From the NCBI RefSeq assembly GCF_018228765.1, contig NZ_CP073695.1, positions 930,001 through 994,000 of the forward strand: a stretch of 64,000 bases of DNA. The letters are read 5' to 3'. Position numbers and translations under genes: made by a program. This document shows, in pieces, positions 1-64,000 of this stretch (position 1 is the first letter of the stretch; each line of letters starts with the position of its first letter). The notes under the pieces were generated by a model that saw only the letters and a program-made list of their open reading frames with translations, had not been told where the DNA came from and did not search any database. The stretch is from Halorubrum ruber. Its GTDB lineage: Archaea; Halobacteriota; Halobacteria; Halobacteriales; Haloferacaceae.

Positions 1-75
1 GTGCTCCTCGCGGCCTCCGCTTCGCGCCGGCCGCTCGCAGGCACGCGCCACCGCGGATCGATTTATAAACGATGA
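1..75 (-). repeat. End of a dispersed haloarchaeal repeat element (copy 1, cut by window start)
   Basis: Read on the minus strand, this stretch has a TTTATAAA box (62-70), a GCGGTGGCGCGTGCCTGCGA core, and then a GCGAGGAGCAC tail. The same order is found at 13111-13180 and, inverted, at 45950-46018. It is therefore the TATA-proximal end of the repeat element described at 13111; the rest lies outside the window. No coding potential is seen. Confidence 0.7.
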
Positions 76-100
76 CGCGGTCAGAATCGCGGTCGCGTTC

Positions 101-1213
101 CTATTCCACGCGCTCGCGGGCGGCGGCGATAAGCATCGGAAGCATCACCGTCGCGTCGCCGTAGACGGAGGCGTTGCGCGCGTCCTTCTCTAACTTGCCC
201 CACGAGCGCGCCTCGTCGAGGCTCGCGCCCGAGAGCCCGCCGGTCGCCTCGGGGTCCATCGTGATCTGGACGGCGTAGTCGTAGGCGCGCGGCGTGACGA
301 GCATCGTCTGGAGCGTGAAGTTCTTCGGGACGCCGCCGCCGACGAGCAGGCAGCCCGCGTCGTCGGCGTCGAAGGCGAGGTCGGTCAGCTCCGTCATGTC
401 CGCGAGCGCGTCGAGCGTGAACTCCGCGGTCTGGGCGTACATCCACGCCTGAAGCCCTAACACGGAGTCTTGGACCGCGGGGCAGTAGATCGGCACGTCG
501 CACTCGTAGGCGGCGGCCGCGACGCCCGGCCCCTCCGGGACGTCGTCGCGCTCGTTCACCTCGGCGTTGGCGCGGCCGAGTTCGCGCGTGAGGTCGGCGA
601 TGGAGACGGCGCCGTCGCCCGCTCCGCTCGCCTCTTCGATGTCGGAGTCGGCCTCCAGCGCCGGGAACACCTCCTCACGGAGGTGCCCCTCGAAGTCGGC
701 GAAGTGCTCCTGCGGGAGGTAGACGTTGTAGATGCGGTCGACCCCCTCGTCGCGGAGCTCCTCGTCGTGCTCGCGGGGGGTCTTCTCGGGGTCGTGGGTG
801 CGCCCGTGGTGGTGTTTCCCGCCGATGGCCTCGATGGAATCGTGGGTGAGATTCGCGCCGGTCGTGACGAGGGCGTCGACGTAGCCGTCGCGGATGAGGT
901 CGGCGACGATCCGGCGCATCCCCGCGGGGACCATCGCGCCCGCGAGCGAGAGGAACACGGTACAGTCCTCGTCGTCGAACATCTCCGCGAGCACGTCGCC
1001 CGCCTCGTTGACGGCGGCGGCGCCGATCCCCGCGTCCCCGTAGCCGTCGACGAGCTCGCTCACCGTCATCCCGGCGGTCGCGCGCGTGTGGCCGACCGGG
1101 TCCTCGTGAAACTCCTCGCGGTGCGGGTGGTGGCCGCCGTGTTCGTCGCCGTCGCCGTGGTCGCCCTCGGCACCCGCCGCGTCGTCTCGCGTTCCCTCGT
1201 CGCTGTCGGTCAT
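101..1213 (-). CDS. dhs: Deoxyhypusine synthase
   Basis: This enzyme uses NAD to transfer the aminobutyl group of spermidine (or an agmatine equivalent) to a lysine of translation factor aIF5A, the first step of hypusine formation. The protein has about 370 residues. Family motifs are visible: FLSLAGAMVPAGMR, LVTTGANLTHD, VYLPQEHFADFE and, near the C-terminus, GGGVPKNFTLQ, whose lysine is the expected covalent lysine. I chose the internal ATG at 1213 because the upstream extension is arginine-rich and unlike the family. An acidic His/Asp-rich N-terminal tail precedes the catalytic fold, as is common in haloarchaea. It is followed on the same strand by samp1. Confidence 0.95.
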   Translation of the reverse strand: MTDSDEGTRDDAAGAEGDHGDGDEHGGHHPHREEFHEDPVGHTRATAGMTVSELVDGYGDAGIGAAAVNEAGDVLAEMFDDEDCTVFLSLAGAMVPAGMRRIVADLIRDGYVDALVTTGANLTHDSIEAIGGKHHHGRTHDPEKTPREHDEELRDEGVDRIYNVYLPQEHFADFEGHLREEVFPALEADSDIEEASGAGDGAVSIADLTRELGRANAEVNERDDVPEGPGVAAAAYECDVPIYCPAVQDSVLGLQAWMYAQTAEFTLDALADMTELTDLAFDADDAGCLLVGGGVPKNFTLQTMLVTPRAYDYAVQITMDPEATGGLSGASLDEARSWGKLEKDARNASVYGDATVMLPMLIAAARERVE

Positions 1214-1286
1214 AGCTCCGGGTGGGGCCGGCGCGCGTTTGAAACGCCCGATCCGAGCGCGGGCCGCCCGCGGCCTCACGGAGCGG

Positions 1287-1559
1287 CTACCCGCCGCTTA
1301 CGGGCGGGAACAGCGCGAGTTCGTCGCCCGCCTCCAGCGTCGCGTCGAGCCCCTCGTCGTGGTGGACGCTCCGCCCGTTCCGGAGGACGTTGATGTGGTC
1401 GGCCACGGTCCCGTCCTCGATGACGCGGTCCCGGAGGTCGGGATGCGCGTCCAGCAGCGCGTCGAGCGCGTCGCCGACCGTGTCGCCCGGCTCCGCGTCG
1501 ACGGTCACCGCGCGGTCGCCCGCGATCTCCGCGAGGTCGGCGAACAGCTTCCACTCCAT
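1287..1559 (-). CDS. samp1: Ubiquitin-like small archaeal modifier protein SAMP1 (MoaD/ThiS fold)
   Basis: A 90-residue beta-grasp protein beginning MEWKLFADLAE and ending FPPVSGG. The C-terminal Gly-Gly is the site activated by the E1-like UbaA, so the protein can be conjugated to lysines and can act as sulfur carrier for molybdopterin synthesis. N-terminus, length and tail match what I remember of Haloferax SAMP1. The gene lies 73 nt upstream of dhs on the same strand, so the two could be co-transcribed. Start and stop are clear; the larger overlapping frames are shadows. Confidence 0.93.
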   Translation of the reverse strand: MEWKLFADLAEIAGDRAVTVDAEPGDTVGDALDALLDAHPDLRDRVIEDGTVADHINVLRNGRSVHHDEGLDATLEAGDELALFPPVSGG

Positions 1560-1581
1560 GGCGGATCCCCGCGCGGGCGAC

Positions 1582-3006
1582 TCAAGAGCGTTGCGTCCCG
1601 TCGGGATCGGCCGCGGTGTCGGCGTCGCTCCGGTTCGCGTCGTCGCCACCCGCCGTGCCGTCGTCGCCACCCGCCGTGCCGTCTTCGCTCCCGCCCGCGT
1701 CGTCGGAACCGGTTTCCTCGTCGACCTTGGCCTCCGCGTCGAAGTCGGTCCCCTCATCGATGTCGTCGAGTTCGGCGTCGCGCGCGGCCGCGGACGCCGT
1801 CTCGGCCCCTCCGGCTTCCCCGTCCGCATCGGGCGGCGACGCGGCGGCCGTCTCGAACCGACGGATTGCGTCCGGCCGACCGACGAGGTACACTAAGTCC
1901 CCGGCGCCGAAGGCGTACGCGCGCGGCGGGATCGGCTGGACGGGCCCCTCCGCCGGGCGGACCGCGGCGACGACGGCCCCGACCTCGCCGACGGTGCTCC
2001 CGTCGAGGTCGCTCCCGACGCCCACCGCGACCGAGGCCATCGTCTCGTCGGCGGTGCGCAGCAGGGAGGCGAACTCGCGGTCCGCCTGCGGCTCCGCGGG
2101 GAGGGTCACGAGGCGGTAGTCGCCCTCCTCGGTCAGGCGTTCGGCGTCCGACTCGTCGAGCGCGACGGTGACGACGTCGCCGGCGACGCCGCGCAGCTCG
2201 CCGGTCGCGACGCGCTTCGGCTCCGGGTCGTCGCGCCACAGCTGGACCGTGTCGCCGACGGTCGCGTTGTTCGGCGGGTCCGCCGCGACCGCGACCGCCG
2301 CCGACCCCGGCGCGAGCGTCGGGCCGAGCCCCGCGGCCCGGGAGCCGACCGCGAAGAACTCGACGCTCCCGTCGGCGTCGAGGTCGACGTCGACGTAGCC
2401 GACGCTGTACTCGTCTTTGAGCCGGGAAACGAGCCGGTCGCGGAGCTCCGCCTCCGAGATCTTCCGCGGGAACAGCAGGGTCGTCTCCGCGAGCTCGGCC
2501 TTCTTCTCCGGCGAGGCGGGGTCGTACGTGTCCATGTCGCGGATCTCGTCGGCCGGCGGGAGCGTCACCGCGGTGAACCGCCCGACTGCGCGGACCATTC
2601 CGCTCAGCTCCCCTTCGAGCTGCTTGGCGCCGGAGAGCGCGAACACGTCGACCGCGAGCCGGTCGCCCGCGTACCGGCCGACGGGGGCGGTCACCGCCGC
2701 GACGCCGAGAGAGACGAGGTTGAAGAACACGCTCTCGGGCGCCAGGAGGGCGGGATTGTCGCCGATCGCGACCGACCCCAGCGAGGTCGTGTTGAGGTAT
2801 AAGGCGACGACCGAGACGCCGAGCAGGCCGGTCACCCCCTCGGGGATCTCCGCGCGGAAGTACCAGCGGTAGGCCAGCGCCGCGCCCCCGGCCACGAGCG
2901 TGGCGACGACCGCGAACGTGACGAGCGTGACCGCCGCCTGTCGCGGCCGCGCGAACCCCACGTCGACCGCGGCGAGGGCGGTAAGCGGGACGAGCGAGGG
3001 GCTCAC
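1582..3006 (-). CDS. Membrane protein with TrkA-C domains (second gene of pair)
   Basis: About 474 residues. Three hydrophobic helices occupy roughly the first 110 residues, followed by a long soluble region with TrkA-C (RCK_C)-like beta structure and an acidic low-complexity tail rich in Asp, Ala and Gly. The start is taken as GTG at 3006, overlapping the upstream stop codon (GTGA), which implies translational coupling. TrkA-C domains bind small ligands, including c-di-AMP in other K+ systems. This protein has no Trk/Ktr pore sequence, so a role in K+ or other ion homeostasis is inferred from the domain only. Confidence 0.8.
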   Translation of the reverse strand: MSPSLVPLTALAAVDVGFARPRQAAVTLVTFAVVATLVAGGAALAYRWYFRAEIPEGVTGLLGVSVVALYLNTTSLGSVAIGDNPALLAPESVFFNLVSLGVAAVTAPVGRYAGDRLAVDVFALSGAKQLEGELSGMVRAVGRFTAVTLPPADEIRDMDTYDPASPEKKAELAETTLLFPRKISEAELRDRLVSRLKDEYSVGYVDVDLDADGSVEFFAVGSRAAGLGPTLAPGSAAVAVAADPPNNATVGDTVQLWRDDPEPKRVATGELRGVAGDVVTVALDESDAERLTEEGDYRLVTLPAEPQADREFASLLRTADETMASVAVGVGSDLDGSTVGEVGAVVAAVRPAEGPVQPIPPRAYAFGAGDLVYLVGRPDAIRRFETAAASPPDADGEAGGAETASAAARDAELDDIDEGTDFDAEAKVDEETGSDDAGGSEDGTAGGDDGTAGGDDANRSDADTAADPDGTQRS

Positions 3007-4271
3007 GCGGCCACCTCCGCGAACCGGTCGATCGCGTCGCGGCTCCCGACGACGAACAGGTCGTCGCCGGCCGACAGCGACTGCGAGCCGTCGGGCGCGA
3101 TGATCCACGACTCGTGGCGGGCCGCGAGGACGGCCACGTCGTACGCCTCGCGAATCTCGGCCTCGCCGATCGTGTGGCCGTCGAGCGGTCCGCCGGCGAC
3201 GACCGAGACCTTCCGGAACCGCTTCCCGGCCCGGCGCAGCAGGGCCGTGAGCTCGTACTCGCGGCGGGTGCCTCGCGACAGCACCAGCACGCGCCCGCGG
3301 TCGGCGCGGAGGAGGGCCGCCGCCTCGGAGCGGTCGAGCGCGAGCGTCACGCGTCCCTCGCCGCCGGTCGTGGTCGGGGCGGTCGCCGCCGGCGGGGAGG
3401 CGACGGCGTCCTCGCCGCCGTCGGTCCGCGCGTCGTCGTCCGGGTCTGGGCCGTCGCCCGCGGCGGGAGCGGGTTTCGGCGCCGCGCCGCCCCCCGGCTC
3501 CGGCTTCCCGCTCGACCGGGCGGCGATCACGGCGCCCTCGGCGTCGAGGTCGGGGGTGATCACGCGGACGACGTCGCCGCGGGCGATTCCAGTCGGGACG
3601 AGCGCCGACACCGACACGGCGCGCTTCCCCGCGGGCACGCGCTTCGAGAGCGCGCCGGTCGGCGGCGCGGCGGCCACGGTCGCGCGCGCCTGCTCGTCGA
3701 TCCGGACCGCCACGTCGGCGAGGTCGAGCTCGGTCCGGAGCCGCTCCGCGAAGCGGTCTTCGAGCTCGGCGAGCGGCAGGTCGGCGGGGAACGTCCAGTC
3801 GCCGTCGAGGATCGCCGTCCGCGTGTCCGCCGGCAGCGGCGGGTACCCCTCCATGTCGTTCACCTCGCCGGCGACCTCGACGGAGACGCGCCCCCGGCCG
3901 CCGACGAGCTCGATCACGTCGGTCGAGAGCGTCCGGTCGCGGAGCTGCTTGAGCGAGATTCGCTTGGGGACGCTGGCGCCGAGCCGGTCACCCTGCGCGT
4001 GGGCGTACATCGAGAGCATCAACACCACGACGATCGCCGTGAGGATCGCCGGCGCGCGCTCCGACGAGCGGATCGTCTCGTCGTTGAGCGCGAGCAGCCC
4101 GCCGTTGATCCCGGCGATCGCGAGCGATAACACGACGACTCCGAGCCCGGGGATCGTCACGTCCGTCACGTACTTGAACACGAACCCGAGGGTCCCGGCC
4201 ACCAGCGCGGGGACGATCCCGGTGATGACGCCGAGGTAGACGCCGAAGACGATCTCGACGGGCAGCGACAT
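3003..4271 (-). CDS. Membrane protein with TrkA-C domains (first gene of pair)
   Basis: 422 residues. The N-terminus carries about three membrane helices (within residues 1-95, including a glycine-rich GVYLGVITGIVPALVAGTLG helix). It is followed by soluble TrkA-C-like segments, a Pro/Ala/Asp-rich linker near residues 245-300, and a C-terminal RCK_C-like domain ending near ILAGDDLFVVGSRDAIDRF-type sequence. It overlaps the next gene by 4 nt and shares its architecture, so the two probably form a heteromeric membrane complex. The K+ channel gene at 4411 is divergently transcribed 139 nt away, which supports a link to ion homeostasis. Exact substrate unknown. Confidence 0.82.
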   Translation of the reverse strand: MSLPVEIVFGVYLGVITGIVPALVAGTLGFVFKYVTDVTIPGLGVVVLSLAIAGINGGLLALNDETIRSSERAPAILTAIVVVLMLSMYAHAQGDRLGASVPKRISLKQLRDRTLSTDVIELVGGRGRVSVEVAGEVNDMEGYPPLPADTRTAILDGDWTFPADLPLAELEDRFAERLRTELDLADVAVRIDEQARATVAAAPPTGALSKRVPAGKRAVSVSALVPTGIARGDVVRVITPDLDAEGAVIAARSSGKPEPGGGAAPKPAPAAGDGPDPDDDARTDGGEDAVASPPAATAPTTTGGEGRVTLALDRSEAAALLRADRGRVLVLSRGTRREYELTALLRRAGKRFRKVSVVAGGPLDGHTIGEAEIREAYDVAVLAARHESWIIAPDGSQSLSAGDDLFVVGSRDAIDRFAEVAA

Positions 4272-4410
4272 ACGCCCCTCAACCGGCGGGGCGGTTAAAC
4301 GTGTGTCGGCGCGGATCGCGTCGCGAGAGGCGGGAGCGGACGCACGCGAACTCGCAGAGGAAGCGCTCCGGCCTCGCGGGGTTTAAGTCCGGTCTCGGCG
4401 ACGCGGAGGT

Positions 4411-5586
4411 ATGGAGCTGACCCGGGACTGGGTGACCGTCCGAGCGTCGATCCTCCTGACGTTCGCGGTCGCGGTGCTGTCGATCCTCGCCGGGCTCGCT
4501 CAGATCGGGGGGGTAGGAGTCTCCGGGCCGCTCGCCCCGCTGGTCCCAGACTTCATCCGCCAGACCGTCGGCTTCACGGGAACGATCACGGGGTTCTCGA
4601 TGCTCGGGAGCGGCTTCGCGCTGAAGAACGGCTACCGGGTTGGCTGGTACTCCACGGCCGTCCTGCTCCCGCTGACCGCGATACAGGGACTGATGCAGGC
4701 GTCGGTGCTTTCGTTCCCGCTGGTCGCGCTGTCGGTCGTGTCGGTGCCCGCGCTGGCGTACAACCGACGGCGGTTCGACAGGAAGTTCTCGCCCTCACCG
4801 ACGCAACTGGCCGCGGGCGCGGCGCTCGTGACCGCGGTCTCCTACGGGACGGTCGGGACGTACGCGCTCCGCGACCAGTTCAACGGGGTCGAGACCATCG
4901 TCGACGCGTTCTACTTCACCGTCGTCACCGCCTCCACGGTCGGATACGGAGACGTGATCCCGGCGACCGGGCCGGAGTCAGACATCGCCCAGCTGTTCGT
5001 GCTCTCCTCGCTCGTGATGAACGTCGCCGCCTTCGCGGTGGCGCTCGGGGTCCTCCTCACGCCCGCCATCGAGGCGCAGCTCTCCAAGGCGCTCGGAAAA
5101 ATGACCGACAGACAGATCGACCTCCTCGACGACCACGTCCTCGTGCTCGGCTACGGGGACCTGACGGAACCGATTCTCGAAGAGCTCGCCGCCCGCGACG
5201 GCGTCGAGTACGCCGTCGTGACGCCCGACGAGACCGCCGCGAGGCGGCTCGCCGAGCGCGACATTCCGGTGTTTACCGCGGACCCGAGCGACGTCGACCC
5301 GCTCGAACGGGTGAACCTCGCCGGCGCCCGCGCGGTCGTCGCCGCCACCGAGGACGACGCGCGCGACGCGCTCGCCATCCTCACCGCTCGGCAGCTCAAT
5401 CCGGACGTTCGGATCGTCGCGGCGGTGACTCAACGTGAGAACGTCGACAAGCTCCGCCGCGCCGGCGCCGACCAGGTGATCTCGCCGACGACGCTCGGCG
5501 GGCACATCATCGTCGACTGCGCGTTCGGCGCCGACAGCAAGGAGGCGACCGAGGGAATCCTCGACGACATCGACCTCGAGGACTGA
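4411..5586 (+). CDS. Potassium channel with RCK (TrkA-N) domain
   Basis: 391 residues. Several hydrophobic helices in the first 135 residues precede a two-helix pore unit whose selectivity filter TVGYGD lies at residues 176-181. After the pore comes an RCK_N domain starting near residue 241 (HVLVLGYGD, a Rossmann nucleotide-binding loop). It continues through AVVAATEDDARDALAILTAR, typical of ligand-gated K+ channels. The extra N-terminal membrane segments make it longer than a minimal MthK channel. A GGAGGT ribosome-binding site lies just before the ATG. Convergent with the glycosylase gene downstream. Confidence 0.93.
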   Translation: MELTRDWVTVRASILLTFAVAVLSILAGLAQIGGVGVSGPLAPLVPDFIRQTVGFTGTITGFSMLGSGFALKNGYRVGWYSTAVLLPLTAIQGLMQASVLSFPLVALSVVSVPALAYNRRRFDRKFSPSPTQLAAGAALVTAVSYGTVGTYALRDQFNGVETIVDAFYFTVVTASTVGYGDVIPATGPESDIAQLFVLSSLVMNVAAFAVALGVLLTPAIEAQLSKALGKMTDRQIDLLDDHVLVLGYGDLTEPILEELAARDGVEYAVVTPDETAARRLAERDIPVFTADPSDVDPLERVNLAGARAVVAATEDDARDALAILTARQLNPDVRIVAAVTQRENVDKLRRAGADQVISPTTLGGHIIVDCAFGADSKEATEGILDDIDLED

Positions 5587-5613
5587 GCGTCCCGGCGGGA
5601 CCGACCCGGCCGA

Positions 5614-6249
5614 TCAGCGGCTCTGTCGCCCCTTCGTCTGCCGGTAGTCCCGGCTCAACACGTTCTCGCGCATGTGATCGCGGAAGGCGTCGGCCTCGTC
5701 GTCGGTCATCTCCGCCGGCTCCTTCATCGGCACCAGCTCGAATCCGCGCCCGCGGATGGTCGTCGCGTGTTCGGCGTCGACGTCGAAGGAGTCAGGCCGG
5801 CGCGTCGTGTACTCGACCGCCAGCTCGTGAAGCGGTCGCTCGCCGACCGGCACGATGATCTGGGGGTTTATCATCCGGATCTCCGCGTTGAGGAACGGTT
5901 CACAGGTGCCGACCTCCCGGTCCGTGGGCCCGCGGTCGGGGTGTCGACACCGCGTCAGGTTCGTGAAGAAAATGTTCTGGACGTCGGGCTCCGCGGCGTC
6001 CGGCTCCGAGCGGACGAACCCGAGGTCGCCGAAGATCGACTGGACGCGCTCGCCGCCGCCCTCGCCGGTGAAGGGGACGCCGTTGCGCTCGGCGGCCGCC
6101 GTCGGCCCCGTCCCGACCACGAGGAACTCGGCGCCCACGTCGCCGTAGCCGTGGACGACGCGGTCGCGGGCGCCGCACAGTTCCTCGCAGTTCTCGCAGT
6201 CGGTGTCCATCGCGAACGGGTTCTCGAACTCCGTCTGGTTCGCGTCCAC
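5614..6249 (-). CDS. Uracil-DNA glycosylase family protein (Fe-S type)
   Basis: 211 residues, GTG start. Four cysteines suited to a 4Fe-4S cluster are visible: the N-terminal CENCEELC cluster and the LTRCRHP...GTC pair. The UDG motif region reads FLVVGTGPTAAAERNGVPFTGEGG-like sequence (kept in parts: GTGPT and GVPFTG), followed by NIFFTNLTRC and IIVPVGE. This fits the family 4/5 thermostable-type glycosylases that remove uracil from DNA. The usual acidic residue of the GEAPG motif is replaced (GTGPT), so activity on uracil is likely but not certain. Single gene, convergent with the channel gene. Confidence 0.85.
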   Translation of the reverse strand: MDANQTEFENPFAMDTDCENCEELCGARDRVVHGYGDVGAEFLVVGTGPTAAAERNGVPFTGEGGGERVQSIFGDLGFVRSEPDAAEPDVQNIFFTNLTRCRHPDRGPTDREVGTCEPFLNAEIRMINPQIIVPVGERPLHELAVEYTTRRPDSFDVDAEHATTIRGRGFELVPMKEPAEMTDDEADAFRDHMRENVLSRDYRQTKGRQSR

Positions 6250-6317
6250 GGTGGCCCTGCGCGCTCCGCGTCCCTAAACGCTCCGGCGCGGGCGCGACGC
6301 GGCGAAAAGACGCCGCG

Positions 6318-6545
6318 TCAGTTCGGCACGTAACAGTCGCCGTCGCAGTCGACGAGCCCCTCGCTGCGGAGGGTCTTCAGGATGCTGTATAAGGAGAGCT
6401 TCTTCATCCCGAGCGACTCGCCCATCTCGGAAACGGTGGCGTCGCCGTTCGTGGTCAGGTAGAGGTACACGAGCTTGGCGCGAGGCGACTGGAGCTCCCG
6501 GGGGAGCGACGGGGCCGTCGCGGACGCGGTCTCCGTTTCGAGCAT
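6318..6545 (-). CDS. Small winged-helix DNA-binding protein
   Basis: 75 residues from the ATG at 6545. Residues 15-70 form a winged helix-turn-helix of the MarR/TrmB type: SPRAKLVYLYL, TVSEMGESLGMKKLSLYSIL, LRSEGLVDCDG. The N-terminus is short and acidic. The short start is preferred over the upstream one because a TATA box sits 26-33 nt before it, giving a leaderless transcript, and because the upstream extension is basic and unlike the rest. Target genes unknown. Confidence 0.8.
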   Translation of the reverse strand: MLETETASATAPSLPRELQSPRAKLVYLYLTTNGDATVSEMGESLGMKKLSLYSILKTLRSEGLVDCDGDCYVPN

Positions 6546-6570
6546 CTTGTCCGATCCGTTGAGTTCGACG

Positions 6571-6578
6571 ATAATAAA
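6571..6578 (-). promoter_or_regulatory. TATA box of the small winged-helix gene
   Basis: TTTATTAT on the minus strand, 26-33 nt before the ATG at 6545, the usual haloarchaeal spacing for a leaderless mRNA. Confidence 0.65.
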
Positions 6579-6846
6579 CCCCCATTTCAACAGTCGTCGA
6601 AACGCTCGGAAGGCACTCGAAAGCGTTTGAATCCGGCGAATACGGCACATTCGAGCGAAGTACGTCGATCGACGAACGCTTAATCGACGCGTATCGACGG
6701 TCAGTTTCGATCGTCGACGGATAGCAAACCGTGAACGATCCGGATCGATCAGGCGAGACGCGGCGGGGCGTGACGGGGCGCGACGGCGCCCGGCGGGGTC
6801 CGCGCCGGGACCCCCGCGTCGCAGCGGCCGAGCGCCGGCGGCCGGC
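6579..6846. other. Intergenic region between the winged-helix gene and sdhA
   Basis: About 270 bp with no gene. It holds several partly self-complementary TCGATCGACG-type words (about 6660-6720), which could be regulator sites for the adjacent small DNA-binding protein, and G+C-rich inverted repeats just after the sdhA stop (about 6800-6846) that could act in termination. Neither role is shown by the sequence alone. Confidence 0.4.
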
Positions 6847-8676
6847 TCAGTACGAGCGGCTCTTCGGCTCGTACGTCTTGTTCTCGCCCTCGAGGACGAC
6901 CGGCTTGTACCACAGCTCCGGCTCGCCGTCGTTCCACGAGATGAGCGTGTGCTTCAGCCACTCCTCGTCTTTGCGCTCCTGGTGTTCCTTGCGCCAGTGG
7001 GCGCCCCGGAACTCCTCGCGGGCGAGCGCGCCCATCGTCAGCGCCTCGGCGATGTCGAGGATGTTCCGCGTCTCGATCGTGTGGATGAGGTCGGTGTTGA
7101 ACGTCCGCGAGGGGTCAGACACCGCGACGTCCTTGTACGCCTCGCGGGCCTCGCGGAGGTCCGCGAGCGTCTCCTCTAACCGGCCCTCCTCGCGGAACAC
7201 GTTGACGTTCGCCGTCATCGTCTCCTGGACCGCCGAGCGGATCTCCGCGTGGTTGCGACCCTTCCGCGAGAGCAGCTCGTCGACGCGCTCCTGCGCGCGG
7301 TCGACGGCGCCCCCGACGACACTCTCGGCGTCGGTCGCCACGGCGCCGCCGTCGGCTGCGGCGGGGTCCGAGCCGTCCGTCTCGCCGACCTCGACGCCGA
7401 ACTCGTAGTCGGCCGGCTCCCAGTCGCTGGACCGGCCCGTCGTGACCTCGGCCTCGCCCATCTCCTCGCCGGCGGCGTGGCGCCCGGCGCGCTTGCCGAA
7501 GACGATGAGCTCCGGCAGCGCGTTGCCGCCGAGGCGGTTCGCGCCGTGGACGGAGGCACAGGCGCACTCGCCGGCCGCGTACAGCCCGTCGATGACGGTC
7601 TCGCCGAACTCGTTCGTCTCGATGCCGCCCATCGCGTAGTGCTGGCCGGGCTTGACCGGCATCGGCTCCGTGAGCCCGTCGGCACCCTCGAAGTCCTCCG
7701 CGAGGTGGAGGATGTTCTCCAAGCGGTCGAGGATGCGCTCCTCCCCGAGGTGCCGCATGTCGAGGTGGACGTACTCGTCCTCGATGCCGCGCCCCTCGTT
7801 GACCTCGGTGAGCTCGGCGCGGGAGACGACGTCGCGGGAGGCGAGCTCGCCGTCGTTGTTTGCGTAGCCGTGTTCGAACATGAACCGCTCGCCGTCCTCG
7901 TTGTAGAGGATGCCCCCCTCGCCGCGGACGCCCTCGGAGATGAGGACGCCGGTCGACGGCAGCGTCGTCGGGTGGAACTGGATGAACTCCATGTCTTCCA
8001 TCGGCACGCCCGCGCGGTACGCCATCGCGACGCCGTCGCCGGTGTTCGCCACCGCGTTGGTGGTGTGGTCGAACACCTGCCCCATCCCGCCCGTCGCGAG
8101 GATGACGCCGTCCTTGGCGCGGAAGCCGCTGATCTCGCCGCTCTGGATGTCGTAGGCGACCACGCCGTGGCAGGTCCGCTCCGCGGGGTCGTCCTCGTCG
8201 GTGACCGCGAGATCCATCACGTGCCACTCGTCGTACACCGTAATGCCGCGTTTGACCACCTGCTCGTACATCGTGTGGAGCATCTGGTGGCCGGTCTCGG
8301 CGCCCGCGTACGTCGTGCGCGGGAACGAGAGGCCGCCGAACGGCCGCTGGGAGACGCGCCCGTCGTCCTCGCGGGAGAACGGCATCCCCCAGTGTTCGAG
8401 GCGGATGACCTCCTCGGGGCTCTCCTGACAGAGGGCCTCGACCGCCGGCGCGTCGCCGAGGTAGTCGGACCCCTTCATCGTGTCGTACGCGTGGTCCTGC
8501 CAGGAGTCGGCGTCGCGCAGCGCCGCGTTGATTCCGCCCTCCGCCGCGCCCGTGTGCGACCGGACGGGATGGAGCTTCGACACCATCGCCACGTCCGCGC
8601 CCGCTTCCTGTGCCGCGATCGCCGCCCGGAGTCCCGCCCCGCCGGCCCCGACGACGACGACGTCGTGTTCGTGCAT
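6847..8676 (-). CDS. sdhA: Succinate dehydrogenase flavoprotein subunit
   Basis: 609 residues. Catalyses succinate to fumarate oxidation in the TCA cycle and passes electrons through FAD to the Fe-S subunit. An N-terminal Rossmann motif (VVVVGAGGAGLRAA), the flavinylation-type segment RSHTGAAEGG, active-site region HPTTLPSTG, GGIETNEFGE and ECACASVHGANRLGGNAL are all present. It is the last gene of a C-D-B-A operon on the minus strand, 53 nt after sdhB. The start at 8676 is fixed by the MHEHDVVVVGAGGAG N-terminus; the longer frame adds unrelated residues. Confidence 0.97.
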   Translation of the reverse strand: MHEHDVVVVGAGGAGLRAAIAAQEAGADVAMVSKLHPVRSHTGAAEGGINAALRDADSWQDHAYDTMKGSDYLGDAPAVEALCQESPEEVIRLEHWGMPFSREDDGRVSQRPFGGLSFPRTTYAGAETGHQMLHTMYEQVVKRGITVYDEWHVMDLAVTDEDDPAERTCHGVVAYDIQSGEISGFRAKDGVILATGGMGQVFDHTTNAVANTGDGVAMAYRAGVPMEDMEFIQFHPTTLPSTGVLISEGVRGEGGILYNEDGERFMFEHGYANNDGELASRDVVSRAELTEVNEGRGIEDEYVHLDMRHLGEERILDRLENILHLAEDFEGADGLTEPMPVKPGQHYAMGGIETNEFGETVIDGLYAAGECACASVHGANRLGGNALPELIVFGKRAGRHAAGEEMGEAEVTTGRSSDWEPADYEFGVEVGETDGSDPAAADGGAVATDAESVVGGAVDRAQERVDELLSRKGRNHAEIRSAVQETMTANVNVFREEGRLEETLADLREAREAYKDVAVSDPSRTFNTDLIHTIETRNILDIAEALTMGALAREEFRGAHWRKEHQERKDEEWLKHTLISWNDGEPELWYKPVVLEGENKTYEPKSRSY

Positions 8677-8729
8677 TGTTGGTATGTAATTTCGTAGGTT
8701 CCGGAGTCCCTTGATACTGTCTGTCGGGA

Positions 8730-9614
8730 TTACCAGAATTTCAGATTGTTTTTGACCGCCTCGCGCTTCAGCTCCTGGATGTGCTCGGTGAGGGGGATGT
8801 CCTTCGGGCACACCTCCGTACAGGAGAACTGCGTCTGACACCGCCAGACGCCGTGCTCCTGCTCGATGATCTCCAGGCGCTTCTGTTTCATCTCCTCGCC
8901 CTCGCGCTCGTCCATCGCGAACCGGTACGCCTTGTTGATCGCGGCGGGCCCGAGGTACTCGTTGTCGCCCGCGGCGATGTTGCACGAGGACATGCACGCG
9001 CCACACCAGATGCAGCGCGTGGACATCTTGATCTTCTCGCGGTTCTCCCGGTCCTGCCGCTGCTCTTCGAGCTCGCCGTCCGGGTACTCGTTCGTCTGGA
9101 AGTACGGCTCGACGGCCTCCATCTGGTCGTAGAAGTGCTCCATGTCGACGACGAGGTCCTTCGTCACCTCGGCGTGCGGGAGCGGCTCGACGCGGACGGG
9201 CTCGTCGAGGTCGGAGATCTGCGTCTTACACGCCAGCTTCTGGCCGCCGTTGACGAACATGGCGTCGGAGCCGCACACCGCCTGTCGGCAGGAGTGGCGG
9301 AACGTGAGCGAGGAGTCGTACGTGTCGCGCGCGTACATCAGCGCGTCGAGGACGGTCATCCCCTTCGTGAACGGGACGTGGAACGTGTCGAACCGCGGCT
9401 CCTGTTTCCCCTCGACCTGCGGGTCGTAGCGGAACACCTTCAGCTCGACCGTGCTCTCGTCGGCGGCCGCCTTCTCGGCCTCCTCCTCCTGTCGCTGCTC
9501 GCGGCGCTCGGCCGCGCGGCGCCGCTTCTCGGCGCGGCGCTCGTCGCCCTTCGAGGCGGGCTCCGTCTCGGTCTCGGTCGATTCCTCGGTCTGCTTCGGA
9601 ATTTGCGTGCTCAT
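8730..9614 (-). CDS. sdhB: Succinate dehydrogenase iron-sulfur subunit
   Basis: 294 residues. Residues 1-50 are a charged, Glu/Arg-rich extension typical of haloarchaeal SdhB. Then come the 2Fe-2S ferredoxin cysteines (SCRQAVCGSDAM with a later cysteine) and the two clusters CIWCGACMSSC and CQTQFSCTEVCPKDIP for the 4Fe-4S and 3Fe-4S centres. It moves electrons from FAD in SdhA to quinone at the membrane anchor. Seven nucleotides separate it from sdhD. Confidence 0.97.
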   Translation of the reverse strand: MSTQIPKQTEESTETETEPASKGDERRAEKRRRAAERREQRQEEEAEKAAADESTVELKVFRYDPQVEGKQEPRFDTFHVPFTKGMTVLDALMYARDTYDSSLTFRHSCRQAVCGSDAMFVNGGQKLACKTQISDLDEPVRVEPLPHAEVTKDLVVDMEHFYDQMEAVEPYFQTNEYPDGELEEQRQDRENREKIKMSTRCIWCGACMSSCNIAAGDNEYLGPAAINKAYRFAMDEREGEEMKQKRLEIIEQEHGVWRCQTQFSCTEVCPKDIPLTEHIQELKREAVKNNLKFW

Positions 9615-9621
9615 GGTCGGT

Positions 9622-9993
9622 TCAGTAGAGTCCGATGCCCGCCCACGCGTTCGCGGTGCGGATTCCCTGGGCGATCAACACGACGCTCGCGGCGACGAGC
9701 GTCCACTTGATCACGGTGCGTTTCGTGCCGGTGAGCCCCTGGTTCACCAAGGCGTTGTAGACGCCGTTGACCCCGTGGAACGTCGCGGTCACGAGGAAGA
9801 GGATCATCAGCGAGTAGTAGCTCAGCTGCTCCATCCGAGCCGAACTGGCGAGGAACGACACCTCGTCGGCGTGGTGGACGAAGTGGAGCAGGAAGAAGTG
9901 GAACGCCAACACCACCAGCAGGAAGACCGCCGTGACCCGCTGGAGGAACCACATCCGGCCGCCCGACTGGAACGAGGAGTAGCGCTCTGCCAT
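9622..9993 (-). CDS. sdhD: Succinate dehydrogenase membrane anchor subunit D
   Basis: 123 residues with three membrane helices (about 13-37, 56-78, 92-112). Histidines in the first two helices (FHFFLLHFVHHADE and TATFHGVNG) can bind haem b or line the quinone site. It lies between sdhC and sdhB with almost no spacer, which together with the fold identifies it as an SDH anchor. Confidence 0.93.
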   Translation of the reverse strand: MAERYSSFQSGGRMWFLQRVTAVFLLVVLAFHFFLLHFVHHADEVSFLASSARMEQLSYYSLMILFLVTATFHGVNGVYNALVNQGLTGTKRTVIKWTLVAASVVLIAQGIRTANAWAGIGLY

Positions 9994-9994
9994 C

Positions 9995-10420
9995 TCAGAA
10001 CGCCCCCGCGATGAACGTCGGGACGGACGCGACGGTGATCGCTCCGGTGAGGATCAGCGACGCGTAGAAGCTCTTGTCCTGTGCGTCCAGCCCGATTCCG
10101 AGGTCCGTGAGGAGGAGTCGGGTGCCGTTGAGCATGTGGAACACCGCCACCGCGAGCAGGCCGACCTCCAGGAGCCGCACGAGCAGCAGCCCCTCTAAGG
10201 AGACGATGGTCTGCGTGTACACGTCGGTGCCCGCTGCGATCGCCGCCTCGCCGGCGCCGGCCGCCGGAATCCCCGTACTCAACACGGCGATGTGCGTGAA
10301 CAGGTACCCGATGAGCACCCATCCCGTGAACTTGTGGAAGATCCACGCCCACATCCCCGCCTCGAACTCCCGCCAGCGGCCGAAGTCCTCGATGAGGCCT
10401 CGATTGTACGACTGACTCAT
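9995..10420 (-). CDS. sdhC: Succinate dehydrogenase cytochrome b subunit C
   Basis: 141 residues with three membrane helices. The N-terminal amphipathic segment ([20 protein letters not shown]) contains the SdhC-type signature with a conserved histidine, and [15 protein letters not shown] in the second helix supplies another. First gene of the sdhCDBA operon; its stop is 1 nt from the sdhD start. A TATA box lies just upstream, so the transcript is nearly leaderless. Confidence 0.93.
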
Positions 10421-10443
10421 ACCTAACGGTTCTGAACCGGGGT

Positions 10444-10453
10444 CGTATAGTAG
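10444..10453 (-). promoter_or_regulatory. TATA box of the sdhCDBA operon
   Basis: Minus-strand CTACTATACG, 24-33 nt before the sdhC start codon. Confidence 0.55.
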
Positions 10454-10590
10454 TTACTAACACGGCGTTGCTCGCTCCCGCGTCCCGGAACTCGGCCGCC
10501 TCTCGCGGGCGGGGCGGGCATCCCCGACCGGAGCCCGTTCGGTGACGTTTCCGTGCGACATCGTTCCACGCGGCGATCCGTCGCGGAAGC

Positions 10591-10598
10591 CTTATATG
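10591..10598 (+). promoter_or_regulatory. TATA box of the cold-shock gene
   Basis: CTTATATG, with purines just before it as a BRE, lies 26-33 nt before the ATG at 10624. This predicts a leaderless or nearly leaderless mRNA. Confidence 0.7.
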
Positions 10599-10623
10599 TC
10601 CCAGTCCCGCTTCTTCGGTCGCA

Positions 10624-10818
10624 ATGGCGAAAGGCGAAGTTGACTTCTTCAACGACACTGGCGGCTACGGTTTCATTTCGACTGACGACGCGGACGAGGA
10701 CGTGTTCTTCCACATGGAAGACGTCGGCGGCCCGGACCTCGAAGAGGGTCAGGAAGTCGAGTTCGACATCGAGGAGGCGGACAAGGGTCCGCGCGCGTCG
10801 AACGTCACCCGTCTGTAA
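10624..10818 (+). CDS. cspA: Cold-shock domain protein
   Basis: 64 residues, a single OB-fold cold-shock domain. RNP1-like GYGFIST and RNP2-like DVFFHMEDV are present, followed by EGQEVEFDIEEADKGPRASNV. It binds single-stranded RNA or DNA and is usually abundant in haloarchaea. It is more acidic than bacterial CspA. Monocistronic, with its own TATA box, and divergent from sdhC. Confidence 0.95.
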   Translation: MAKGEVDFFNDTGGYGFISTDDADEDVFFHMEDVGGPDLEEGQEVEFDIEEADKGPRASNVTRL

Positions 10819-10972
10819 GTCGGCGACGACACCCGAGGCGAATCGGCTTTTCGACTGTTCTCGTCCCCACAGCGGCGGCGCCGACGCGCGTTTCGCCGCG
10901 GGCGACGGGCCGCGCCGGCGGCGGTCGAACTCGCCACCGGACGGCCCCGACCGATAGGGATTTACCGCTCGC

Positions 10973-10990
10973 TGACTGACCGGTCAGTCA
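10973..10990. promoter_or_regulatory. Operator: perfect 18-bp palindrome before the TetR gene
   Basis: TGACTGACCGGTCAGTCA is its own reverse complement and ends directly at the ATG of the TetR-family gene. The position, touching the start codon where a leaderless transcript would begin, and the half-site spacing fit autorepression by the encoded TetR protein, and thereby control of the coupled exporter gene. Confidence 0.8.
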
Positions 10991-11707
10991 ATGAGCGACT
11001 CGCCGAGCGCGGCAGCGGAGATCATGGACGGGGTGTACAGCGCCCTCCGCGCTCACGGCTACGCCGACCTGACGATGCAGGACATCGCCGACGAGTGTTC
11101 GAAGAGCAAGTCGCTGCTCCACTACCACTACGACACGAAGGAGGACCTCCTCGTCGCCTTCTTGGAGTACATCATCTCCGACTCCGAGGAGCGGATCGCT
11201 GCCCGCGCGGACGACCCGCCGGTCGACCGGTTAGTCCAGTTCGTCGGCTGGTTCGTCTTCGCGCCCGACGAGGCCGACCGCGAGGCGTTCCACATCGCCC
11301 TCTTGGAGCTTCGCACGCAGGGGCCGTTCAACGAGCGGATCCGCGAGCAGCTGGCGCGCAGCGACCGGCTGCTCCGCGGGACCGTCGCCGACATCCTCGC
11401 GGACGGCAGCGAGGAAGGCGTCTTCCGCGACGTCGACGTCGAGGAGACGGCGGCCCTGCTCGTGGCGACCCTCGACGGCGCGCGGACCCGGCAGATCACG
11501 CTCGCCGGCGCCGAGCGCGGCGACGAGGGCGACGGCTACACCCGCGAGGTCGCGGAGGCGGCGCTCCGACGGATCGTCGGGCCGCTGCTCGCCGACGGGG
11601 TCGACCTGCCGCCGCTCGACGACGCGATCGACGAGCTGCGGCGCGATTCAAACGATTCTGAGAACGAGAGTCAGGAAGCCGACGAGCCAGCGGACGACCC
11701 CGAATGA
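10991..11707 (+). CDS. TetR/AcrR family transcriptional regulator
   Basis: 238 residues. The N-terminal helix-turn-helix is clear: SALRAHGYADLTMQDIADEC then SKSLLHYHYDTKEDLL. The C-terminal half is all-helical, as in TetR ligand-binding domains, and ends in an acidic tail. The perfect palindrome immediately upstream is the probable operator. The stop codon overlaps the start of the MFS gene (ATGA), so the repressor and transporter are translationally coupled and probably respond to a substrate of the exporter. Confidence 0.92.
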   Translation: MSDSPSAAAEIMDGVYSALRAHGYADLTMQDIADECSKSKSLLHYHYDTKEDLLVAFLEYIISDSEERIAARADDPPVDRLVQFVGWFVFAPDEADREAFHIALLELRTQGPFNERIREQLARSDRLLRGTVADILADGSEEGVFRDVDVEETAALLVATLDGARTRQITLAGAERGDEGDGYTREVAEAALRRIVGPLLADGVDLPPLDDAIDELRRDSNDSENESQEADEPADDPE

Positions 11708-13080
11708 CTCGCTTCGGGTTCGAGCGGCCGCCGCCGGTCCTGCTCGCGGTGATCGCGAGCACGTTCTTCGTCGGCTTCGGCGGCGGCGTCGTCTTCCCGA
11801 TCTTACCGAACCTCGGCGCGGTCCTCGGTATCTCGGCGTTCATGGTGGGCGCGATCCTCTCCGCGAACCGGTGGGTGCGGCTCGTCGCGAACGCGCCGGC
11901 TGGCGCCCTCGTCGACCGGTACGGGACGCGCACGCCGTTCGTCATCGGGCTGTTCGTCGAGGGGGTCGCCACGCTCGGCTACGTCGTCGCGCTCGCGATG
12001 CCCCCCGCCGAGTCGCTCCGCCCGCTCGCGGCCTCGCTGCCGAGGTTCGCGGCCGGCCCGCTGGTCGTCGGCGCGGAGGAGTGGTTCGCCCCGATCGACG
12101 TCGCCGTCGCGCCCGAGACGTGGTTCCTGCTCGCGCGGATCCTCTGGGGGCTCGGCTCCGCCGCGGTGTTCGCGACCGCCTACACCATCGCGGCCGACCT
12201 CTCCGACAGCGGCTCGCGCGGGACGAACATGGGGATCGTCCGCGGCGGGATCACGATGGGGTTCCCGGCCGGCCTCGTGCTCGGCGGGATCGTCTCCGCG
12301 CTCGCGGGCAACGTCGCCGCCTTCACCGTCGCCGCCGCGTTCGCGCTCACGGCCAGCGTGGTCGCGTACCGCTACGTCCCGGAGACGCACGTCACCGGCG
12401 ACCGCTCGGGAGATTCGATCAAGCCGTGGGAGGTCGACACCGCGATCCCGGCCGTGACGGTCGGCTTAGTCAACTTCGGGCTGATGTTCGCGTACATCGG
12501 CGCGCTGTTCTCCACGCTCGTCTTGTTCCTCGGCGCCGAGGACATCTCGCTGTTCGGCCTCGCCCCGCAGGGCACTTCCGGGCTGTTCATGGCCGGCACG
12601 GTCGTCTCGGCCGCGTTCTTCATGCTCGTCGGCGGGCGGGTCTCCGACACCCGGGACTCCCGGACGCCGATCCTGCTGGCGTTCCTCGCCGTCTCGTTCG
12701 TCGGGTTCCTGCTGCTCGCGCGGGCCGGGTCGGTCCTCTCTTTAGGCCTCGCCTGCGTCTTCATCGGCGCCGGACAGGGCGGGACGAGCGGCCCGATGAT
12801 GGCCCTCCTCGCGGACCTCACCCCCGACGAGCGGATGGGGCGCGCCTCGGGGACGAACAACGTCCTCGGCGACGTCGGCGGCGGCCTCGGACCCATGGTG
12901 TCGCTTCCCCTCATCGAGGCGGTCGGGTTCACCCCCATCTACGCCGCCTGCGCCGCTCTGCCGCTGCTCGCCGGGGGCGTCCTCCTCCTCGGCGTCCGCC
13001 GGGAGACCGGGACGTTCCTCCCCGGCCGCGTCGCGGACGAGGCGGGTTCGAGCGACCCGTCGAAGGTCGTCGACTCGTAG
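11704..13080 (+). CDS. MFS transporter (probable efflux)
   Basis: 458 residues with about twelve membrane helices. The MFS loop motif appears as NRWVRLVANAPAGALVDRYG between helices 2 and 3, and its second-half counterpart as GGRVSDTRDSRTP. The N-terminal half contains the helix GLGSAAVFATAYTIAADLSD. It overlaps the TetR gene by 4 nt, an arrangement typical of self-regulated drug or metabolite efflux. The substrate cannot be deduced. Confidence 0.88.
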   Translation: MTRFGFERPPPVLLAVIASTFFVGFGGGVVFPILPNLGAVLGISAFMVGAILSANRWVRLVANAPAGALVDRYGTRTPFVIGLFVEGVATLGYVVALAMPPAESLRPLAASLPRFAAGPLVVGAEEWFAPIDVAVAPETWFLLARILWGLGSAAVFATAYTIAADLSDSGSRGTNMGIVRGGITMGFPAGLVLGGIVSALAGNVAAFTVAAAFALTASVVAYRYVPETHVTGDRSGDSIKPWEVDTAIPAVTVGLVNFGLMFAYIGALFSTLVLFLGAEDISLFGLAPQGTSGLFMAGTVVSAAFFMLVGGRVSDTRDSRTPILLAFLAVSFVGFLLLARAGSVLSLGLACVFIGAGQGGTSGPMMALLADLTPDERMGRASGTNNVLGDVGGGLGPMVSLPLIEAVGFTPIYAACAALPLLAGGVLLLGVRRETGTFLPGRVADEAGSSDPSKVVDS

Positions 13081-13110
13081 TCGAGGGGGCCTTCGACCAG
13101 CGCAGCTACG

Positions 13111-13360
13111 GTTTATAAACGAACGAGGCGGTGGCGCGTGCCTGCGAGCGGCCCTTGGCCGCGAGCAGCACGCGCGAGGGAGCGGTGAGCGCTCGAAGAG
13201 CGCGAACCGCGAGGCTGGGGAGGTGTGAGGTGCCGTGCGGCGCTGTGCGGGGGCGGGGTTCAAAGGGGCAGCCGGGAGGCGGCCGTAGGCGACGCAAGCA
13301 CCGCAACGAGGGAGCGGTAGCGACCGAGTGAGGAGCGCAGCGAGCGTACGGCCGCCTCCC
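13111..13360 (+). repeat. Conserved block of a dispersed noncoding repeat element (copy 2)
   Basis: Starts with a GTTTATAAAC box (13111-13120). Then, in order: GGCGGTGGCGCGTGCCTGCG, a GGCCCTTGGCCGCGAGCA hairpin-like stretch, CACGCGCGAGGGAG, GCTGGGGAGGTGTGAGGTGC, TTCAAAGGGGCAGCCGGGAG, GCAAGCACCGCAACGAGGGA and GCAGCGAGC. The same order recurs at 45771-46018 (inverted) and, truncated, at 1-75. All six frames lack a convincing protein. Conserved blocks separated by variable stretches suggest selected structure, possibly a noncoding RNA made from the first TATA box. Confidence 0.8.
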
Positions 13361-13760
13361 GGCTGGGGCTTTGGAGGTGTTTGCGGCCGATTCGCTGTCA
13401 ACTGTTTATAAACGAGCGGCTGGGGCTTTGGAGGTGTTTGCGGCCGATTCGCTGTCAACTGTTTATAAACGAGCGGCTGGGGCTTTGGAGGTGTTTGCGG
13501 CCGATTCGCTGTCAACTGTTTATAAACGAGCGGCTGGGGCTTTGGAGGTGTTTGCGGCCGATTCGCTGTCAACTGTTTATAAACGAGCGGCTGGGGCTTT
13601 GGAGGTGTTTGCGGCCGATTCGCTGTCAACTGTTTATAAACGAGCGGCTGGGGCTTTGGAGGTGGTCACGGTCGCTCCGGCATCGACTATTTATAAACGG
13701 GCGGCTAGAGATTCGCTAGCGTTCCACTCGGTATCGCTCGATCTTTTATAAACACGCACT
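13361..13760 (+). repeat. Tandem 57-bp repeat array, each unit with a TATA box
   Basis: Five almost identical 57-bp units (GGCTGGGGCTTTGGAGGTG..., ending CTGTTTATAAACGAGC) plus diverged units at the right. TATA palindromes start at 13404, 13461, 13518, 13575, 13632, 13689 and 13744. Because 57 is divisible by three, several frames stay open through the array on both strands; these are artefacts. The GGAGG word follows each TATA by about 25 nt, close to where transcription would start. The array ends about 125 bp before rpl11. Confidence 0.9.
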
Positions 13761-13855
13761 GGACCAGCGTCGCTCGCCGAATGGGTGGTTCACCGCCAGT
13801 TACCCGATATATATGGTGTGCGAACCGCTGACTCCCCCTGCCCGAAAGAACAACC

Positions 13856-13863
13856 GTTAAAAG
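13856..13863 (+). promoter_or_regulatory. Promoter of rpl11
   Basis: GTTAAAAG, 23-30 nt before the rpl11 ATG. A further TATA-like TATATATG lies at about 13808-13815, so a second upstream start is possible. Confidence 0.5.
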
Positions 13864-13885
13864 TCGGCGACGGGTTCGTACGGAC

Positions 13886-14362
13886 ATGGCTGGAACTATC
13901 GAAGCGCTCGTCCCCGGCGGGCAGGCCAACCCCGGCCCGCCGCTCGGTCCCGAGCTCGGACCGACGCCGGTGGACGTCCAGGACGTCGTCGCGGAGATCA
14001 ACGACGAGACCGCTGCCTTCGACGGCATGGAGGTGCCCGTCACCGTCGAATACGACGACGACGGCTCCTTCACCATCGAGGTCGGCGTGCCGCCCACCGC
14101 GGAGCTCATCAAGGACGAGGCCGGTTTCGAGACTGGCTCCGGCGAGCCCCAGGAGAACTTCGTCGCCGACATGTCGATCGAGCAGGTGAAGACGGTCGCC
14201 GAGCAGAAGTCGAGCGACCTGCTCGCGTACGACACGAAGGCCGCCGCCAAGGAGGTCGGCGGCACCTGCGCCTCCCTCGGCGTCACCATCGAGGGCGAGG
14301 ACGCCCGGACGTTCGACGACCGCGTCGACGCCGGCGAGTACGACGACGTCCTCGACGAGTAA
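13886..14362 (+). CDS. rpl11: Ribosomal protein L11 (uL11)
   Basis: 158 residues. The N-terminal domain begins AGTIEALVPGGQANPGPPLG, with the PGPPLGPELG segment that contacts the stalk-base rRNA and is the thiopeptide-binding proline-rich region in the family. The C-terminal RNA-binding domain includes VGGTCASLGVTIEG. It is part of the GTPase-associated centre. It stands alone here, not with L1/L10/L12, and sits immediately downstream of the tandem TATA array, so read-through from that array could add to its transcription. Confidence 0.97.
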   Translation: MAGTIEALVPGGQANPGPPLGPELGPTPVDVQDVVAEINDETAAFDGMEVPVTVEYDDDGSFTIEVGVPPTAELIKDEAGFETGSGEPQENFVADMSIEQVKTVAEQKSSDLLAYDTKAAAKEVGGTCASLGVTIEGEDARTFDDRVDAGEYDDVLDE

Positions 14363-14408
14363 CGCCCCTTTTCGCGACTCTCCGACTTTCGGCGCCGCTT
14401 TCGATTCC

Positions 14409-14488
14409 GACCCGTTACACCGCGGGCCGTTCCGACCCGTTACACTGCGGACCGGCTACACCGTGGACCGGCTACACCACGGGCCGCT
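14409..14488 (-). repeat. Short imperfect tandem repeat over the stop codon of the DUF4013 gene
   Basis: On the minus strand the end of the gene, CGGCCCGTGGTGTAG, is followed by three or four imperfect repetitions of about 16-25 bp (CCGGTCCACGGTGTAG, CCGGTCCGCAGTGTAA and a third ending GTGTAA). Each repeats a stop codon in the same word. It looks like local slippage duplication. Confidence 0.7.
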
Positions 14489-15203
14489 CCGCGGGCTCCG
14501 GCTCGGGCGGTTCGGTCGCGACCGGCCGCACGTCGGCCCACGTCCAGCCGACGATCGCGGCCGCGGCGACGAGCGCGTAGAACTGGACGAACACGCCGGC
14601 GATCGTCCCGAGGACCGGAACCACGGAGAGCACGCCGATCGCGAGCGCGCCGGCGAGGACGACGACCGCCGCCGTGAGCCAGCCGGTCGCGTACGCCCGC
14701 TTCGTCACGACGCCCCAGAGCGTCCCGACGGCGAACCCGTCGCCGACCCGTCCCGAGTCCGCGACCGCGGCCAGCGCCGCCGGCGTCACGTAGAGCCCGA
14801 CGAGCGACAGTCCGAGAGCGACGAGCCCCGCGACGAGGACGACGATTCCGACGACGAACGTGCCGAGGAACGTCCCGGCGCCGCCGTCGCCGGCCCCCGG
14901 AACCACGACGAACGCGCTGAGACTCACGGCCACGGCGGCCGCGACGACCGCGAGCGGGAGCAGCGAGTAAACGAACGCGACCGCGAACGCCTTCAGCCCG
15001 TCGACGAAGAGCTCCCCCCACTCCCCGAAAACCGGCGGCTCGCCGTCGCCGTCGGCGGTGCGCCGCAGGACCCGCGTCAGGTAGCCGAGGACGAGGATCG
15101 AGGGGATGACGAGCGGGCTCGCCAGCAGCAGAAGCCCGCCGATGACGGCGGTGGTGACGGCGTCGTCGCCGTCGCGAAGGTAGGTGAGCGATGCTTCTAT
15201 CAT
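14472..15203 (-). CDS. DUF4013-type membrane protein
   Basis: About 243 residues with five or six hydrophobic helices and a conserved N-terminal segment (SLTYLRDGDDAVTT, then LASPLVIPSILVLGYLTRVL) that I recognise as the haloarchaeal DUF4013 family. Function unknown. The start is taken at the ATG at 15203, four codons inside the longest frame, because family members begin MIEASLxYLRD. The C-terminus is Pro/Glu-rich. Divergent from the 15311 gene. Confidence 0.75.
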   Translation of the reverse strand: MIEASLTYLRDGDDAVTTAVIGGLLLLASPLVIPSILVLGYLTRVLRRTADGDGEPPVFGEWGELFVDGLKAFAVAFVYSLLPLAVVAAAVAVSLSAFVVVPGAGDGGAGTFLGTFVVGIVVLVAGLVALGLSLVGLYVTPAALAAVADSGRVGDGFAVGTLWGVVTKRAYATGWLTAAVVVLAGALAIGVLSVVPVLGTIAGVFVQFYALVAAAAIVGWTWADVRPVATEPPEPEPAERPVV

Positions 15204-15310
15204 GATGATTCTCACACTTCTAACGCGCCGCGAGGTATTAACCTAGTACGGCGGCGTTCAGCGGCCACCGGAGCCGACGGATTTTATCCGACCCGACCCG
15301 ACTCGTCGGT

Positions 15311-15598
15311 ATGCCGGATCTACACCCGATCGCGAAGCGGATCCACAACGTCCAGCCCCGGCCGGTGCGGCTCGAACTCGACACCGGCGACAGCGGCGTC
15401 TTCGAGTTCTCATCGACGGAGTTCTTCCAGCGGGAGTTCCGCGGCGAGGGCGTCCGGACCGACGACGACCGCGACGCCGACTTCCGGCTGATCAGCTCCG
15501 ACGACTACGAGCGCATTCTGCTCGGTCGCTCCGGGTCCGACGAGGAGGGGTGGTCGATGGTCGGCGAGGTGATCGCGGCCGAGCGCGCCGAGGAGTGA
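15311..15598 (+). CDS. Conserved haloarchaeal small protein, function unknown
   Basis: 95 residues, acidic, no membrane segment. Sequence such as HPIAKRIHNVQPRPVRLELD and REFRGEGVRTDDDRDADFRL suggests a small beta-rich fold. I recognise it only as a conserved haloarchaeal hypothetical. A good haloarchaeal codon pattern and a TATA-like TTTTATCC 26-33 nt before the ATG support expression. Convergent with the uspA-type gene. Confidence 0.7.
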   Translation: MPDLHPIAKRIHNVQPRPVRLELDTGDSGVFEFSSTEFFQREFRGEGVRTDDDRDADFRLISSDDYERILLGRSGSDEEGWSMVGEVIAAERAEE

Positions 15599-15628
15599 GG
15601 GGACGGCGGGTCGCCCGCGGAGCCCGAC

Positions 15629-16084
15629 TCAGCGAACGACCGTCACGGGCACCTCGGCGCGGCGCACCACGCCCTCCGCGACGCTGCCGAGGAGGACCCG
15701 CGAGAGCCCGGTCCGCCCGCGGCTCGCCAACACCACGTGGTCGAACGGTTCGCCGGGAGCGTCGTCGTCCTCGCCGACGGGCTTCTCGCCGCCGGCCACC
15801 TCGAGGATCGTCTTCGTCGGGCGCCCGACCTCCAGCCGCGTGTCGATCCCCTGATCGACCGCCTCCGCCGCTTCGGAGAGAATCCGCTCGCCGCGCTGCT
15901 TGGCGCTGGCGTACCACTGGTCGGAGGCTCCCGGGAACCCGCCCTCGGCGCCCGTCGCCGAGTCCGCGGGGTTGATCACGTGGAGCGCCGTGAGGTCGGC
16001 GTCCGGCCACTCGGCGGCCGCGAACCGCAGCGCTTCGGCGGCCTCCTCCGACCCGTCGACCGCGACGAGGATGCGTTTGCTCAT
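15629..16084 (-). CDS. Universal stress protein (UspA family)
   Basis: 151 residues. The N-terminal RILVAVDGSEEA and the C-terminal ATP-binding loop ASRGRTGLSRVLLGSVAEGV, followed by AEVPVTVVR, match the nucleotide-binding Usp class (G-2x-G-9x-G type). A slightly long acidic insert (GEDDDAPGEPFDH) precedes the ATP loop. Role in stress signalling is inferred from the family. Confidence 0.93.
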   Translation of the reverse strand: MSKRILVAVDGSEEAAEALRFAAAEWPDADLTALHVINPADSATGAEGGFPGASDQWYASAKQRGERILSEAAEAVDQGIDTRLEVGRPTKTILEVAGGEKPVGEDDDAPGEPFDHVVLASRGRTGLSRVLLGSVAEGVVRRAEVPVTVVR

Positions 16085-16187
16085 ACGCGGCGGTTCGCCC
16101 GCTCCGGCAATAAAGGGCGGCGGCGACTCCGACGGGGCGGCAATCCGGGGCGCGCCGCGTCGCGCAGAGGGGCGCGGATACGTCTCG

Positions 16188-18092
16188 TCAGTCGTGCCGC
16201 GTCACGCACTCCGAGAGGCCGATCAGCTCGACGGGCTCGGAGTTGTCCGGGGAGTAAACGACCATCTGCCCCTTCTCCATGTACGGCACCTTCCCGGCGA
16301 GGTTCGTCGGGATGTTGACGCTGGAGATCGCGTCCTCGTCGCCGAGGTTCAACACGATCTTCGTGTTGACCTGTTTAAACACCGACTCCGCCACGTCCTG
16401 CGGGTCCTGCGTGATCAGAAAGAGGCCCAACCGCTCCTTTCGGCCCTGCTTCGCGGCCTCCGTGAACTTCTGGACGACCTTCTCCGCCTGGACGTTGTCG
16501 GCGTCGGCGAGGAAGTTGTGTGCCTCGTCCATGCCGACCAGCAGCGGCGTCTCCTTGATCCGGTCGCTCGCCGGGTCGTTCGAGAGCTTGTCGTCGACGA
16601 GCAGTCCCGCGACCGCGAGGACGACGATCTCCTTCTGCCGGGAGGTCGGCAGGTGGTAGGTGGGGACGACCGAGAGCCCGCCGGGGCGCACGAGCGTGTG
16701 GTCAAGCTCCGTGATTGGCTTTGCGTCCTGATCGAACACGCCGCTCGGGACGCCCCGCACCCGACGCTTGACGGCATCGAACGTCGCCTCGTGGACCCGA
16801 CCGCTCTCGTGGAGCTCCTCTTTGAGCGCCGGGTCGTCGAGGTACGAGAGGAACTGGCTGTAGGTTCCCGAGTCCCCGTAGTTGTCGAAGAAACGGTTGA
16901 GAAGCGTCAACAGCGCGGGGTACTGGTTGTCGTTGAGCCCGGACCCCGCGACGAGCCACGGCATGTCGTCCGCCAGCGAGAAGGGGATCGTGAACTCGAC
17001 GCGCTCGGCGCGGTGCCCCTCGCCGGGGTACGTCGCGTTCGCGACGCGCGGCACGAGGGCGACGGTGTCGTCGTGGCCGCCGTGGGCGATCCCCTCGCGC
17101 TCTAAGCGTCGCGCGAACGCGTCGTCGAGGTCGGGGTTGTCGTCGTGCATCTGCGCGTACTCGTCCTGCGGGTCGAACTGGACGACCGCCATCCGCGACT
17201 CGCGGCCGTCGCCCATCGGGTAAGTCCGGTCGGAGTCGAGGTACTGCCGGAGGACGTTCTTCGAGGCGTGGGTCTTCCCCGACCCGGTACCGCCGGCGAC
17301 GAGCGTGTGCCGGAACGCGAGCGGGTCGCCGTCGCCGTAGTCGTCCTTCACCCGGTAGTCGACGGTGGGGGGTTCGGCCGCGGTCCGGACCTTCTCGCCG
17401 CCGACCGAGAGGTGCCCGAGGAAGACGCCGTCGTCGGGGATCTTCAGTCCCGTCTTGATCTCGGCGTCGTCGGCCGCCTCCTCGACGACGGCGCCGGGCT
17501 TTGGCACCCGGTCCGTCATCCGGCGCTTCATCCCCTCGCCCTCGCCGTAGACGACGGACATCGGCTCTAAGTCGGCGACGAACTTGTAGTCGCGCTCGGC
17601 GAACTCGTCGCGGCGCATCTGCCGGCGCGCGTGGATCTCCGTCGCGTCGTCCGACTGGAACTCCTGCGCGTACTCCAACCCCGTGATCCGGCAGAACAGC
17701 CGCTCTCCGTCCGGGTACGGGATCAGGAGGTACTTCCCGAGCCGCACGGACTCGCGGTTCCCGGTCGTGACGAACGCCTTCAGCGACGTCTCCTCTTCCT
17801 CCTCGGCGACCCGGAGCCCCTGTGACACCGACACGACGCCCAGCCCCGAATCGGTGCCGGCCGGCGTCGCGTCGTAGTCGGCGAACGCGTCGTCCTCGCG
17901 GTCGTCGCCCGCGTCGGACTCGGATCCGCCAGACGAGGCGTCCGCCCGCGGGGCGTCCCCGGGCGCGTCGGCGGCGTCGGCGCCGTCGGCGGCGTCAACG
18001 GCGCTTCCGCCGTCGGCCGCGGAGTCGGCCTCGTCCGCGCGGCCGTCGGCGTCGTCGTCACCGCTGAACTCGGTGAAATCCTCCAGCGTCAT
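16188..18092 (-). CDS. HerA-like FtsK-HerA ATPase
   Basis: 634 residues. An acidic low-complexity N-terminus (about 1-85) is followed by a HAS-barrel-like beta region and then the ATPase core with Walker A GGTGSGKTHA and Walker B-like PLLVGMDEAHNFLAD. The C-terminal part contains GRKERLGLFLITQDPQDVA and the sensor-type KIVLNLGDEDAIS. HerA hexamers work with NurA in DNA-end resection, or form motor proteins with other nucleases. No nurA or mre11-rad50 gene is nearby, so the partner is unknown. Confidence 0.9.
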   Translation of the reverse strand: MTLEDFTEFSGDDDADGRADEADSAADGGSAVDAADGADAADAPGDAPRADASSGGSESDAGDDREDDAFADYDATPAGTDSGLGVVSVSQGLRVAEEEEETSLKAFVTTGNRESVRLGKYLLIPYPDGERLFCRITGLEYAQEFQSDDATEIHARRQMRRDEFAERDYKFVADLEPMSVVYGEGEGMKRRMTDRVPKPGAVVEEAADDAEIKTGLKIPDDGVFLGHLSVGGEKVRTAAEPPTVDYRVKDDYGDGDPLAFRHTLVAGGTGSGKTHASKNVLRQYLDSDRTYPMGDGRESRMAVVQFDPQDEYAQMHDDNPDLDDAFARRLEREGIAHGGHDDTVALVPRVANATYPGEGHRAERVEFTIPFSLADDMPWLVAGSGLNDNQYPALLTLLNRFFDNYGDSGTYSQFLSYLDDPALKEELHESGRVHEATFDAVKRRVRGVPSGVFDQDAKPITELDHTLVRPGGLSVVPTYHLPTSRQKEIVVLAVAGLLVDDKLSNDPASDRIKETPLLVGMDEAHNFLADADNVQAEKVVQKFTEAAKQGRKERLGLFLITQDPQDVAESVFKQVNTKIVLNLGDEDAISSVNIPTNLAGKVPYMEKGQMVVYSPDNSEPVELIGLSECVTRHD

Positions 18093-18196
18093 GGCGGATC
18101 CACCGGCCGCCGGGCCGAAAGCGTTTGCCCTCGCGTCGCGAGGGAGGGGAATCCCTCCCGCGGCGCCCTTATCCCGCTTGACCCCGTACCTGTGGC

Positions 18197-18532
18197 ATGA
18201 TACTCGTTCGCGGCAGCGGCGGCGGGACGGACCTCACCGGCACGGTGTTCGAGCGCGGCGAGGAGCCGCCCGCGTACAAGGGCGCGCCGAACGAGGACGC
18301 CCCGTACGTGTGGGTGTGCGACGCCTTCTACGAGGTCGAGAGCGGCGGCTCGCCGCTCGTCGTCGACGGCGAGGAGATCCGGGTCGCCTTCGAGGAGCCG
18401 ATGCCCCGCGGGTTCGACACCCGCGAGCAGGCCGTCGAGGCAGCTCGCGACCACGTCCGCACGCAGTTCGCGCGGATCGGCGTCGACCCCGCCGACGTCG
18501 AGGTCGAAGTATCCGCGGCGGACCCGGCCTGA
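18197..18532 (+). CDS. Conserved haloarchaeal protein, function unknown
   Basis: 111 residues, acidic and soluble. The N-terminus MILVRGSGGGTDLTGTVFER and the segment PYVWVCDAFYEVESGG look like a conserved haloarchaeal family. I do not recognise a function. The gene is divergent from herA with 104 bp between the starts, so the promoters are close but independent. Confidence 0.7.
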   Translation: MILVRGSGGGTDLTGTVFERGEEPPAYKGAPNEDAPYVWVCDAFYEVESGGSPLVVDGEEIRVAFEEPMPRGFDTREQAVEAARDHVRTQFARIGVDPADVEVEVSAADPA

Positions 18533-18601
18533 GACCGTCGGAGAGTTCCGTCTCTCGCTTTCGGTTGGTGGTTTTACCCGTGCGCCCTCGGTACGGCCGG
18601 T

Positions 18602-19309
18602 ATGTCCGACCCACCGGAGGACTTCGATCCCGAGTCGCGCGAGGAGCGCGAGGTCGCCGCCGAGGCAGCGACCGACCGGTCCGACTTCCTCTCACTGATG
18701 GCCCACACCTACCGCGGCGAGCTCGGGCGGACCAGTTCCTGGCGGACTCGAATCGACCGCACGACCAACTGGGCGGTGGTGGTGACCGCGTCGCTGCTCA
18801 CGTGGACCTTCTCGAACGAGTCGCGGCCGCACTACGTGCTCCTCATCGGGCTCGTCATGCTCAGCGTCTTCCTCGGCATCGAGACGCGCCGGTACCGTAC
18901 CTTCGACGTCTGGCGGTCTCGCGTCCGCCTCTTAGAGGAGAACGTGTTCGCGAACGCGCTCGACCCGGAGGGCGTCGAGGAGTCCAACTGGCGGCGGCTC
19001 CTGAGTGAGGACCTCCGCGAGCCGACGATCAAGATGCCGACCGTCGAGGCGGTGTCCCGGCGGCTCCGGCGCGTGTACGCGCCGCTCTTCTCCGTCCTCA
19101 TCGCCGCGTGGGTCGTCAGACTCACCGTGTTCACGCCGTCGGGGAGCGGCGTCGTCGAGACGGCCGCGGTCGGCGCGCTCCCGGGCGCGCTCGTCCTCGC
19201 CGCCGTCGCCTGTTTCTACCTCGTCGTGCTCGCGCTGACGCTGCGGCGGGCCCCGCGGCGGGCCAAAGGCGAGATGCAGACCGCCGGGAACGGCGACGAG
19301 TGGAAGTAA
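18602..19309 (+). CDS. DUF2270 membrane protein
   Basis: 235 residues. A soluble acidic N-terminus leads to SLMAHTYRGELGR and a helical hairpin (about 60-98), then a cytoplasmic segment with FDVWRSRVRLLEENVFANAL, then two C-terminal helices. This matches the DUF2270 family of unknown function. The stop is followed at once by a strong hairpin (19311-19365). Confidence 0.8.
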   Translation: MSDPPEDFDPESREEREVAAEAATDRSDFLSLMAHTYRGELGRTSSWRTRIDRTTNWAVVVTASLLTWTFSNESRPHYVLLIGLVMLSVFLGIETRRYRTFDVWRSRVRLLEENVFANALDPEGVEESNWRRLLSEDLREPTIKMPTVEAVSRRLRRVYAPLFSVLIAAWVVRLTVFTPSGSGVVETAAVGALPGALVLAAVACFYLVVLALTLRRAPRRAKGEMQTAGNGDEWK

Positions 19310-19310
19310 A

Positions 19311-19365
19311 CTACCCTTCCCTACTTCGCTTGGGGGCAATGGCCCCGCTCGCTCGTTGAGGGTAG
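19311..19365. other. Strong hairpin after the DUF2270 gene, resembling an IS1341 end
   Basis: Perfect 7-bp arms CTACCCT (19311-19317) and AGGGTAG (19359-19365) enclose a second hairpin (GGGGC/GCCCC). On the minus strand the outer flank reads GCGGAAGCCCTACCC, close to the left end of the IS1341-type element at 21975 (GCGGAAGCCCACCCC). It may be a solitary remnant of such an element or a terminator. Confidence 0.5.
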
Positions 19366-19444
19366 GGCTTCCGCCTCGAATTAGGTGAGCCGGCCGCGGC
19401 TCCGCTTCCCGAACCCCTTTTCGCCCGCGGCCCAACCGGACCGT

Positions 19445-20833
19445 ATGACCGAGCTACCGGACCGCGTCGTCGGCGACGCGCGGACGAGCGACTTCGGGTG
19501 GAGCCTCCTCACGGACCTGACCGACATCGGGAACCGGATGGCCGGCTCTGCGGGCGAGCGCCGCGGCGCCGAGCGCGTCGTCGAGGCGTTCGAGGACGCC
19601 GGGCTCCGGAACGCCGGCCTCGACGAGTTCGAGATTCCCGGCTGGTGGCGCGGCGAGTCGTCGCTCGCGGTGTCGGGCGCGGTCGAGCGACACCACGCGA
19701 ACTCCCACGAGGTGATCGCGTTACCGGGCACGCCGAGCGGTGAGGCGACGGCTCCGCTCGTCGACGTCGGCGACGGCACCGACGAGGAGTTCGCGGCCGC
19801 GGGCGACGCGCTGGAGGGTGCGATCGCCATGGCCTCCTCGCGCACGCCGGAGAACCGAGACCGGTGGATCCACCGGATGGAGAAGTACGTCGCGGCGGCC
19901 GAGCGCGGCGCCGTCGGGTTCGTCTTCCGGAACCACATCGAGGGGGCGCTCCCGCCGACCGGCGAGATCGGCTACCACAACCGGCCCGGCCCGATCCCCG
20001 CGGTCGGCGTCTCGAAGGAGGTCGGCGACCGACTCTCGCGGCTCGCCGAGGCGGCCGAAGGCGACGGGTCGGGAAGCGGCGCCGCGGAAGACGACCGCCC
20101 GACGGTCTCGCTCGACGTCGACTGCCGGAACGAGCCGACGACCTCGGTGAACGCCGTCGCGGACGTCGGGCCGGACACCGAGGAGGCGGTGTACCTCACC
20201 GCCCACGTCGACGCCCACGACGTGAGCGACGGCGCGAACGACAACGGCGCCGGGTCGGCGCTCGTCGCGGAGGTCGGCCGCCTGCTCGCGACCGTCGAGG
20301 ACGACCTCGACACGCGGGTGCGCCTCGTCACCTTCGGCTCGGAGGAGATCGGGCTGTGGGGGGCGTATCACACCGCGGAGACGACGCCGGAGGAGAAGAT
20401 CGCCTGCGTGGTCAACCTCGACGGCGCCTGTAGCTCTCGGAATCTCCGCGTCGGGACGAACGGGTTCGCGGGGATGCGCTCGACGTTCGAGGCGGTCGCG
20501 GACGCGTTCGACGCGCCCCTGACGACCGGCGAAACGATCTCGCCGCACGGCGACCAGTGGGCGTTCGTTCAGGAGGGGATCCCGGCCGTGATGGCCTCGA
20601 CGACGAGCGACCAGTCCGGGCGCGGGTGGGGCCACACCCACGCCGACACCCTCGACAAGCTCGACTCGCGGGACCTCCGCGAGATGGCGACGCTCGTGGC
20701 CGCGGCCGTCTACCGGTTCGCGACGGGCGACGTCGAGGCCGAACACCGGTCGCGGGAGTCGATCCGCGACGCCATCGACGAGGGGTACGTCGAGGAGCTG
20801 AAGACGGGCGGGCGGTGGCCCTACGACGAGTGA
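19445..20833 (+). CDS. M28-family zinc peptidase
   Basis: About 462 residues from the ATG at 19445. A PA-like insert (about 90-200) precedes the M28 catalytic core. Metal ligands are visible: HVDAHDVSDGANDNGAG (His and bridging Asp), GSEEIGLWG (catalytic Glu and ligand Glu), VVNLDGA (Asp) and HTHADTLDKLD (His). No signal peptide is seen, so the aminopeptidase is probably cytoplasmic. The longer upstream reading is rejected because it runs through low-quality sequence before a better spaced ATG. Confidence 0.9.
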   Translation: MTELPDRVVGDARTSDFGWSLLTDLTDIGNRMAGSAGERRGAERVVEAFEDAGLRNAGLDEFEIPGWWRGESSLAVSGAVERHHANSHEVIALPGTPSGEATAPLVDVGDGTDEEFAAAGDALEGAIAMASSRTPENRDRWIHRMEKYVAAAERGAVGFVFRNHIEGALPPTGEIGYHNRPGPIPAVGVSKEVGDRLSRLAEAAEGDGSGSGAAEDDRPTVSLDVDCRNEPTTSVNAVADVGPDTEEAVYLTAHVDAHDVSDGANDNGAGSALVAEVGRLLATVEDDLDTRVRLVTFGSEEIGLWGAYHTAETTPEEKIACVVNLDGACSSRNLRVGTNGFAGMRSTFEAVADAFDAPLTTGETISPHGDQWAFVQEGIPAVMASTTSDQSGRGWGHTHADTLDKLDSRDLREMATLVAAAVYRFATGDVEAEHRSRESIRDAIDEGYVEELKTGGRWPYDE

Positions 20834-20898
20834 CTACGGTGGGGAAAATCGAGGATAGCGCGGCGGCTCACGGATCCCTCGCCGATCCGCCGTCCGAC

Positions 20899-21090
20899 TC
20901 ACTCCTCGTCGGAGTCGTCGCAGACGCCGAGCGGGAGCGATTCAGGGACGTCGCCGTCGCCGTCGAGGCCGGCGTACGCGTCGTCGATGAGCCGGGCCAA
21001 CTGCGTCTCGGGGCTCACGCCGCGGGCGGCGGCGAGGGCCGCGAGGCGCTCGTACTGCTCGTCCGGCACGGAGACAGTTCCATCGTCCAT
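20899..21090 (-). CDS. Small ribbon-helix-helix-like protein
   Basis: 63 residues. The N-terminal GTVSVPDEQYERLAALAAAR strand-helix and the following SPETQLARLIDDAYAGL helix resemble a ribbon-helix-helix (CopG/Arc) DNA-binding fold, followed by a short acidic tail. It lies just downstream of the HTH-10 gene on the same strand with 47 bp between them. Target unknown. Confidence 0.7.
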   Translation of the reverse strand: MDDGTVSVPDEQYERLAALAAARGVSPETQLARLIDDAYAGLDGDGDVPESLPLGVCDDSDEE

Positions 21091-21137
21091 ACGCGGCGCT
21101 CCGTCCCGAAGCTACAAAAGCGTTGGTCTGGCCCCGC

Positions 21138-21878
21138 TCACGGTGAATCCGACCGGTCCGCCTCGCGGACGGCGCCGACCGGCTCGCCCTCCGCGAACCG
21201 GTCGAACAGCGCGTTCATCACCGTCGACTCCGCTCGTGAGAGGTGTTCCCACACCGTCGTCGAGCCGAGACCCAGCTCCGCGGCGACCTCCTCGACGCCG
21301 ACGCCCCCGCCGTGGTCGTAGTAGCCCGCGGCGATCGCGGTCGCGAGGACCTCCCGCTGCCGGTCGGTGAGCCCGTCGAGGAGGCCGGACGCCGGGAGCT
21401 GCGGCGAGCGCTCGATCGACGCCAGCTCGACGTTGCGCGCCAGCTCCACCTCGTTGCCGCCGCGTTCGAGTTCGCGCATCACCGCCGAGAGGTCGTCGTC
21501 GTCCTCCAAGTACGCCGTCCAGCGCTCGACGCCGCCGGAGATGGTCGTCCCCGTCCGGTAGTGGATCCCCATCCGCGAGAACCGGTCGCCGATCCCGTCC
21601 CAGTCGGCGGCGTCGACGTCGATCGTCAGGGCGACGTAGGCGTGCGTCCCCTCGATCGGCGCCAGCGGCTCCGCGGAGACGATCAGGTCGAACTCGCGGA
21701 ACTCCTCGACGAACGCCTCGATCTCCGCCGACGGCCCGGTGAGCTCGGCGATCCGCTTGTGCTCGGGGCCGCTGCCGGTCATCGAGGAGACAGACCGGTA
21801 GCGCACCTCCGGGTGGCGCGCGCTCACCTCGCACTCCGGCTCCCCCGCGTGGTGGATCCGGAACGTCACTTCCCGCAT
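21138..21878 (-). CDS. HTH-10 (bacterio-opsin activator-type) transcriptional regulator
   Basis: 246 residues. The C-terminal 60 residues are the Bat-type HTH-10 domain: LLDGLTDRQREVLATAIAAG, GYYD, VGVEEVAAELGLGSTTVWEH, LSRAESTVM. The N-terminal half is a beta-rich sensory region with no recognisable PAS or GAF signature. Such proteins regulate many haloarchaeal pathways, including bacteriorhodopsin and DMSO respiration; the target here is unknown. It may be co-transcribed with the small RHH-like gene. Confidence 0.9.
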   Translation of the reverse strand: MREVTFRIHHAGEPECEVSARHPEVRYRSVSSMTGSGPEHKRIAELTGPSAEIEAFVEEFREFDLIVSAEPLAPIEGTHAYVALTIDVDAADWDGIGDRFSRMGIHYRTGTTISGGVERWTAYLEDDDDLSAVMRELERGGNEVELARNVELASIERSPQLPASGLLDGLTDRQREVLATAIAAGYYDHGGGVGVEEVAAELGLGSTTVWEHLSRAESTVMNALFDRFAEGEPVGAVREADRSDSP

Positions 21879-21930
21879 GGTGGCGTCTGAGGCGTCCGAG
21901 GTTCAAACGGGTTCCGGACCGTCGCGAGCC

Positions 21931-21974
21931 ATTTATACCCGCGACCGCGCAACGATCGGCGTGGTGGCGATGAC
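21931..21974 (+). ncRNA. 5' half of a box C/D sRNA-like gene, interrupted by the IS
   Basis: A TATA box (ATTTATACC at 21931) is followed 30 nt later by GTGGTGGC (21961-21968) and a C-box-like GATGAC. These match the promoter, 5' stem and C box of the complete sRNA-like copy at 23952. The expected guide (GTTACCCC) is not here but at 23589, directly after the IS, so the element splits this gene. Confidence 0.55.
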
Positions 21975-22043
21975 ATGTAGCGAGCGGAAGCCCACCCCTT
22001 CAGGGGTGGGTCTGAGCGATATCATTCCGTAGTAAACCACACG

Positions 22044-22187
22044 CTACGACTCGTCTGGATGTTCCACGTTAGCGAGTCCAGTGTTGACTAACTCGATATA
22101 CGCTTCGGTGAGGGTTCGGTCAGTTTCTTCGGCCCACTCTTTCACCTGTCCGTGGAGCGACCACGGAATATCCACGTTTGGACGCAT
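22044..22187 (-). CDS. 47-residue companion protein of the IS1341 element
   Basis: ATG at 22187 to TAG at 22044, 47 residues: begins MRPNVDIPWSLHGQVKEWAE, continues ETDRTLTEAYIELVNTGLAN and ends VEHPDES. The beta-strand/helix/helix pattern looks like a small ribbon-helix-helix protein. It is transcribed divergently from tnpB with 44 bp between the starts, so it may control tnpB expression. It is too short for many gene finders. Function inferred from fold and position only. Confidence 0.65.
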   Translation of the reverse strand: MRPNVDIPWSLHGQVKEWAEETDRTLTEAYIELVNTGLANVEHPDES

Positions 22188-22231
22188 CAGTGACAAGACT
22201 TTAGGACCACAAGACTATATTAATTGGTGTC

Positions 22232-23530
22232 GTGAGGCGAACCAACACGTTCGCGATACGCCCGCTCTCCGACAACGACAAGCGGCTACTGCGGGACCTG
22301 TTGGACGCCTCTGCGAGCCTGTGGAACGAGTTGAACTACGAGCGCCGCCAGCAGTTCTTCGACGGCAAAAGCGTGTGGGACACCGCCGACTACCGGAAAC
22401 AGTATATCGATGTTCTCGGCTCTGCCACTGCACAGCAGGTCATTCGGAAGAACAAATCGGCGTGGCAGTCGTTTTTCGCCACCCACGGGAACGGCGAGGA
22501 CACCGCACCGCCGGGCTACTGGGGCAACGAGGACGACGGTAGAGAACTCCGCACGTTTATCCGCAACGACCAGTACACGCTGGAAACCGGCGAGCGGTCA
22601 CGAATCGAGATACCAGTCGGTCAAGCCCTGAAAGACGAGTACGGGCTTGGGTATCACGACCGCCTTCGCCTCGAAGTGTGTGGCGCTCCGAAATGGGACG
22701 GCGAACAGGGCCGATTGGAGATACAGTACGACGAGACAGACGACACGTTCAGGGCCTTTCAGCCTGTCACCGTACCTGATTCTCGGCAGGATTCACCACT
22801 GGCTTCTCACGAAGCCGCGCTGGACGTGGGCGCAAACAATCTCGTCGCCTGTACCACCACGACCGGCCAGCAGTACCTCTACGAAGGCCGCGACCTGTTC
22901 GACTGCTTCCGGGAAACCACCGAGGAGATTGCCCGGTTACAGTCCAAACTCCACGAGGGACGATACAGCAGTTAGCGGATTCGGCGGCTGTATCGCACAC
23001 GGACGCGACGGCGCAACCACGCACAGGACGCGCTGGTTCGAGACCTGATGGAACGGCTCTATGCCGAAGGGGTCGCAACGGTGTACGTGGGCGACCTCAC
23101 GGACGTTCTTTCGACGCATTGGTGTGCTGAGGTGAACGCAAAGACGCACCACTTCTGGGCGTTCCGGGCGTTCATCGAGCGGCTGTCCCACACCGCCGAA
23201 GAATACGGTATCACGGTCGAAGTACGGTCAGAAGCCGACACAACGCGAACGTGCCCAGCGTGTGGCGAGCAGGACGACACCGACCGGGACGGCGACGTGT
23301 TCCGGTGTCCGTGCGGTCACGAAGCCCACGCCGACCTGTGCGCGTCTCGCACGTTCCTCGACGAGCAGGCTGGCGAAGCCGTTAGGTCGATGGCACGGCC
23401 CGTGCGCCTCAAGTGGGACGACCACACCTGGTCGGAGCTATCACACTCTCCCGAGAGGGCCAGTCCCAACGAGGAGCGCACAAACCGGAGTACCGGGGAC
23501 GGGAAAGTTGCCTCTGTGGGGACAGCATAG
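22232..23530 (+). pseudogene. tnpB: TnpB-like RNA-guided nuclease with one internal stop codon
   Basis: Starts at GTG 22232 and runs to 23530 in a single frame, broken only by TAG at 22973-22975 (AGC AGT TAG CGG ATT CGG), where family members have a sense codon (probably Lys). Otherwise intact: RuvC-I Asp in [11 protein letters not shown], a second RuvC region in YVGDLTDV (Asp where most TnpB have Glu), zinc-finger cysteines CPAC and CPC, and a RuvC-III Asp in HEAHADLCA. The single-base nature suggests recent loss, or that a two-part protein is still made. Confidence 0.85.
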
Positions 23531-23600
23531 CCAACATCCTCACCGGAGGAATCCCACTCCTGAACGGGTGGGGGGATGTCAAGAGTCGGTTACCCCTACG
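23531..23600 (+). ncRNA. Probable 3' end of the TnpB guide RNA (omega-RNA) with its guide
   Basis: In TnpB elements the guide RNA covers the element's 3' end and takes its guide from the flanking DNA. Here the terminal hairpin (CCCACTCC...GGGTGGG) and GATGTCAA are present, and the following bases GAGTCGGTTACCCC would be the guide. They match the interrupted sRNA-like gene itself, that is, the empty target site. The RNA start is not determined. Confidence 0.5.
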
Positions 23601-23919
23601 TGAGTCGATTCTTATTAGTAGATGTTAATTGACAAGTAGAATGCAGCGATACAATCAGCTGCTACAGTGGAATCCGACCTAGGTTAGAGAAGAGGTTTGG
23701 CCGTTCCAATTTGTACTTCGCACAGTTCCAAGAATATATTACAATTGAGGCTTTTAATTAAGTTAGACTTGTGAAGTTCGGTTTAGTAGACTCATTTACA
23801 CAGATACAGTCATATTATAAGTCATGATGAAGAAATGACGTTGCTCTCTCTTCTTCAGAAGGAATGTAATGAATCTGGTTACCTACCTATCTATCAATGA
23901 AAGCATCTTCTATCGCAAT
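23601..23919. other. A+T-rich noncoding stretch beside the IS
   Basis: About 320 bp that is visibly richer in A+T than anything else in the window, with TTAATT, ATATTA and TTTTAATTAA words and no open frame of note. It separates the IS from the complete sRNA-like gene. It probably belongs to foreign or decayed DNA. No gene seen. Confidence 0.6.
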
Positions 23920-23921
23920 CA

Positions 23922-23929
23922 GTTTATAA
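23922..23929 (+). promoter_or_regulatory. TATA box of the box C/D sRNA-like gene
   Basis: GTTTATAA, 23-30 nt before the 5' stem of the RNA at 23952, the spacing expected for a start at or just before the stem. Confidence 0.6.
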
Positions 23930-23951
23930 TCGTGAGCGAGTACGTCGGACC

Positions 23952-24021
23952 GTGGTGGCCATGACGATCCGTTACCCCCTCTCGAGCCCCTTATGATGAA
24001 GACTTCCTACCGAGCCACCAC
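23952..24021 (+). ncRNA. Candidate box C/D guide sRNA
   Basis: The layout is that of an archaeal C/D sRNA. Terminal stem GTGGTGGC (23952-23959) pairs with GCCACCAC (24014-24021). C box ATGACGA (23961-23967), guide TCCGTTACCCCCTC, D' box TCGA (23982-23985), 7-nt spacer, C' box ATGATGA (23993-23999), guide AGACTTCCTA, D box CCGA (24010-24013). C' is perfect; C, D and D' each differ slightly from consensus but keep the GA pairs of a kink-turn. CCGUUACCCC in the first guide is complementary to GGGGUAACGG, a word I remember from conserved 16S rRNA; that match needs checking. Confidence 0.55.
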
Positions 24022-24090
24022 TTCGACGCTCTGAGTAACAACTCTCGCTGATCCCACCGAGAAATCTACTAATAGTTCTCGCCCCTCCCC

Positions 24091-24130
24091 CACTGAGCCC
24101 CCTGTGACGACGGGTTTCCACCGAGCCACC
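24091..24130 (+). ncRNA. 3' half of a second box C/D sRNA-like sequence
   Basis: CTGA (D'), GCCCCCT spacer, GTGACGA (C'), CGGGTTTCCA (guide), CCGA (D) and GCCACC (3' stem) follow in the same order and spacing as the 3' half of the copy at 23952, with a different guide. I found no matching 5' stem or C box upstream, so this is probably a truncated duplicate. Confidence 0.4.
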
Positions 24131-24302
24131 GTTCCTACCGCCGCCAGCGACGCGGTCGCCGGTCGCGGCGGCGTCGGGAGCGTGGTGAAAGTGTTTCACA
24201 CACGCCCTAACCGCTCGCAGTCGTGCGGTTTCGAGGCGAAAAAGGCGGGTCGAACGGCAGCGTCGAAACGGGCGGCGTCGAAGCGGGCGGCGGGCCCGCC
24301 GC

Positions 24303-25376
24303 TCAGTACGAGGCCGCGCGCTTGTCGAGGCCGGCGGCCTCGATGTCCTCGCCGTCGACGGAGGTGCGGAGGACGTCCATGCCGTCGTCGCGGTCGATAT
24401 CGAAGTTGCGGGCGTACAGCGCTTCGAGGCGGTCGTACTCGGCGTCGGAGACCGGCGGCACGTCCGCGGCGGCGCTCCACTCGGCGATGTCGTCGCCGTC
24501 GCGGAAGGTGGGCGTGACGGAGGCGACCTCGTCGTGCGCGAGCAGCCAGCGGATCGCGGCCTGCGCCATCGTGCGGGTCCCCTCGCTGTGGTCCGGGTCC
24601 TCGAGGAAGCGGATCGCGTCGACCTTCTCCCAGCCCGTCTCGTACCACTCCTTCGGGCGGTGCGAGCGGTGGTCGCCGTCTTCGAGGACCGTGTCGGGCG
24701 TCACCTGCTCGTTGAGGAGGCCGGAGGAGTGCGGGACGCGGGCGATGACGGAGGTGTCCGAGCCGCTCTCGCGGATCGTCTCAACGAAGTGGCGGCCCGG
24801 CTCCTGCTCGAAGAGGTTGAAGACGGTCTGGACCGCGTCGAACTCCTCGTACTCGACGGCGGCGTCGCCCTCGGCGAGCCAGCCGATCGAGGGGCCGAGC
24901 GCCCAGCCGAGCGCACGGACGCGGCCGTCCGCCTTCCACTCGGCGAGGAGGTCGCGCACCTCGGGCGTCACCTCGTCGACGTCGGCGTTGTGGAGCTGGA
25001 GCACGTCGACGTAGTCGGTGTCGAGGCGGTCCAGCGAGGCCTCGAACGCCTCGGTGAGGTACTCCTCGTTGAGCTCCTTCGGGAGCTCGCCGTGGCCGGC
25101 CTGCGGGTTGTCGTAGAAGTCGTAGCCGATCTTCGTCGACAGCGTCACCTCGTCGCGGCGGCCGTCGATCGCCTCCCCGATGATCTCCTCGCTGTCGCCG
25201 TGACCGTACACGTCGCCGGTGTCGACGTAGGTGACGCCCGCGTCGAGCGCCTCCTCGACCATCCCGACCGCCTGCTCGTCCGAGCGGTCGCCCCACCAGT
25301 CGGTGCCGACGACCCACGCGCCGAAGCCGATCTCCGAGACCTCGACGCCCGAGTTACCGAGTTCGCGGTGTTGCAT
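24303..25376 (-). CDS. Aldo/keto reductase
   Basis: 357 residues, an (alpha/beta)8 barrel NADPH-dependent oxidoreductase. The catalytic tetrad can be placed: Asp and Tyr in VDTGDVYGHGDSEEI, Lys in LSTKIGYDFY, and His in VLQLHNADVDE. The usual C-terminal NADP-binding segment appears as QAAIRWLLAHDEVASVTPTF. Family members act on sugar aldehydes and related carbonyls; the substrate is not deducible. Its codon use is like that of core genes, so it marks the return to backbone DNA after the IS region. Confidence 0.92.
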   Translation of the reverse strand: MQHRELGNSGVEVSEIGFGAWVVGTDWWGDRSDEQAVGMVEEALDAGVTYVDTGDVYGHGDSEEIIGEAIDGRRDEVTLSTKIGYDFYDNPQAGHGELPKELNEEYLTEAFEASLDRLDTDYVDVLQLHNADVDEVTPEVRDLLAEWKADGRVRALGWALGPSIGWLAEGDAAVEYEEFDAVQTVFNLFEQEPGRHFVETIRESGSDTSVIARVPHSSGLLNEQVTPDTVLEDGDHRSHRPKEWYETGWEKVDAIRFLEDPDHSEGTRTMAQAAIRWLLAHDEVASVTPTFRDGDDIAEWSAAADVPPVSDAEYDRLEALYARNFDIDRDDGMDVLRTSVDGEDIEAAGLDKRAASY

Positions 25377-25521
25377 GCCCGCAGATTGGCGGTGGGGACA
25401 CTTATCGGACGCGGTCGCTCCCGCGCCGGTGGAATCGGCGGGCCGCGGTCGCGGCCGGCGACGGCCACCGGGCGCGCGTCGCGCCTACAGACATTAGTTG
25501 GCCGCCGCCGATCGACCGCCC

Positions 25522-25710
25522 ATGGACGACGCACTCCGCCGTCGACTCGACGCCGTCGTCGCCCTGCTCGCAGTCATCGCCGCCGCCGCGGTCACCGCGC
25601 TGTTGCTTTCGTTCGACGGGGCCGCGATCGCTCCGTTCATCGCTATCGCCTTCTTGATCGCCTTCGTGGGCACGGTCATCGGCATCTTCGTCGACGCCGA
25701 ACTGTACTGA
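25522..25710 (+). CDS. Small two-helix membrane protein
   Basis: 62 residues from the ATG at 25522. Two hydrophobic helices (about 10-32 and 36-57) with a short charged N-terminus and C-terminal DAELY. Function unknown; conserved small membrane proteins of this size are common in haloarchaea. Divergent from the aldo/keto reductase gene. Confidence 0.65.
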   Translation: MDDALRRRLDAVVALLAVIAAAAVTALLLSFDGAAIAPFIAIAFLIAFVGTVIGIFVDAELY

Positions 25711-25773
25711 CCGGATCGGGCACCGCCTTCGCACAACCGAATCCCTTTGAGTGACGGCGACGAAGGAGGGCCG

Positions 25774-26676
25774 ATGACAAAGCGACACGTGTCCCTGCCC
25801 GACGGCGCGGAGGCCGGGGTCCGAGGGTTCATCGACGAGGTGGACGAGCGGCTCTCCTCGGACGAGGACACCTGCGAGGTCGTCCGCGACGTGCTGATCG
25901 ACCTCCACGGCGACCGCGAGGCGTGGGAGGCGTGGCAGAGCGGCGAGTCCGTGTCGCGCGCCGAGCGCGTCCGCCTCCAGGGGTACGACCCGTGTAACGC
26001 GACGCTGGAGTCGGAGTACTACGCCGAGAAGGACGAGGACCGCTTCCAGCGCTCGAAACACCTCCAGTGGCTCTGGCGCCAGTTCGACGCCACCCCGATG
26101 GCCGACAACGTCGAGTTCGCGCTCCGCTTCCGGCAGATGCTCGGGAACCACCTCTTCGCCGAGTGCGGGGAGAACTGCCGCTTCTTCAAGGGAATCTCCG
26201 TCACCTACGGCCACAACATCGAGGTGGGCGACAACGTCGTGATCCACGACGACGTCCACCTCGACGACCGCGGGAAGCTGACGATCGGCGACCGCGCCTC
26301 CATCTCTGACGGCGTCCACCTGTACAGCCACGACCACGACATCGTCGACCAGACCGAGGTGCGGAACTTCCACACGACCGTCGAGGCGGACGCCCGCGTC
26401 ACCTACGACGCGATGGTCAGGGCGGGCTGCCGGGTCGGCGAGAACAGCGTCGTCGGCGCGCGCTCCGTCGTTCAGGGCGATGTCCCGCCACATCACGTCG
26501 TCGTCGGGTCGCCCGCGCGCAGCGTCCGCGTGAAGCCCGGCTGGGAGGAGGCCGCCGAGGAGCTCGAAGACGGGCGGCTCCCCGACAACCAGGACGACCG
26601 CGAGATCGAGTACGAGCTCCCCGAGGACCTCGAACAGTTCGACGAGTTTCAGCGAGACCTCCAGCCGCCGAACTGA
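25774..26676 (+). CDS. Acyltransferase with left-handed beta-helix (hexapeptide) domain
   Basis: 300 residues from the ATG at 25774, which follows a GGAGGG ribosome-binding site. An N-terminal helical region with DPCNATLESEYYAEKDEDRF-type sequence precedes hexapeptide repeats (about 130-240: ITYGHNIEVGDNV-like turns, VHLDDRGKLTIGDRASI, GCRVGENSVVGARSVV, VVVGSPARSVRV). This places it with maltose/galactoside O-acetyltransferases and related xenobiotic acetyltransferases. Catalytic His is probably in LYSHDHDIVD. The acceptor is unknown. Confidence 0.85.
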   Translation: MTKRHVSLPDGAEAGVRGFIDEVDERLSSDEDTCEVVRDVLIDLHGDREAWEAWQSGESVSRAERVRLQGYDPCNATLESEYYAEKDEDRFQRSKHLQWLWRQFDATPMADNVEFALRFRQMLGNHLFAECGENCRFFKGISVTYGHNIEVGDNVVIHDDVHLDDRGKLTIGDRASISDGVHLYSHDHDIVDQTEVRNFHTTVEADARVTYDAMVRAGCRVGENSVVGARSVVQGDVPPHHVVVGSPARSVRVKPGWEEAAEELEDGRLPDNQDDREIEYELPEDLEQFDEFQRDLQPPN

Positions 26677-26708
26677 GCGCCCGTCGCGCGGAACGGGGTC
26701 GACGCCGG

Positions 26709-27629
26709 CTACGTGCTCTGGGTGAAGCCGTACGCGGCTTGGTCACGGCGGCGTGTAACTGCGTACGGGGTGGCAAACGCGTAGGTTTTGGTGTCGTTGA
26801 GCCAAGACAGCAGTGTCAGCGTCGTCGCCACGTCGTCGTCCACGCTCAGTTCTGCCACCGCCGTGTCGACGACCGCCGGTTGCCAAGGCGGGCCGTCACT
26901 GCTCTCGAGTTCGGACACGGTGTCGACACCGGCGTCGGCGAGTACCGTCGCTACCGGCTCTGGGACCGCCGGCAGCTCGCTGAGCGTGTGCGACGGTAGG
27001 TTTCGATCCGGCTGGACACGCACCTCCACCGGCGGGGTGAGCAGATCCCCGTCAGCGGTCTCGAGGAGTTCATTGGCCTCGGTGAACGAGTCTCGCGCCT
27101 GGCGGAACCGGATGCGCGCAAGCGTCTGGCTCCCCTGCGTGTACGCGATGATCGCCACCCGGAAACTGTGTTCGGCTGCGTTCAGTGCCTCTGTGACCGT
27201 CGCTCGTTGTTTGGCGCGCGTCTCGACCGTCGCTAACGACTGACGTGTCGTCTTGAGTTGGCGGTCGATCTCGGCGCGTGTTTCCGTAGCACCAGCGTCG
27301 AGAGCATCGCCGGCAGCCTCATACTGGGTGATCGCCGCGTTGTAGGCGTCGATCGCGTCGTCGAGGCGGTTGTTCTCTCTGGCGGTCGCAGCTGTGTCAA
27401 GCGCCTCGTCGGCGTCAGCTCGCAACTCCTCGACCGAGCCGGTCGTGATTTCGGATCGTGGCTCATGTCGCGTGGGATCGGTGGCAGCCTGCCCGTCGCC
27501 AGTGCCGGTCGCTCCGATGATCCAGAGCAGCGCAAGGGCGAATAGGAGCATGCCCAGCACAACCCCGACAAGCCACACCGCGTACGTACTCTGAAACACG
27601 GGTCGAGGTGGGTTGTCTCTCCATATCAA
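26709..27629 (-). CDS. Membrane-anchored helical-repeat protein, divergent from the tubulin-like operon
   Basis: 306 residues if the TTG at 27629 is used; no in-frame ATG precedes the membrane helix, and a GTG lies ten codons in, so the start is uncertain. One N-terminal membrane helix (about 16-38) is followed by a Gly/Asp-rich spacer and a long helical region with TPR-like heptads (about 66-205: ALDTAATARENNRLDDAIDA). Near residues 220-250 there is a helix-hairpin-helix-like segment (PEPVATVLADAGVDTVSEL). Function unknown. It lies at the edge of the accessory island and may belong with the operon at 28258. Confidence 0.6.
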   Translation of the reverse strand: MIWRDNPPRPVFQSTYAVWLVGVVLGMLLFALALLWIIGATGTGDGQAATDPTRHEPRSEITTGSVEELRADADEALDTAATARENNRLDDAIDAYNAAITQYEAAGDALDAGATETRAEIDRQLKTTRQSLATVETRAKQRATVTEALNAAEHSFRVAIIAYTQGSQTLARIRFRQARDSFTEANELLETADGDLLTPPVEVRVQPDRNLPSHTLSELPAVPEPVATVLADAGVDTVSELESSDGPPWQPAVVDTAVAELSVDDDVATTLTLLSWLNDTKTYAFATPYAVTRRRDQAAYGFTQST

Positions 27630-28257
27630 ACTGTTTGTTTGACAACATTAGTGGTTTCAGACAGGCCGTGTGTGCCGTGTGCGCCTCGTTCTGGCGGTTG
27701 ATCCCGTGAGCTAACCCCACTGCTCACCATAGGTGTTGCTGGACCCCAAACGTCGTGGTACGTAGTACGAGACATCCGTTGATGCGCAAGTTTGGGTGAG
27801 CAAGTGAGGGCGGCATCGCTCAACGCGTACTCGCATGACGAATCCGATCGCGTTTGCGACGCTGTCTTCGGGCGAACAAACTGCGGTTCGTGGGGCGATC
27901 CCTTGTCGTTAGGCTATGGGCATCCGTCGGATCGCTCCGTTGAGATCAAACTCATCTGACTGCTTTCTCGCTATACGATCGCGCCTGAGTATGTATGTAA
28001 TAAAGTCGAGACGTACCCGAACTCGTTGCGAAGCGAACCTACTGCCCTCAACGCGAGATACTGTCGGTTAGGGTCTCTCTACCCACTCACCGCCCGGCCA
28101 GTCGGGCCGAGTCGCTGTTGAGCAGTTCGGCTTCTATTATTCAAAACCACACGTAATCCGAGCTTACCTCCCGATTCACTCCGGGCTGGAGTTATCAGTT
28201 AGTATGGACAAGACCGAATAGTTTATTGAACGATATTTCATCTGTGTGTGTGTCCAG
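27630..28257. other. Divergent intergenic region before the tubulin-like operon
   Basis: About 630 bp with no convincing gene; frames are short and codon use poor. A TATA-like GTTTATTG (28221-28228) lies 30-37 nt before the ATG at 28258 and probably drives the operon. Lower G+C than the backbone. Short open pieces (for example around 27838-27910) may be decayed coding sequence, but I could not identify them. Confidence 0.5.
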
Positions 28258-31200
28258 ATGAATCTACCAAGTCGGATCTTCGCGGTGGGTGGCGCCGGCA
28301 AGGCGATCACCTACGAGCTGCTGGAGGCAGACTGGGTCCAAGAGTCGGTGCTCCAGCCGCGACGAAACCCGCGGTCGCTGACGGTGACCGTGATCGACAC
28401 GGCCGAAGAAGAGGAGAACAGAGATCTCGAGCGAATCCAGTCGATCAACGATTCGATTCAGGAGACAAAAAACCGGCTCCGCGAATCCGACGACCACGAG
28501 GGTCGACTCGGCGAGATCAACATCGATTACCTGCCGCTGACGCGGAACATCCAGCTCCACGATCAGAACGACCTGATCGGCGCGGAGGCGGTGCCGCGCA
28601 TCGCGGCCGGCGCCGGTATCGACGAGGAGAACTGGTGGCTCAAGCCCGAGTTCATCAACGAGAACCTCGATTTCGCAACGGGTGTCGTCAGGAAACGCGG
28701 CCTCGGCAAGGGACTCTACTACAAGTCCTACGCCGAAGACGACAGCGTCCGCACGTCGATCGACCTGCCGGACCGCGGAAAGGTCGCCGTGATCGCCGGC
28801 CTGGGTGGTGGCTCCGGCTCCGGGATCTTCATCGACTTGGTCCGACACCTCAAGCGGACGAAACGGACCGCCGAGATCACGCTGTTCGGGGTGTTGCCCA
28901 ACGACGAGGAGGGTGACGCCGAGAGCGCGAACGCCCACGCCGTCCTCTCCGAGCTGGAGTACATGAGCCTTCAGGGTGAGAACCTGTTCAAAGACCGGGT
29001 GCTCATCCCGATCGACCCGACCGGGTTCGGCGGGAAAAAGGGGAACCTCATCCAAAGTTCCGACGCGCTCGTCGAGTTCGACCGGGCGGCGATCTACCTC
29101 ATCACGTCGTACTACAACATGATGGACATGGAGGACCCGTTCGCGGACACCCCCTCGTACGCGCCGTTCATCATGGGGATCCCGCAGGTCCTCCGGTACA
29201 ACGTCGACGCCATCCAAGACGCGAAGACGGTCACCAAAGAGATACTCAACGCGAAACAGGACGCGCTGGAAGCGGAGGAGGACATCTACACGGGCGTCGA
29301 CCGGTTCCTCTCGCGGGAGTGGAGCCCCGACGAGATGGAAGGTGAGCTCCACGACTCCGACCGGACGGATCTCGAGACGCGGCTCGACAACGTGTGGTCG
29401 CTCACCGAGCTCGATATCTTCACCGAACTCGAGTACGAGTCCGTCTCCGCCTACCGCGAGATCATGTCGGAAGCGGAGGCCGAGACCGACGACATCCTCG
29501 ACCAGATCGACGTTATCGCGGGCTCGATTCGGGCGGGCACCGCCCGCATCGGCGACAACGAACAGTACGTCGATAGCATCGACAAGCAGCTGGCCGATAT
29601 CATCGACACGGAGCTCAACCGGATCGCCCACCGCAAGGACCTGCTCGTCCGGCTCCGGTCGATCGACAACAACCGCGTCGAGGGGACGATCAGCTACCTC
29701 CTCGCCGTCGAAGACGAGGGGATCAACGCCGGGGTGCGCATCAACCGCTTAGAAGCGAAACGGGACGAGGTGACCGAGCGGCGGGACCGCCTCCAGTCCG
29801 AGCTCAAAGAGGCCGAAGCCGAGCTCGACACCCGCAAGCGCGAACAGCAGGACGAGGTGGACCGCCGGGTCGCCACGTGGAAGAACGCGGTCGAGCCGCT
29901 GTATCGAGAGTACACCGACTGTCAGTCGATGGCCGTCGACGAGCTGGTCGGCGACCTCCGGAACGGGCTCGAATCCTTCGCGCGCGCCGTCGAGAACGCC
30001 GAGGACCCGGACCAGGTGGAGGCCGTCAACGACAGCACCGTCCGGACGGCGCTCGACGACATCAGCACCGAGTTCGACACGGTCGGCGTCGACACGACCG
30101 ACATCGAGCGGCGGATCAACTCCTCGCTCGCGGACCTGGCGGACGCCAAGAAGTCGTTCCTCACGATGAACGAGGAGGAGGGGACGATCGAGTCCATCCT
30201 CCCGTGGGACTCCTCGAGCGAGGAGGAACGCAAGAAGGCGGAAAAGAACTACCGCCGGAAGCGGAGTCAGCTTGACGACGCGGAGGTGTTCAAGATGTCG
30301 CGGGCGGGCAGCAACCTGTCGATCGAGGTTGAGTTCACCGTCACCGATCTGAAACACCTCATCGAGGCCGAAATCGACGAGCAGCAACAGGAGATCGTGT
30401 CGCGGACCCGGTCGGAACTCGACGAGGAACACCGGGCGGCGCTCGACGAGCTGGAGCGTGACCTCGAATCGGGGATCGGATTCGACCAGCTCACGCGCCA
30501 GTTCGAGGAGCTCGTCCGCGACGAGATCGTCGAGACCGCCGACATCGAACGGCGGCGTGACGACCTCGAATCGGATCTCGAAACCGCGGAGACGGAGGCG
30601 GATCTGTACGACGCGACCGTCACCCTGTTCGAGGAGCTGAACGGCCCCCGGGACTCGTTCCTGAGCTCCCAAGAGACGTATCAGCGGCTCCGCGAGGAGT
30701 ACAACGCCGAGCAGGACTCCTCGGTCGCGACCGAAACGGAGGAGTACAGCTACGTGAAGACGATCCAGCCGAACGACATCCTCCAGCTCCGCGACGACAC
30801 CGACATCGCCGACAGCAAGATCTTCGACGACGAGACCGAACGTCAGCGGCTGCGCGGCTCGCTCGAGGAGCTCGCTCGGAACGCCCACAACCCCCGCTAC
30901 ACCGGCATTCGGCGCCGCCGGATCAGCGGTGACCGCGCGCGGTACAACGAGATGAACGTCGTCGTCGGCGTGATGAGCCGGGCGATCGACCAGATCAACG
31001 ACGTTGCCGACCTCAAATCCGAGTTCCAGGGGGCGTACAACCTCGGTGCGGGCGGCGAAAACTACGCCTCGTTCCCGGTGAGCGCGGGTGGCAGCTGGGA
31101 TGTCGGCCTGGGGATCTTCATCGACGGGATCTTCCTGGATAACCTCCGGGCGGAGATCGAGGCCGACGGCTACCGGAATGGATACGAGTCACGGAAACAG

Positions 31201-31410
31201 TCCGACGAGACCGACATTCTCGTCCACCACGCGTACGGCCTCGACGAGGGGTACTTCGTGAAGCGCGACTCCGTGTTGAACCTCGAGCATCCCGACGACG
31301 TGGAGTTCTTCCTCAGAGACGAAGGCGAGATCAAAGCCGATCTGCTCGAGAACCACATCAGTCGAACCGACTTCGTCGCTCCCGCTGACGGGGAGGAGGG
31401 GGAGGAGTAA
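28258..31410 (+). CDS. Large tubulin/FtsZ-like protein with coiled-coil region
   Basis: 1,050 residues. The N-terminus FAVGGAGKAITYELLE corresponds to the first nucleotide loop of tubulin/FtsZ, and GLGGGSGSGIFIDLVR (GGGSGSG at 183-189) to the GGGTGTG phosphate-binding signature. These are features of the Tubulin_2-type family. From about residue 410 to 800 the chain is highly charged and helical, with long coiled coils. A conserved C-terminal domain follows (GAYNLGAGGENYASFPVSAGG). I start at ATG 28258 rather than GTG 28246. It is the first gene of an operon; the GTPase gene follows after 5 nt. Function unknown; a GTP-dependent filament or regulator is inferred. Confidence 0.8.
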   Translation: MNLPSRIFAVGGAGKAITYELLEADWVQESVLQPRRNPRSLTVTVIDTAEEEENRDLERIQSINDSIQETKNRLRESDDHEGRLGEINIDYLPLTRNIQLHDQNDLIGAEAVPRIAAGAGIDEENWWLKPEFINENLDFATGVVRKRGLGKGLYYKSYAEDDSVRTSIDLPDRGKVAVIAGLGGGSGSGIFIDLVRHLKRTKRTAEITLFGVLPNDEEGDAESANAHAVLSELEYMSLQGENLFKDRVLIPIDPTGFGGKKGNLIQSSDALVEFDRAAIYLITSYYNMMDMEDPFADTPSYAPFIMGIPQVLRYNVDAIQDAKTVTKEILNAKQDALEAEEDIYTGVDRFLSREWSPDEMEGELHDSDRTDLETRLDNVWSLTELDIFTELEYESVSAYREIMSEAEAETDDILDQIDVIAGSIRAGTARIGDNEQYVDSIDKQLADIIDTELNRIAHRKDLLVRLRSIDNNRVEGTISYLLAVEDEGINAGVRINRLEAKRDEVTERRDRLQSELKEAEAELDTRKREQQDEVDRRVATWKNAVEPLYREYTDCQSMAVDELVGDLRNGLESFARAVENAEDPDQVEAVNDSTVRTALDDISTEFDTVGVDTTDIERRINSSLADLADAKKSFLTMNEEEGTIESILPWDSSSEEERKKAEKNYRRKRSQLDDAEVFKMSRAGSNLSIEVEFTVTDLKHLIEAEIDEQQQEIVSRTRSELDEEHRAALDELERDLESGIGFDQLTRQFEELVRDEIVETADIERRRDDLESDLETAETEADLYDATVTLFEELNGPRDSFLSSQETYQRLREEYNAEQDSSVATETEEYSYVKTIQPNDILQLRDDTDIADSKIFDDETERQRLRGSLEELARNAHNPRYTGIRRRRISGDRARYNEMNVVVGVMSRAIDQINDVADLKSEFQGAYNLGAGGENYASFPVSAGGSWDVGLGIFIDGIFLDNLRAEIEADGYRNGYESRKQSDETDILVHHAYGLDEGYFVKRDSVLNLEHPDDVEFFLRDEGEIKADLLENHISRTDFVAPADGEEGEE

Positions 31411-31415
31411 CAGCG

Positions 31416-32858
31416 ATGGACTCTCCAGTCGCGTTCCTCGAGGACCACGGCGAGAAGTTCTTCCTCGGCGTGTACTTCCTCATCATGATCGTCGTCGCCG
31501 GGCCGCTCTTCCTGACGCTCGGTGAGGCGTGGATCGCGTCCGACGTGTTCCGGCCACTGATACTCTCGTTGAACCCGCTGTTGTCGGTGTCGCTCGAGCA
31601 GTTCTCCGCCATGGTGTTCGGGATCTACCTCGGCCTGCTCGCGCTGATGACGGTCGACCCGAAAAAGCGTGTTCAGGGGGCCTTGCTCTGGCTCGGCACC
31701 GGCTCCGCGCTCATCGGCCTGCTTTCGATCGGCCTGTTCATCCCGAATATTGATTTCGTCGCGAACATCGCCTGGCTCGGGGCCGGCCTCGTCGGCGGCA
31801 CGATCGTCGGCGGCGGCAAACAGCTGATGGAGGTCCGGACCACCTCCGCGCTCGAGTTCCGTCGGTCCGCGAGCATTCTGTTCTACCTGATAACCGCCAT
31901 CGTCCTCGTCGGCCTCGTCGAATTCCACGTCAACTTCCCGCAGTTCGTCGACCCCTCAGGCGGCACTGTCGAGATCATCGCGCCGGAGCCGACGGTCTCG
32001 GTCGCGTGGGGTGGGATCACCACGAACGTGCTGATGGCGGGCGTCTTCGTCGTCACGCTCCGGCGGTTCGTCACGTACGACTCCTCGGAGAACTTCTTCG
32101 TTCTCGGGCCGCCGGGGTCGGGCAAATCGCTGTTCCTCGTCGGGAAGTATCTCGCCGCGCTCGACGACGCGGTCGATCGGAAAAGCGACACGCCGCTGAA
32201 CCCGAGCGGCGACCTGATGGAGCTCGTCGGCCGGCTCGACGCCGCGACCCAAAACGCCGGTTGGGAGCTCGACTCGACGGGTGCGACCGAGGTCGAAGAT
32301 CTTCAGTTCCGGTTCGTCAACGGGCGGGTCTTCCCGAAAAACATCGAGCTGTCGAGCCTCGATTACGCCGGCGAGTATCTCGAGGAGCTTCCGGGCGCGC
32401 TGATGAGCCCCGACTCGGAGATCGACAACTCCACGGTCCAGCTGCTGTCAGACCGCGTGCGCGCGGCGAACACGCTGATTCTGGTGATCGACGTCGAGCG
32501 GTATCACAACAACGAGCCGCTGGGGATCGAGCCGTACTTCGACATCCTCGATACGGCCGACAACAAGGACGTGCTCCTCGTCGCGACGAAGTCCGATATC
32601 TTGGCCCAGCAGTTCGAAGACGAGCAGGCGCTGGACCCGCACCAGTACTTCGAGGACTTCCGGCAGTACGTGAACGACACGCTAATCGAGAACAACCAAG
32701 CCGTTCGGACGCTCGTCCAGGACACCTCCGGCGCGGAGATCCACCCGGTGTACTACGAGACGACGGTGAACGACGACGGCGAACGCGTGCCGATGCGCGA
32801 CCGCAATGGGAACGTGATGACGGTCGGCTTCGAGGAGCTGTTAGAGAAACTGGGGTGA
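31416..32858 (+). CDS. Polytopic membrane protein with cytoplasmic P-loop GTPase domain
   Basis: 480 residues. Six or seven membrane helices lie within residues 1-220. The GTPase domain follows: G1 loop GPPGSGKS (231-238), a DxxG motif DYAG (316-319), and the guanine-specificity motif TKSD (391-394). LILVIDVERYHNNEP corresponds to the beta strand before G4. A GTPase fused to a multi-helix membrane domain is unusual in archaea. It lies 5 nt after the tubulin-like gene and 6 nt before the next gene, so the three products probably act together, perhaps with this protein as the switch that couples the envelope to the tubulin-like protein. Confidence 0.8.
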   Translation: MDSPVAFLEDHGEKFFLGVYFLIMIVVAGPLFLTLGEAWIASDVFRPLILSLNPLLSVSLEQFSAMVFGIYLGLLALMTVDPKKRVQGALLWLGTGSALIGLLSIGLFIPNIDFVANIAWLGAGLVGGTIVGGGKQLMEVRTTSALEFRRSASILFYLITAIVLVGLVEFHVNFPQFVDPSGGTVEIIAPEPTVSVAWGGITTNVLMAGVFVVTLRRFVTYDSSENFFVLGPPGSGKSLFLVGKYLAALDDAVDRKSDTPLNPSGDLMELVGRLDAATQNAGWELDSTGATEVEDLQFRFVNGRVFPKNIELSSLDYAGEYLEELPGALMSPDSEIDNSTVQLLSDRVRAANTLILVIDVERYHNNEPLGIEPYFDILDTADNKDVLLVATKSDILAQQFEDEQALDPHQYFEDFRQYVNDTLIENNQAVRTLVQDTSGAEIHPVYYETTVNDDGERVPMRDRNGNVMTVGFEELLEKLG

Positions 32859-32864
32859 TCACGC

Positions 32865-34589
32865 ATGTCAACGCTACGCATCTACGACACGAAGGGGAAC
32901 GCCTACTCCCCTGATGGTACCGCGACGGGATCCAACGAGCAGATCAAAGAGCTGTTTTACGGCGGCGTTCGGCTGGCGATTCGGTCGGACCACAGACAGG
33001 AGATCAGTCTGTTCTTCCGTGCGCGTGAGTCCCGCAACGCGCGCACTGAACAGTTCTACGCCGTCTACTCCGTGGACAACTCCGCGGCGCCGCTTCAAGA
33101 CCTCATCAGCGATCTCACGACGCGTATCGAGTCCGAGTGGGGGTACACGATTGACGAGTCCTCGGACGAGATGCAGGTGTACCGCGAACTGAAACGCGGG
33201 AACACGGCCGTCCCTGGCGACAGTACGGAACAGGATATCCTCGCCGAGCTCATCACGTCCCGGAGTTCGGTGACAGTGGGTGTGTCGGACGAACGCAACG
33301 CCATCGGCCTACTCAGCGAGTACCTCGGGCAGTACGACCAAGCAGCAGTCGCCGACTCGATGGATGCGGACGTACTCTCGACGTTCGACCTCGTCGTCAC
33401 GCCGGGTGACCACCGCGGTATCACGCCGCTCGGCGCGACGGAAGAGCGGTGGGAGTCGACGTCTCGGTCCCTCCGCGACAAGCATATCAAACAGGAAATC
33501 GCGTCGATCCGCGAGTCGGTCGAGACGCTTTCGCGAGACTATGGCCTGTCAAACGGCGAAATTCGAAAGCGCGTCCAGAGTAGCGTGCCGGCGCTCAAAC
33601 CCCCTGCGACCAGCTCTAACCTCGGGTCACGAGGGACCCAGTCGGACGACGATTCGCTGCTTTCTCCGGAAGTAGGGCTGTACATCGCCATCGGGGCCGT
33701 CGTGTTGCTCGTCCTGTTCGCTGCGGTTACTTTTGGCCCTTCGCTGTTGGGCCTCGATTCCGGTGACGCGGGCGACCAATCGACCGTGTCCGGTGCGCTT
33801 ATCGATAATACGACTGGCCAGCAACTCAACAGTTCGACCGGGAACATCTCGGTTATTCTCCGCAACGAAAACGGCTTGCTGAACACGACTGACCAGCCGA
33901 CGTATAATTTCAGTGTCAACGAGACGCTGATAGCGAACGCCACTCTGGTCGCCACCGCAGACGGCTACGAGGAGCAGCGGCTGAATATTTCTGAGGACCG
34001 TCTCGGAGGGAATATCTCCCTGGATCCGACCCCACCTGCCGACGATTCTTCCGAACGCTCCCGTGTTGAGGGCGCCGTGATCGACTCAAACACCAGCGAG
34101 GGTGTCGCCGGCGCCACCGTCGTACTCACCAATAGCGACGGTGGGACCAGGGAGGCCACCACGGAGAGCGGGGGGACATACTCGTTTGAAAACATCACGT
34201 ACGGTGAGTACACGCTTTCGGCGAGTGCCACCGGCTACGTGGCGTCGGACAACCGCAGTATCAGCGTGAACAGCCCCGAAACGCAACTCGATAACCTCAC
34301 GATACCACCTCAGGCCTCGCTGTCCGTCCGTTATATCGCGTCGAACACTAATGAGTCGCTGACTGACGGCCGCGTACGCCTGATCGACAGAGAGACCGGT
34401 GCTGAGATCGACAATACAACAAAAGGCGGCAGTGCTTGGTACAACAACAGCAATGTCGATCCCGGTCAGTATACTCTTGAGTTGTCTGAACGGAGCGGAT
34501 ACGAAAATAAGAGCATCGATATTACGTTGACCCCAGGAGAGACTTACCAAACAGAGGTCACCGTCCAGTGCACGGCGGCTAATTGTTGA
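32865..34589 (+). CDS. Single-pass protein with cytoplasmic head and sequon-rich outer domains
   Basis: 574 residues. Residues 1-260 are soluble, with no family I recognise (starts STLRIYDTKGNAYSPDG). One membrane helix lies at about 270-293 (YIAIGAVVLLVLFAAV). The rest should face outside: at least three beta-sandwich units of the carboxypeptidase-regulatory type (VEGAVIDSNTSEGVAGATVV, TTESGGTYSFENITYGEYTL, then DGRVRLIDRETGAEIDN). More than twelve N-x-S/T sequons fit S-layer-type glycosylation. It ends in a Cys-containing tail. Third gene of the operon; its role may be sensing or adhesion. Confidence 0.78.
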   Translation: MSTLRIYDTKGNAYSPDGTATGSNEQIKELFYGGVRLAIRSDHRQEISLFFRARESRNARTEQFYAVYSVDNSAAPLQDLISDLTTRIESEWGYTIDESSDEMQVYRELKRGNTAVPGDSTEQDILAELITSRSSVTVGVSDERNAIGLLSEYLGQYDQAAVADSMDADVLSTFDLVVTPGDHRGITPLGATEERWESTSRSLRDKHIKQEIASIRESVETLSRDYGLSNGEIRKRVQSSVPALKPPATSSNLGSRGTQSDDDSLLSPEVGLYIAIGAVVLLVLFAAVTFGPSLLGLDSGDAGDQSTVSGALIDNTTGQQLNSSTGNISVILRNENGLLNTTDQPTYNFSVNETLIANATLVATADGYEEQRLNISEDRLGGNISLDPTPPADDSSERSRVEGAVIDSNTSEGVAGATVVLTNSDGGTREATTESGGTYSFENITYGEYTLSASATGYVASDNRSISVNSPETQLDNLTIPPQASLSVRYIASNTNESLTDGRVRLIDRETGAEIDNTTKGGSAWYNNSNVDPGQYTLELSERSGYENKSIDITLTPGETYQTEVTVQCTAANC

Positions 34590-35030
34590 GTTCACGGTAG
34601 ATAACTACAACTCCTGTGTGCGTTTTCGACCAACGATGACAACCATATTGTTCCGACACGATCTCAGCGTATGTTGTAAGCTCCGTCAACATGCCGCTGA
34701 CGCTTCACTGGTTCTCACCTCCTAGCGCCCCTATCTGCTATTTGGATGCGTCGTCTTCGGGAACTAGATCCACAGGAGACTCGATTAAAACACGACATAT
34801 CCGTTGCTCACCGTGACGTCCGCTGATGAATACACGGACTTCAGTATCCAGATTACTCCGGTCAACCCCTGTCTCGTCGGTAGCGTTCAGATAAGCTGAT
34901 CCATGCGAAGTTGAACGCTACCTTCACGACCGCCGTGGTGTTCCTGATGTAGGGGAGCGGCGGCGTAAATCGGCTCGTTGTGGCCGTCTTCGCTGGCGGT
35001 CGGCGGCCGGTCGCGGTGCTCCGCGCGGCG
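34590..35030. other. Noncoding or decayed region after the tubulin-like operon
   Basis: About 440 bp with no intact gene. A minus-strand piece near 34885-34970 (IRNTTAVVKVAFNFAWISLS) looks like the C-terminal fragment of some protein, possibly a transposase, but I could not assign it. Composition is similar to the rest of the island. Confidence 0.4.
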
Positions 35031-35942
35031 CCGCGGGGACCTCGATCCGCTCGACGATGTCGTTCACCACGGTCGTAGGCGAGGTGTCTTGGACCGTCGC
35101 CTTCGAAGTCAACGCGAGCCGGTTGACGAACGCGTCCGCAACGACGGCCTTGACGTCGTCGAGCGGGACGTACTCCCGGCCGTTCACGAGCGCCCGCGCC
35201 CGGCTGGCCTCGAAGAGGCGCTTGGATGCCGCGCGGCGACACCCCGACCTCAACCCGACCGTCAGCGCGGGTCGCCTCGCCGAGCGTGATCATATAGTCG
35301 CGGAGCGACCCGCCGACGGTCACGCGCTCCGGAACGTCCTGAAAGCGCGGGACGGTCTCGCCGTCGATGACCCGATTCAGCTCCGGAGCCCGAGCCGTGC
35401 GGTCGTCCCACCGGTCGAGGACCGTTCGTATCCCCTCGCCGTCGGGGGATCCGAGTGTCGCCTTCATGATGAACCGGCCGCGCTGCGCCTCCGGAAGGGC
35501 GAACGTTTCCTCCTGTTCGACCGGATTCCGCGTCTCGATGACGAAGAACGGGTCTTGGAGCTGGTAGGTGGTGCCGTCCGCCGAGACCTGCCCTTCCAAC
35601 ATCGCCTCGAGCAGGGCCGCCTGCGTCTTCGGCGGTGCGCAGTTGATCCCGTCGGCCAGCACGACGTTCGCGAAGATCGGGTCCCTCCGCGAACGCGAAC
35701 TCGCCGGCCTCCTCGCGGTAGATATGCGATTCGGTAATATTCGACGGTAGCAGGTCCGGCGTGAACTGGCCGGTTGAAGAAGAGTCCGAGCACCGTCGCA
35801 AAGCTCTACGCCGTGGGGATTTTTCCGGTGCCGGAGACGTCCTCCAAGAGCACGTGCTCCCGGGACAACACGCCGGTGAGGACGGTTTTGATGACCGACC
35901 GGCCGACAAGGCGACGTCCGATATCGTGTCGATGCCATCACC
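35031..35942 (-). pseudogene. Decayed MoxR-family AAA ATPase
   Basis: Pieces of one MoxR protein are spread over at least three frames on the minus strand. They are VIKTVLTGVLSREHVLLEDV (P-loop region, ending SGTGK but then broken by a stop), FTPDLLPSNITESHIYREEA, the long middle PPKTQAALLEAMLEGQVSAD...ETRNPVEQEETFALPEAQRG, and the lid LVNGREYVPLDDVKAVVADA. Walker B reads LADGINCAPP where DEINRAPP is expected, so the catalytic Glu is lost as well. It was probably once functional here, perhaps with the neighbouring GTPase operon, since MoxR ATPases often serve as chaperones for adjacent systems. Confidence 0.85.
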
Positions 35943-36205
35943 GTACCCGCTGCTGCGTCACCGACAACCATACGTCTCCCTCCCGGGCACCCTATTTTAT
36001 CCATCCAACATCTCAACACAGGTGCCAAACTCGGAATCGGCGCCGACCGTGGACCGACTCTCGGACGTAGCGGCCGCGGGACTCCGTGCGTCAGCACCCC
36101 CTCGGGACGCGGTTCGGGGAAACGCGCCGTGTAAAGCGACGTATGTTACCGCGTGCCAGTATCGTTATCTGCGAGCGGCGCCTACGTCCGCGCGGTGTTA
36201 CACAT

Positions 36206-36799
36206 ATGACAGGACAACAGATCCTGCTGATCGTCGGCGACTTCGGCGAGGACTACGAAATCATGGTCCCGTTTCAGGCGCTTCAGGCGGTGGGCCACGA
36301 GGTCCACGCCGTCTGTCCGGACAAGGAGAGCGGCGAGACGGTCAAGACCGCGATACACGACTTCCGTGGCGACCAGACGTACTTGGAAACCCGCGGCCAC
36401 GACTTCGAGCTCACGCACGGGTTCGACGACGTGGATCCGAGCGACTACGACGCCCTGGTCGTCCCCGGCGGACGCGCCCCCGAATACCTCCGCGGCTACG
36501 ACGAGGTGCTCGACGTGGTGCGGCACTTCTTCGAGGCCGACAAGCCCGTCGCGTCGATCTGTCACGGCCCGCAGATCCTCGCGGCGGCGGGCGTGCTCGA
36601 CGGCTACGAGATGACGGCGTACCCGGCCGTCAGGCCCGAGGTCGAGGCCGCCGGCTGCTCGTGGGTCGACGGCGTGACGACCGACGGCAACCTCGTCACC
36701 GGGCAGGCGTGGCCCGACCACCCCGAGTGGATCGCGCAGTTCCTCGACCTCCTCGGGACCGAGATCGAACACGAAGGGGCCGCGGCGACGGCCGACTGA
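36206..36799 (+). CDS. DJ-1/PfpI family protein
   Basis: 197 residues from the ATG at 36206. The nucleophile elbow Cys is in [15 protein letters not shown], and the family Glu/Asp in [13 protein letters not shown] and [11 protein letters not shown]. PfpI/DJ-1 proteins act as glyoxalase III or deglycase, chaperone or peptidase; which applies here cannot be decided. The longer N-terminal reading is rejected. Its stop is 14 nt before the next gene, so the two are probably co-transcribed. Confidence 0.92.
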
Positions 36800-36813
36800 A
36801 CTCTTCGCTTTTC

Positions 36814-37671
36814 GTGTCCGACCCCCGCGCACTCGCCGTCAACGTCGCCGCCAACACGAACGAACCGGGGTTCCGCGGCCCCGTCTACCCCGACGGCTCG
36901 TTCACGTACGTCCCGATCCCGGAGTCGGCGTCGACGCTGGCCCGCGAAGGGTTCCCGGTCGACGAGCCGCTCCCGACGTACGGCGACCTCAACCTCCCCT
37001 TCGCGGTCCCCGAGGGGCTGCGTGAGACCCCCGTCCACGCGGACCCCGAGTTCCCGGGGGTTCACGGCCGCGAACGGGCGACCTACGGCGACCCGTACGG
37101 CGTGAAGGCAGGCCGGATCGCTGACCTCGTCCCCGGCGACTGGCTCCTCTTCTACGCGACGCTCACGCTGCGACCGCACGGGTGGAAGGGCCCGGGGGAC
37201 GACCGCCCCGAGGCTGCGGACGCCGACGAGCGCGACGGCGACGCGGACGCCGACGAGCGCGACGGCGCGTGGCTCCGCGAGCGAGGAGTCGCCGTCGATG
37301 CCGACCTCGCGCCCGACTGGGGCGCGTACCTCTTCGCCGGGATGCGGGTCGATCGCGTGCTCTCGGCGACGGACGACGACGAGGGCGACGACGGTGTCGT
37401 CGACCGCGCGGCCGCGGTGGCGGCCGCGCCGACGAACGCGCACCTGAAGCGGGACCCGTTCGACGCCCGCGTGGTCGCGGTCGGCGACCCCGACGCGTCC
37501 GGGCTCTTCGACCGCGTCGTCCCGCTGAGCGCGCCCGACGCCGGGAGCGAAGCGAACCCGACCATCACCGACCTGTCGAGCGACTCCGGGAAGGGCCCCT
37601 GGTGGCGACGCCCGATGGCCTTCGACGCGCCGGCGACGAGCCGGGTGCTGGCGCGGATCGACGGGATCTGA
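36814..37671 (+). CDS. Nmad3-like protein (putative nucleotide-modification-associated domain)
   Basis: 285 residues from GTG 36814. The N-terminus VNVAANTNEPGFRGPVYPDG followed by SFTYVPIPES resembles the nucleotide modification associated domain 3 family, first noted near base-modification genes of phages. The middle has an acidic insertion (about 125-150) and the C-terminus WRRPMAFDAPATSRVLARID. No other modification gene is nearby. Biochemical role unknown; the family match is from memory and should be checked. Confidence 0.6.
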   Translation: MSDPRALAVNVAANTNEPGFRGPVYPDGSFTYVPIPESASTLAREGFPVDEPLPTYGDLNLPFAVPEGLRETPVHADPEFPGVHGRERATYGDPYGVKAGRIADLVPGDWLLFYATLTLRPHGWKGPGDDRPEAADADERDGDADADERDGAWLRERGVAVDADLAPDWGAYLFAGMRVDRVLSATDDDEGDDGVVDRAAAVAAAPTNAHLKRDPFDARVVAVGDPDASGLFDRVVPLSAPDAGSEANPTITDLSSDSGKGPWWRRPMAFDAPATSRVLARIDGI

Positions 37672-37731
37672 CGAAGCGTACCGCTCCCGTCGCCACCGCG
37701 ATTTATGAGGCGCGGCGCCGTTGCGGGAGGT

Positions 37732-38142
37732 ATGAGCGACGAAGACCCAGAGACGAGCGACGAGGCGGCAGACCGCGGCGCGCCGTCGCGGCTCGGCCGC
37801 GTCCTGCTCGGCGTCGGCCTCGCCGCGCAGGCCTCGGAGGACTTCCGCGACATGGACGACACGATCGAGTACGCCGAGTCGGCGGGGGTCCCGATGCCGG
37901 ACGTCGCCGCGCCGTTCGCTTCCGGTATGATGGTGGTCGCCGGCCTCGGTATCGCGCTCTGGCGCGTCCCCCGGATTGCGACCGGCGCGGCGGTCGCGTT
38001 CCTGACCGTCGTGACCGCGACGATGCACGACTTCTGGAACGCCGACGAGGGCGACAAGAGCGGCGAGCGGCTCGCCTTCTTCGGCAACCTCGCGATGCTG
38101 GGCGGGGCCCTGGTGTTCCTTCGCGAGGCGTACAAGAAGTGA
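37732..38142 (+). CDS. DoxX-like membrane protein
   Basis: 136 residues from ATG 37732, preceded by GGGAGG. A cytoplasmic acidic N-terminus leads to LGRVLLGVGLAAQASEDFRD, then VPMPDVAAPFASGMMVVAGL, two further helices and a C-terminal helix with FFGNLAMLGGALVFL. Four helices with this pattern match the DoxX family. Role in haloarchaea is unknown. Confidence 0.85.
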   Translation: MSDEDPETSDEAADRGAPSRLGRVLLGVGLAAQASEDFRDMDDTIEYAESAGVPMPDVAAPFASGMMVVAGLGIALWRVPRIATGAAVAFLTVVTATMHDFWNADEGDKSGERLAFFGNLAMLGGALVFLREAYKK

Positions 38143-38174
38143 CCGGCGGCGAGGCACGACGCGCCGCCGAGTCG

Positions 38175-38221
38175 ACTTATAAATCACTCTCGGGATCGAC
38201 CTCCACAGCTCCACCGCTCGT
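38175..38221 (-). repeat. Decayed unit of the dispersed TATA-containing repeat
   Basis: GACTTATAAATCACTCTCGG then GATCGACC...CTCC resembles the units at 45651 and 45708 (CTTATAAATGGCTGATCGCG, GATCGACGG, GCCTCC) with small gaps. One isolated, decayed unit on the minus strand. Confidence 0.5.
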
Positions 38222-38278
38222 CGACGAGCGCGGCGGCTCACAAGTCGCGAAAAATCGGCGAACGGCTCGGGCAGACTC

Positions 38279-39652
38279 CTACTCGTTCAGCACGCTCGAC
38301 CACTGGCTGGTGTACGTCGGCTGGTTCGGCTCGAAGGAGACGCGCTGAGTGATCGTCCCGTCGCGCTCCTGGAACGCGTTCACGTACGCCTCCTCGAGCG
38401 ACTGCCCGTAGGCGTCGTTGAGGTACAACGTCCCTGAGCTCTCGGCGCCGACGTTGTCGCCCACGGCGAGGTCCGCCATCGCGGGCCCCTGGAGCAGGTC
38501 CGAGGGCGCGGTCCGGAAGATGTAGTCGTTGTCGTCTAAGTCCGTCACGTTCGGGTCGGTCGAGGACGGGGAGATACCGACGACGCCGTTCGGGATGAAC
38601 ACCTCGTCCGCGACCTGGAGGTTGACGTTCGAGGAGGCCGGGCCGACGACGGCGGCGAAGCCGGCGTTGACGAGGGCGTTCGCGCCGGAGATACCGGCCT
38701 GCGGGTTGGTCTGGGTGTCCTCAACCCGCGTCTCGACATCGACGTTGAGGCCGGCGTCGTTGACCTGCGTCGCGGCCAGCAGCGCCCCGTCGCGGATCGG
38801 ACCGCCGAGCGGCCCGAGGTCGCCCGTCTCCGGCATCAGCACGCCGATGCGAGCCGTGAATGAGTCCACGCCGACGGGCTCGGCCGCGGTCGCGTTCCGG
38901 TCCTCCTCGGTGAGGTCGTTCCCGAACTCGACGGTGTCCAGGGTGACGAGCTCGCCGTCTTGGAAGTCGATGATGTCGTAGGCGGCGGTGGCCATGTCGC
39001 CGTTGACATCGAAGTTGACGCTGGAGGACGCGCCCACGTACTGGACAGGGTCGCCGGCGGCGACCGTCTCGACGGCCTCGGGGAGGTCCGCGGGACCGAA
39101 CTCCTCGCCGCCGGGGTTGGCGACGGTCCGGACACGGTCGCGGATCGCCGCCCCGTCGTTCTCGCCCGCGGCGGTCGCCGCGAGGATCTCCACCGCCATC
39201 GCGTCGAACGCCTGCGAGGTGAACACGCCCGGTTCCTCGCCGTACTCCTCCTGATACGACTCCGCGAAGAACTCCGCGCCGGGGCCGCCCGCGGAGGGCG
39301 CGGTGCCGATGACGTTGTTCATGTCGTTGTCGACCTCGCCGGGGAGGTCGGCGTCGATCAGCCCGTCGGGGACGATGATGTCGAGGTCCGGCGCGCTGTC
39401 GGCGAACTCCGAGTAGAAGTCGCGGAACAGCTGAATGCCGGACTGCGGGAAGCCGACCACCATCACGGCGTCGGGGACGTCGGAGCCGTCACCGCCGTCG
39501 CCGCCGTCGCTTCCGTCGGAGCCGTCACCGCCGTCGCCGCCGTCAGAGCCGTCGCTCCCGTCGCCGCTCTCCGTCGAACAGCCGGCGAGCCCCGCGATTC
39601 CGACCGCTCCGGCGCCCCTGAGTACGTCGCGTCGCTGGATTCTTCGCGTCAT
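38279..39652 (-). CDS. Branched-chain-type substrate-binding lipoprotein with swapped (circularly permuted) lobes
   Basis: 457 residues. A Tat-type lipoprotein signal (RRDVLRG, lipobox LAGC with Cys25) and a Gly/Ser/Asp linker are normal for haloarchaeal binding proteins. The order after it is not. Residues 60-245 (DAVMVVGFPQSGIQLFRDFY) are what normally forms the second half of a LivJ-type (Peripla_BP_6) protein. Residues 266-457 (TARIGVLMPETGDLGPLGG ... YGQSLEEAYVNAFQ) are what normally comes first, ending SSVLNE at the natural hinge. A new linker joins them. No permease or ATPase genes are adjacent. Confidence 0.85.
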   Translation of the reverse strand: MTRRIQRRDVLRGAGAVGIAGLAGCSTESGDGSDGSDGGDGGDGSDGSDGGDGGDGSDVPDAVMVVGFPQSGIQLFRDFYSEFADSAPDLDIIVPDGLIDADLPGEVDNDMNNVIGTAPSAGGPGAEFFAESYQEEYGEEPGVFTSQAFDAMAVEILAATAAGENDGAAIRDRVRTVANPGGEEFGPADLPEAVETVAAGDPVQYVGASSSVNFDVNGDMATAAYDIIDFQDGELVTLDTVEFGNDLTEEDRNATAAEPVGVDSFTARIGVLMPETGDLGPLGGPIRDGALLAATQVNDAGLNVDVETRVEDTQTNPQAGISGANALVNAGFAAVVGPASSNVNLQVADEVFIPNGVVGISPSSTDPNVTDLDDNDYIFRTAPSDLLQGPAMADLAVGDNVGAESSGTLYLNDAYGQSLEEAYVNAFQERDGTITQRVSFEPNQPTYTSQWSSVLNE

Positions 39653-39860
39653 TCTGTGAGCGTATACCATACGAGTCATTATAAGTGTATCCACGGCCAC
39701 AAATACGACCCCGGCGGAACTCGGACGCATCAGGCCGGTTCTGTCCCGTACAGGTGCGCTCTACCAACCGTTCGCCGATCGACTCCCGAGCGCGAAAACG
39801 ACCCTCATTCTCGTACGCTGATAAGAAATCGATCGGTGCCGCGGCCGCGCTCGCCCGAAC

Positions 39861-41518
39861 TCAGTACCCCTGCGCGTTCCCGTCTTTCCGGGGCTCGGTG
39901 GCGGCCGACAGGACCCCGTCCCGGTTCCGGGCGATCTGCGCGCCGCCGAACATGACCGGCGAGAGCGTCCGCACGTCGTGGTCCTTCCGGACGAGCTTCG
40001 CCGCGGCGTCGTCGTCGAAGTGCGGTTCGAGCCCCAGTTCGCCGCTCTCGCGGTAGCGCCACCGCGGCTCGTCGAGCGCACGCTGGAGCGGCATGTCGTA
40101 GTCGACGATGTTCGAGATCACCTGGACGTGGCCCTGCGGCTGCATGTAGCCGCCCATCACGCCGAAGGCGGCCCAGTCGTCCTCGTCGAACCGAACGACG
40201 CCCGGGATGAGCGTGTGGAAGGGGCGCTTGCCGGGTTCGAGACTGTTCGGGTGCTCCGGGTCGAGCGAGAAGGACGCGCCGCGGTTCTGGAGGGCGATGC
40301 CGGTGTCGCCGGCGACCAGGCCGGAGCCGAAGCCGGCGAACCGCGAGTTGATGTAGGAGACGACGTTGCCCGCGTCGTCGGCGACGGTGAGGAGGACGGT
40401 GTCGGCGTCCTCGGCGTTCGCGTTCGGCACGCCGAAGGAGACGTCGTGCGAGGCGGTCTCGCCGACGCCGGCGGCGCGCTCGGCGGCCCACTCGCTCGAC
40501 GCGAGCGGCGGGACCTCCTCGTACTCGGGTCGGTGATGTAGCGGTGGCCGTCGTGGAAGGCTCTCTTCAATGCCTCGGCGAAGTAGTGGACGCGCTCCGG
40601 CGAGTCGTAGTCGTACTCGCCCGCACCGAGTTCGGCGGCGACGTTGAGCGCCTCTAAGGCGATGAGCCCCTGGTTGTTCGGCGGGAGCTCGTACACCTCG
40701 GCGCCGTTGTAGGTGGTCGACACCGGATCCGGCCACTCGACCTCGAAGTCGGCGAGGTCGTCGACGGTCATGAACCCGCCCTGCGACTGGACCTCGTCGG
40801 CGATCGCCTCGGCGATCTCGCCCTCGTAGACGACATCGGCGCCCTCCTCGGCGATCTTCCGCATGGACTCGCCGAGCCGCGGGAGCGTCACCGTCTGCCC
40901 GACGTCCGGCGGCTCGCCGTCGAACAGGAACGCCTCGCGGGCGTGGTCGTCGGTGAACAGCGCGTCGGCGCTCGCCCAGTAGGAGGCGATGACCTCGGAC
41001 ACCGGGTACCCCTCCGTCGCGTAGCGGATGGCCGGCGCGAGCGCGTCCGCGAGGCTGAGCCGGCCCAGCTCCTCGACGGTCGCCTCCCAGCCGCGCGCCG
41101 TCCCGGGGACCGTGACCGCGTGCGGGCCGTAAAAGGGCATCCCAGCCTCGCCCGCGTCGTCGACCGCGTAGCCGCCGTCGTCGGGGTAATAGGAATCGGC
41201 GTCGTCGTCCTCGGCGAGCGCCGCCTTGACGTTCTCGATCGTCGCGTCCGCGGGCGCCCCGCCGCACGAGCGCATCGCGCCGACCTCGCCGTCGGCGGTC
41301 CGATACAGTGCGAACACGTCGCCCCCGAGCCCGGTCGAGGTGGGCTCGACGACGTTGAGCGCGGCGGCGGTCGCGACCGCGGCGTCGAACGCGTTCCCCC
41401 CCTCGCGGAGGACTTCGATCCCCGCCTCGCTCGCGAGCGGCTGACTGGTCGCCACCACGCCGCGCTGGCCGTACACGGTCGACCGGCGCGACGTGAATCG
41501 GTCTAAGTCTGGCTCCAT
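39861..41518 (-). pseudogene. Gamma-glutamyltransferase with one frameshift
   Basis: N-terminal nucleophile hydrolase of glutathione-type metabolism, acting on gamma-glutamyl compounds. The first 330 residues are in one frame (VVEPTSTGLGGDVFALYRT, ALAPAIRYATEGYPVS) up to HRYITDP. The rest continues in another frame from EYEEVPPLASSEWAAERAAG, through DADTVLLTVAD (probable catalytic Thr in DTV) and NSRFAGFGSG, to GGYMQPQGHVQVISNIVDYD. The shift is at about 40526-40533, where CCCGAGTAC stands for an expected CCCGGAGTAC. It may be a sequencing error; apart from that the protein looks functional. Confidence 0.88.
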
Positions 41519-41618
41519 ACGAACTCGTCCGGCGCGCGAGTGAATAAAGCCCCGACCGGATGTGTCCGGTGTCGGTCCGCCGCGGTCGGCGGGACACGCG
41601 GCTGCGACCGCGGACTGC

Positions 41619-41924
41619 TTAGGAGTGTTTGGCCGCCAGCACGTCGATCTCGTCGACCTGCGGCTCCTCGGCGAACAGCTCGTCGGCGCGTTCGAACAGC
41701 TCCGCCGCGATCTCGCCGTCGAGGTGCGCCTGCCGGCCCTCCTCGTTCGGGAACGTGTCGAAGATGCCGAACGTGGTCTCGTCGAGCCGCAGCGCGAACC
41801 ACGTCGTCGTCTGCTCCTCGGCCTCGGCCGCGGGCAGCGCGGACTCGAGGAACTCGGCCACCTCGCCGGCCTTCTCGGGTTTGGCTTCCAGCCGCGCCTG
41901 GAGCGCGTACTCGGAGTCGGACAT
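41619..41924 (-). CDS. Antibiotic biosynthesis monooxygenase (ABM) domain protein
   Basis: 101 residues, one ferredoxin-like ABM domain: ALQARLEAKPEKAGEVAEFL, TTWFALRLDETTFGIFDTFP, ELFERADELFAEEPQVDEID. Such proteins act as small quinol or haem monooxygenases or bind related ligands. The substrate is unknown. Confidence 0.85.
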   Translation of the reverse strand: MSDSEYALQARLEAKPEKAGEVAEFLESALPAAEAEEQTTTWFALRLDETTFGIFDTFPNEEGRQAHLDGEIAAELFERADELFAEEPQVDEIDVLAAKHS

Positions 41925-42043
41925 TCCTGTAGATCGGAGGGCTGCGACGCGTAAAACACCCGTGACACCGGGTATCCGGACGCGAAGCCTGAGCTACCAT
42001 CGACGGGCTGGGGGCACACGTCGACCGGTGCGACGCCCCCGCG

Positions 42044-42247
42044 TCACCCCTCGAACTCGACGTAGTGCCGCACCAGTCCGCACTCGGGACACATCACCGT
42101 CGTCAGGCCCTTGTGTTCGTTCACGCCGAGCTTGCCGAGCAGCCCCGCCCGCTTCTCGCCCGTCTCGACGTAGGCGTTCCAGGCGTCGCCCATTCCGAAC
42201 CTGACTTCCTCCATCGTGACGGCGCAGTCTGGGCAGCGGTGACTCAT
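42044..42247 (-). CDS. Small zinc-ribbon protein
   Basis: 67 residues from the ATG at 42247. Two CPxC knuckles, HRCPDCAVTM near the N-terminus and VMCPECGLVRHYVEFEG at the C-terminus, form a zinc ribbon. The middle part has DAWNAYVETGEKRAGLLGKL. Role unknown, though similar proteins are conserved in haloarchaea. Confidence 0.75.
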   Translation of the reverse strand: MSHRCPDCAVTMEEVRFGMGDAWNAYVETGEKRAGLLGKLGVNEHKGLTTVMCPECGLVRHYVEFEG

Positions 42248-42334
42248 GGGTGCCGACTCGCACACGGGCGTGAAAACAATTCGTCCGCGCGATAGCCCTC
42301 GAATAACTAACCGGGTGGCGGCGGTCGATAGCGT

Positions 42335-42544
42335 ATGAACCCGGCCCAAGTGGTTCACGACGGTGCCGTGCTCGCCCCCCTACAGTTCGGCGGGGACCTG
42401 ATCGGACTGGCGATCGCCTTCCTGGTCCTCGCGATCGTCGCGGCGATCGCCGGCGCCAGCGGGGTCGCCGGCCTGAGCATGACCATCGCCAAGTGGCTCG
42501 TCATCATCTTCGTCGTGCTCGCGGTCGTCTCGTTCGTCCTCTGA
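42335..42544 (+). CDS. DUF1328 small membrane protein
   Basis: 69 residues with two membrane helices ([20 protein letters not shown] and [20 protein letters not shown]), the pattern of the DUF1328 (YtjA) family. Function unknown; linked with stress in bacteria. Confidence 0.88.
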
Positions 42545-42690
42545 TCGGTCGCCCGACGCGACCGGCGGTCGGGGCGGTTTCGCCCCTCGTCTGAGACGGC
42601 GATTTCCGTCGAAGCGCCCGGATTTTCGCCGCTCTCGGACCGTGAAAATGCTACCGAGGCTCGCGTAGCCGCCGCTCACTCGGCGTCGGT

Positions 42691-42768
42691 TCAGAAGGTG
42701 TGGCCTCGGCACTCATAGGGCTCGTCGTCGCCGGGTGCCGAGTCCGGCTCGGAGCGGTGGTTCGTCAT
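42691..42768 (-). CDS. Possible 25-residue protein
   Basis: ATG 42768 to TGA 42691: begins MTNHRSEPDSAPGDDEP and ends YECRGHTF. Acidic and haloarchaea-like, and the start of a zinc-knuckle can be imagined (YEC), but one Cys and one or two His are not enough. It could be the remains of a longer small zinc protein. Confidence 0.3.
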   Translation of the reverse strand: MTNHRSEPDSAPGDDEPYECRGHTF

Positions 42769-42819
42769 CGGCCGCTCGTCGGTAGTCGCGCCGCCGAATA
42801 AAAGGATCCGGCCGCGCGG

Positions 42820-43095
42820 TCAGTGCGACGAGCCGGCGTACTCGTTCCAGCGGTCGGTTCCGTTCGCGATCCGCCGGGTGTCGGACGGGTCGAACGTCCC
42901 CGCACACTTGGCGACCGCCTCGGCGGCGGTCGGCAGGTCGTCGGTCCCGTCGTCGGCGTCGGTCGCACCGTCGTCGCCCGGGTTCGTCGATGGACCCGAT
43001 CGGTCGGTCGTCGGTTCGGTCTCGGTCGCCTCGCGCGTGCTCGGACCGCCGGGACCGGCCGTCGTCCCCGCCGTCGAGCGTGCGTCAGTCGTGTA
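42820..43095 (-). pseudogene. Open frame without a start codon, possible gene remnant
   Basis: Minus-strand frame, open for 91 codons with haloarchaeal composition: Thr/Gly/Asp-rich, then LPTAAEAVAKCAGTF and DTRRIANGTDRWNEYAGSSH. An in-frame TAG (43096) lies directly upstream, and there is no ATG or GTG. It looks like the 3' end of a gene whose beginning is lost or frameshifted. Unidentified. Confidence 0.35.
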
Positions 43096-43209
43096 CTACG
43101 GGTGGCACGACTCGACTAACGAGCGTATCCTTCATAATTGTTTATGTTGGTACGAGCTTTCGCCGGCCGGGTCGAGGTGACCAGGTCGACCGCGGCGAGC
43201 GCGCCGCGC

Positions 43210-43865
43210 CTACCAGGCCGACCACGCGGTGAGCGTCTCGTCGCGGGCGTACACCCGCTTGAGGTCCTTCGCGTAGGCGAGGTCGCCCGGGTGGTCGAGC
43301 TTCTCGTGGCGGTACTCGGGGCGTCCTCGCGGATCTGGAGCCCCTCGACGGTGAACTCCTCCTCGCCGAACTCGACGGTCTCGTCGACGGTGAACTCGTA
43401 GTCGCCAGGGACGTTCACCCGCAGCGAGCGGGTCTGGTCCGCCTCGCCGTCCTTCGGGTGGAGCGTGACGGGGACCGCGACGTTGTCGACCGCGCGGGTC
43501 CACAGCGTCTCCACGTCGGTGATGTCCGCCTCCTCGACGCGGTTCTCCGGCCCGAGCTCGATCCCCGTGATCCGCACCTGCATCAGGGCGTCGTCGGTGT
43601 CGACGACGAACTCCTCGCCGGTGCCGACGTCGCCCTCGGCGGGCACGTCCATCGTCGTCGTGAACGAGTCGCCGTCCTGCGAGACGACGATCGTCACGGC
43701 GACGGTCTCCTCCTCGGGGATTTCGGTCTTGTGGGTGTGGTCGCACTCGGTACAGCGCACGGTGGCCTGCCCGCCCGGACTGAGGACCTCGTGGACGGTC
43801 GGCTCGGAGGGCGAACACGACGGACAGGGGAGTCCGACGCGCGCGCCGGCTTCGGTGTCGCTCAT
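43210..43865 (-). pseudogene. HVO-type zinc-ribbon protein with one frameshift
   Basis: Conserved haloarchaeal protein of about 218 residues. CPSC and CTEC near the N-terminus form a zinc ribbon (LPCPSCSPSEP, VRCTECDHTHKTEIP). The rest is beta-rich: MDVPAEGDVGTGEEFVVDTD, DNVAVPVTLHPKDGE, FGEEEFTVEGLQIRED. The frame then shifts at about 43318-43325, and the conserved end YRHEKLDHPGDLAYAKDLKR, ending TAWSAW, is found one frame away. The junction is CCCGAGTAC where CCCGGAGTAC is expected. Function unknown. Confidence 0.8.
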
Positions 43866-44016
43866 TGGGCGCTCGTATCCGCCGCGCCCGTAAATATCCG
43901 CCCCTGTGGGGCCGGTGTGGGTCGCGCTCGCGTGGCGCGCGGCGGTCGAGAGCGGAGACGCGGTGCGTCCGCGCGGTAAGGAAACTGGTTTACCGGTGTC
44001 CGCGGAACGGTCGCCC

Positions 44017-44877
44017 ATGATCGTACCCGGGTCCAGCTCGCAGCAGCTCGCGGCCGCGCTCGCCGCGGAGACGGGCCGGGCGCTCGCGACCCCGACATAC
44101 GACCGGTTCCCGGACGGAGAGGGGCTCGCCGCGGTGCCCGACTTCGACGCCGACGAGGCCGTGATCGTCGCCGCGACCGACTCCGACGAGGCGTGGGTCG
44201 AACTGCTCCAGCTCCAAGACGCCGTCTGCGAGGCCGGCGCGACGGACGTGACCACCGTTGTCCCCTATATGGGGTACGCCCGCCAGGACGACTCCTTCGG
44301 CGACGGCGAGCCGGTCTCGGCCCGCGCGATGGCGCGGGCGATCTCGACCGGGACCGACCGCGTCGTCCTCGTCAACCCCCACGAGACGACCGTCGCCGAC
44401 TTCTTCGACGTCCCCGCCGAGGCGGTCGACGCCGCGGGCGTCCTCGCGGACCCCCTTCCGGCCGATCTCGATGACCCGCTCTTCCTCGCGCCCGACGAGG
44501 GCGCGATCGACGTGGCCGCCACCGTCCGCGACGCCTACGGCGCTGGCGAGACGGACTACTTCGAGAAGCATCGCGACCGCGAGACGGGCGCTGTCGCCGT
44601 CTGTCCCTCGGACGCGCCGGTCGCCGACCGCGACGTGGTCGTCGTCGACGATATCATCGCGACCGGCTCCACGATGAGCGAGTCGGTCGCCGTCCTCACC
44701 GACCGCGGCGCCGCCCGCGTGCTGACGGCCTGCGTCCACCCCGTCCTCGCGGCCAACGCGGTGACGAAGCTCCGCGCCGCCGGCGTCGACCGGATCGTCG
44801 GCACCGACACCGTCGAGCGCGGCTGTAGCGTCGTCAGCGTCGCGCCCGCGGTGGCCGACGCGCTGGACTCGCGGTAG
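44017..44877 (+). CDS. prs: Ribose-phosphate pyrophosphokinase (PRPP synthetase)
   Basis: 286 residues from ATG 44017. Converts ribose 5-phosphate and ATP to PRPP for nucleotide, His and Trp synthesis. The catalytic flexible-loop motif MGYARQDDSFGDGEPVSA and the PRPP-binding loop VVVVDDIIATGSTMSE are clear. It is shorter than bacterial enzymes (about 310-320), as usual for class III/archaeal types. A TATA-like GTTTACCG lies 22-29 nt before the start. Confidence 0.96.
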   Translation: MIVPGSSSQQLAAALAAETGRALATPTYDRFPDGEGLAAVPDFDADEAVIVAATDSDEAWVELLQLQDAVCEAGATDVTTVVPYMGYARQDDSFGDGEPVSARAMARAISTGTDRVVLVNPHETTVADFFDVPAEAVDAAGVLADPLPADLDDPLFLAPDEGAIDVAATVRDAYGAGETDYFEKHRDRETGAVAVCPSDAPVADRDVVVVDDIIATGSTMSESVAVLTDRGAARVLTACVHPVLAANAVTKLRAAGVDRIVGTDTVERGCSVVSVAPAVADALDSR

Positions 44878-44880
44878 AGG

Positions 44881-45444
44881 TCACTCGTCGTCGATTTCTC
44901 GGATCACCTCGGCCGGGTTGCCGCCGACCACCGTCCGCGCCGGCACGTCGTCGACCGCCACCGCGCCCGCGGCGACAACCGCGCCGTCGCCGATCTCGAC
45001 GCCGGGCGTGATCACCGCCCGCCCGCCGATCCAGACGTCGTCGCCGACCGTGACGGGGTCGCCGAATTCGAGGCCGGCCGCGCGCTCCTCGGGGTCGAGT
45101 GGGTGCGTCGCGGTGTAGACGTGGACGCCCGGCCCGAGCATACAGTTCTTCCCGAAGTCGATCGGCGCCACGTCGAGGAAGACGCAGCCGTAGTTCGCGA
45201 AGAAGCCGTCGCCGACGCCGACGTTGTACCCGTAGTCGCAGCGGACCGGCGGAACGACGGTCGCGTCGCCGCGGAACTCGCCGAACAGCTCGCTGAGGAG
45301 TCGGTCGCGCCGGTCGATCTCCGTCGGCGCGGTGTCATTGTACCGGCGGCAGCGGTCCCGTGCGCGCCGGCGATCGGCGACGAGTTCGGGGGCCGACGGG
45401 TCGTACGCCTCGCCGGCGAGCATCCGCTCCTTCTCGCGTCCCAT
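44881..45444 (-). CDS. Maltose/galactoside O-acetyltransferase-like protein
   Basis: 187 residues. An N-terminal Mac domain (EKERMLAGEAYDPSAPELVA, RDRCRRYNDTAP) is followed by hexapeptide repeats (CDYGYNVGVGDGFFANYGCV, GVHVYTATHPLDPEERAAGL, ITPGVEIGDGAVVAAGAV). The catalytic His is in TATHPLD. Acetylates sugars from acetyl-CoA; natural acceptor unknown. Convergent with prs (3 nt between stop codons). Confidence 0.92.
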   Translation of the reverse strand: MGREKERMLAGEAYDPSAPELVADRRRARDRCRRYNDTAPTEIDRRDRLLSELFGEFRGDATVVPPVRCDYGYNVGVGDGFFANYGCVFLDVAPIDFGKNCMLGPGVHVYTATHPLDPEERAAGLEFGDPVTVGDDVWIGGRAVITPGVEIGDGAVVAAGAVAVDDVPARTVVGGNPAEVIREIDDE

Positions 45445-45502
45445 ACGACTCCCGATGCGGCGAGCGGCAAAGGGCTGTCTGTCGGCGGTGACGAAGTTTG
45501 TT

Positions 45503-45770
45503 ATTTATAAACGGAGTTGCGTGTTGCCGGCTGCCTTTTATAAATCGTAAGCCGTGTCTCGGCGGGGAACTCTCTCCCAAACCCGGTCACTCGCTTATAA
45601 ACGACTGACTGTAGATCGGCGGAGAACGCCTCCAAGGCCCCAGCCGCTCACTTATAAATGGCTGATCGCGGATCGACGGAGAACGCCTCCAAGGCCCCAG
45701 CCGCTCACTTATAAATGGCTGATCGCGGATCGACGGAGAACGCCTCCAAAGCCCCAGCCGCGAGGACTCG
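45503..45770 (-). repeat. Tandem repeat array of the dispersed element (copy 3)
   Basis: Inverted with respect to copy 2. TATA words lie at 45503, 45536, 45594, 45651 and 45708; the last three are exactly 57 bp apart. Units at 45651 and 45708 are nearly identical; outer ones have diverged. The core CGGCTGGGGCYTTGGAGG (read on the minus strand) is the same as in copy 2, while the rest differs, so unit length and core are kept although sequence drifts. Confidence 0.88.
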
Positions 45771-46018
45771 CGCGGCTCGCTGCGCGCCTCGCTCAGTCGC
45801 TCGCGTTGCTCGCTCCTTCGCTGCGGTGCTTACGTCGCCGTGCTTCGCCCTCGCGACTGCCCCTTTGAGTCCCACCCGACCGCGACCGCACAGCACCTCA
45901 CGCCTCCCCAGCCTCGTCGCTGGCGCCGCGGGCGCCAGCGACTCCCTCGCGCGTGCTCCTCGCGGCCGCCTTCGGCGGCCACTCGGAGGCGCGCGCCACC
46001 GCAGTTCGGTTTATAAGT
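45771..46018 (-). repeat. Conserved block of the dispersed element (copy 3)
   Basis: Read on the minus strand: ACTTATAAACC, GCGGTGGCGCGCGCCTCCGA, GGCCGCGAGGAGCACGCGCG, GCTGGGGAGGCGTGAGGTGC, ACTCAAAGGGGCAGTCGCGA, GTAAGCACCGCAGCGAAGGA and GCGCAGCGAGC, then the 57-bp array. Order and spacing match copy 2 (13111-13360). No coding gene. A GCGCCCGCGGCGC hairpin (about 45920-45945) replaces a different hairpin in copy 2 at the same place, suggesting that structure is conserved rather than sequence. Confidence 0.8.
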
Positions 46019-46094
46019 ACTCGACCCGCCCATTTCTGTCTATTTAAATACCGCATCACTCGACGCAGTCGCGACCGGGGACGATGCGGCCCGG

Positions 46095-47248
46095 TCAAAC
46101 GATCTTCATCATCCGCGTCTCGAACTTCCCGACGCGGACGCGGACCCAGCCCGCGAGCTCGTCGTCGAGGTCTGGCTCGTCGGTGTCGACGCGGAGCGCG
46201 CGCACGTCGTCGAGCTTGGCGCGCGAGGCGACGATCCGGAGGTCGCAGCGCCGGATCACGGCCGGCGATATCTGGGGGTTGCCGCGGCCGAAGACGAACC
46301 CCTGCCCGCCGATCGGTGAGACGACGACCACGTTCTCCTCGCCGAGCGCGTCGAGGATCTCCGCCTCGGTCGCGTCGCGGACGATCACCTCACCGTCGCG
46401 CCAGACGTCGACCCCGATCGGCGACGGCTCGAAGCCGAGCTCGTCTTTGATCGCGCCCACCGTCGACCCCGGGCCGAGGACGAAGGTGACGCCCTCGCCG
46501 TCGCGCTCGCGGATGTCGGCCGCGACCCCCTCCGCCAGCGACTCGACGGTGCCGCTCGCCGTCTGTTTCGACGACTGGAGGTTGTCCGCGACCGGGACGT
46601 GCGCGACCCCGCGGAGCGTCGGGTTGACCTCGCCCTCGCGGTAGGCGTCCTCGTCGATGTCCATCACTTCGCGGCGCTCGGTCCGCGAGAACGAGGCGGC
46701 GACCTCCGCGGCGTCCTCCGGCGACACCGCGAACACCGACGAGTACACCTTCACGCCGGCGGGGACGCCGAGCATCGGCACGTCGGTCCCCTCCAGCGCG
46801 TCCGCGACGTCCGCAGCGGTCCCGTCGCCGCCGACGAACAGGACGAGGTCGACGGGGTCGGTCTCCCCCGCTTCTCCATCGGCCGCGGCCGCACCGTCGC
46901 CGTCGAGCCCCGCGAACGCCCGGACGACGGCGGCAGTGTGGGCCGCGGTCGTCTCCGTCGGCTCGGGGGAGCCGCCGACTCCGACCCCTCGCTGTCGAAG
47001 GGGTCGACGACGCGGGCGGGATCGAAGCCGGCCTCGCGGACGATCGACTCACCCATCGGGTCCGCGGCGACGGAAATCTCCGTCTCGGGCGCGACCGCGG
47101 CCAGCCGCTCGGCCATCCGTCGCGCCCGGTCCGGCGCCCGGGGTTCCGCGCCGCGCTCGACCGCCTCGGCCACCTTCCCGTCGGTCCCCTTCAGTCCGAC
47201 GCGGCCGCCCATCCCGGCGACCGGGTTCACCGCGATCCCCACGTACAT
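46095..47248 (-). pseudogene. ATP-NAD kinase family protein (COG3199) with one frameshift
   Basis: About 384 residues. The first frame has YVGIAVNPVAGMGGRVGLKG through VVDPFDSEGSESAAP. The second continues PEPTETTAAHTAAVVRAFAG, VDLVLFVGGDGTAADVADAL (GGDGT catalytic motif), MPMLGVPAGVKVYSSVFAVS, VVVVSPIGGQGFVFGRGNPQ. NADP-forming kinases of this group have the GGDG Asp and downstream NExxx-like regions. The shift falls at about 46970, where CCCCCGAGCC on the minus strand becomes in frame if one G is restored. Otherwise intact. Confidence 0.85.
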
Positions 47249-47586
47249 GCCCGACGTTCACCGCGCCGGCCTCTTAAGCGGGCCGCGTCCGGCCGAGCCG
47301 CTGCGGTTCCCGAGAGCGGCGGCCCGTCCGACCGGTTTTAAAACTCCTCAACAACGAGGCACGGGAACCAACAGGTGTCCACCCGTCTACACGAGTGCCG
47401 ATGGAGTGAGCCCGCCATCGGTGACGTCTGCTCGTCTCACCGGGACTGGATCCCTCTCGCGGTAGCTGCCACACGCCCACGCCGCCCGGTCCCGTTTTCG
47501 CGTCGCGCGGCGGTACTCGTCCGTGAGATAACTCCCTCTTCGCCCGAGAATCAATACTTAAGATGCCCCCAGAACAACCCCGAGAT
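47249..47586. other. Intergenic region before the small membrane gene
   Basis: About 340 bp. A palindromic TTTTAAAA (47336-47343) could be a promoter for an unassigned transcript toward the right. TACTTAAG (47553-47560) is the probable TATA box of the 47587 gene. A frame of 71 codons from 47375 has poor haloarchaeal codon use and is not called. Confidence 0.5.
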
Positions 47587-47700
47587 ATGATCCTCGAAGC
47601 CGCCGTGACGGAGCCGCTGCCGATCAGCGCGACCGCGGGCGCGGTCCTGCTCGCGAGCCTCGCGCTCGTCGCCGTGTGGGTCGCGTACCTGTACCGCTAG
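47587..47700 (+). CDS. 37-residue single-helix membrane protein
   Basis: ATG 47587 to TAG 47700. Begins MILEAAVTEPLPISA, then a helix TAGAVLLASLALVAVWVAYL and ends YR. The TATA-like TACTTAAG lies 27-34 nt before the start, the correct distance for a leaderless message. Third codon positions are mostly G/C, as in real genes here. Unknown function. Confidence 0.65.
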   Translation: MILEAAVTEPLPISATAGAVLLASLALVAVWVAYLYR

Positions 47701-47742
47701 AACGCCTTTCCCGACCGCGGTCCCCCTTCTCTGCCCGACGAC

Positions 47743-48441
47743 TCAGACGGACTCCTCCTCGACCGCGTCCGCGTGTTCGCGGATCCACGCTGCGGCGCGT
47801 TCCGCCTCCGCCTCGCTCTCGGCGGTGATCTTCACCGTCACGATCTCGCCCGGGTAGGAGCCGACGCGCACGTCGAACCGCTCGCGCAGCGACGCGATCC
47901 GGTCGAGCAGCTCGCTCTCCGGCTCGTCGACGTCGACCGTGACCACGTGGGTGAGCGTCCCCGCGAACTCCTCGGCGATTAGCTCGAACATCGTCTTCAT
48001 CTCCGTCGGCACGCCGGGCAGAACGTAGACGGACTCGACGACCGCGCCCGGCGCGACTCCGGCCTCGTTCGGCAGCGGCCGGCAGTCGGCGGGGAGGTGC
48101 GTCGTCTCCGCCGCGAGGTCGCTCCCGCTGTACCCGCGCTCGGCGAGCCACGCGGCCGCCTCCTCGTTCTCGACGAGGTCGCGGCCGAACGCGGCCGCGA
48201 CTCCCTCCATCGTCACGTCGTCGTGCGTCGGCCCGAGACCGCCGGTGACGATCACCGCGTCGTACTCGGCGTGGTACTCGTTGACGACTCGCGCGATCTC
48301 GCTCACCTCGTCCGGCACGACGGTCACCCGCCTGACCGCGACGCCCCGCGCGTCGAGGCGGTCGCAGAGCCAGGTGGCGTTCGTGTTCTCGGTGTCACCG
48401 ACGAGGAGCTCGTCCCCGACGGTGACGACGGCGGCGTTCAT
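47743..48441 (-). CDS. CinA-like / molybdopterin-binding domain protein
   Basis: 232 residues. The MoCF-type domain has VVTVGDELLVGDTENTNATW and VIVTGGLGPTHDDVTMEGVA, followed by LPGVPTEMKTMFELIAEEF, the pattern of the N-terminal domain of competence/damage-inducible protein CinA. The C-terminal deamidase domain of full CinA is absent. CinA-type proteins hydrolyse ADP-ribose or nucleotides; the activity in haloarchaea is unproven. Confidence 0.88.
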   Translation of the reverse strand: MNAAVVTVGDELLVGDTENTNATWLCDRLDARGVAVRRVTVVPDEVSEIARVVNEYHAEYDAVIVTGGLGPTHDDVTMEGVAAAFGRDLVENEEAAAWLAERGYSGSDLAAETTHLPADCRPLPNEAGVAPGAVVESVYVLPGVPTEMKTMFELIAEEFAGTLTHVVTVDVDEPESELLDRIASLRERFDVRVGSYPGEIVTVKITAESEAEAERAAAWIREHADAVEEESV

Positions 48442-48516
48442 ACCGAACGCAAGCGCCGCGCGGTAGAAAAGGACCGCGGCGGGGGCGGCGTTCGGGGATC
48501 GACGCGCCCGCGGCCG

Positions 48517-49296
48517 TCAGAGCAAGCCGTCGTCGTCATCGTCGTCGTAGACGCCCAAACCGAGGTCGCGGCGGCGCTCGCGGAGCGCCTCCAGCTGTCG
48601 CCGGAAGTAGACCGTCCCGGCGACCGCGGCGACCGCTCCGATCACGAGGATGACGCCGAACACCACTAAGTCGCCCTCGCGGTACGACTGGACGACGATC
48701 GAGCCGCCCGACACCCCGTCCCAGACGATCCGGTCGCGGTCGCCGACCGCCTCGACGGAGTGGTCACGCGGCGACACGTGGCCGACGATCGGGAACTCCG
48801 TGGTGAAGCCCGGCGGGAGCGTCACGGCGTACGACCCCTCGACGTAGGCGCGCATCGTGAACCGGCGCGGCGACCCGGCGCCCGAGAACGCCGCCTCCCC
48901 GCCGGCCATGTCGTCCGCGAACCGGATCCACGTCTCGTCGGTCGTCCGCTCGATCTCGCCGCCGCGGGCGCGGAACTCGCTGCCCGTGATCACCTCGCCG
49001 TCGGGGTACCGATACCGGAACGCCTCGAACTCCAGGGGCTGGTCGCCCGCGTACGGCGTCTGCTCGTACAGCCGGATCTCCTCCCGGTCGCCGACCGCGT
49101 ACACGGCGGTGTACCTCGCGTCCGTCGAGAGGGTGAACGCGGCGTCGCGGTCCGTGTCGAACTCGTACTCGCGGGGCGGCTCGGCGTCGAGCGTCTCGTT
49201 CGTCACCTCGCCGCCGCCGGTCGCGTAGCCGAGGCAGCCGGCGCTGACCGCGAGGAGGGCGATCGCCGCCGCCGCGAGCGCGAAGCGTCTGTTCAC
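48517..49296 (-). CDS. DUF5803-type lipoprotein with C-terminal membrane helix
   Basis: 259 residues, GTG start. Signal peptide with lipobox (LLAVSAGCLG, Cys near 21), then a beta-rich outer domain with TDARYTAVYAVGDREEIRLY and SYAVTLPPGFTTEFPIVGHV, then a membrane helix (about 210-232) and a cytoplasmic tail ending in an Asp run. I recall this as haloarchaeal family DUF5803. It stands upstream of nothing in the same operon; the DUF2110 gene starts on its 5' side. Confidence 0.75.
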   Translation of the reverse strand: MNRRFALAAAAIALLAVSAGCLGYATGGGEVTNETLDAEPPREYEFDTDRDAAFTLSTDARYTAVYAVGDREEIRLYEQTPYAGDQPLEFEAFRYRYPDGEVITGSEFRARGGEIERTTDETWIRFADDMAGGEAAFSGAGSPRRFTMRAYVEGSYAVTLPPGFTTEFPIVGHVSPRDHSVEAVGDRDRIVWDGVSGGSIVVQSYREGDLVVFGVILVIGAVAAVAGTVYFRRQLEALRERRRDLGLGVYDDDDDDGLL

Positions 49297-49311
49297 GGTT
49301 CTCGGATCTGG

Positions 49312-50007
49312 TTAGACCACACAGCGCATCTCGGCCGGGAGGTACGAGCCGATGGCGGCCAGCAGTCCCGGCGGGTCGGTGCCTTCCGCGCAGACGATGC
49401 TCTGTTCGAGGAGGCCGAGCCGCTCGACGGTGACGATGTCCTGCGCGTGGCCCGCGCGGTTCACCGTCGCGCGCGTCTCGCCGCGCGTCGCCGAGTTGAC
49501 GTTCACCCGGCCGTCGCCGCGCTGCCAGTCGTACAGGCGGTCGCGCTCCGCGTCGGCGAGCCGACTCGGCTCCGCGTCCGGGTCACCGGCGTCGCCGCCG
49601 TAAACGAACCGCATCGGGAGGTGCTGGACGAGGCCGAACCGCTCGACGACCTGCTCCGGCGAGCCGACGCCGAGCCCGAGCTCGTCGGCCGGGACGAACA
49701 CGTCGACGCCGGCGTCGAGCGTGAACCCGACGTCGTCCCACGACTCGAGCGTCCCGACGTACTCCTCGCCCGCTTCGAGGCCGCCGTCGTGGGCGACGAT
49801 CTCGCCCCACGTCTCCGCGAGGACGTTGCGCGCGACCGGCGCGTCCTCGCCCGTCACGTCGATCTGGACGAAGTCGTCGTCGCGGACGCCCACCTGCCAG
49901 TCGACGTCGAGCTCGCCCACGTCGTTGGCGACGAGCGAGTTCATGCCGTCGAGGGCGCGCTCGCGGGCGTCGCCCTCGACGTAGCACTTGGTTGCGAGGA
50001 CGACCAT
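49312..50007 (-). CDS. DUF2110 family protein
   Basis: 231 residues. N-terminus MVVLATKCYVEGDARERALD and a middle OB- or S1-like segment (GFTLDAGVDVFVPADELGLG). The family is archaeal, almost always next to tfe, as here, where start and tfe stop overlap by one base. A role near transcription is inferred from this linkage. Confidence 0.87.
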   Translation of the reverse strand: MVVLATKCYVEGDARERALDGMNSLVANDVGELDVDWQVGVRDDDFVQIDVTGEDAPVARNVLAETWGEIVAHDGGLEAGEEYVGTLESWDDVGFTLDAGVDVFVPADELGLGVGSPEQVVERFGLVQHLPMRFVYGGDAGDPDAEPSRLADAERDRLYDWQRGDGRVNVNSATRGETRATVNRAGHAQDIVTVERLGLLEQSIVCAEGTDPPGLLAAIGSYLPAEMRCVV

Positions 50008-50531
50008 CAGCCGGTCACGTCCACGTTGAGCTCGTCGCGCAGCGCCTCGATGCGCTGGTCCATCGCGTCGCGGAGCCGGTCGTTGTCCATCGCTTCGAGC
50101 GGCGAGCCGCACTCGGGGCACTCGAAGCCGAAGTCCATCGCCTCGCCGAACTCGAAGCGGATCGAACACACCTCACAGAGGTAGAACTCGTGGGTGCGCT
50201 CGTACTCCTCGCGCTCCTCTAAGGCCTCGAGCAGTCGGTACATCTCCTCCTGGAGGTTCTCCGGGATGTTGTCGTAGTGGAACGTCCACAGGTACGTGAG
50301 CCACCCGGAGTCCTCGTCGCGGACGCGCCGGTACGTCGCCAGGTCGTTCTCGTACAGGATGAACAGCGCGCGCCGCACGTCGTTGAGCTCTAAGCCTAAC
50401 TCCTCGGCCAGCTCCTCGTCGGTGACCTCGCCGTCGGGCGGCGCGGCCGCGACCGGCATCCCCGTCGGCCCCACCAGCTCGTGGAGGTACTTCTGGATGA
50501 CGGGGTCGTTCAGTAGATCCTCAAAAGCCAT
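50007..50531 (-). CDS. tfe: Transcription initiation factor TFE (TFIIE alpha homologue)
   Basis: 174 residues from ATG 50531. N-terminal winged helix (AFEDLLNDPVIQKYLHELVG, EVTDEELAEELGLELNDVRR) and C-terminal zinc ribbon (LCEVC and FECPECGSPLE). TFE helps open the promoter and stabilises the open complex with RNA polymerase, TBP and TFB. Operon with the DUF2110 gene. Confidence 0.97.
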   Translation of the reverse strand: MAFEDLLNDPVIQKYLHELVGPTGMPVAAAPPDGEVTDEELAEELGLELNDVRRALFILYENDLATYRRVRDEDSGWLTYLWTFHYDNIPENLQEEMYRLLEALEEREEYERTHEFYLCEVCSIRFEFGEAMDFGFECPECGSPLEAMDNDRLRDAMDQRIEALRDELNVDVTG

Positions 50532-50679
50532 TACGGGAAACTGGTGGTGGAATCCGGTTAAAACCTCCGAAAGGCGCGGTCGCGCTCCTCGCACGATCCC
50601 GGAGCGATCACCCTTCGGACCCCGCGGCCGACCCGCGGGTCCGGCAGAGCTTTACGGGCCGTGGCTCACACTCGCCCGT

Positions 50680-51645
50680 ATGGCAGACTCGGTGGACGGA
50701 CGGGGGCGACGCGCGCTCGGGGCCCTCGCGCTCCTCGCGGTCCCGGCGGTGCTGGCGGCGGTCCCGCTGGTCCCGCTCGCCGCGCTGCTCGGCCCCGGCG
50801 GGCTCGGGCTCGTCCCACTCGGCGCGCCCGGGGGACTGCTCGCCGCGGTCGTCGTCGGTCCCGCTGCTTCGGCGATGCTCGGCCCGGTCCTCGTCGACAG
50901 GCGGATCGCGCGGCTCCCCGCCGCCGACCTCGACGACCGCCGCGCCGACTTCGTCGCCGACCGCGTCGAGACGCTCGCGGCCGAGGTCGGCGTCGACGCG
51001 CCCGAGGTGACCGCGGTCCGCGCCGACGCCGCGAACGTCGCTGCGACGGACGGCTACCGCGGGTCGCGGCTCGTGGTCTCGACGCGGCTGCTCGCCCTCC
51101 CGAAGGCCGACCGCGACGCCGCGCTGCGCCACGCGCTGGTGCGGATCCGGACGCGGCAGGCGCTGCTCACGACCGCGACGCTCCCGGCGCTGGCGGCCGT
51201 CGAGACCGCGGCGCTGCTCGCGACGCTGCTCGTGGGACGGCGCGGAGACCGCACCGCCGCGGACCGGCGCGTCAACCGGATCCACGGCTACGAGCCGGAC
51301 CGCGAGCGCGTCCCGTCGTGGGCGTACGCGGCCGCCGGGGTCTGCTGCTGGCTCTTGCTCCTCCCGGCGTGGATCCCCGCGACGGTCGGCGATCGACTCG
51401 CTGTCGCCGGCGGGCGGCGCGCCGCGGACGCGCTGGTCGCGCGGGCCGGGAGCGAGGAGCGGAACGGGCTCGGCAACGCGGTCGCGTTCGCCGGCGACGC
51501 CGCGGGCGCCGGCGACTGGCCGCCGCTCCTCGACCGGCTCTCCTTCGTCTCCATGGCCGACGCCGAGACGGGTCGCGTGCGCGGGACGAGCCGCCAGGAG
51601 GCGCGGACGCGGCTCGCGCGGCTCCGCTCGAAGCGGGCGCTGTAG
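50680..51645 (+). CDS. M48-like membrane protein lacking the zinc motif
   Basis: 321 residues. Architecture follows HtpX/M48 peptidases: two N-terminal helices, a cytoplasmic segment with RLVVSTRLLALPKADRDAAL, two more helices and a C-terminal tail with MADAETGRVRGTSRQEARTR. At the place of HExxH stands RHALVRIRTR, so the Glu and second His are missing and zinc peptidase activity is not expected. TATA-like GCTTTACG lies about 30 nt before the ATG. Possibly a regulatory pseudo-protease. Confidence 0.72.
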   Translation: MADSVDGRGRRALGALALLAVPAVLAAVPLVPLAALLGPGGLGLVPLGAPGGLLAAVVVGPAASAMLGPVLVDRRIARLPAADLDDRRADFVADRVETLAAEVGVDAPEVTAVRADAANVAATDGYRGSRLVVSTRLLALPKADRDAALRHALVRIRTRQALLTTATLPALAAVETAALLATLLVGRRGDRTAADRRVNRIHGYEPDRERVPSWAYAAAGVCCWLLLLPAWIPATVGDRLAVAGGRRAADALVARAGSEERNGLGNAVAFAGDAAGAGDWPPLLDRLSFVSMADAETGRVRGTSRQEARTRLARLRSKRAL

Positions 51646-51673
51646 GCGGCCGCGCGGCGGGCTCGCCCCCCGA

Positions 51674-53194
51674 TCAGGGATCGACCGGCACTTCGATCCG
51701 GATCGTCGTCCCGCTCTCCGTGGTGTCGACGTCGAACTCGCCGCCCGCCTTCGCCACGACCCAGTACATGAGCCAGATGCCGAGCCGGTCGGCGTGGGTC
51801 AGCGACGTCTCGCCCGCCACTAACACCTGCGTCTCGTGGTCCGGGATCCCGGGGCCGTCGTCCTCGACCTCGATCGCGACCCACCCCGGCGGACTGCGCT
51901 CGACGCGCACCTCGACCGACGGCGACGGCGCGTCGTTGTGCTTCACGGCGTTCTCGACCGCCTCCGCCACGGCGACCGGGAGGCCGACGACCGTCGCCTC
52001 TATCGGGTCGTCGTCCGGGAGCGTCAGGCTCACCTCGGCGTCCGGGTAGCGGCTCCGCATCCGGTTCCGGAGTTCGATCAGCTCGTCGCGGAGGTCGATC
52101 GGGGCGTCGAGCGCGGGCGCCGAGACCGTCTCGTCGACTTTCTGAACCGCCTCCGCGATCCCCGTGAGGTCCGCAGCCGTCTCGGAGATCACGTCGAGCG
52201 CCCGGCGTTGCGACTCCTCGTCGGGACCGTTTCGGAGCAGGCCCGCGTACCCCGTGATGAGGTTCATCTTGTTCCGGAGGTTGTGGTTGAGCACCCGGGC
52301 CATCACCTCCAGGCGCCGCTCGCGGATCTTCCGTTCGGTGATGTCCGTCTGGAACCCGACGAAGTGCGTGGTCTCGCCCGCCTCGTTTTGTAGGGGCTCG
52401 ATCTGGAGCCGGTTCCAGAACTTCTGTCCGTTCGCTCGGTAGTTGAGGATGTCCACGTCGACCGACCGCTCCTCGTCGAGTCCTGCCCGGATCTCGTCGG
52501 TCGTCTCGTCGGCCGTGTCGGGACCTTGGAGGAATCGGCAGTCCTCGCCGAGCCGCTCCTCGCCGTAGCCGGTCAGCGCCTCGAACTCCTCGTTGAGGTA
52601 CGCGAGCGGGTTGTCGTCGCCGTCCGTCGCCCGCGCGAGGGTGATTCCTACGGGGGCCTCGTCCATCGCTCGCTCCGTGAGCCGCAGCTCCGCGACGGTC
52701 CGCCTGAGGCGGAGCGAGGTGGTCCGGCGCTCGATCAGGTTCGAGACCCGAGTGAGCAGCGCCCGTCGGGTGACCGGCAGCTCGATGACGTCGTCGACGC
52801 GATCCCACGCGCGGTCGGCCGGCCGCCCCCGAGACCCCTCGCTCACCAACAGCACGAACGGAAGGAACGCGGGATCTGCGCGCTCGCGCCGGGAGTCCAG
52901 CGCGTCGCCGGCGGCGTCGAAGGCCTTCGCGTCGAGGACGCAGCAGTCGAACTCGCCGTCGAGCGCGGACGGGTCGCTCCCGGTCCGGATCCGATAGCGC
53001 TCGCCCAGCGCCTCGGCGAGCAGGTCGCGGTCGCGGTCGGCGTCCATCAGGAGAAGGACCGTCGCGTCGCCGCCCGCGGTCGGCGTCTCCCCGCGCACGC
53101 GATCGGCGGTTCGGACGTTGTCGCCGACCGCCTCGCCGGGGTCGGACCCGTCGCTGTCGACACCAGCGACAGTCGGACCCGACTCCGAATCCAT
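51674..53194 (-). CDS. LOV-domain histidine kinase (receiver-like, PAS/LOV, kinase)
   Basis: 506 residues. Residues 44-150 look like a degenerate receiver domain. The PAS domain (about 175-288) has the marks of LOV photosensors: GEDCRFLQG with the adduct-forming Cys219, NYRANGQKFWN (251-261) and FVGFQTDIT (279-286) with the signalling Gln; only the Asn of GxNCRFLQ is changed to Asp. The kinase follows, with H-box LNHNLRNKMNLI (His304), N-box AEAVENAVKHND and VEDDGPGIP. It probably senses blue light with FMN. No partner response regulator is adjacent; a KaiC-like gene is divergent. Confidence 0.88.
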   Translation of the reverse strand: MDSESGPTVAGVDSDGSDPGEAVGDNVRTADRVRGETPTAGGDATVLLLMDADRDRDLLAEALGERYRIRTGSDPSALDGEFDCCVLDAKAFDAAGDALDSRRERADPAFLPFVLLVSEGSRGRPADRAWDRVDDVIELPVTRRALLTRVSNLIERRTTSLRLRRTVAELRLTERAMDEAPVGITLARATDGDDNPLAYLNEEFEALTGYGEERLGEDCRFLQGPDTADETTDEIRAGLDEERSVDVDILNYRANGQKFWNRLQIEPLQNEAGETTHFVGFQTDITERKIRERRLEVMARVLNHNLRNKMNLITGYAGLLRNGPDEESQRRALDVISETAADLTGIAEAVQKVDETVSAPALDAPIDLRDELIELRNRMRSRYPDAEVSLTLPDDDPIEATVVGLPVAVAEAVENAVKHNDAPSPSVEVRVERSPPGWVAIEVEDDGPGIPDHETQVLVAGETSLTHADRLGIWLMYWVVAKAGGEFDVDTTESGTTIRIEVPVDP

Positions 53195-53231
53195 CTCGTT
53201 TCAACGAGGCAGGGAACGCACTAAGAACTAC

Positions 53232-53243
53232 CCATATATATGG
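53232..53243. promoter_or_regulatory. Palindromic bidirectional promoter between LOV kinase and KaiC-like genes
   Basis: CCATATATATGG, a perfect 12-bp palindrome in the 72-bp gap between the two divergent starts. It is 24-35 nt before the KaiC-like ATG and 38-49 nt before the kinase ATG, so it can act as TATA box to the right and possibly to the left. Confidence 0.65.
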
Positions 53244-53266
53244 CGGTCGCGGCCGACCGGGGTGGT

Positions 53267-54757
53267 ATGACATCGCCAACGGCCGAGCGAGCGTCGACCG
53301 GCATCGCCGGGCTCGATGAGATTCTGTCCGGCGGCCTCGTTCCCGAACGGAGTTACATGATCCGCGGGCAGGCCGGGAGCGGGAAGACGATCTTGAGCCT
53401 CCACTTCCTCCAGCAGGGCGTCGACGAGGGGGAGACGGCGCTGTTCGTCAACCTCGAGGAGGACCTCCGCGACCTGAAGGCGAACGCGGCCGCGCTCGGC
53501 TTCGACACCGACGCGATCGAGTTCCTCGATCTGAGTCCGGGCGCCGACGCGTTCGTCGAGGACGAGTCGTACGAGGTGTTCGAGCCGGCGGAGGTCGAAC
53601 GCGAGCCGCTGACCGACCGCATCGTCGAGGGCGTCACCGCGGTCGACCCGGACCGCGTCGTCGTCGACCCGCTGACCCAGCTCCGCTTCCTGCTGTCCGA
53701 CGACTACCAGTTCCGGAAGCAGGTGGTCGGGTTCATGCGGTTTTTAAAGGACCGCGGGGCGACGGTGCTGTTCACCGTCCAGAACACCGAGTCGCTGCCG
53801 ACGGACGACTTGGAGTTCATCACGGACGGGACGATCCGACTGGACGCCGCGTCGTACGGCAAGACGGTGAGCGTCCCGAAGTTCCGCGGCTCGGCGACGC
53901 AGGGCGGCGACCACGCCTACCGGGTCACCGACTCGGGGATCGAGGTGTATCCGGCGCTCCAGCCCGGTGTGCGCAACGCGGGCGACGGCCGGTTCGAGCA
54001 GATCTCTTCCGGCATTCCGGAGGTCGACGAGCTGCTCCACGGCGGCATCGAGCGCGGCACCGTCAGCATCGTGAGCGGGCCGACCGGCGTGGGGAAGACG
54101 ACCCTCAGCACGCAGTTCATGAAGGAGGCCGCGGGCCGGGGCGAACGCTCCGTCATCTACCTGTTCGAGGAGACGAGGGGGACGTTCCTCGCCCGGTCGC
54201 GGGCGGTCAACATCCCGGTGGACCAGATGATGGAGAAGGGGACCCTTGAGGTGGTCGAAGTGGAAGCGTTAGAGCGGTCGCCACAGGAGTTCGCGCGGAT
54301 GGTCCGCGACGAGGTCGAGGGGCGGGACGCCGACATCGTCATGATCGACGGCATCTCCGGCTACCGGCTGACGCTCCGCGGCGGCGACGACCAGATGCTC
54401 CAGCAGATACACGCGCTCGGTCGCTACCTGAAGAACGCGGGCGTGACGGGGATCTTCGTCGACGAGACGCGGAACGTCACCGGGGAGTTCCAGGCGACGA
54501 TGGAGAACGTCAGCTACCTCGCCGACAACATCCTGTTCCTCCGCCACCTCGAGGTCGACGGCGAGATCCGGAAGGCGATCGGCGTCTTAAAAAAGCGCAC
54601 GAGCGACTTCGAGCGCACGATCCGCGAGTTCAAGATCACGGAACACGGGATCACCGTCGGCGAGCCGATGTCCGGGCTCCGCGGAATCTTGAGCGGCACG
54701 CCCGAGGTCCTCGACCGGGAGCGGCGCGGGGCGGAGCGCGGCGACCGCGACGAGTAG
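53267..54757 (+). CDS. KaiC-like RecA-superfamily ATPase
   Basis: 496 residues from the ATG at 53267. Two RecA-like domains: the first with TGIAGLDEILSGGLVPERSY and Walker A GQAGSGKT (34-41), the second with ISSGIPEVDELLHGGIERGT and Walker A GPTGVGKT. EEDLRD and EETRG follow each P-loop, as expected for KaiC catalytic Glu pairs. No KaiA or KaiB is seen. In haloarchaea such proteins are light- or time-responsive, or linked to signal transduction. The divergent LOV kinase suggests a link to light. Confidence 0.92.
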   Translation: MTSPTAERASTGIAGLDEILSGGLVPERSYMIRGQAGSGKTILSLHFLQQGVDEGETALFVNLEEDLRDLKANAAALGFDTDAIEFLDLSPGADAFVEDESYEVFEPAEVEREPLTDRIVEGVTAVDPDRVVVDPLTQLRFLLSDDYQFRKQVVGFMRFLKDRGATVLFTVQNTESLPTDDLEFITDGTIRLDAASYGKTVSVPKFRGSATQGGDHAYRVTDSGIEVYPALQPGVRNAGDGRFEQISSGIPEVDELLHGGIERGTVSIVSGPTGVGKTTLSTQFMKEAAGRGERSVIYLFEETRGTFLARSRAVNIPVDQMMEKGTLEVVEVEALERSPQEFARMVRDEVEGRDADIVMIDGISGYRLTLRGGDDQMLQQIHALGRYLKNAGVTGIFVDETRNVTGEFQATMENVSYLADNILFLRHLEVDGEIRKAIGVLKKRTSDFERTIREFKITEHGITVGEPMSGLRGILSGTPEVLDRERRGAERGDRDE

Positions 54758-54763
54758 CGCGTC

Positions 54764-55381
54764 TCAGCTCGGACCGGCGGGGTCGGAGCCGTCGTCGTCC
54801 GCAACCTCTTCCCCCGCGTCGACCACCGTCTTGCCGATCGCCTCCGGGACCACGCGACGGTCGGCGTCCGCCCACTCGCGGTCCAGCTCCGCGCCCTCGA
54901 ACAGGCGGTCGAGGAAGACGGAGAGCCCGGCGACCTCGGAGTGCGGCTGGTTCGTCACGCCCACGTTGAAGTCGGCGCGCTCGTACAGCGCCCACGGCAC
55001 CTTCTCGCCGCCGACCACGACGAGGAGGTCGCGCGGCGGCGACGCCTCCCCGACGACCTCGGGCTCGTCGAGGCCGACCGCCTCGCGGACGTCTTCCTCC
55101 ACGTCCTGAACGCGCTCGCCGTACATCGTGAGGTGGACGACGACGCCCTCGAAGTTCCCGACGAACGCCTTCTGGTCGTCGCGGAGCTCGACCGCGAACG
55201 GCCCGCCGAACCGGTCGGTGATATCGCGGACCGTCTCCGCCGACTGCCCCGCGTTGTCGGGGAGTATCACCCGGTCGGCGCCGAGCGCCCGCGCCGTGAG
55301 CCCGACGTGCGTCGTCATGCGGTCGTCGCGCCCCGGCCGGTGGCCGTACCGGAGGACGACGACCTCGCGCGCATCGTTCAT
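54764..55381 (-). CDS. trm56: tRNA (cytidine(56)-2'-O)-methyltransferase
   Basis: 205 residues. Archaeal SPOUT enzyme methylating C56 in the T-loop of tRNAs. Signature [20 protein letters not shown] and [16 protein letters not shown] at the N-terminus, [20 protein letters not shown] and [20 protein letters not shown] in the knot. This replaces the box C/D guided reaction found in some archaea. Convergent with the KaiC-like gene. Confidence 0.95.
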
Positions 55382-55530
55382 GCCACGGAGTGCGAGGGCG
55401 AGTCGGGTGTCGCTTTCGATGCGAGGGCGCGGCCGTGTTGATCCGTACTCGTGGATCGAATTGGAGCGAGTCGACCCGAGGTGACCACGTAACTGAAACC
55501 TTCTTGTGGGAGGCGGTCGCGGTATGCGCC

Positions 55531-56577
55531 ATGACGAGCGTCAAGGAGTTCCGCGTCGACGAGCCGGCGACCGCCGACGGGCTCGGCCGGGGGCGGTTCG
55601 TCTTCACGGACGCCTACTCGGTGTTCGACTGGGGGCAGATGCCCGACGTGATCCCGAACAAGGGCGCGAGCCTCTGCGCGATGGGCGCGTTCAACTTCGA
55701 ACTGCTGGAGCGCGAGGGGGTCCCGACCCACTACCGAGGGGTCGCGGACGCCGACTCCGGCGATGTCGTCCCGCTCGACGAGGCGAGCGCGCCGCCGACG
55801 GAGATGGCCATCGACCTGACGCAGGTCCCCGACCTCCCGTACGAGGGGCCGCACGCCGGCTACGACTACGACGCCTTCCACGCCGCGGGCGGCGAGAACT
55901 ACCTCGTCCCCCTCGAAGTGGTGTTCCGCAACCGCGTCCCCGTCGGCTCCAGCCTCCGGCGCCGCAGGGAGCCCGCGGATTTCGGCCTTGACGACCTCGC
56001 GGGGGGCGACGGCGAGTGGCCCGACGAGCCGGTCGACCTCCCCGAGCCGGTCGTGGAGTTCTCGACGAAGTACGAGCAACAGGACCGCTACCTGACCCGC
56101 GCGGAGGCCGACGCGGTCGCGGGCGTCGCCGACGTCGACGCCCTCGAGTCCCTCGCGCGAGAGGTGAACCGCGTCGTCACCGAGCGCGCCGAGGCGGCCG
56201 GCTTCGTCCACGAGGACGGGAAGATCGAGTGCCTCTACGTCGACGGCGAGCTCCGGGTCGCCGACGTGGTCGGCACGTTCGACGAGAACCGGTTCTCCTA
56301 CGGCGGGCGCGGGATCTCGAAGGAGGTCGTCCGCCAGTGGTACAAGGCGAACGACCCCGACTGGGTCGCGGCCGTGAAGGAGGCGAAGGAGTCGGTGGCG
56401 GGCCGCGACATCGACGACTGGCGCGAGCTCTGCGACGAGTCGCCCGACCCGCTGCCGCCCGCGGTCGTCGCGGCCGTCTCCGAGATGTACGCGGCCGGGA
56501 CGAACGCGTACACCGACCGCGAGTGGTTCGACGTACCCGACATCGAGGCGGCGCTCGACGCGGTCGACGCGCTGTAG
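55531..56577 (+). CDS. purC: SAICAR synthetase
   Basis: 348 residues. Purine biosynthesis step joining CAIR and aspartate with ATP. N-terminal [20 protein letters not shown] (archaeal form of the DRxSxFD region), [20 protein letters not shown], and [20 protein letters not shown] are clear. The archaeal enzymes are longer than the bacterial (about 240). Monocistronic. Confidence 0.95.
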
Positions 56578-56674
56578 GCCGGGGGCGGCAAATCCGCTGC
56601 GAGTCGCCGTCAAACCCTCACGATCGACGAAACGCGAGGGAACCTCTTTACCGCCGACGCGCGTGGTTCCGCGC

Positions 56675-57379
56675 ATGACCACCGACGCCGACTTCGGGGA
56701 ACGGCTCGAGAACCGGACGGTCGCGTATCTCGACCGAATCGACGACTGCGTCGCGCTCCTCCCGCGAGCGCTCGATGCGTACGCGACCGAGGGCGCGTTC
56801 GACGAGACGGTCGACGAGATCGCCGCGGTCGAAAGCGAGTGTGACGAGCTCGTCCGCGAGATCAGGGCGCTCATCACCGACGCCGGACCGGACGACATCG
56901 GCCTGTTGAACACGCGGATCAACTTCAACGAGTCCGCGCTGCTCGACTTCTACAACGAGCTCGACGTGGTCGCGAACCACACCGAGCGGATCGTCCAAGA
57001 GGTGGCGATGATGCGCCCCGCGGCCGGCGTCGAACCGTTCGACGACATGCGCGAGATGGCCGACCGGATCGCCGAGATGACGGTCGTCCTCGCCGACGTC
57101 GTCGAGGGGTTCGTCAGGGGACTCGCCCGCGCCGACGCCACGGAGACGCTCGCCGAGGGGATAGCGTCGATTCGCGCGCTCGAAAGCGAGTGCGACGAGC
57201 TCCGCAACGACGCCATCGAGACGGCGTTCGCCGACGGCTCTATCGACCAGCCGCTCGTCTACCGCGAGCTCGCGGTCCTGTTGGACGAGCTGGCGAACAC
57301 GATCGAGGACCTCACCGACCGGATCGTCGTTATCGCGAGCAAGGAGCCGGGGATCGTGACCGAGACGGACGGCGAGTAG
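56675..57379 (+). CDS. PhoU-like protein (DUF47)
   Basis: 234 residues from ATG 56675, all-helical. ESECDELVREIRALITDAGP and FNESALLDFYNELDVVANHT, with the second repeat ESECDELRNDAIETAFADGS, carry the ExxxD metal-binding motifs of the PhoU/DUF47 fold. DUF47 proteins often control Pit phosphate transporters, but none is adjacent here. TATA-like CTCTTTAC lies 26-33 nt before the start. Confidence 0.88.
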   Translation: MTTDADFGERLENRTVAYLDRIDDCVALLPRALDAYATEGAFDETVDEIAAVESECDELVREIRALITDAGPDDIGLLNTRINFNESALLDFYNELDVVANHTERIVQEVAMMRPAAGVEPFDDMREMADRIAEMTVVLADVVEGFVRGLARADATETLAEGIASIRALESECDELRNDAIETAFADGSIDQPLVYRELAVLLDELANTIEDLTDRIVVIASKEPGIVTETDGE

Positions 57380-57405
57380 CGCGCGGCGCGTCGGCCGCGG
57401 CGCAG

Positions 57406-57963
57406 CTACCCCCCGGGCCGCCACCGACCGCCGATCTCCTCGCGGGGGTAGTCCTGATACGTGCCGTCGAGGTACGTGGTGACGCGGCCGTCTTCCTCGC
57501 TGAGCGTGATCGCCCACAGGACGTTCTGCCGGAGCGACGTCTCCAGGGCGCTCATGTGTTTGGTTCCCATCCAGTCGGGGTACTCGAGCTCCGCGACTCC
57601 CGGTACCTCCGCGTGGTGAGGGCTTCGGACTCGGACCATCTGTCGCTGGATCGTCCCGTCGCCCGTCACGACGATCGCGCCGTCGCGGCTGAACCCGACG
57701 TCCTCGGCGACCCGCCGAAACGCCTCCGGCGAGTCGAGCACGATCTTACACCGGTCGGTCGGCCAGACGTTCTCTCCCAGCGGGTCGGTGTACGACTCGA
57801 AGTCGGTCTCGGCGACGACGAGGAAGTACAGGCTCGGACCGCTCACGTACTGGTCGTCCCACTTGTCGAACTCCATGCTCAACGCCTCGGCCACGTATCG
57901 GATCTGGTCCATGAGATCCTGACTGGTGGCGTACTTCTTCAACACCTGATCGAGTTCTTCCAT
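57406..57963 (-). CDS. dacZ: Diadenylate cyclase (c-di-AMP synthase)
   Basis: 185 residues. DAC catalytic motifs DGA (94-96, FSRDGAIVVTGDG) and GTKHMSALE (133-141, in place of RHRAA) identify the archaeal DacZ. It forms c-di-AMP, which regulates osmotic and K+ balance. The K+ channel and TrkA-C proteins of the window are possible targets, at other loci. Its stop faces the DUF47 stop (convergent). Confidence 0.93.
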   Translation of the reverse strand: MEELDQVLKKYATSQDLMDQIRYVAEALSMEFDKWDDQYVSGPSLYFLVVAETDFESYTDPLGENVWPTDRCKIVLDSPEAFRRVAEDVGFSRDGAIVVTGDGTIQRQMVRVRSPHHAEVPGVAELEYPDWMGTKHMSALETSLRQNVLWAITLSEEDGRVTTYLDGTYQDYPREEIGGRWRPGG

Positions 57964-58032
57964 TCGGCTCTACCGTCGATAGGGGCGGAGGCGTGTTAAA
58001 CGCTCGTGGGGTCGAATTCGCCGCCGCTCGCC

Positions 58033-60807
58033 TCACCGCCGCGCCCAGTCGAGCACCCGCTCGTAGAATGGGTCGGAGCCGAGCGCGTCGGCGTCGCCGA
58101 CGAGCGTCAGCTGCTTTTTCGCCCGGGTGAGCGCGACGTTTATCCGGCGGTGGTCCTCGAAGATGGGGCCGTCGAGGTCGCCGGTCGCGACGAAGGAGAC
58201 GAGGATGACCTCCTTCGAGGAGCCCTGGAAGCGGTCGACGGTGTCGACGGTCACGTCGGTCCGGCGACCGATCTCCGCGACCTGCGCGCGGAACGGGGCG
58301 ATGACGCCGATGTCGTCCGGATCGACGCCGGCGGCGACGTAGGCGTCGACGACCGCGGCGACGCGCTCGGCCTCGCGGACGTTCCGGTTGCCGTCGCGCT
58401 CGCCGTCGGGGTCGACGAACCCCACGCCGCCCGTCAGCTCGGGCGCGAGCGCGTCGGGGTCGACGCCGAGATCCGCGAGCGTCTGCCCGGCCACTTCGGG
58501 CGTGGCGGGCCGGAGCGCGCCGTCGTAGAACTCCGCGGAGGCGAACGCCTGGATGCGCTGGCTCATCCGGTACTGGCGGTCGAGCATCACGCTCGCGTCC
58601 GGATACTCTTCGATGAGGCGCTGGAAGAGGGAGGTCTGGAGGTCGTTCTCGGCGCGGACGACCGGCGGGAGCTGCTCGTGGTCGCCGACGAGGACGAACC
58701 GGTCCGCGCGGTTGATCGCGGCGTGGGTTCCGGGCTCCGTGAGCTGGGAGGCCTCGTCGACGAGCGCCACGTCGAACTCGCACTCGCGCATGACCCGGGA
58801 GCCGCAGGCAGCGGTCGTTGCGGCGACGACCGGTGCGTCCCGCAGCTCGGCCGCCTTCGCGTTCGGCTCACCGCGCTGGACGAGCCGCACGTCCTGCATG
58901 TCACCGCGGACGCCGGTCTCGGTGCCGACGCGCAGGATTCCGCCGGTTTCACCGGCTCCATCTGGTCGCGAAGACGCGACCCAGTCCTCGAACCCCTGGT
59001 CGCGCAGCGCTTCGAGGGCGTTGTCGACCGCGCGGTTCGTGAACGCCGACAGCAGCACCCGGTTCCCCTCCGCCACGAGCGCCCGGATCGTCCGCGCGAT
59101 GGTGTACGTCTTCCCGGTGCCCGGCGGCCCGTGGATCAGCGCCAGGTCCTCGGCGTCGACCGCGAGTTCGACCGCCTCGTTCTGGGACGCGTTGTTGTCG
59201 ATGTACGCCTCGGGCGCGTCCGGGCCGTCCGCGTCGCCGCTCCCGGGACTGCCCGGCGGGCGCTCGGCCGGGTCCCGGAACTCCGGTTCGCGCCGGCCGA
59301 AGATCACGTCCTTGCGGTCGGGGTCGCCCTTCAGCACGGCGTCGTGGAGCGCGGTGAGCGATCGGTCGACGGAGATCTCGGAGGGGTAGACGTCGAGCCG
59401 GCGCAGCTCGACCGGCTCGTCCGTCTCGACGACGACCTCGTCTTTCCCGAGTTCGGTGATCCGCCCGAGTTCGGCGTGGCCGGAGACTGGGTCGCCGTCG
59501 CTCGCGAGCGCCACGTCGCCCTCGCGGAGCTTCGAGACGGCGTCGCCGGGCTTCCGGGCGCGGAGCTCCCAGCGCGCGTCGTCGATCTCCGTCTGCGCGA
59601 CCGGTTCGAGGTCGATCAGCGCGCGGTCGTCGGCCGCCCGCTCCTCCGGGGTCTGCTCCCACAGCTTCCGGTACTCGGCGTGAGTCTCGCGGCGCTCCTC
59701 CTCCAAGGCGACGTAGAAGCGGTCGAAGTAGTCGCGCTCCGCGTCGGGCACGGGCGTCCCGACCTGCCCTGCCTTCGACTCCTGATCGAGGCGGCCGGAG
59801 ACGACCATACACGTGTCCTGCTCGAAGCAGTAGCTGCACGTCGCGTCCGCCTCGTACCCCGTCGGGACGGTGGGGCGCTCGCCGGGGTCGTTGAGCGCGC
59901 GCCACTCCATCGCGGCGAGGGCGTTGCGCTCGCGCACGACGAACTCCAGGAAGCCCCGCCCGACGGTGAACTCCTTGGCGGGCGCGAGGTCGCCCGACTC
60001 CTCGTTGCGGTCGAGGGCGGTGTTCTTCGTGTACAGCAGCGTCCCGATGTCCGGATCGACGCCGCGCTCGTCGAGCATGAGCGCGTAGCAGGCCGCCTGA
60101 ACCTTGTCGTGGAACCGCGGCTCCCGCTTGGTGTTCTTCCCGGTCTTCAGCTCGACGGGGGTGCCGCGTCGGAGCGCGTCCGCCCGCCCTTTTAAACCGA
60201 ACGTGGGCGAGATGAGCGTGAACTCCGAGCGCCACGTGTCCTCGTCGCTCAGGGTGCCCTGCGCGAGCCACCCCTCGACGGCGGCGGCGTTGCGGCGCAC
60301 CTCATCTTCGACCTCCTCCGTCTCGTAGCCTAAGAGGCCGAGTTCGAGGCCGGCCTCCGCGACGCGGTCCTCGATCGACTCCTCCAGCTCCACGCCTCGG
60401 AGTAGGTCCCCGAACACCTCGTGGACGATCGTCCCCTTGACGACCGGGTAGTTGAGCGGGACCCCGGAGAGCTTATTTAAATAGTACATCCGCGGGCACT
60501 GGACCCACGACCGGATCCCGGTCACGTCGACGAGGAAGTCGGGCTGGAGGACGACCCACGACTCGTCGGTCGTCGCGTATCCCGTCTCGCCGCGGTACTC
60601 GTCTTCTTCCGGGTCGGTGACGAGCAGTTCCATCCCCGGTTCAGCGTGCTCGGCCGTCTCCGTCCACTTCCCCCACAGCGTCACGTCGACCGGATCGCCC
60701 GCGCCGCGGTCGGGCCGGACCCGCAGCTCGCGGAGGTCGCGCTCGCCGTACGACGTCGACACCGTCCGCGCCTCCCCGACGGAGACGATCGGCCCGCGAA
60801 CGTTCAC
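58033..60807 (-). CDS. Dna2-like nuclease-helicase
   Basis: About 924 residues if the GTG at 60807 is used (NVRGPIVSVGEARTVSTSYG, an OB-like start); the arginine-rich extension upstream is rejected. A RecB-type nuclease domain with Fe-S cysteines (WVQCPRMYYL, CSYCFEQDTC) and catalytic ELKTGKNTK lies in the first half. An SF1B helicase with Walker A IHGPPGTGKTYT, VDEASQLTEPG, VGDHEQLPPV and NVALTRAKKQ forms the second. Dna2 trims flaps and resects ends; this is the usual archaeal form. Confidence 0.9.
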   Translation of the reverse strand: MNVRGPIVSVGEARTVSTSYGERDLRELRVRPDRGAGDPVDVTLWGKWTETAEHAEPGMELLVTDPEEDEYRGETGYATTDESWVVLQPDFLVDVTGIRSWVQCPRMYYLNKLSGVPLNYPVVKGTIVHEVFGDLLRGVELEESIEDRVAEAGLELGLLGYETEEVEDEVRRNAAAVEGWLAQGTLSDEDTWRSEFTLISPTFGLKGRADALRRGTPVELKTGKNTKREPRFHDKVQAACYALMLDERGVDPDIGTLLYTKNTALDRNEESGDLAPAKEFTVGRGFLEFVVRERNALAAMEWRALNDPGERPTVPTGYEADATCSYCFEQDTCMVVSGRLDQESKAGQVGTPVPDAERDYFDRFYVALEEERRETHAEYRKLWEQTPEERAADDRALIDLEPVAQTEIDDARWELRARKPGDAVSKLREGDVALASDGDPVSGHAELGRITELGKDEVVVETDEPVELRRLDVYPSEISVDRSLTALHDAVLKGDPDRKDVIFGRREPEFRDPAERPPGSPGSGDADGPDAPEAYIDNNASQNEAVELAVDAEDLALIHGPPGTGKTYTIARTIRALVAEGNRVLLSAFTNRAVDNALEALRDQGFEDWVASSRPDGAGETGGILRVGTETGVRGDMQDVRLVQRGEPNAKAAELRDAPVVAATTAACGSRVMRECEFDVALVDEASQLTEPGTHAAINRADRFVLVGDHEQLPPVVRAENDLQTSLFQRLIEEYPDASVMLDRQYRMSQRIQAFASAEFYDGALRPATPEVAGQTLADLGVDPDALAPELTGGVGFVDPDGERDGNRNVREAERVAAVVDAYVAAGVDPDDIGVIAPFRAQVAEIGRRTDVTVDTVDRFQGSSKEVILVSFVATGDLDGPIFEDHRRINVALTRAKKQLTLVGDADALGSDPFYERVLDWARR

Positions 60808-60941
60808 GTCCCCGCTCGGCGGCGGCCCCGAAAAACGCTGTCGGTGGGGGCGGTCGGCCGTCGACCGCGCGCGACTCCGTCCGTCCCGATCCGCCGGCAC
60901 CGACACGCTCTTGCGCTCGCGCGACCGATGAGTCGACCGAC

Positions 60942-61493
60942 ATGCGCGTACGAGACTGGGACGACATCCTCGCGGACGTCGCGAGCGACTCGACCGACCC
61001 CGACGGCTGGCGGGCGGTCGCCGGCTCCCGCGAGGGCGGCCTCGGCGAGGACCTCTACTTCGGCCACCCGAGCGTCGGCCTCTACCACCTGAAGACGTAC
61101 GCGAAGAACCCGCGCGACCTCCGCGGCGTGGGCGCACAGGTCGCTCGCAAGGTCGACGACGAGCTCGACCCGCTCCTCCCGGACGCCGACAGCGACGGCC
61201 GGTTCGCGGTTCAGTCGGCGCCCGAGGACGAGGAGCACGCCGAGGAGATGGCGACGCGGCTCACGGAGGCGCTGCGGGTCCACGCCGAGGCGCCGACCGA
61301 CCCCGACCACCTCTTCGAGGACGTGATGGAGGCGGTCGAATCGCCCGCGTTTGGTCCGATGGAGTACGAGTTCGACGGCCGCCCCGACGAGCTCGACGAG
61401 CTCTCCGACACCTTCGACGAGGCCGAGGAGCTGCTCACCTCGGAGCTCGACGACCTGATCGAGGACGACGACGTCGACCGCGGGTTCCACTGA
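60942..61493 (+). CDS. Conserved haloarchaeal protein, function unknown
   Basis: 183 residues, very acidic. N-terminus MRVRDWDDILADVASDSTDP then GLGEDLYFGHPSVGLYHLKT, a globular domain. The C-terminal third is mainly Glu/Asp helices (DELDELSDTFDEAEELLTSE). Divergent from the Dna2-like gene, with conserved-looking N-terminus. I do not recognise the family. Confidence 0.7.
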   Translation: MRVRDWDDILADVASDSTDPDGWRAVAGSREGGLGEDLYFGHPSVGLYHLKTYAKNPRDLRGVGAQVARKVDDELDPLLPDADSDGRFAVQSAPEDEEHAEEMATRLTEALRVHAEAPTDPDHLFEDVMEAVESPAFGPMEYEFDGRPDELDELSDTFDEAEELLTSELDDLIEDDDVDRGFH

Positions 61494-61530
61494 GGCCGGC
61501 GCAGTCGGAAAGTCGGTCCGAGCGACCCCC

Positions 61531-61968
61531 TCACCACAGCGATTCGACGCGCCGTTCGATCGCGTCGAACGCCGTCGAGTACACTTCGAGGGGGTGGAGC
61601 GACGGCAGGTCAAGGCCGGACACCTCGGCGCCGGTCGGCGGCTCGTGGAAGTGGACCCGAGCGTCGTGGGCGTTCGGGTGGCGATCCCACCGACACTCCC
61701 AACGGTCGTCACTCCGGTCTTCGACGTAGTGGATCGAGAAGTCGTCCGTCGCGAACCACCGGACGTCGACCCGGGCCGCGGTCACCGGATCGGGATATCG
61801 CTCCGTGTCCAGTTCCGCTCGCAGCGACCGCGGCTCGTACGGGTCCGGCTCGAACTCGGTCGCGGCGACGAGGGGATCCGACGCCAGCTGTCGTTCGAGC
61901 AGTCGCAGCGTCTGTCGGTCCGGCGGGCCGGTCGAACCGTTCCTCGCATCTCCGTCCGACGGACCCAT
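61531..61968 (-). CDS. Conserved haloarchaeal protein paired with an HTH regulator
   Basis: 145 residues. RLLERQLASDPLVAATEFEP, DVRWFATDDFSIHYVEDRSD and RWDRHPNAHDARVHFHEPP, rich in His/Trp. The start is 2 nt after the stop of the HTH gene, so the two form an operon. Similar pairs are frequent in haloarchaeal genomes. The job is unknown; a toxin-antitoxin-like or ligand-regulated pair are both possible. Confidence 0.75.
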   Translation of the reverse strand: MGPSDGDARNGSTGPPDRQTLRLLERQLASDPLVAATEFEPDPYEPRSLRAELDTERYPDPVTAARVDVRWFATDDFSIHYVEDRSDDRWECRWDRHPNAHDARVHFHEPPTGAEVSGLDLPSLHPLEVYSTAFDAIERRVESLW

Positions 61969-61970
61969 CT

Positions 61971-62498
61971 TCAGGCCGGGATCAGGCGCCCGTCGTTCTC
62001 CGCGAGCCGGCGCGCGAGCTCGTAGAGCCGGCGGTCCCGAATCGCTCGGCGCCAGTCGCTCACCGCCTCCATCCGCTCGTGGACGGTCTCGTGGTCGGCG
62101 GCGTCGAACACGGAGACGACGCTCGGGTCGTCTGCGTCGAACCGCGCCTCGTACTCGGACCGCCGCTCTTCGAGGTCGGCGACCCGGTCGATGATCTCCT
62201 CGACCGAGAGGTCTGCCGCGATCCGGCTCGCGTCCTGCCATTCGAGGTACCCCTCGTTCCGCTCGTACGTCGCCGGGCGACTCTCTCGGTTCGCGCGGGC
62301 GACGCCCATCTCCGCCAGCCGATCGAGGTGCTTCTTCGCCGCGTTCGGCGAGCAGTCTGCGAGGTCGGCCACGTCGGTGTAAGCCGTCGGCGACGTCAGA
62401 CCGAGGACCGCGTCGTAGACGCGACCGAACGTGTCGGTCCCCGCCTGCCACCGCGACTCGCCCGCCTCGGAATCGGGGGCGGGATCGAAGTTGGTCAT
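61971..62498 (-). CDS. Winged-helix regulator of the two-gene cassette
   Basis: 175 residues. Helix-turn-helix: TSPTAYTDVADLADCSPNAA, KKHLDRLAEMGVARANRES; then a helical region (SRIAADLSVEEIIDRVADLE) and a C-terminal domain with AVSDWRRAIRDRRLYELARR. First gene of the pair. An 8+8 bp inverted repeat overlaps its TATA box, pointing to autoregulation. Confidence 0.82.
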   Translation of the reverse strand: MTNFDPAPDSEAGESRWQAGTDTFGRVYDAVLGLTSPTAYTDVADLADCSPNAAKKHLDRLAEMGVARANRESRPATYERNEGYLEWQDASRIAADLSVEEIIDRVADLEERRSEYEARFDADDPSVVSVFDAADHETVHERMEAVSDWRRAIRDRRLYELARRLAENDGRLIPA

Positions 62499-62523
62499 GG
62501 CGACGCGTACGGACCGGCCATCA

Positions 62524-62550
62524 AAATATCTTTGTGCCTCTCAGATATTT
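62524..62550 (-). promoter_or_regulatory. Inverted repeat over the promoter of the HTH cassette
   Basis: AAATATCT (62524-62531) and AGATATTT (62543-62550) are perfect arms with an 11-bp spacer. The 26-33 nt position before the ATG at 62498 falls on the proximal arm, so a dimer on the repeat would block or control initiation. Confidence 0.75.
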
Positions 62551-62597
62551 GTGTGTCGCCGGCACCGTACCAGCACCTCGTGCCGAATCCGCCGCCG

Positions 62598-62996
62598 TCA
62601 GATCGCCGTCACCCACGCCTGATACTCGGCGTCGAGCTCGTACACCTCGCGGAACGCGCGCTCGACGAACCCCGCGACGCGGTTCGCGTCCGACCGCGCG
62701 GTGACGACGGCGTTCGTCCCCTCGGCCTCCTCGGGGCTGACGAGCTCGTCGATCCGGAACTCGGGGAACTCGGAGAGCAGGTCCTTCAGGCGGTCTAACT
62801 CCTCGTCGGTACAGTCCAAGATGAGTTCCGTCCCCGCCAGCTGGATCCACGGTGGCACCTCGCCCCCCTCGGTGTCGTCGCTGTCGGGGTCGACGTCGAC
62901 GGTCATCACGTCGCCGGAGCGCGCGCGGTGCGCGGCCGCGGCGTCGGCGAACAGCTTCAGCCGCTCGTCCTCGGTCGCGGCGTCGAATCTGGTCAT
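62598..62996 (-). CDS. Conserved haloarchaeal protein, function unknown
   Basis: 132 residues. TRFDAATEDERLKLFADAAA, ELILDCTDEELDRLKDLLSE, FREVYELDAEYQAWVTAI. Acidic and soluble; related sequences are common in haloarchaea. It is 82 nt after the next gene on the same strand. Unknown role. Confidence 0.72.
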   Translation of the reverse strand: MTRFDAATEDERLKLFADAAAAHRARSGDVMTVDVDPDSDDTEGGEVPPWIQLAGTELILDCTDEELDRLKDLLSEFPEFRIDELVSPEEAEGTNAVVTARSDANRVAGFVERAFREVYELDAEYQAWVTAI

Positions 62997-63078
62997 ACGG
63001 TCGCTCGGCCGCGACGGGGCTTAAAAATCCGCACTCCGGAGCGGCGGGCGTCCCGTCACCGACTGCGCCGCGTCGGAC

Positions 63079-64000
63079 CTACTCCCGCTCCGTCTCCGCC
63101 AGCACGTCGTCGACGAGCGAGCGCGTCCGCTCGGCCTCGGCGAGCCGTTCGTCGGCCCCGCCGCGCTCGATCAGCGCCAGGTCGTCGCCGTCGAGCGCGT
63201 CGCGCACCTCGGCCGCGCGGCGGAGCCGCTCGTACTCGTCGCTCCGCGCCAGCTCCCGGACGGAGCGGAGCGTCGCGACGACCTCGTCGTCCGCGATCCG
63301 GCCGACGAGCGGGACCAGCTCGTCGATCTCGTAGGCGAGCTCGTCGCCCGGCTTCGGCGGCCAGTCGAGCGTCAGCGGCTCGCCGTCGAGGCGTTCGAGG
63401 TACGTCCGGTGGACCGCGACCGCGGTGCGGAGCGCCCCCGGGTCGTCGACGTAGTGCTCCAGCTTGGAGTTGGTGTAGTCGGCGTACTCCAACAGCGTCG
63501 CGGGCGGCTCCTCGCCGGCCGCGTGCGTCTCGACGTACTCGGCGAGGTCCGTCGGCGGCACGTCGACGTCGACGAACGGCGTCGCGTCCGCGCGGTCGAG
63601 GAAGTCGAACACCTCGCGGGCGGACGCCGACTTGAAGAACTCCCGGAACGCCTCCCGGATCCCCTCGTCGTACGCCTCGATCGGGTCGCGGAGGCGATCG
63701 AGGTCGGCGTCGAGGTCGGCGTCGGCCATCCCCGCGACCTCGCGCAGTTCGTCGAGCCGCGAGTCGAGGCGCTTGCGGGCCTCGCGGGCGTCCTTCCGGG
63801 CCGCCCGGTAGTCGTCGACCGCGTCGTCGTACGCCTCCAGCAGGTCGACGAACTCCCCGGCCGGCTCCAGCGCCTCGCGTGCGGCCGCGAAGTCCGACTC
63901 GGAGAGCCGGCGCTTGTCGACCGCCTCGTCGGCCGCCTCGAAGGCGTCGCCGGCGGGCGTGTCGTCGTCCACGTCGACCGCGTCGCCGAACTCGCCGCGG
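63079..64000 (-). CDS. Coiled-coil haloarchaeal protein (DUF7118-like), N-terminus beyond the window
   Basis: The frame is open from the stop at 63079 to the window end; a GTG at 63972 is not a likely start, since sequence before it (EFGDAVDVDDD) continues in frame. Helices with coiled-coil character (YDDAVDDYRAARKDAREARK, RLDSRLDELREVAGMADADL), then a second domain with LLEYADYTNSKLEHYVDDPG, WPPKPGDELAYEIDELVPLV. Similar to an uncharacterised haloarchaeal family. Incomplete. Confidence 0.7.
   Translation of the reverse strand, partial: RGEFGDAVDVDDDTPAGDAFEAADEAVDKRRLSESDFAAAREALEPAGEFVDLLEAYDDAVDDYRAARKDAREARKRLDSRLDELREVAGMADADLDADLDRLRDPIEAYDEGIREAFREFFKSASAREVFDFLDRADATPFVDVDVPPTDLAEYVETHAAGEEPPATLLEYADYTNSKLEHYVDDPGALRTAVAVHRTYLERLDGEPLTLDWPPKPGDELAYEIDELVPLVGRIADDEVVATLRSVRELARSDEYERLRRAAEVRDALDGDDLALIERGGADERLAEAERTRSLVDDVLAETERE

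Follow-up and report, generated by a model that had tools for sequence, protein, structure and literature searches.

Three genes, A, B and C, lie on one strand of the window, the 64,000-nucleotide stretch of the Halorubrum ruber genome that was analysed (contig NZ_CP073695.1, positions 930,001 to 994,000). The gaps between them are 5 nt (A-B) and 6 nt (B-C), and the open reading frames are placed and oriented as an earlier sequence-only reading of this DNA had them in proposing an operon. They are the archaeal FtsZ-like 1 (Tubulin_2) operon. The system is not uncharted: the pairing of FtsZ-like 1 with a membrane-associated GTPase in archaeal operons has been known since Makarova and Koonin 2010 (PMC2875224). 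Among what is new here are the counts of A-B-C linkage, the conserved head of C, its fast ectodomain, and a fourth partner, E (Table 1).

Table 1 Features of the locus in window coordinates.
Feature	Position	Strand	Evidence
Gene E, single-pass membrane protein, 306 aa (start codon uncertain)	26709..27629	-	cytosolic-domain homologues beside other A-B-C sets
Gene A, FtsZ-like 1 (Tubulin_2) protein, 1,050 aa	28258..31410	+	ORF, PF13809, AF2, PDB fold matches
A regions: tubulin-type core, residues ~1-390; helical/coiled-coil, ~441-830; C-terminal domain, ~935-1035
T1 nucleotide loop of A, GGAGK, residues 11-15	28288..28302	+	alignment
T4 tubulin signature loop of A, GGGSGSG, residues 183-189	28804..28824	+	alignment
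Conserved C-terminal domain of A, residues 935-1035 (FIDGIFLDNL...HHAYGLDEGYFVKR)	31060..31362	+	invariant columns
Gene B, membrane-anchored P-loop GTPase, 480 aa	31416..32858	+	TM segments, motifs, homologues
G1/Walker A of B, GPPGSGKS, residue 231	32106..32129	+	motif, homologue alignment
Gene C, receptor-like single-pass protein, 574 aa	32865..34589	+	one TM; Pfam matches in outer part only
Cytosolic head of C, residues 1-246	32865..33602	+	conserved domain without Pfam family
Transmembrane helix of C, residues 270-288	33672..33728	+	hydropathy 2.79
Outer part of C, carboxypeptidase-regulatory/prealbumin-like beta-sandwich repeats, 17 sequons	33747..34586	+	Pfam, sequon enrichment

The proteins of the operon

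A scores 37.2 bits against Pfam Tubulin_2 (PF13809), above the curated cut-off of 27. Its AF2 model has a pLDDT of 79.8 and a pTM of 0.61, and the best 50 PDB matches listed for it by Foldseek are all tubulin, CetZ, TubZ or FtsZ with a probability of 1.00, CetZ2 being among the best. The tubulin fold, on which the sequence-only reading had made its proposal depend, is thus present. A shares this fold and the T4 motif with CetZ, FtsZ and TubZ, but it differs from them in falling below the PF00091 (CetZ/FtsZ) curated cut-off (25.3 bits against 33) and in having a coiled coil and a distinct C-terminal domain. Because the source genome encodes five further Tubulin-family proteins above cut-off, A is not its division FtsZ. 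No relative of A turned up in phage records or viral contigs, giving no sign of viral origin.

Both nucleotide loops and the long coiled coil noticed before were found in A. In T1, G11 and G14 are invariant across 20 aligned homologues, with the loop also aligned in 61, and the T4 pattern GGG[ST]G[SAG]G is present in 61/61 full-length homologues aligned. The C-terminal domain has invariant columns F954, D961, Y976, H991, G994, G998 and R1003, and is retained in 560-aa paralogues without the coiled coil. Tubulins use an acidic T7 loop for hydrolysis upon assembly. Such a loop is no more than suggested in the main clades of A-type proteins, as EDPFAD or, in methanogens, GDIxxxDAK, and diverged copies have lost it; the idea that it is simply absent from the family was discarded once a larger alignment was made.

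B has six hydrophobic segments followed by a P-loop GTPase domain with G3 (DYAGE, residue 316) and G4 (TKSD, residue 391) besides G1, agreeing with its earlier description as a six- or seven-helix GTPase. It is 95% identical to its closest relatives and 22-25% identical to distant ones, in which GPxxxGK[ST] is conserved and DxxGE nearly invariant, and it is homologous to methanogen B (E 1.1e-22). The DYAGE motif fits the Walker-B glutamate reported for double-GTPases (Kaur et al. 2020, PMC7159879). Against the DO-GTPase family the window B scores 12.2 bits, far under the cut-off of 27, while DO-GTPase2 is matched by 6/10 methanogen B proteins with a best E of 6.8e-6. Sequence searches of solved structures gave nothing useful with either B or the C head.

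The description of C as a one-pass protein with a soluble head and a sequon-rich outer part holds as well. The 17 sequons of the outer part compare with 5.8 ± 2.0 in shuffles of the same residues (maximum 13, n = 2,000), and the head has none. Pfam matches to CarboxypepD_reg, SpaA and PEGA are confined to the outer part. The head is modelled by AF2 as a confident fold (pLDDT 91.5, pTM 0.82) and has homologues in the C heads of methanogens (E 3.7e-6), and a Pfam search with the heads of 27 members gave no convincing match. FLCN, DENND10, Lst4 and GATOR1 are among its top fold matches, with values short of significance (E 0.018 and probability 0.63 at best). PAS domains score about as well, and the modelled head would be called weakly longin/DENN- or PAS-like. 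A viral fold library yielded nothing significant for the head. Identification of C as GAP1-N2 was rejected, as this domain is absent from 59 genomes by a search that was positive in the control, Corynebacterium glutamicum, and the C head belongs to no Pfam family.

The two sides of C change at different rates. Against the two closest relatives, the head is 85-90% identical and the ectodomain 38-48%. Estimates of dN are 0.05-0.09 for the head and 0.43-0.57 for the ectodomain, with A and B at 0.03-0.04, so that the ectodomain evolves about ten times faster than the head. Ectodomains also interchange among homologues, being CarboxypepD repeats, a PQQ propeller, PGF-pre-PGF or almost nothing. The ectodomain may shrink to about 16-60 aa with the head staying, which speaks against C being primarily an adhesin, one of the roles proposed for it from the sequence.

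Conservation of the operon and its additional receptors

The same three genes occur in Halorubrum relatives. Of the 37 haloarchaeal loci where a full-length A was called, 28 have contiguous same-strand A-B-C at identities down to about 20-30%, and in five more the locus includes each of A, B and C. Methanogens have homologous sets too, one methanogen plasmid carrying a contiguous one-strand set. The genes accordingly do stay together elsewhere, a point that the sequence-only reading had left to comparison. Distance matrices correlate at r = 0.98 for A and B and at r = 0.91 for A and the C head, values reached in 0/2,000 permutations. Some genomes depart from this, having A without nearby B or C (L046 and L050) or B-C without nearby A (L104, L108 and L114).

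The spread is patchy, B being found in 33/293 haloarchaeal genomes, and plasmid copies exist; plasmid searches with diverged queries gave archaeal matches only. The tubulin gene adjoins vWA, Hsp70 and GrpE genes on a Haloplanus rubicundus plasmid, and vWA and Hsp70 genes on a Halorubrum sp. BOL3-1 plasmid. These flanking genes would tie the plasmid copies to the GTPase-centric conflict systems that Kaur et al. 2020 (PMC7159879) described. Some loci have a pseudo-GTPase paralogue, F, and relatives have vWA and protein-kinase genes near A-B-C. The neighbours tested in the window are metabolic genes without a defence island, and none is a vWA, OmpA, protein kinase or Hsp70 gene. A MoxR-like remnant 3′ of the operon (34862-36097) was dismissed as a partner, being only a fragment and not found beside other A-B-C loci.

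Gene E, which the earlier reading overlooked as an associated gene, is transcribed divergently from the operon, 628 nt upstream of A. Its cytosolic helical domain is also found in PQQ-propeller receptors. Since orthologues in two relatives are equally short (about 295 aa), the idea that E is a broken remnant of such a receptor was dropped. Homologues of E adjoin A-B-C at L031, L092 (two), L093, L099 and L102. Receptors of the E type occur in 6/97 genomes searched, all A-B-C positive, a count that ignores genome kinship. Strong matches to pseudokinase-headed receptors (E < 1e-35, a threshold picked after the list was seen) occur in 10/97 genomes, again all A-B-C positive and counted regardless of kinship.

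Comparison with known systems and a possible signalling relay

In the main text of Makarova and Koonin 2010 (PMC2875224), FtsZ-like 1 operons have a P-loop GTPase partner that is membrane-associated in archaea, with vWA and protein-kinase genes being frequent but not obligatory. A has the length and architecture of the founding protein Huta_2051 (1,051 aa, with an FtsZ-like core, a coiled coil and a helical C-terminus), B corresponds to the linked GTPase, and the kinases near relatives fit as well. This copy differs in its tested neighbours, which include no vWA, OmpA or kinase gene. That main text describes neither the C head nor E-type proteins nor the pseudo-GTPase F; C could belong to one of the families A1-A2 given in Additional File 6. 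Our literature search found no experimental study of FtsZ-like 1 proteins.

Starting from the observed gene identities, folds, topology features, A-B-C co-conservation and co-occurrence with extra receptors, we consider that A-B-C most likely acts at the cytoplasmic membrane as a relay from outside to inside, with a probability of about 0.5; the contacts, the GTP control, the assembly of A and any purpose are what we infer. Reading a surface cue via the fast-evolving ectodomain would fall to C and E, joined in relatives by receptors with pseudokinase heads or PQQ propellers. The slow-evolving C head would then act on B, presumably regulating its nucleotide state, comparable to longin/DENN-type modules on other GTPases. 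In one nucleotide state, B would recruit or organise A beneath the membrane through the coiled coil and C-terminal domain of A, and the outcome could be a local scaffold or a membrane-shape response. The trans-envelope machine proposed earlier stands as a layout, in that such an arrangement fits the topology, the placement of the sequons and the contrast between slow head and fast ectodomain.

The published prediction for the FtsZ-like 1 family is membrane remodelling (PMC2875224), in which A and B would shape or vesiculate the membrane, and C and the receptors would serve to anchor the machinery at the S-layer or cell surface, not to sense. A tubulin-type core with a membrane GTPase, and membrane proteins throughout the operon, agree with it. 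It was doubted already by a reviewer of the 2010 paper, however, and ectodomains that are fast, swappable or absent, together with trans-encoded receptors with kinase-like heads, resemble sensing more than structure, leaving it a distinctly less probable account. An ordinary structural set, in which a cytoskeletal element attaches the surface layer or positions the cell and undergoes no nucleotide-driven switching, would explain why some copies miss the T7 acidic loop and why the beta-sandwich ectodomain of C is of a type common among surface proteins. But T1, T4 and the P-loop of B are strictly retained in active copies, implying nucleotide use, and we regard this explanation as very improbable.

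A role in defence is possible, as would be one in predation or cell-cell contact, the other uses suggested from the sequence. For defence, A-B-C would be an archaeal branch of the Kaur et al. 2020 double-GTPase/GAP1-N2 systems (PMC7159879), directed against viruses or competitors, with receptors detecting the invader and A and B forming an effector assembly. Shared with those systems are a tubulin with a C-terminal coiled coil, a TM GTPase with a Walker-B-type glutamate and, in some archaeal relatives, two GTPase paralogues and vWA, Hsp70, GrpE and kinase-like partners. The patchy spread, plasmid copies, F and fast ectodomains point the same way. On the other hand, GAP1 domains are missing here (GAP1-N2 in 0/59 genomes), the place of GAP1 and the FNIII protein is taken by C, which has a head of its own and a beta-sandwich ectodomain, and the window B is below the DO-GTPase cut-off. 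Neither a match of A, B or C in the PADLOC 2.0.0 defence library nor a toxic effector domain was found, and the tested neighbourhood is metabolic. We hold a conflict system to be unlikely.

With a fixed A-B-C core, a defined C head and two families of receptors that accompany this core, the function can be tested in laboratory haloarchaea; a gene-deletion system has been published for Halorubrum lacusprofundi (PMC10102395). Speculatively, and with much more doubt than confidence, the system could be a surface-signalling one widespread in archaea, in which exchangeable single-pass receptors, beside or far from the core operon, act through a longin/DENN-like head and a membrane GTPase on assembly of a tubulin-family scaffold, as a prokaryotic counterpart of receptor-to-small-GTPase-to-cytoskeleton signalling. 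If the relay is true, archaea would have a membrane GTPase linking their surface receptors to a tubulin-family scaffold, and this would bear on the origin of such circuits before eukaryotes.

Operon, setting and spread

The sequence-only reading had joined a tubulin-like gene (A), a membrane GTPase gene (B) and a surface-protein gene (C) into one operon. All three lie where it placed them, on the plus strand with spacings of 5 and 6 nt, and G+C of the region is ~0.62 vs ~0.70 for most of the window. A partner gene, E, had been overlooked. Also in the window are a TnpB/OrfB-IS605-like gene, probably disrupted, and a MoxR-type fragment, likely a pseudogene because its matching frames are split. 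On the Methanohalobium plasmid pMETEV01, a TnpB gene likewise lies upstream of the operon.

Coordinates of the operon, its partner genes and nearby or related features
Feature	Position	Strand	Remark
Gene A	28258-31410	+	ORF
Gene B	31416-32858	+	ORF
Gene C	32865-34589	+	ORF
Gene E	26709-27629	-	one membrane helix and cytosolic helical domain; divergent from operon
TnpB/OrfB-IS605-like gene	22232-22975 and 23048-23530	+	two reading stretches; low-GC patch (0.56)
MoxR-type AAA ATPase fragment	34862-36097	-	split frames
D (receptor)	L034:3291-5315, L036:4420-6678, L042:3952-6138, L043:15400-17748		directly after C
F (B paralogue)	L047:11703-13079, L048:12573-13991, L049:12706-14079, L051:7440-8873		adjoins diverged tubulin-like genes
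Short FtsZ-like 1 paralogues	L035:3931-5613, L040:9155-10843		no B or C nearby

The 71-93% identical type occurs in 13/52 genomes of the genus, with record titles naming Halorubrum xinjiangense, coriense, halodurans, rubrum, cibi and aquaticum, and Halobellus captivus; a B profile search of the order was positive in 33/293 genomes. Among 37 haloarchaeal loci where A was called at full length, 28 have A-B-C contiguous on one strand. Five more contain all three genes but have F in between, a different placement of B-C or a broken A, and two contain A alone. B-C pairs without nearby A also occur. Distances correlate at 0.98 for A/B and 0.91 for A/C.

In methanogens, where B is homologous to haloarchaeal B (E 1.1e-22), a signal-TM protein is encoded ahead of A, B and C in that order, and often a second one after them. 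In the methanogen operons L155-L171, the protein before A has a signal peptide, a TM segment and ~250 aa, and in some another of ~510 aa follows C. The pMETEV01 set is of the haloarchaeal type (37% identity) and nested in the haloarchaeal tree, which suggests acquisition by transfer.

Tubulin-like protein and membrane GTPase

A scores 37.2 bits against Pfam Tubulin_2 (cut-off 27) and stays under the cut-off of the general Pfam tubulin family (25.3 bits vs 33). With 20 homologues as input, the AlphaFold2 model (mean pLDDT 79.8, pTM 0.61) shows the strand/helix order of tubulin through residue 314; helices and coiled coil then extend to ~830 and are followed by a C-terminal domain. PDB matches listed for the model are gamma- and alpha/beta-tubulin, Odinarchaeota tubulin, CetZ, TubZ and FtsZ (probability 1.00). 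The T4 loop GGG[ST]G[SAG]G is conserved over 61 full-length homologues. An acidic segment after putative H7 (EDPFAD in haloarchaea, GDIxxxDAK in methanogens, missing from diverged copies) may be the T7 loop, which was not identifiable to Makarova and Koonin 2010 (PMC2875224). The ~560-aa paralogues in two genomes retain core and C-terminal domain without the coiled coil, which indicates that the coiled coil can be lost and that the C-terminal domain probably acts together with the core. Since the genome encodes five other tubulin-family proteins over cut-off, A is an additional, non-division member.

In B, six hydrophobic segments are followed by a P-loop domain whose motifs are GPPGSGKS, DYAGE and TKSD; in distant homologues GPxxxGK[ST] is conserved, DxxGE is nearly invariant and the fourth motif varies. 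DO-GTPase2 is matched by 6/10 methanogen B proteins (best E 6.8e-6), and the window's B reaches only 12 bits against DO-GTPase, under the cut-off. F, found in four diverged loci, retains the membrane part of B and has lost the P-loop. With B as the active member, F would be its inactive counterpart, an arrangement that recalls the double-GTPase idea of Kaur et al. 2020 (PMC7159879).

Receptor-like proteins with constant and variable parts

Known Pfam domains of C (CarboxypepD_reg, SpaA, PEGA) are confined to its outer part, which carries 17 sequons vs 5.8 ± 2.0 expected; the cytosolic head (residues 1-246) has none. No Pfam family was found for the head among 27 members, and the structure prediction for it is of high confidence (pLDDT 91.5, pTM 0.82). 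Profile comparison links it to methanogen C heads (E 3.7e-6, probability 87). Its best structural neighbours, none significant, are FLCN/FNIP, DENND10, Lst4 and GATOR1, which are longin/DENN modules and GTPase regulators, and also PAS domains; this predicted likeness is a lead rather than an assignment.

Identity to the two closest relatives is 85-90% in the head and 38-48% in the ectodomain, with dN of 0.05-0.09 and 0.43-0.57, respectively, and 0.03-0.04 for A and B. Ectodomain length ranges from ~16 to >900 residues across haloarchaea, and the C copy of a Haloplanus plasmid carries a PQQ beta-propeller annotation. Because the ectodomain varies in length, type and sequence while the head is conserved, C has a constant part, formed by head and membrane helix, and a variable reader outside.

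The cytosolic domain of E also terminates Tat-exported PQQ-propeller receptors adjoining A-B-C in other species. E occurs in 6 genomes among 97 relatives, all A-B-C positive, with some copies far from the operon (hypergeometric 1.7e-6, ignoring genome kinship). D, present in four relatives, joins a protein-kinase-like (pseudokinase-like) head, one TM segment and a C-like CarboxypepD_reg ectodomain; in the head VAVR replaces VAIK and HLRIGPE replaces HRD, with DWG and APE retained. All 10 genomes with a strong match to the D head (E < 1e-35) also carry A-B-C. Both co-occurrences are to be read as indications, given the kinship of the genomes and a D threshold chosen after the fact. A core served by several receptors, some of them in trans, is compatible with a shared relay. 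Two further proteins recur just beyond C in six loci, a putative lipoprotein of DUF6517 type and a PQQ-propeller protein weakly similar to kinases (Pfam-checked in L034, L036 and L037; L038, L039 and L042 are similar).

Published systems and a proposed relay

Makarova and Koonin 2010 (PMC2875224) based FtsZ-like 1 on Huta_2051 (1,051 aa) and gave it kinases, vWA proteins and GTPases as partners, the archaeal GTPases being membrane-associated. Its founding locus has three hypothetical genes beside three kinases, and thus the trio was probably already in view in 2010. Kaur et al. 2020 (PMC7159879) assigned tubulin, GTPase, vWA and Hsp70 genes to conflict systems, noting a few archaea. The haloarchaeal set has Hsp70 and vWA genes as neighbours on one Haloplanus and one Halorubrum plasmid, with GrpE too in Haloplanus, a setting that connects the 2010 and 2020 descriptions. 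However, GAP1-N2 is absent from 59 genomes and B is under the DO-GTPase cut-off, so the operon in the window is not placed among the GTPase-centric systems of 2020.

A-B-C most likely operates as a relay, in which the variable outside would act through the constant C head on membrane GTPase B and then on A, with its coiled coil under the membrane. The data establish the identities of the proteins, features of their topology and their co-conservation, from which we infer contacts among the three proteins, GTP control and assembly. The purpose may be membrane remodelling, as proposed in 2010 for FtsZ-like 1, or a conflict or contact response; against conflict, the window neighbours tested give no defence-island context. 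A-B-C is a genuine system, well conserved and of a type recognised since 2010, which the new detail renders testable.

Follow-up and report, generated by a model that had tools for sequence, protein, structure and literature searches.

The 64,000-nucleotide stretch of Halorubrum ruber DNA analyzed here (the window) carries, at 38279..39652 on the minus strand, a gene whose translation, Pfam matches and homologs mark it as a LivJ-type substrate-binding lipoprotein of 457 aa with its halves in exchanged order. This raises the question of whether such a gene is real and functional and, if so, how the exchange came about and which system the protein serves. The explanation that we favor, and regard as highly probable, is that the gene encodes a functional lipoprotein that acts, in circularly permuted form, as the substrate-binding component of a Liv-type (HAAT) ABC importer, and that it most likely originated by duplication and trimming at the liv locus.

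Order of the halves and position of the cut

The protein begins in the manner of a Liv/HAAT importer binding protein, with an export signal and a lipid anchor. The Tat-type signal and lipobox (MTRRIQRRDVLRGAGAVGIAGLAGC, Cys25) occupy 39578..39652 on the minus strand, where the twin arginines and the LAGC motif can be read directly, and the lipid cysteine is followed by a low-complexity Gly/Asp/Ser tether (39479..39577, minus strand), both as given in a preliminary description of this DNA. Next comes the C-terminal half of the family (PDAVMVVGFPQSG to DTVEFG; 38918..39478, minus strand), which comprises the second part of lobe 2, the second part of lobe 1 and the last strand. An internal linker of about 20 residues, ending in LTEEDRNATAAEPVGVDSF (38858..38917, minus strand), then joins the old C-terminus to the old N-terminus, and it resembles the N-terminal linkers of nearby normal-order genes. 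The N-terminal half of the family is placed last (ARIGVLMPETGDLG to YTSQWSSVLNE; 38282..38857, minus strand) and contains, from ARIGVLMPETG to SSVLNE, the first part of lobe 1 and the first part of lobe 2.

That the C-terminal half precedes the N-terminal half, as first proposed from the letters, is confirmed by Pfam, structure and profile alignments. Two stretches match Pfam PF13458 (Peripla_BP_6), and the better of them aligns residues 267-454 with profile positions 2-186, so that the beginning of the family profile is found at the C-terminal end of the protein. Against the solved structure 3td9, residues 210-396 of the mature part correspond to 17-199 and residues 63-126 to 265-328. A profile of permuted relatives behaves in the same way (202-395 on 13-202, and 3-123 on 205-328), and a profile of normal-order relatives is collinear with 3td9 (4-309 on 17-322). 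For the C half, the permuted and normal profiles match at probability 100, and each half reaches up to 66% identity with normal-order homologs. Sequence homology to Peripla_BP_6 and the type I (cluster B) substrate-binding proteins (SBPs) covers both lobes, and the N-to-C order of elements in LivJ is replaced by a circular permutation of it. Judging from this homology, the permuted protein would retain the type I two-lobed fold; AlphaFold2, given only the window protein and 23 to 24 close Halorubrum/Halohasta orthologs, returned a model of low confidence, with a mean pLDDT of 36.9.

The position of the cut is of particular interest. In an alignment with 4n0q and LIV-BP it maps to about LIV-BP residue 194 (4n0q about 202), eight residues before Tyr202, the LIV-BP numbering having been transferred from 4n0q by a step of our own. 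Lobe 1 of LIV-BP consists of residues 1-120 and 249-328, and lobe 2 of residues 121-248 and 329-344 (PMC13103812). The cut therefore lies inside lobe 2, in a helix-to-strand loop and not at the hinge, and both exchanged halves consequently hold parts of both lobes. The original view of two swapped lobes with their boundary at the hinge has to be abandoned on this point, since the exchanged halves are not the lobes. The Thr and Ser of the SPSST motif are invariant, this Thr being Thr102 of the LIV-BP pocket (positions from PMC13103812). Asp96 occupies the position of Glu226, and an aromatic residue stands at the position of Tyr202. These pocket positions are conserved and now lie in a different order along the chain, the aromatic residue being taken as ligand-contacting. 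In the type I fold, the loops leading from helix to strand point away from the cleft, and the new N-terminus with its lipid tether would thus be expected on the side of lobe 2 remote from the cleft.

Distribution, probable recurrence and proposed route of the permutation

The same arrangement was looked for in related genomes and found there. Permuted homologs in Halorubrum and Halohasta are collinear with the window protein at 71-94% identity (about 50% elsewhere), and homologs collinear over the full length are present across Halorubrum and in numerous further haloarchaeal genera, which excludes chance or a bad join as the source of the order. In a sample with each species represented by one genome, the family was matched in 214 of 292 haloarchaeal genomes, and at least one permuted copy was counted from the table in 126 of the 292. 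Matches at E <= 1e-60 in a phylum-wide profile search were confined to genomes of the window's order, and viral contigs, scanned to deepen the alignment, contained no relatives. One permuted gene (L158:5271-7871 in G030) is broken by an insertion of about 1.4 kb.

Permuted and normal-order genes alternate at the same liv locus, and three lines of evidence bear on how often the order has changed. The first is a binding-protein tree of 64 rows, obtained by a careful search from halves that had been aligned one by one and then restored to one order. In this tree, normal-order genes divide the permuted ones into four groups, giving four changes; one permuted clade was recovered in 0 of 200 bootstrap trees and is rejected by the AU test (p=0.029). 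The N-half tree joins the window clade to the normal-order genes L125-L139 with a support of 100; the C-half tree is poorly resolved, and there the grouping of the window clade with normal-order genes, when imposed, was preferred. The second is a concatenated LivF-G-M-H tree of the same loci, which implies 3-4 changes, 3 of them forced by supported branches, and rejects one permuted clade (AU p=0.0009, under a simpler model with long branches left out). With the roots of the trees resting on distant normal-order genes, a history of gains only takes 4 steps. Third, the internal linker of the window clade (PVGVDSFTARIGV) is like the N-terminal linker (PAGVDDGYEVKLGI) of the normal-order gene L137, and the internal linkers of the other groups carry GR-T/E-I motifs, as do the N-terminal linkers of other normal-order genes. 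Such group-specific linkers point to recurrent permutation, which we consider likely from these comparisons. A chimera, with its C half and N half drawn from different lineages, was also considered because of an apparent difference in the C-half tree and set aside, as a better likelihood was obtained with the window clade held together with its normal-order sisters.

The alternative of one ancient permutation, followed by several reversions through duplication and trimming or by displacement by normal-order genes, deserves consideration. The cut is identical across all permuted groups of the first kind, one origin is not rejected by the N half alone (p=0.127) or the C half alone (p=0.35), and both orders coexist in some genomes, so that material for replacement exists. 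In addition, the type B gene described below indicates that a permuted gene can undergo permutation again. However, one gain would have to be followed by 9 losses in the binding-protein tree or 6 in the transporter tree, as against 4 gains, the transporter tree rejects a single permuted clade, and the internal linkers vary by group in step with the N-terminal linkers of their own normal-order neighbors. On balance, we think a single ancient event unlikely and keep recurrent permutation as the preferred reading.

A query made of the halves in the order N-C-N exposed a second kind of permutant (L179:6170-7501 in G633), of which G625 holds a 90% identical copy. Its order is signal, N half from residue 32, C half joined normally (ALSDDPDTL), linker, N residues 1-30 and stop. 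The cut lies in a helix-to-strand loop of lobe 1, a short stretch (GEI / EIG) is shared by both ends, and this gene also faces LivF-G-M-H. Since it is nested deep in the largest permuted group of the tree, it represents an already permuted gene that was permuted again. In one genus, permuted genes stand in head-to-tail pairs beside one liv operon (L094 in G159 and L190 in G577), and the pairs are orthologous between these two genomes. No fused intermediate, of the N-C-N or the four-half form, was found among the matches listed for the 391 genomes searched with the N-C-N query, and no half-gene remnants were seen around the examined loci except for the tandem pairs and one interrupted gene.

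Tandem duplication with loss of the outer halves, the origin first suggested for this gene, has gained ground: duplication, fusion and trimming is the most plausible route because of the tandem pairs, the nested second permutant and the internal linkers resembling old N-terminal ones. In this scheme, a normal-order binding-protein gene would have been duplicated head-to-tail at the liv locus, and the tandem copies would have fused and lost their outer halves. The old C-terminus would thereby have been linked to the old N-terminus through the old N-terminal linker. New ends would have opened in the lobe 2 helix-to-strand loop, eight residues before the ligand-contacting aromatic, and the lipid tether would have moved from lobe 1 to lobe 2, where tethering may bring a benefit. 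A fuller version of this history, which could equally well hold or fail, has at least 3-4 independent permutations at the same lobe 2 loop and a re-permutation with a second cut in lobe 1. The process would be ongoing, each event passing through tandem duplication beside the liv operon and being favored by the change of the tethered lobe.

Transporter linkage and integrity of the gene

With few exceptions, at the inspected loci of either order, LivF-LivG-LivM-LivH lie tail-to-tail with the binding-protein gene, about 1-5 kb downstream. The window gene has no adjoining transporter genes. An intact LivHMGF operon is present in the same genome at C1:837131-841150, 131 kb off, and its LivF, LivG, LivM and LivH are 91%, 89%, 82% and 90% identical to their Halorubrum counterparts. 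Relative to H. trapanicum, H. xinjiangense and H. sodomense, the inversion breakpoints fall at C1:837131 and at about 968225 (window about 38225). The latter lies 57 bases past the coding region; window positions 38225..38281 comprise the stop codon and the breakpoint just past it. The orientation of the liv operon is reversed, as expected from a single 131-kb inversion, and H. distributum (L051) has the same downstream arrangement and junction as the window side. The absence of Liv genes from the window is thus explained by a rearrangement that moved the operon away. Most likely, given the homology and this gene order, the permuted protein still serves LivHMGF. Its predicted ligand class is an amino acid or amide, which it would deliver to LivHM, both ligand and transport being read from homology and gene order.

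It was at first suggested that the gene may encode a free-standing sensor. Such a protein, or a component of a chemotaxis receptor released from service to a transporter, might be suspected because transporter genes are lacking next to it in the window, and archaeal binding proteins can serve taxis, which makes this role possible in general. But LivF-G-M-H lie directly downstream in H. xinjiangense (L052), H. sodomense (L055), H. trapanicum (L059) and other close relatives, and the same operon is intact in the genome itself; between them, these observations remove the basis of the sensor idea. No conserved neighboring signaling gene was seen, and we consider this role very improbable beside continued service to the importer.

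Both halves of the gene are under purifying selection and functional, as shown by dN/dS values of 0.21 for the C half and 0.23 for the N half, with 0.33 for the linker (15 orthologs, 105 pairs). An assembly join or a decayed duplicate, which a frameshift in the adjacent gamma-glutamyltransferase gene might bring to mind as a sign of base-level or decay problems nearby, is refuted by the same order in those 126 independently assembled genomes, by full open frames and by these ratios, and its probability is negligible.

The gamma-glutamyltransferase gene itself (window 39864-41560, minus strand) adjoins the binding-protein gene upstream and is frameshift-split at about 40526-40529. It is intact in the H. 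distributum, H. sodomense, H. trapanicum and H. lipolyticum loci, and the frameshift could reflect either a recent pseudogene or an assembly base error. Elsewhere in the window, a MoxR-like ATPase region (34862-36097, minus strand) extends, as seen by eye, across the overlapping ORFs 34862-36097, 34924-35253 and 35262-35909, which suggests that it is split by another frameshift. Three consecutive genes at 28246-34589 (plus strand) encode a 1054-aa Tubulin_2-like protein that matches only over its first approximately 240 residues, a 480-aa membrane protein that carries a P-loop (GPPGSGKS) and lacks Pfam matches, and a 574-aa protein in which carboxypeptidase-regulatory and PEGA-like domains are present; the trio looks like an uncharacterized cytoskeletal or surface system. 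Finally, a 247-aa ORF at 22232-22975 (plus strand) resembles, by eye, a truncated IS200/IS605-type TnpB.

Significance and comparison with known binding proteins

The usual view of natural circular permutations is one of single, ancient events between proteins that are only distantly related. In the present case, orthologs with and without the permutation occupy the same locus beside orthologous transporters, with up to 66% identity per half, which makes a side-by-side comparison possible and provides a natural experiment on protein rewiring. At one site the order has apparently been altered several times, at another a single time, and tandem copies persist in one genus; the route of permutation and its reason, such as the position of the lipid tether, are therefore directly testable. 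These observations are also of practical importance, since tools that expect collinear domains will misread the permuted gene in about 40% of the sampled haloarchaeal genomes.

Both halves of the permuted protein are homologous to the branched-chain amino acid binding proteins of the LivJ/LivK type (PF13458; HAAT; 1usg, 1z15, 3td9, 4n0q), with which it shares the pocket motifs, the character of a lipoprotein of a Liv-type importer and the LivHMGF partner genes. Unlike them, it has exchanged halves, ends inside lobe 2, an extra internal linker and a lobe 2 tether. A further comparison is offered by normal-order orthologs such as L125, L127 and L131, which have the same liv locus layout, the same transporter and 53-66% identity per half, but retain the normal N-C order and carry no internal linker. 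A literature search, in which subscription journals were sparsely covered, yielded no paper on circularly permuted Liv-type or haloarchaeal binding proteins.

A naturally permuted type I SBP has been described in Treponema pallidum, where TpMglB-2 (Tp0684), designated 'Type Ic / Cluster Bc', is a membrane-tethered glucose binder of an ABC importer with a crystal structure and demonstrated ligand-induced closure; the type is found in treponemes and Gram-positives (PMC4990184). In TpMglB-2, which is cut in the N lobe, the first strands of that lobe have moved to the C-terminus and the order of the C lobe is untouched, and its authors suggested that the permutation might be an adaptation to tethering (PMC4990184). 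This idea could well be tested on the haloarchaeal tether, which shifts from lobe 1 to lobe 2. Both proteins are natural circular permutations of a type I SBP and in principle work alike, but the haloarchaeal protein is cut at about LIV-BP residue 194 in lobe 2 and is Liv-type, not a sugar-binding MglB homolog. Since neither the defining cut nor the family of TpMglB-2 is matched, it represents a separate variant, distinguished from TpMglB-2 by being archaeal, Liv-type, cut in lobe 2, provided with a second cut site and apparently recurrent.
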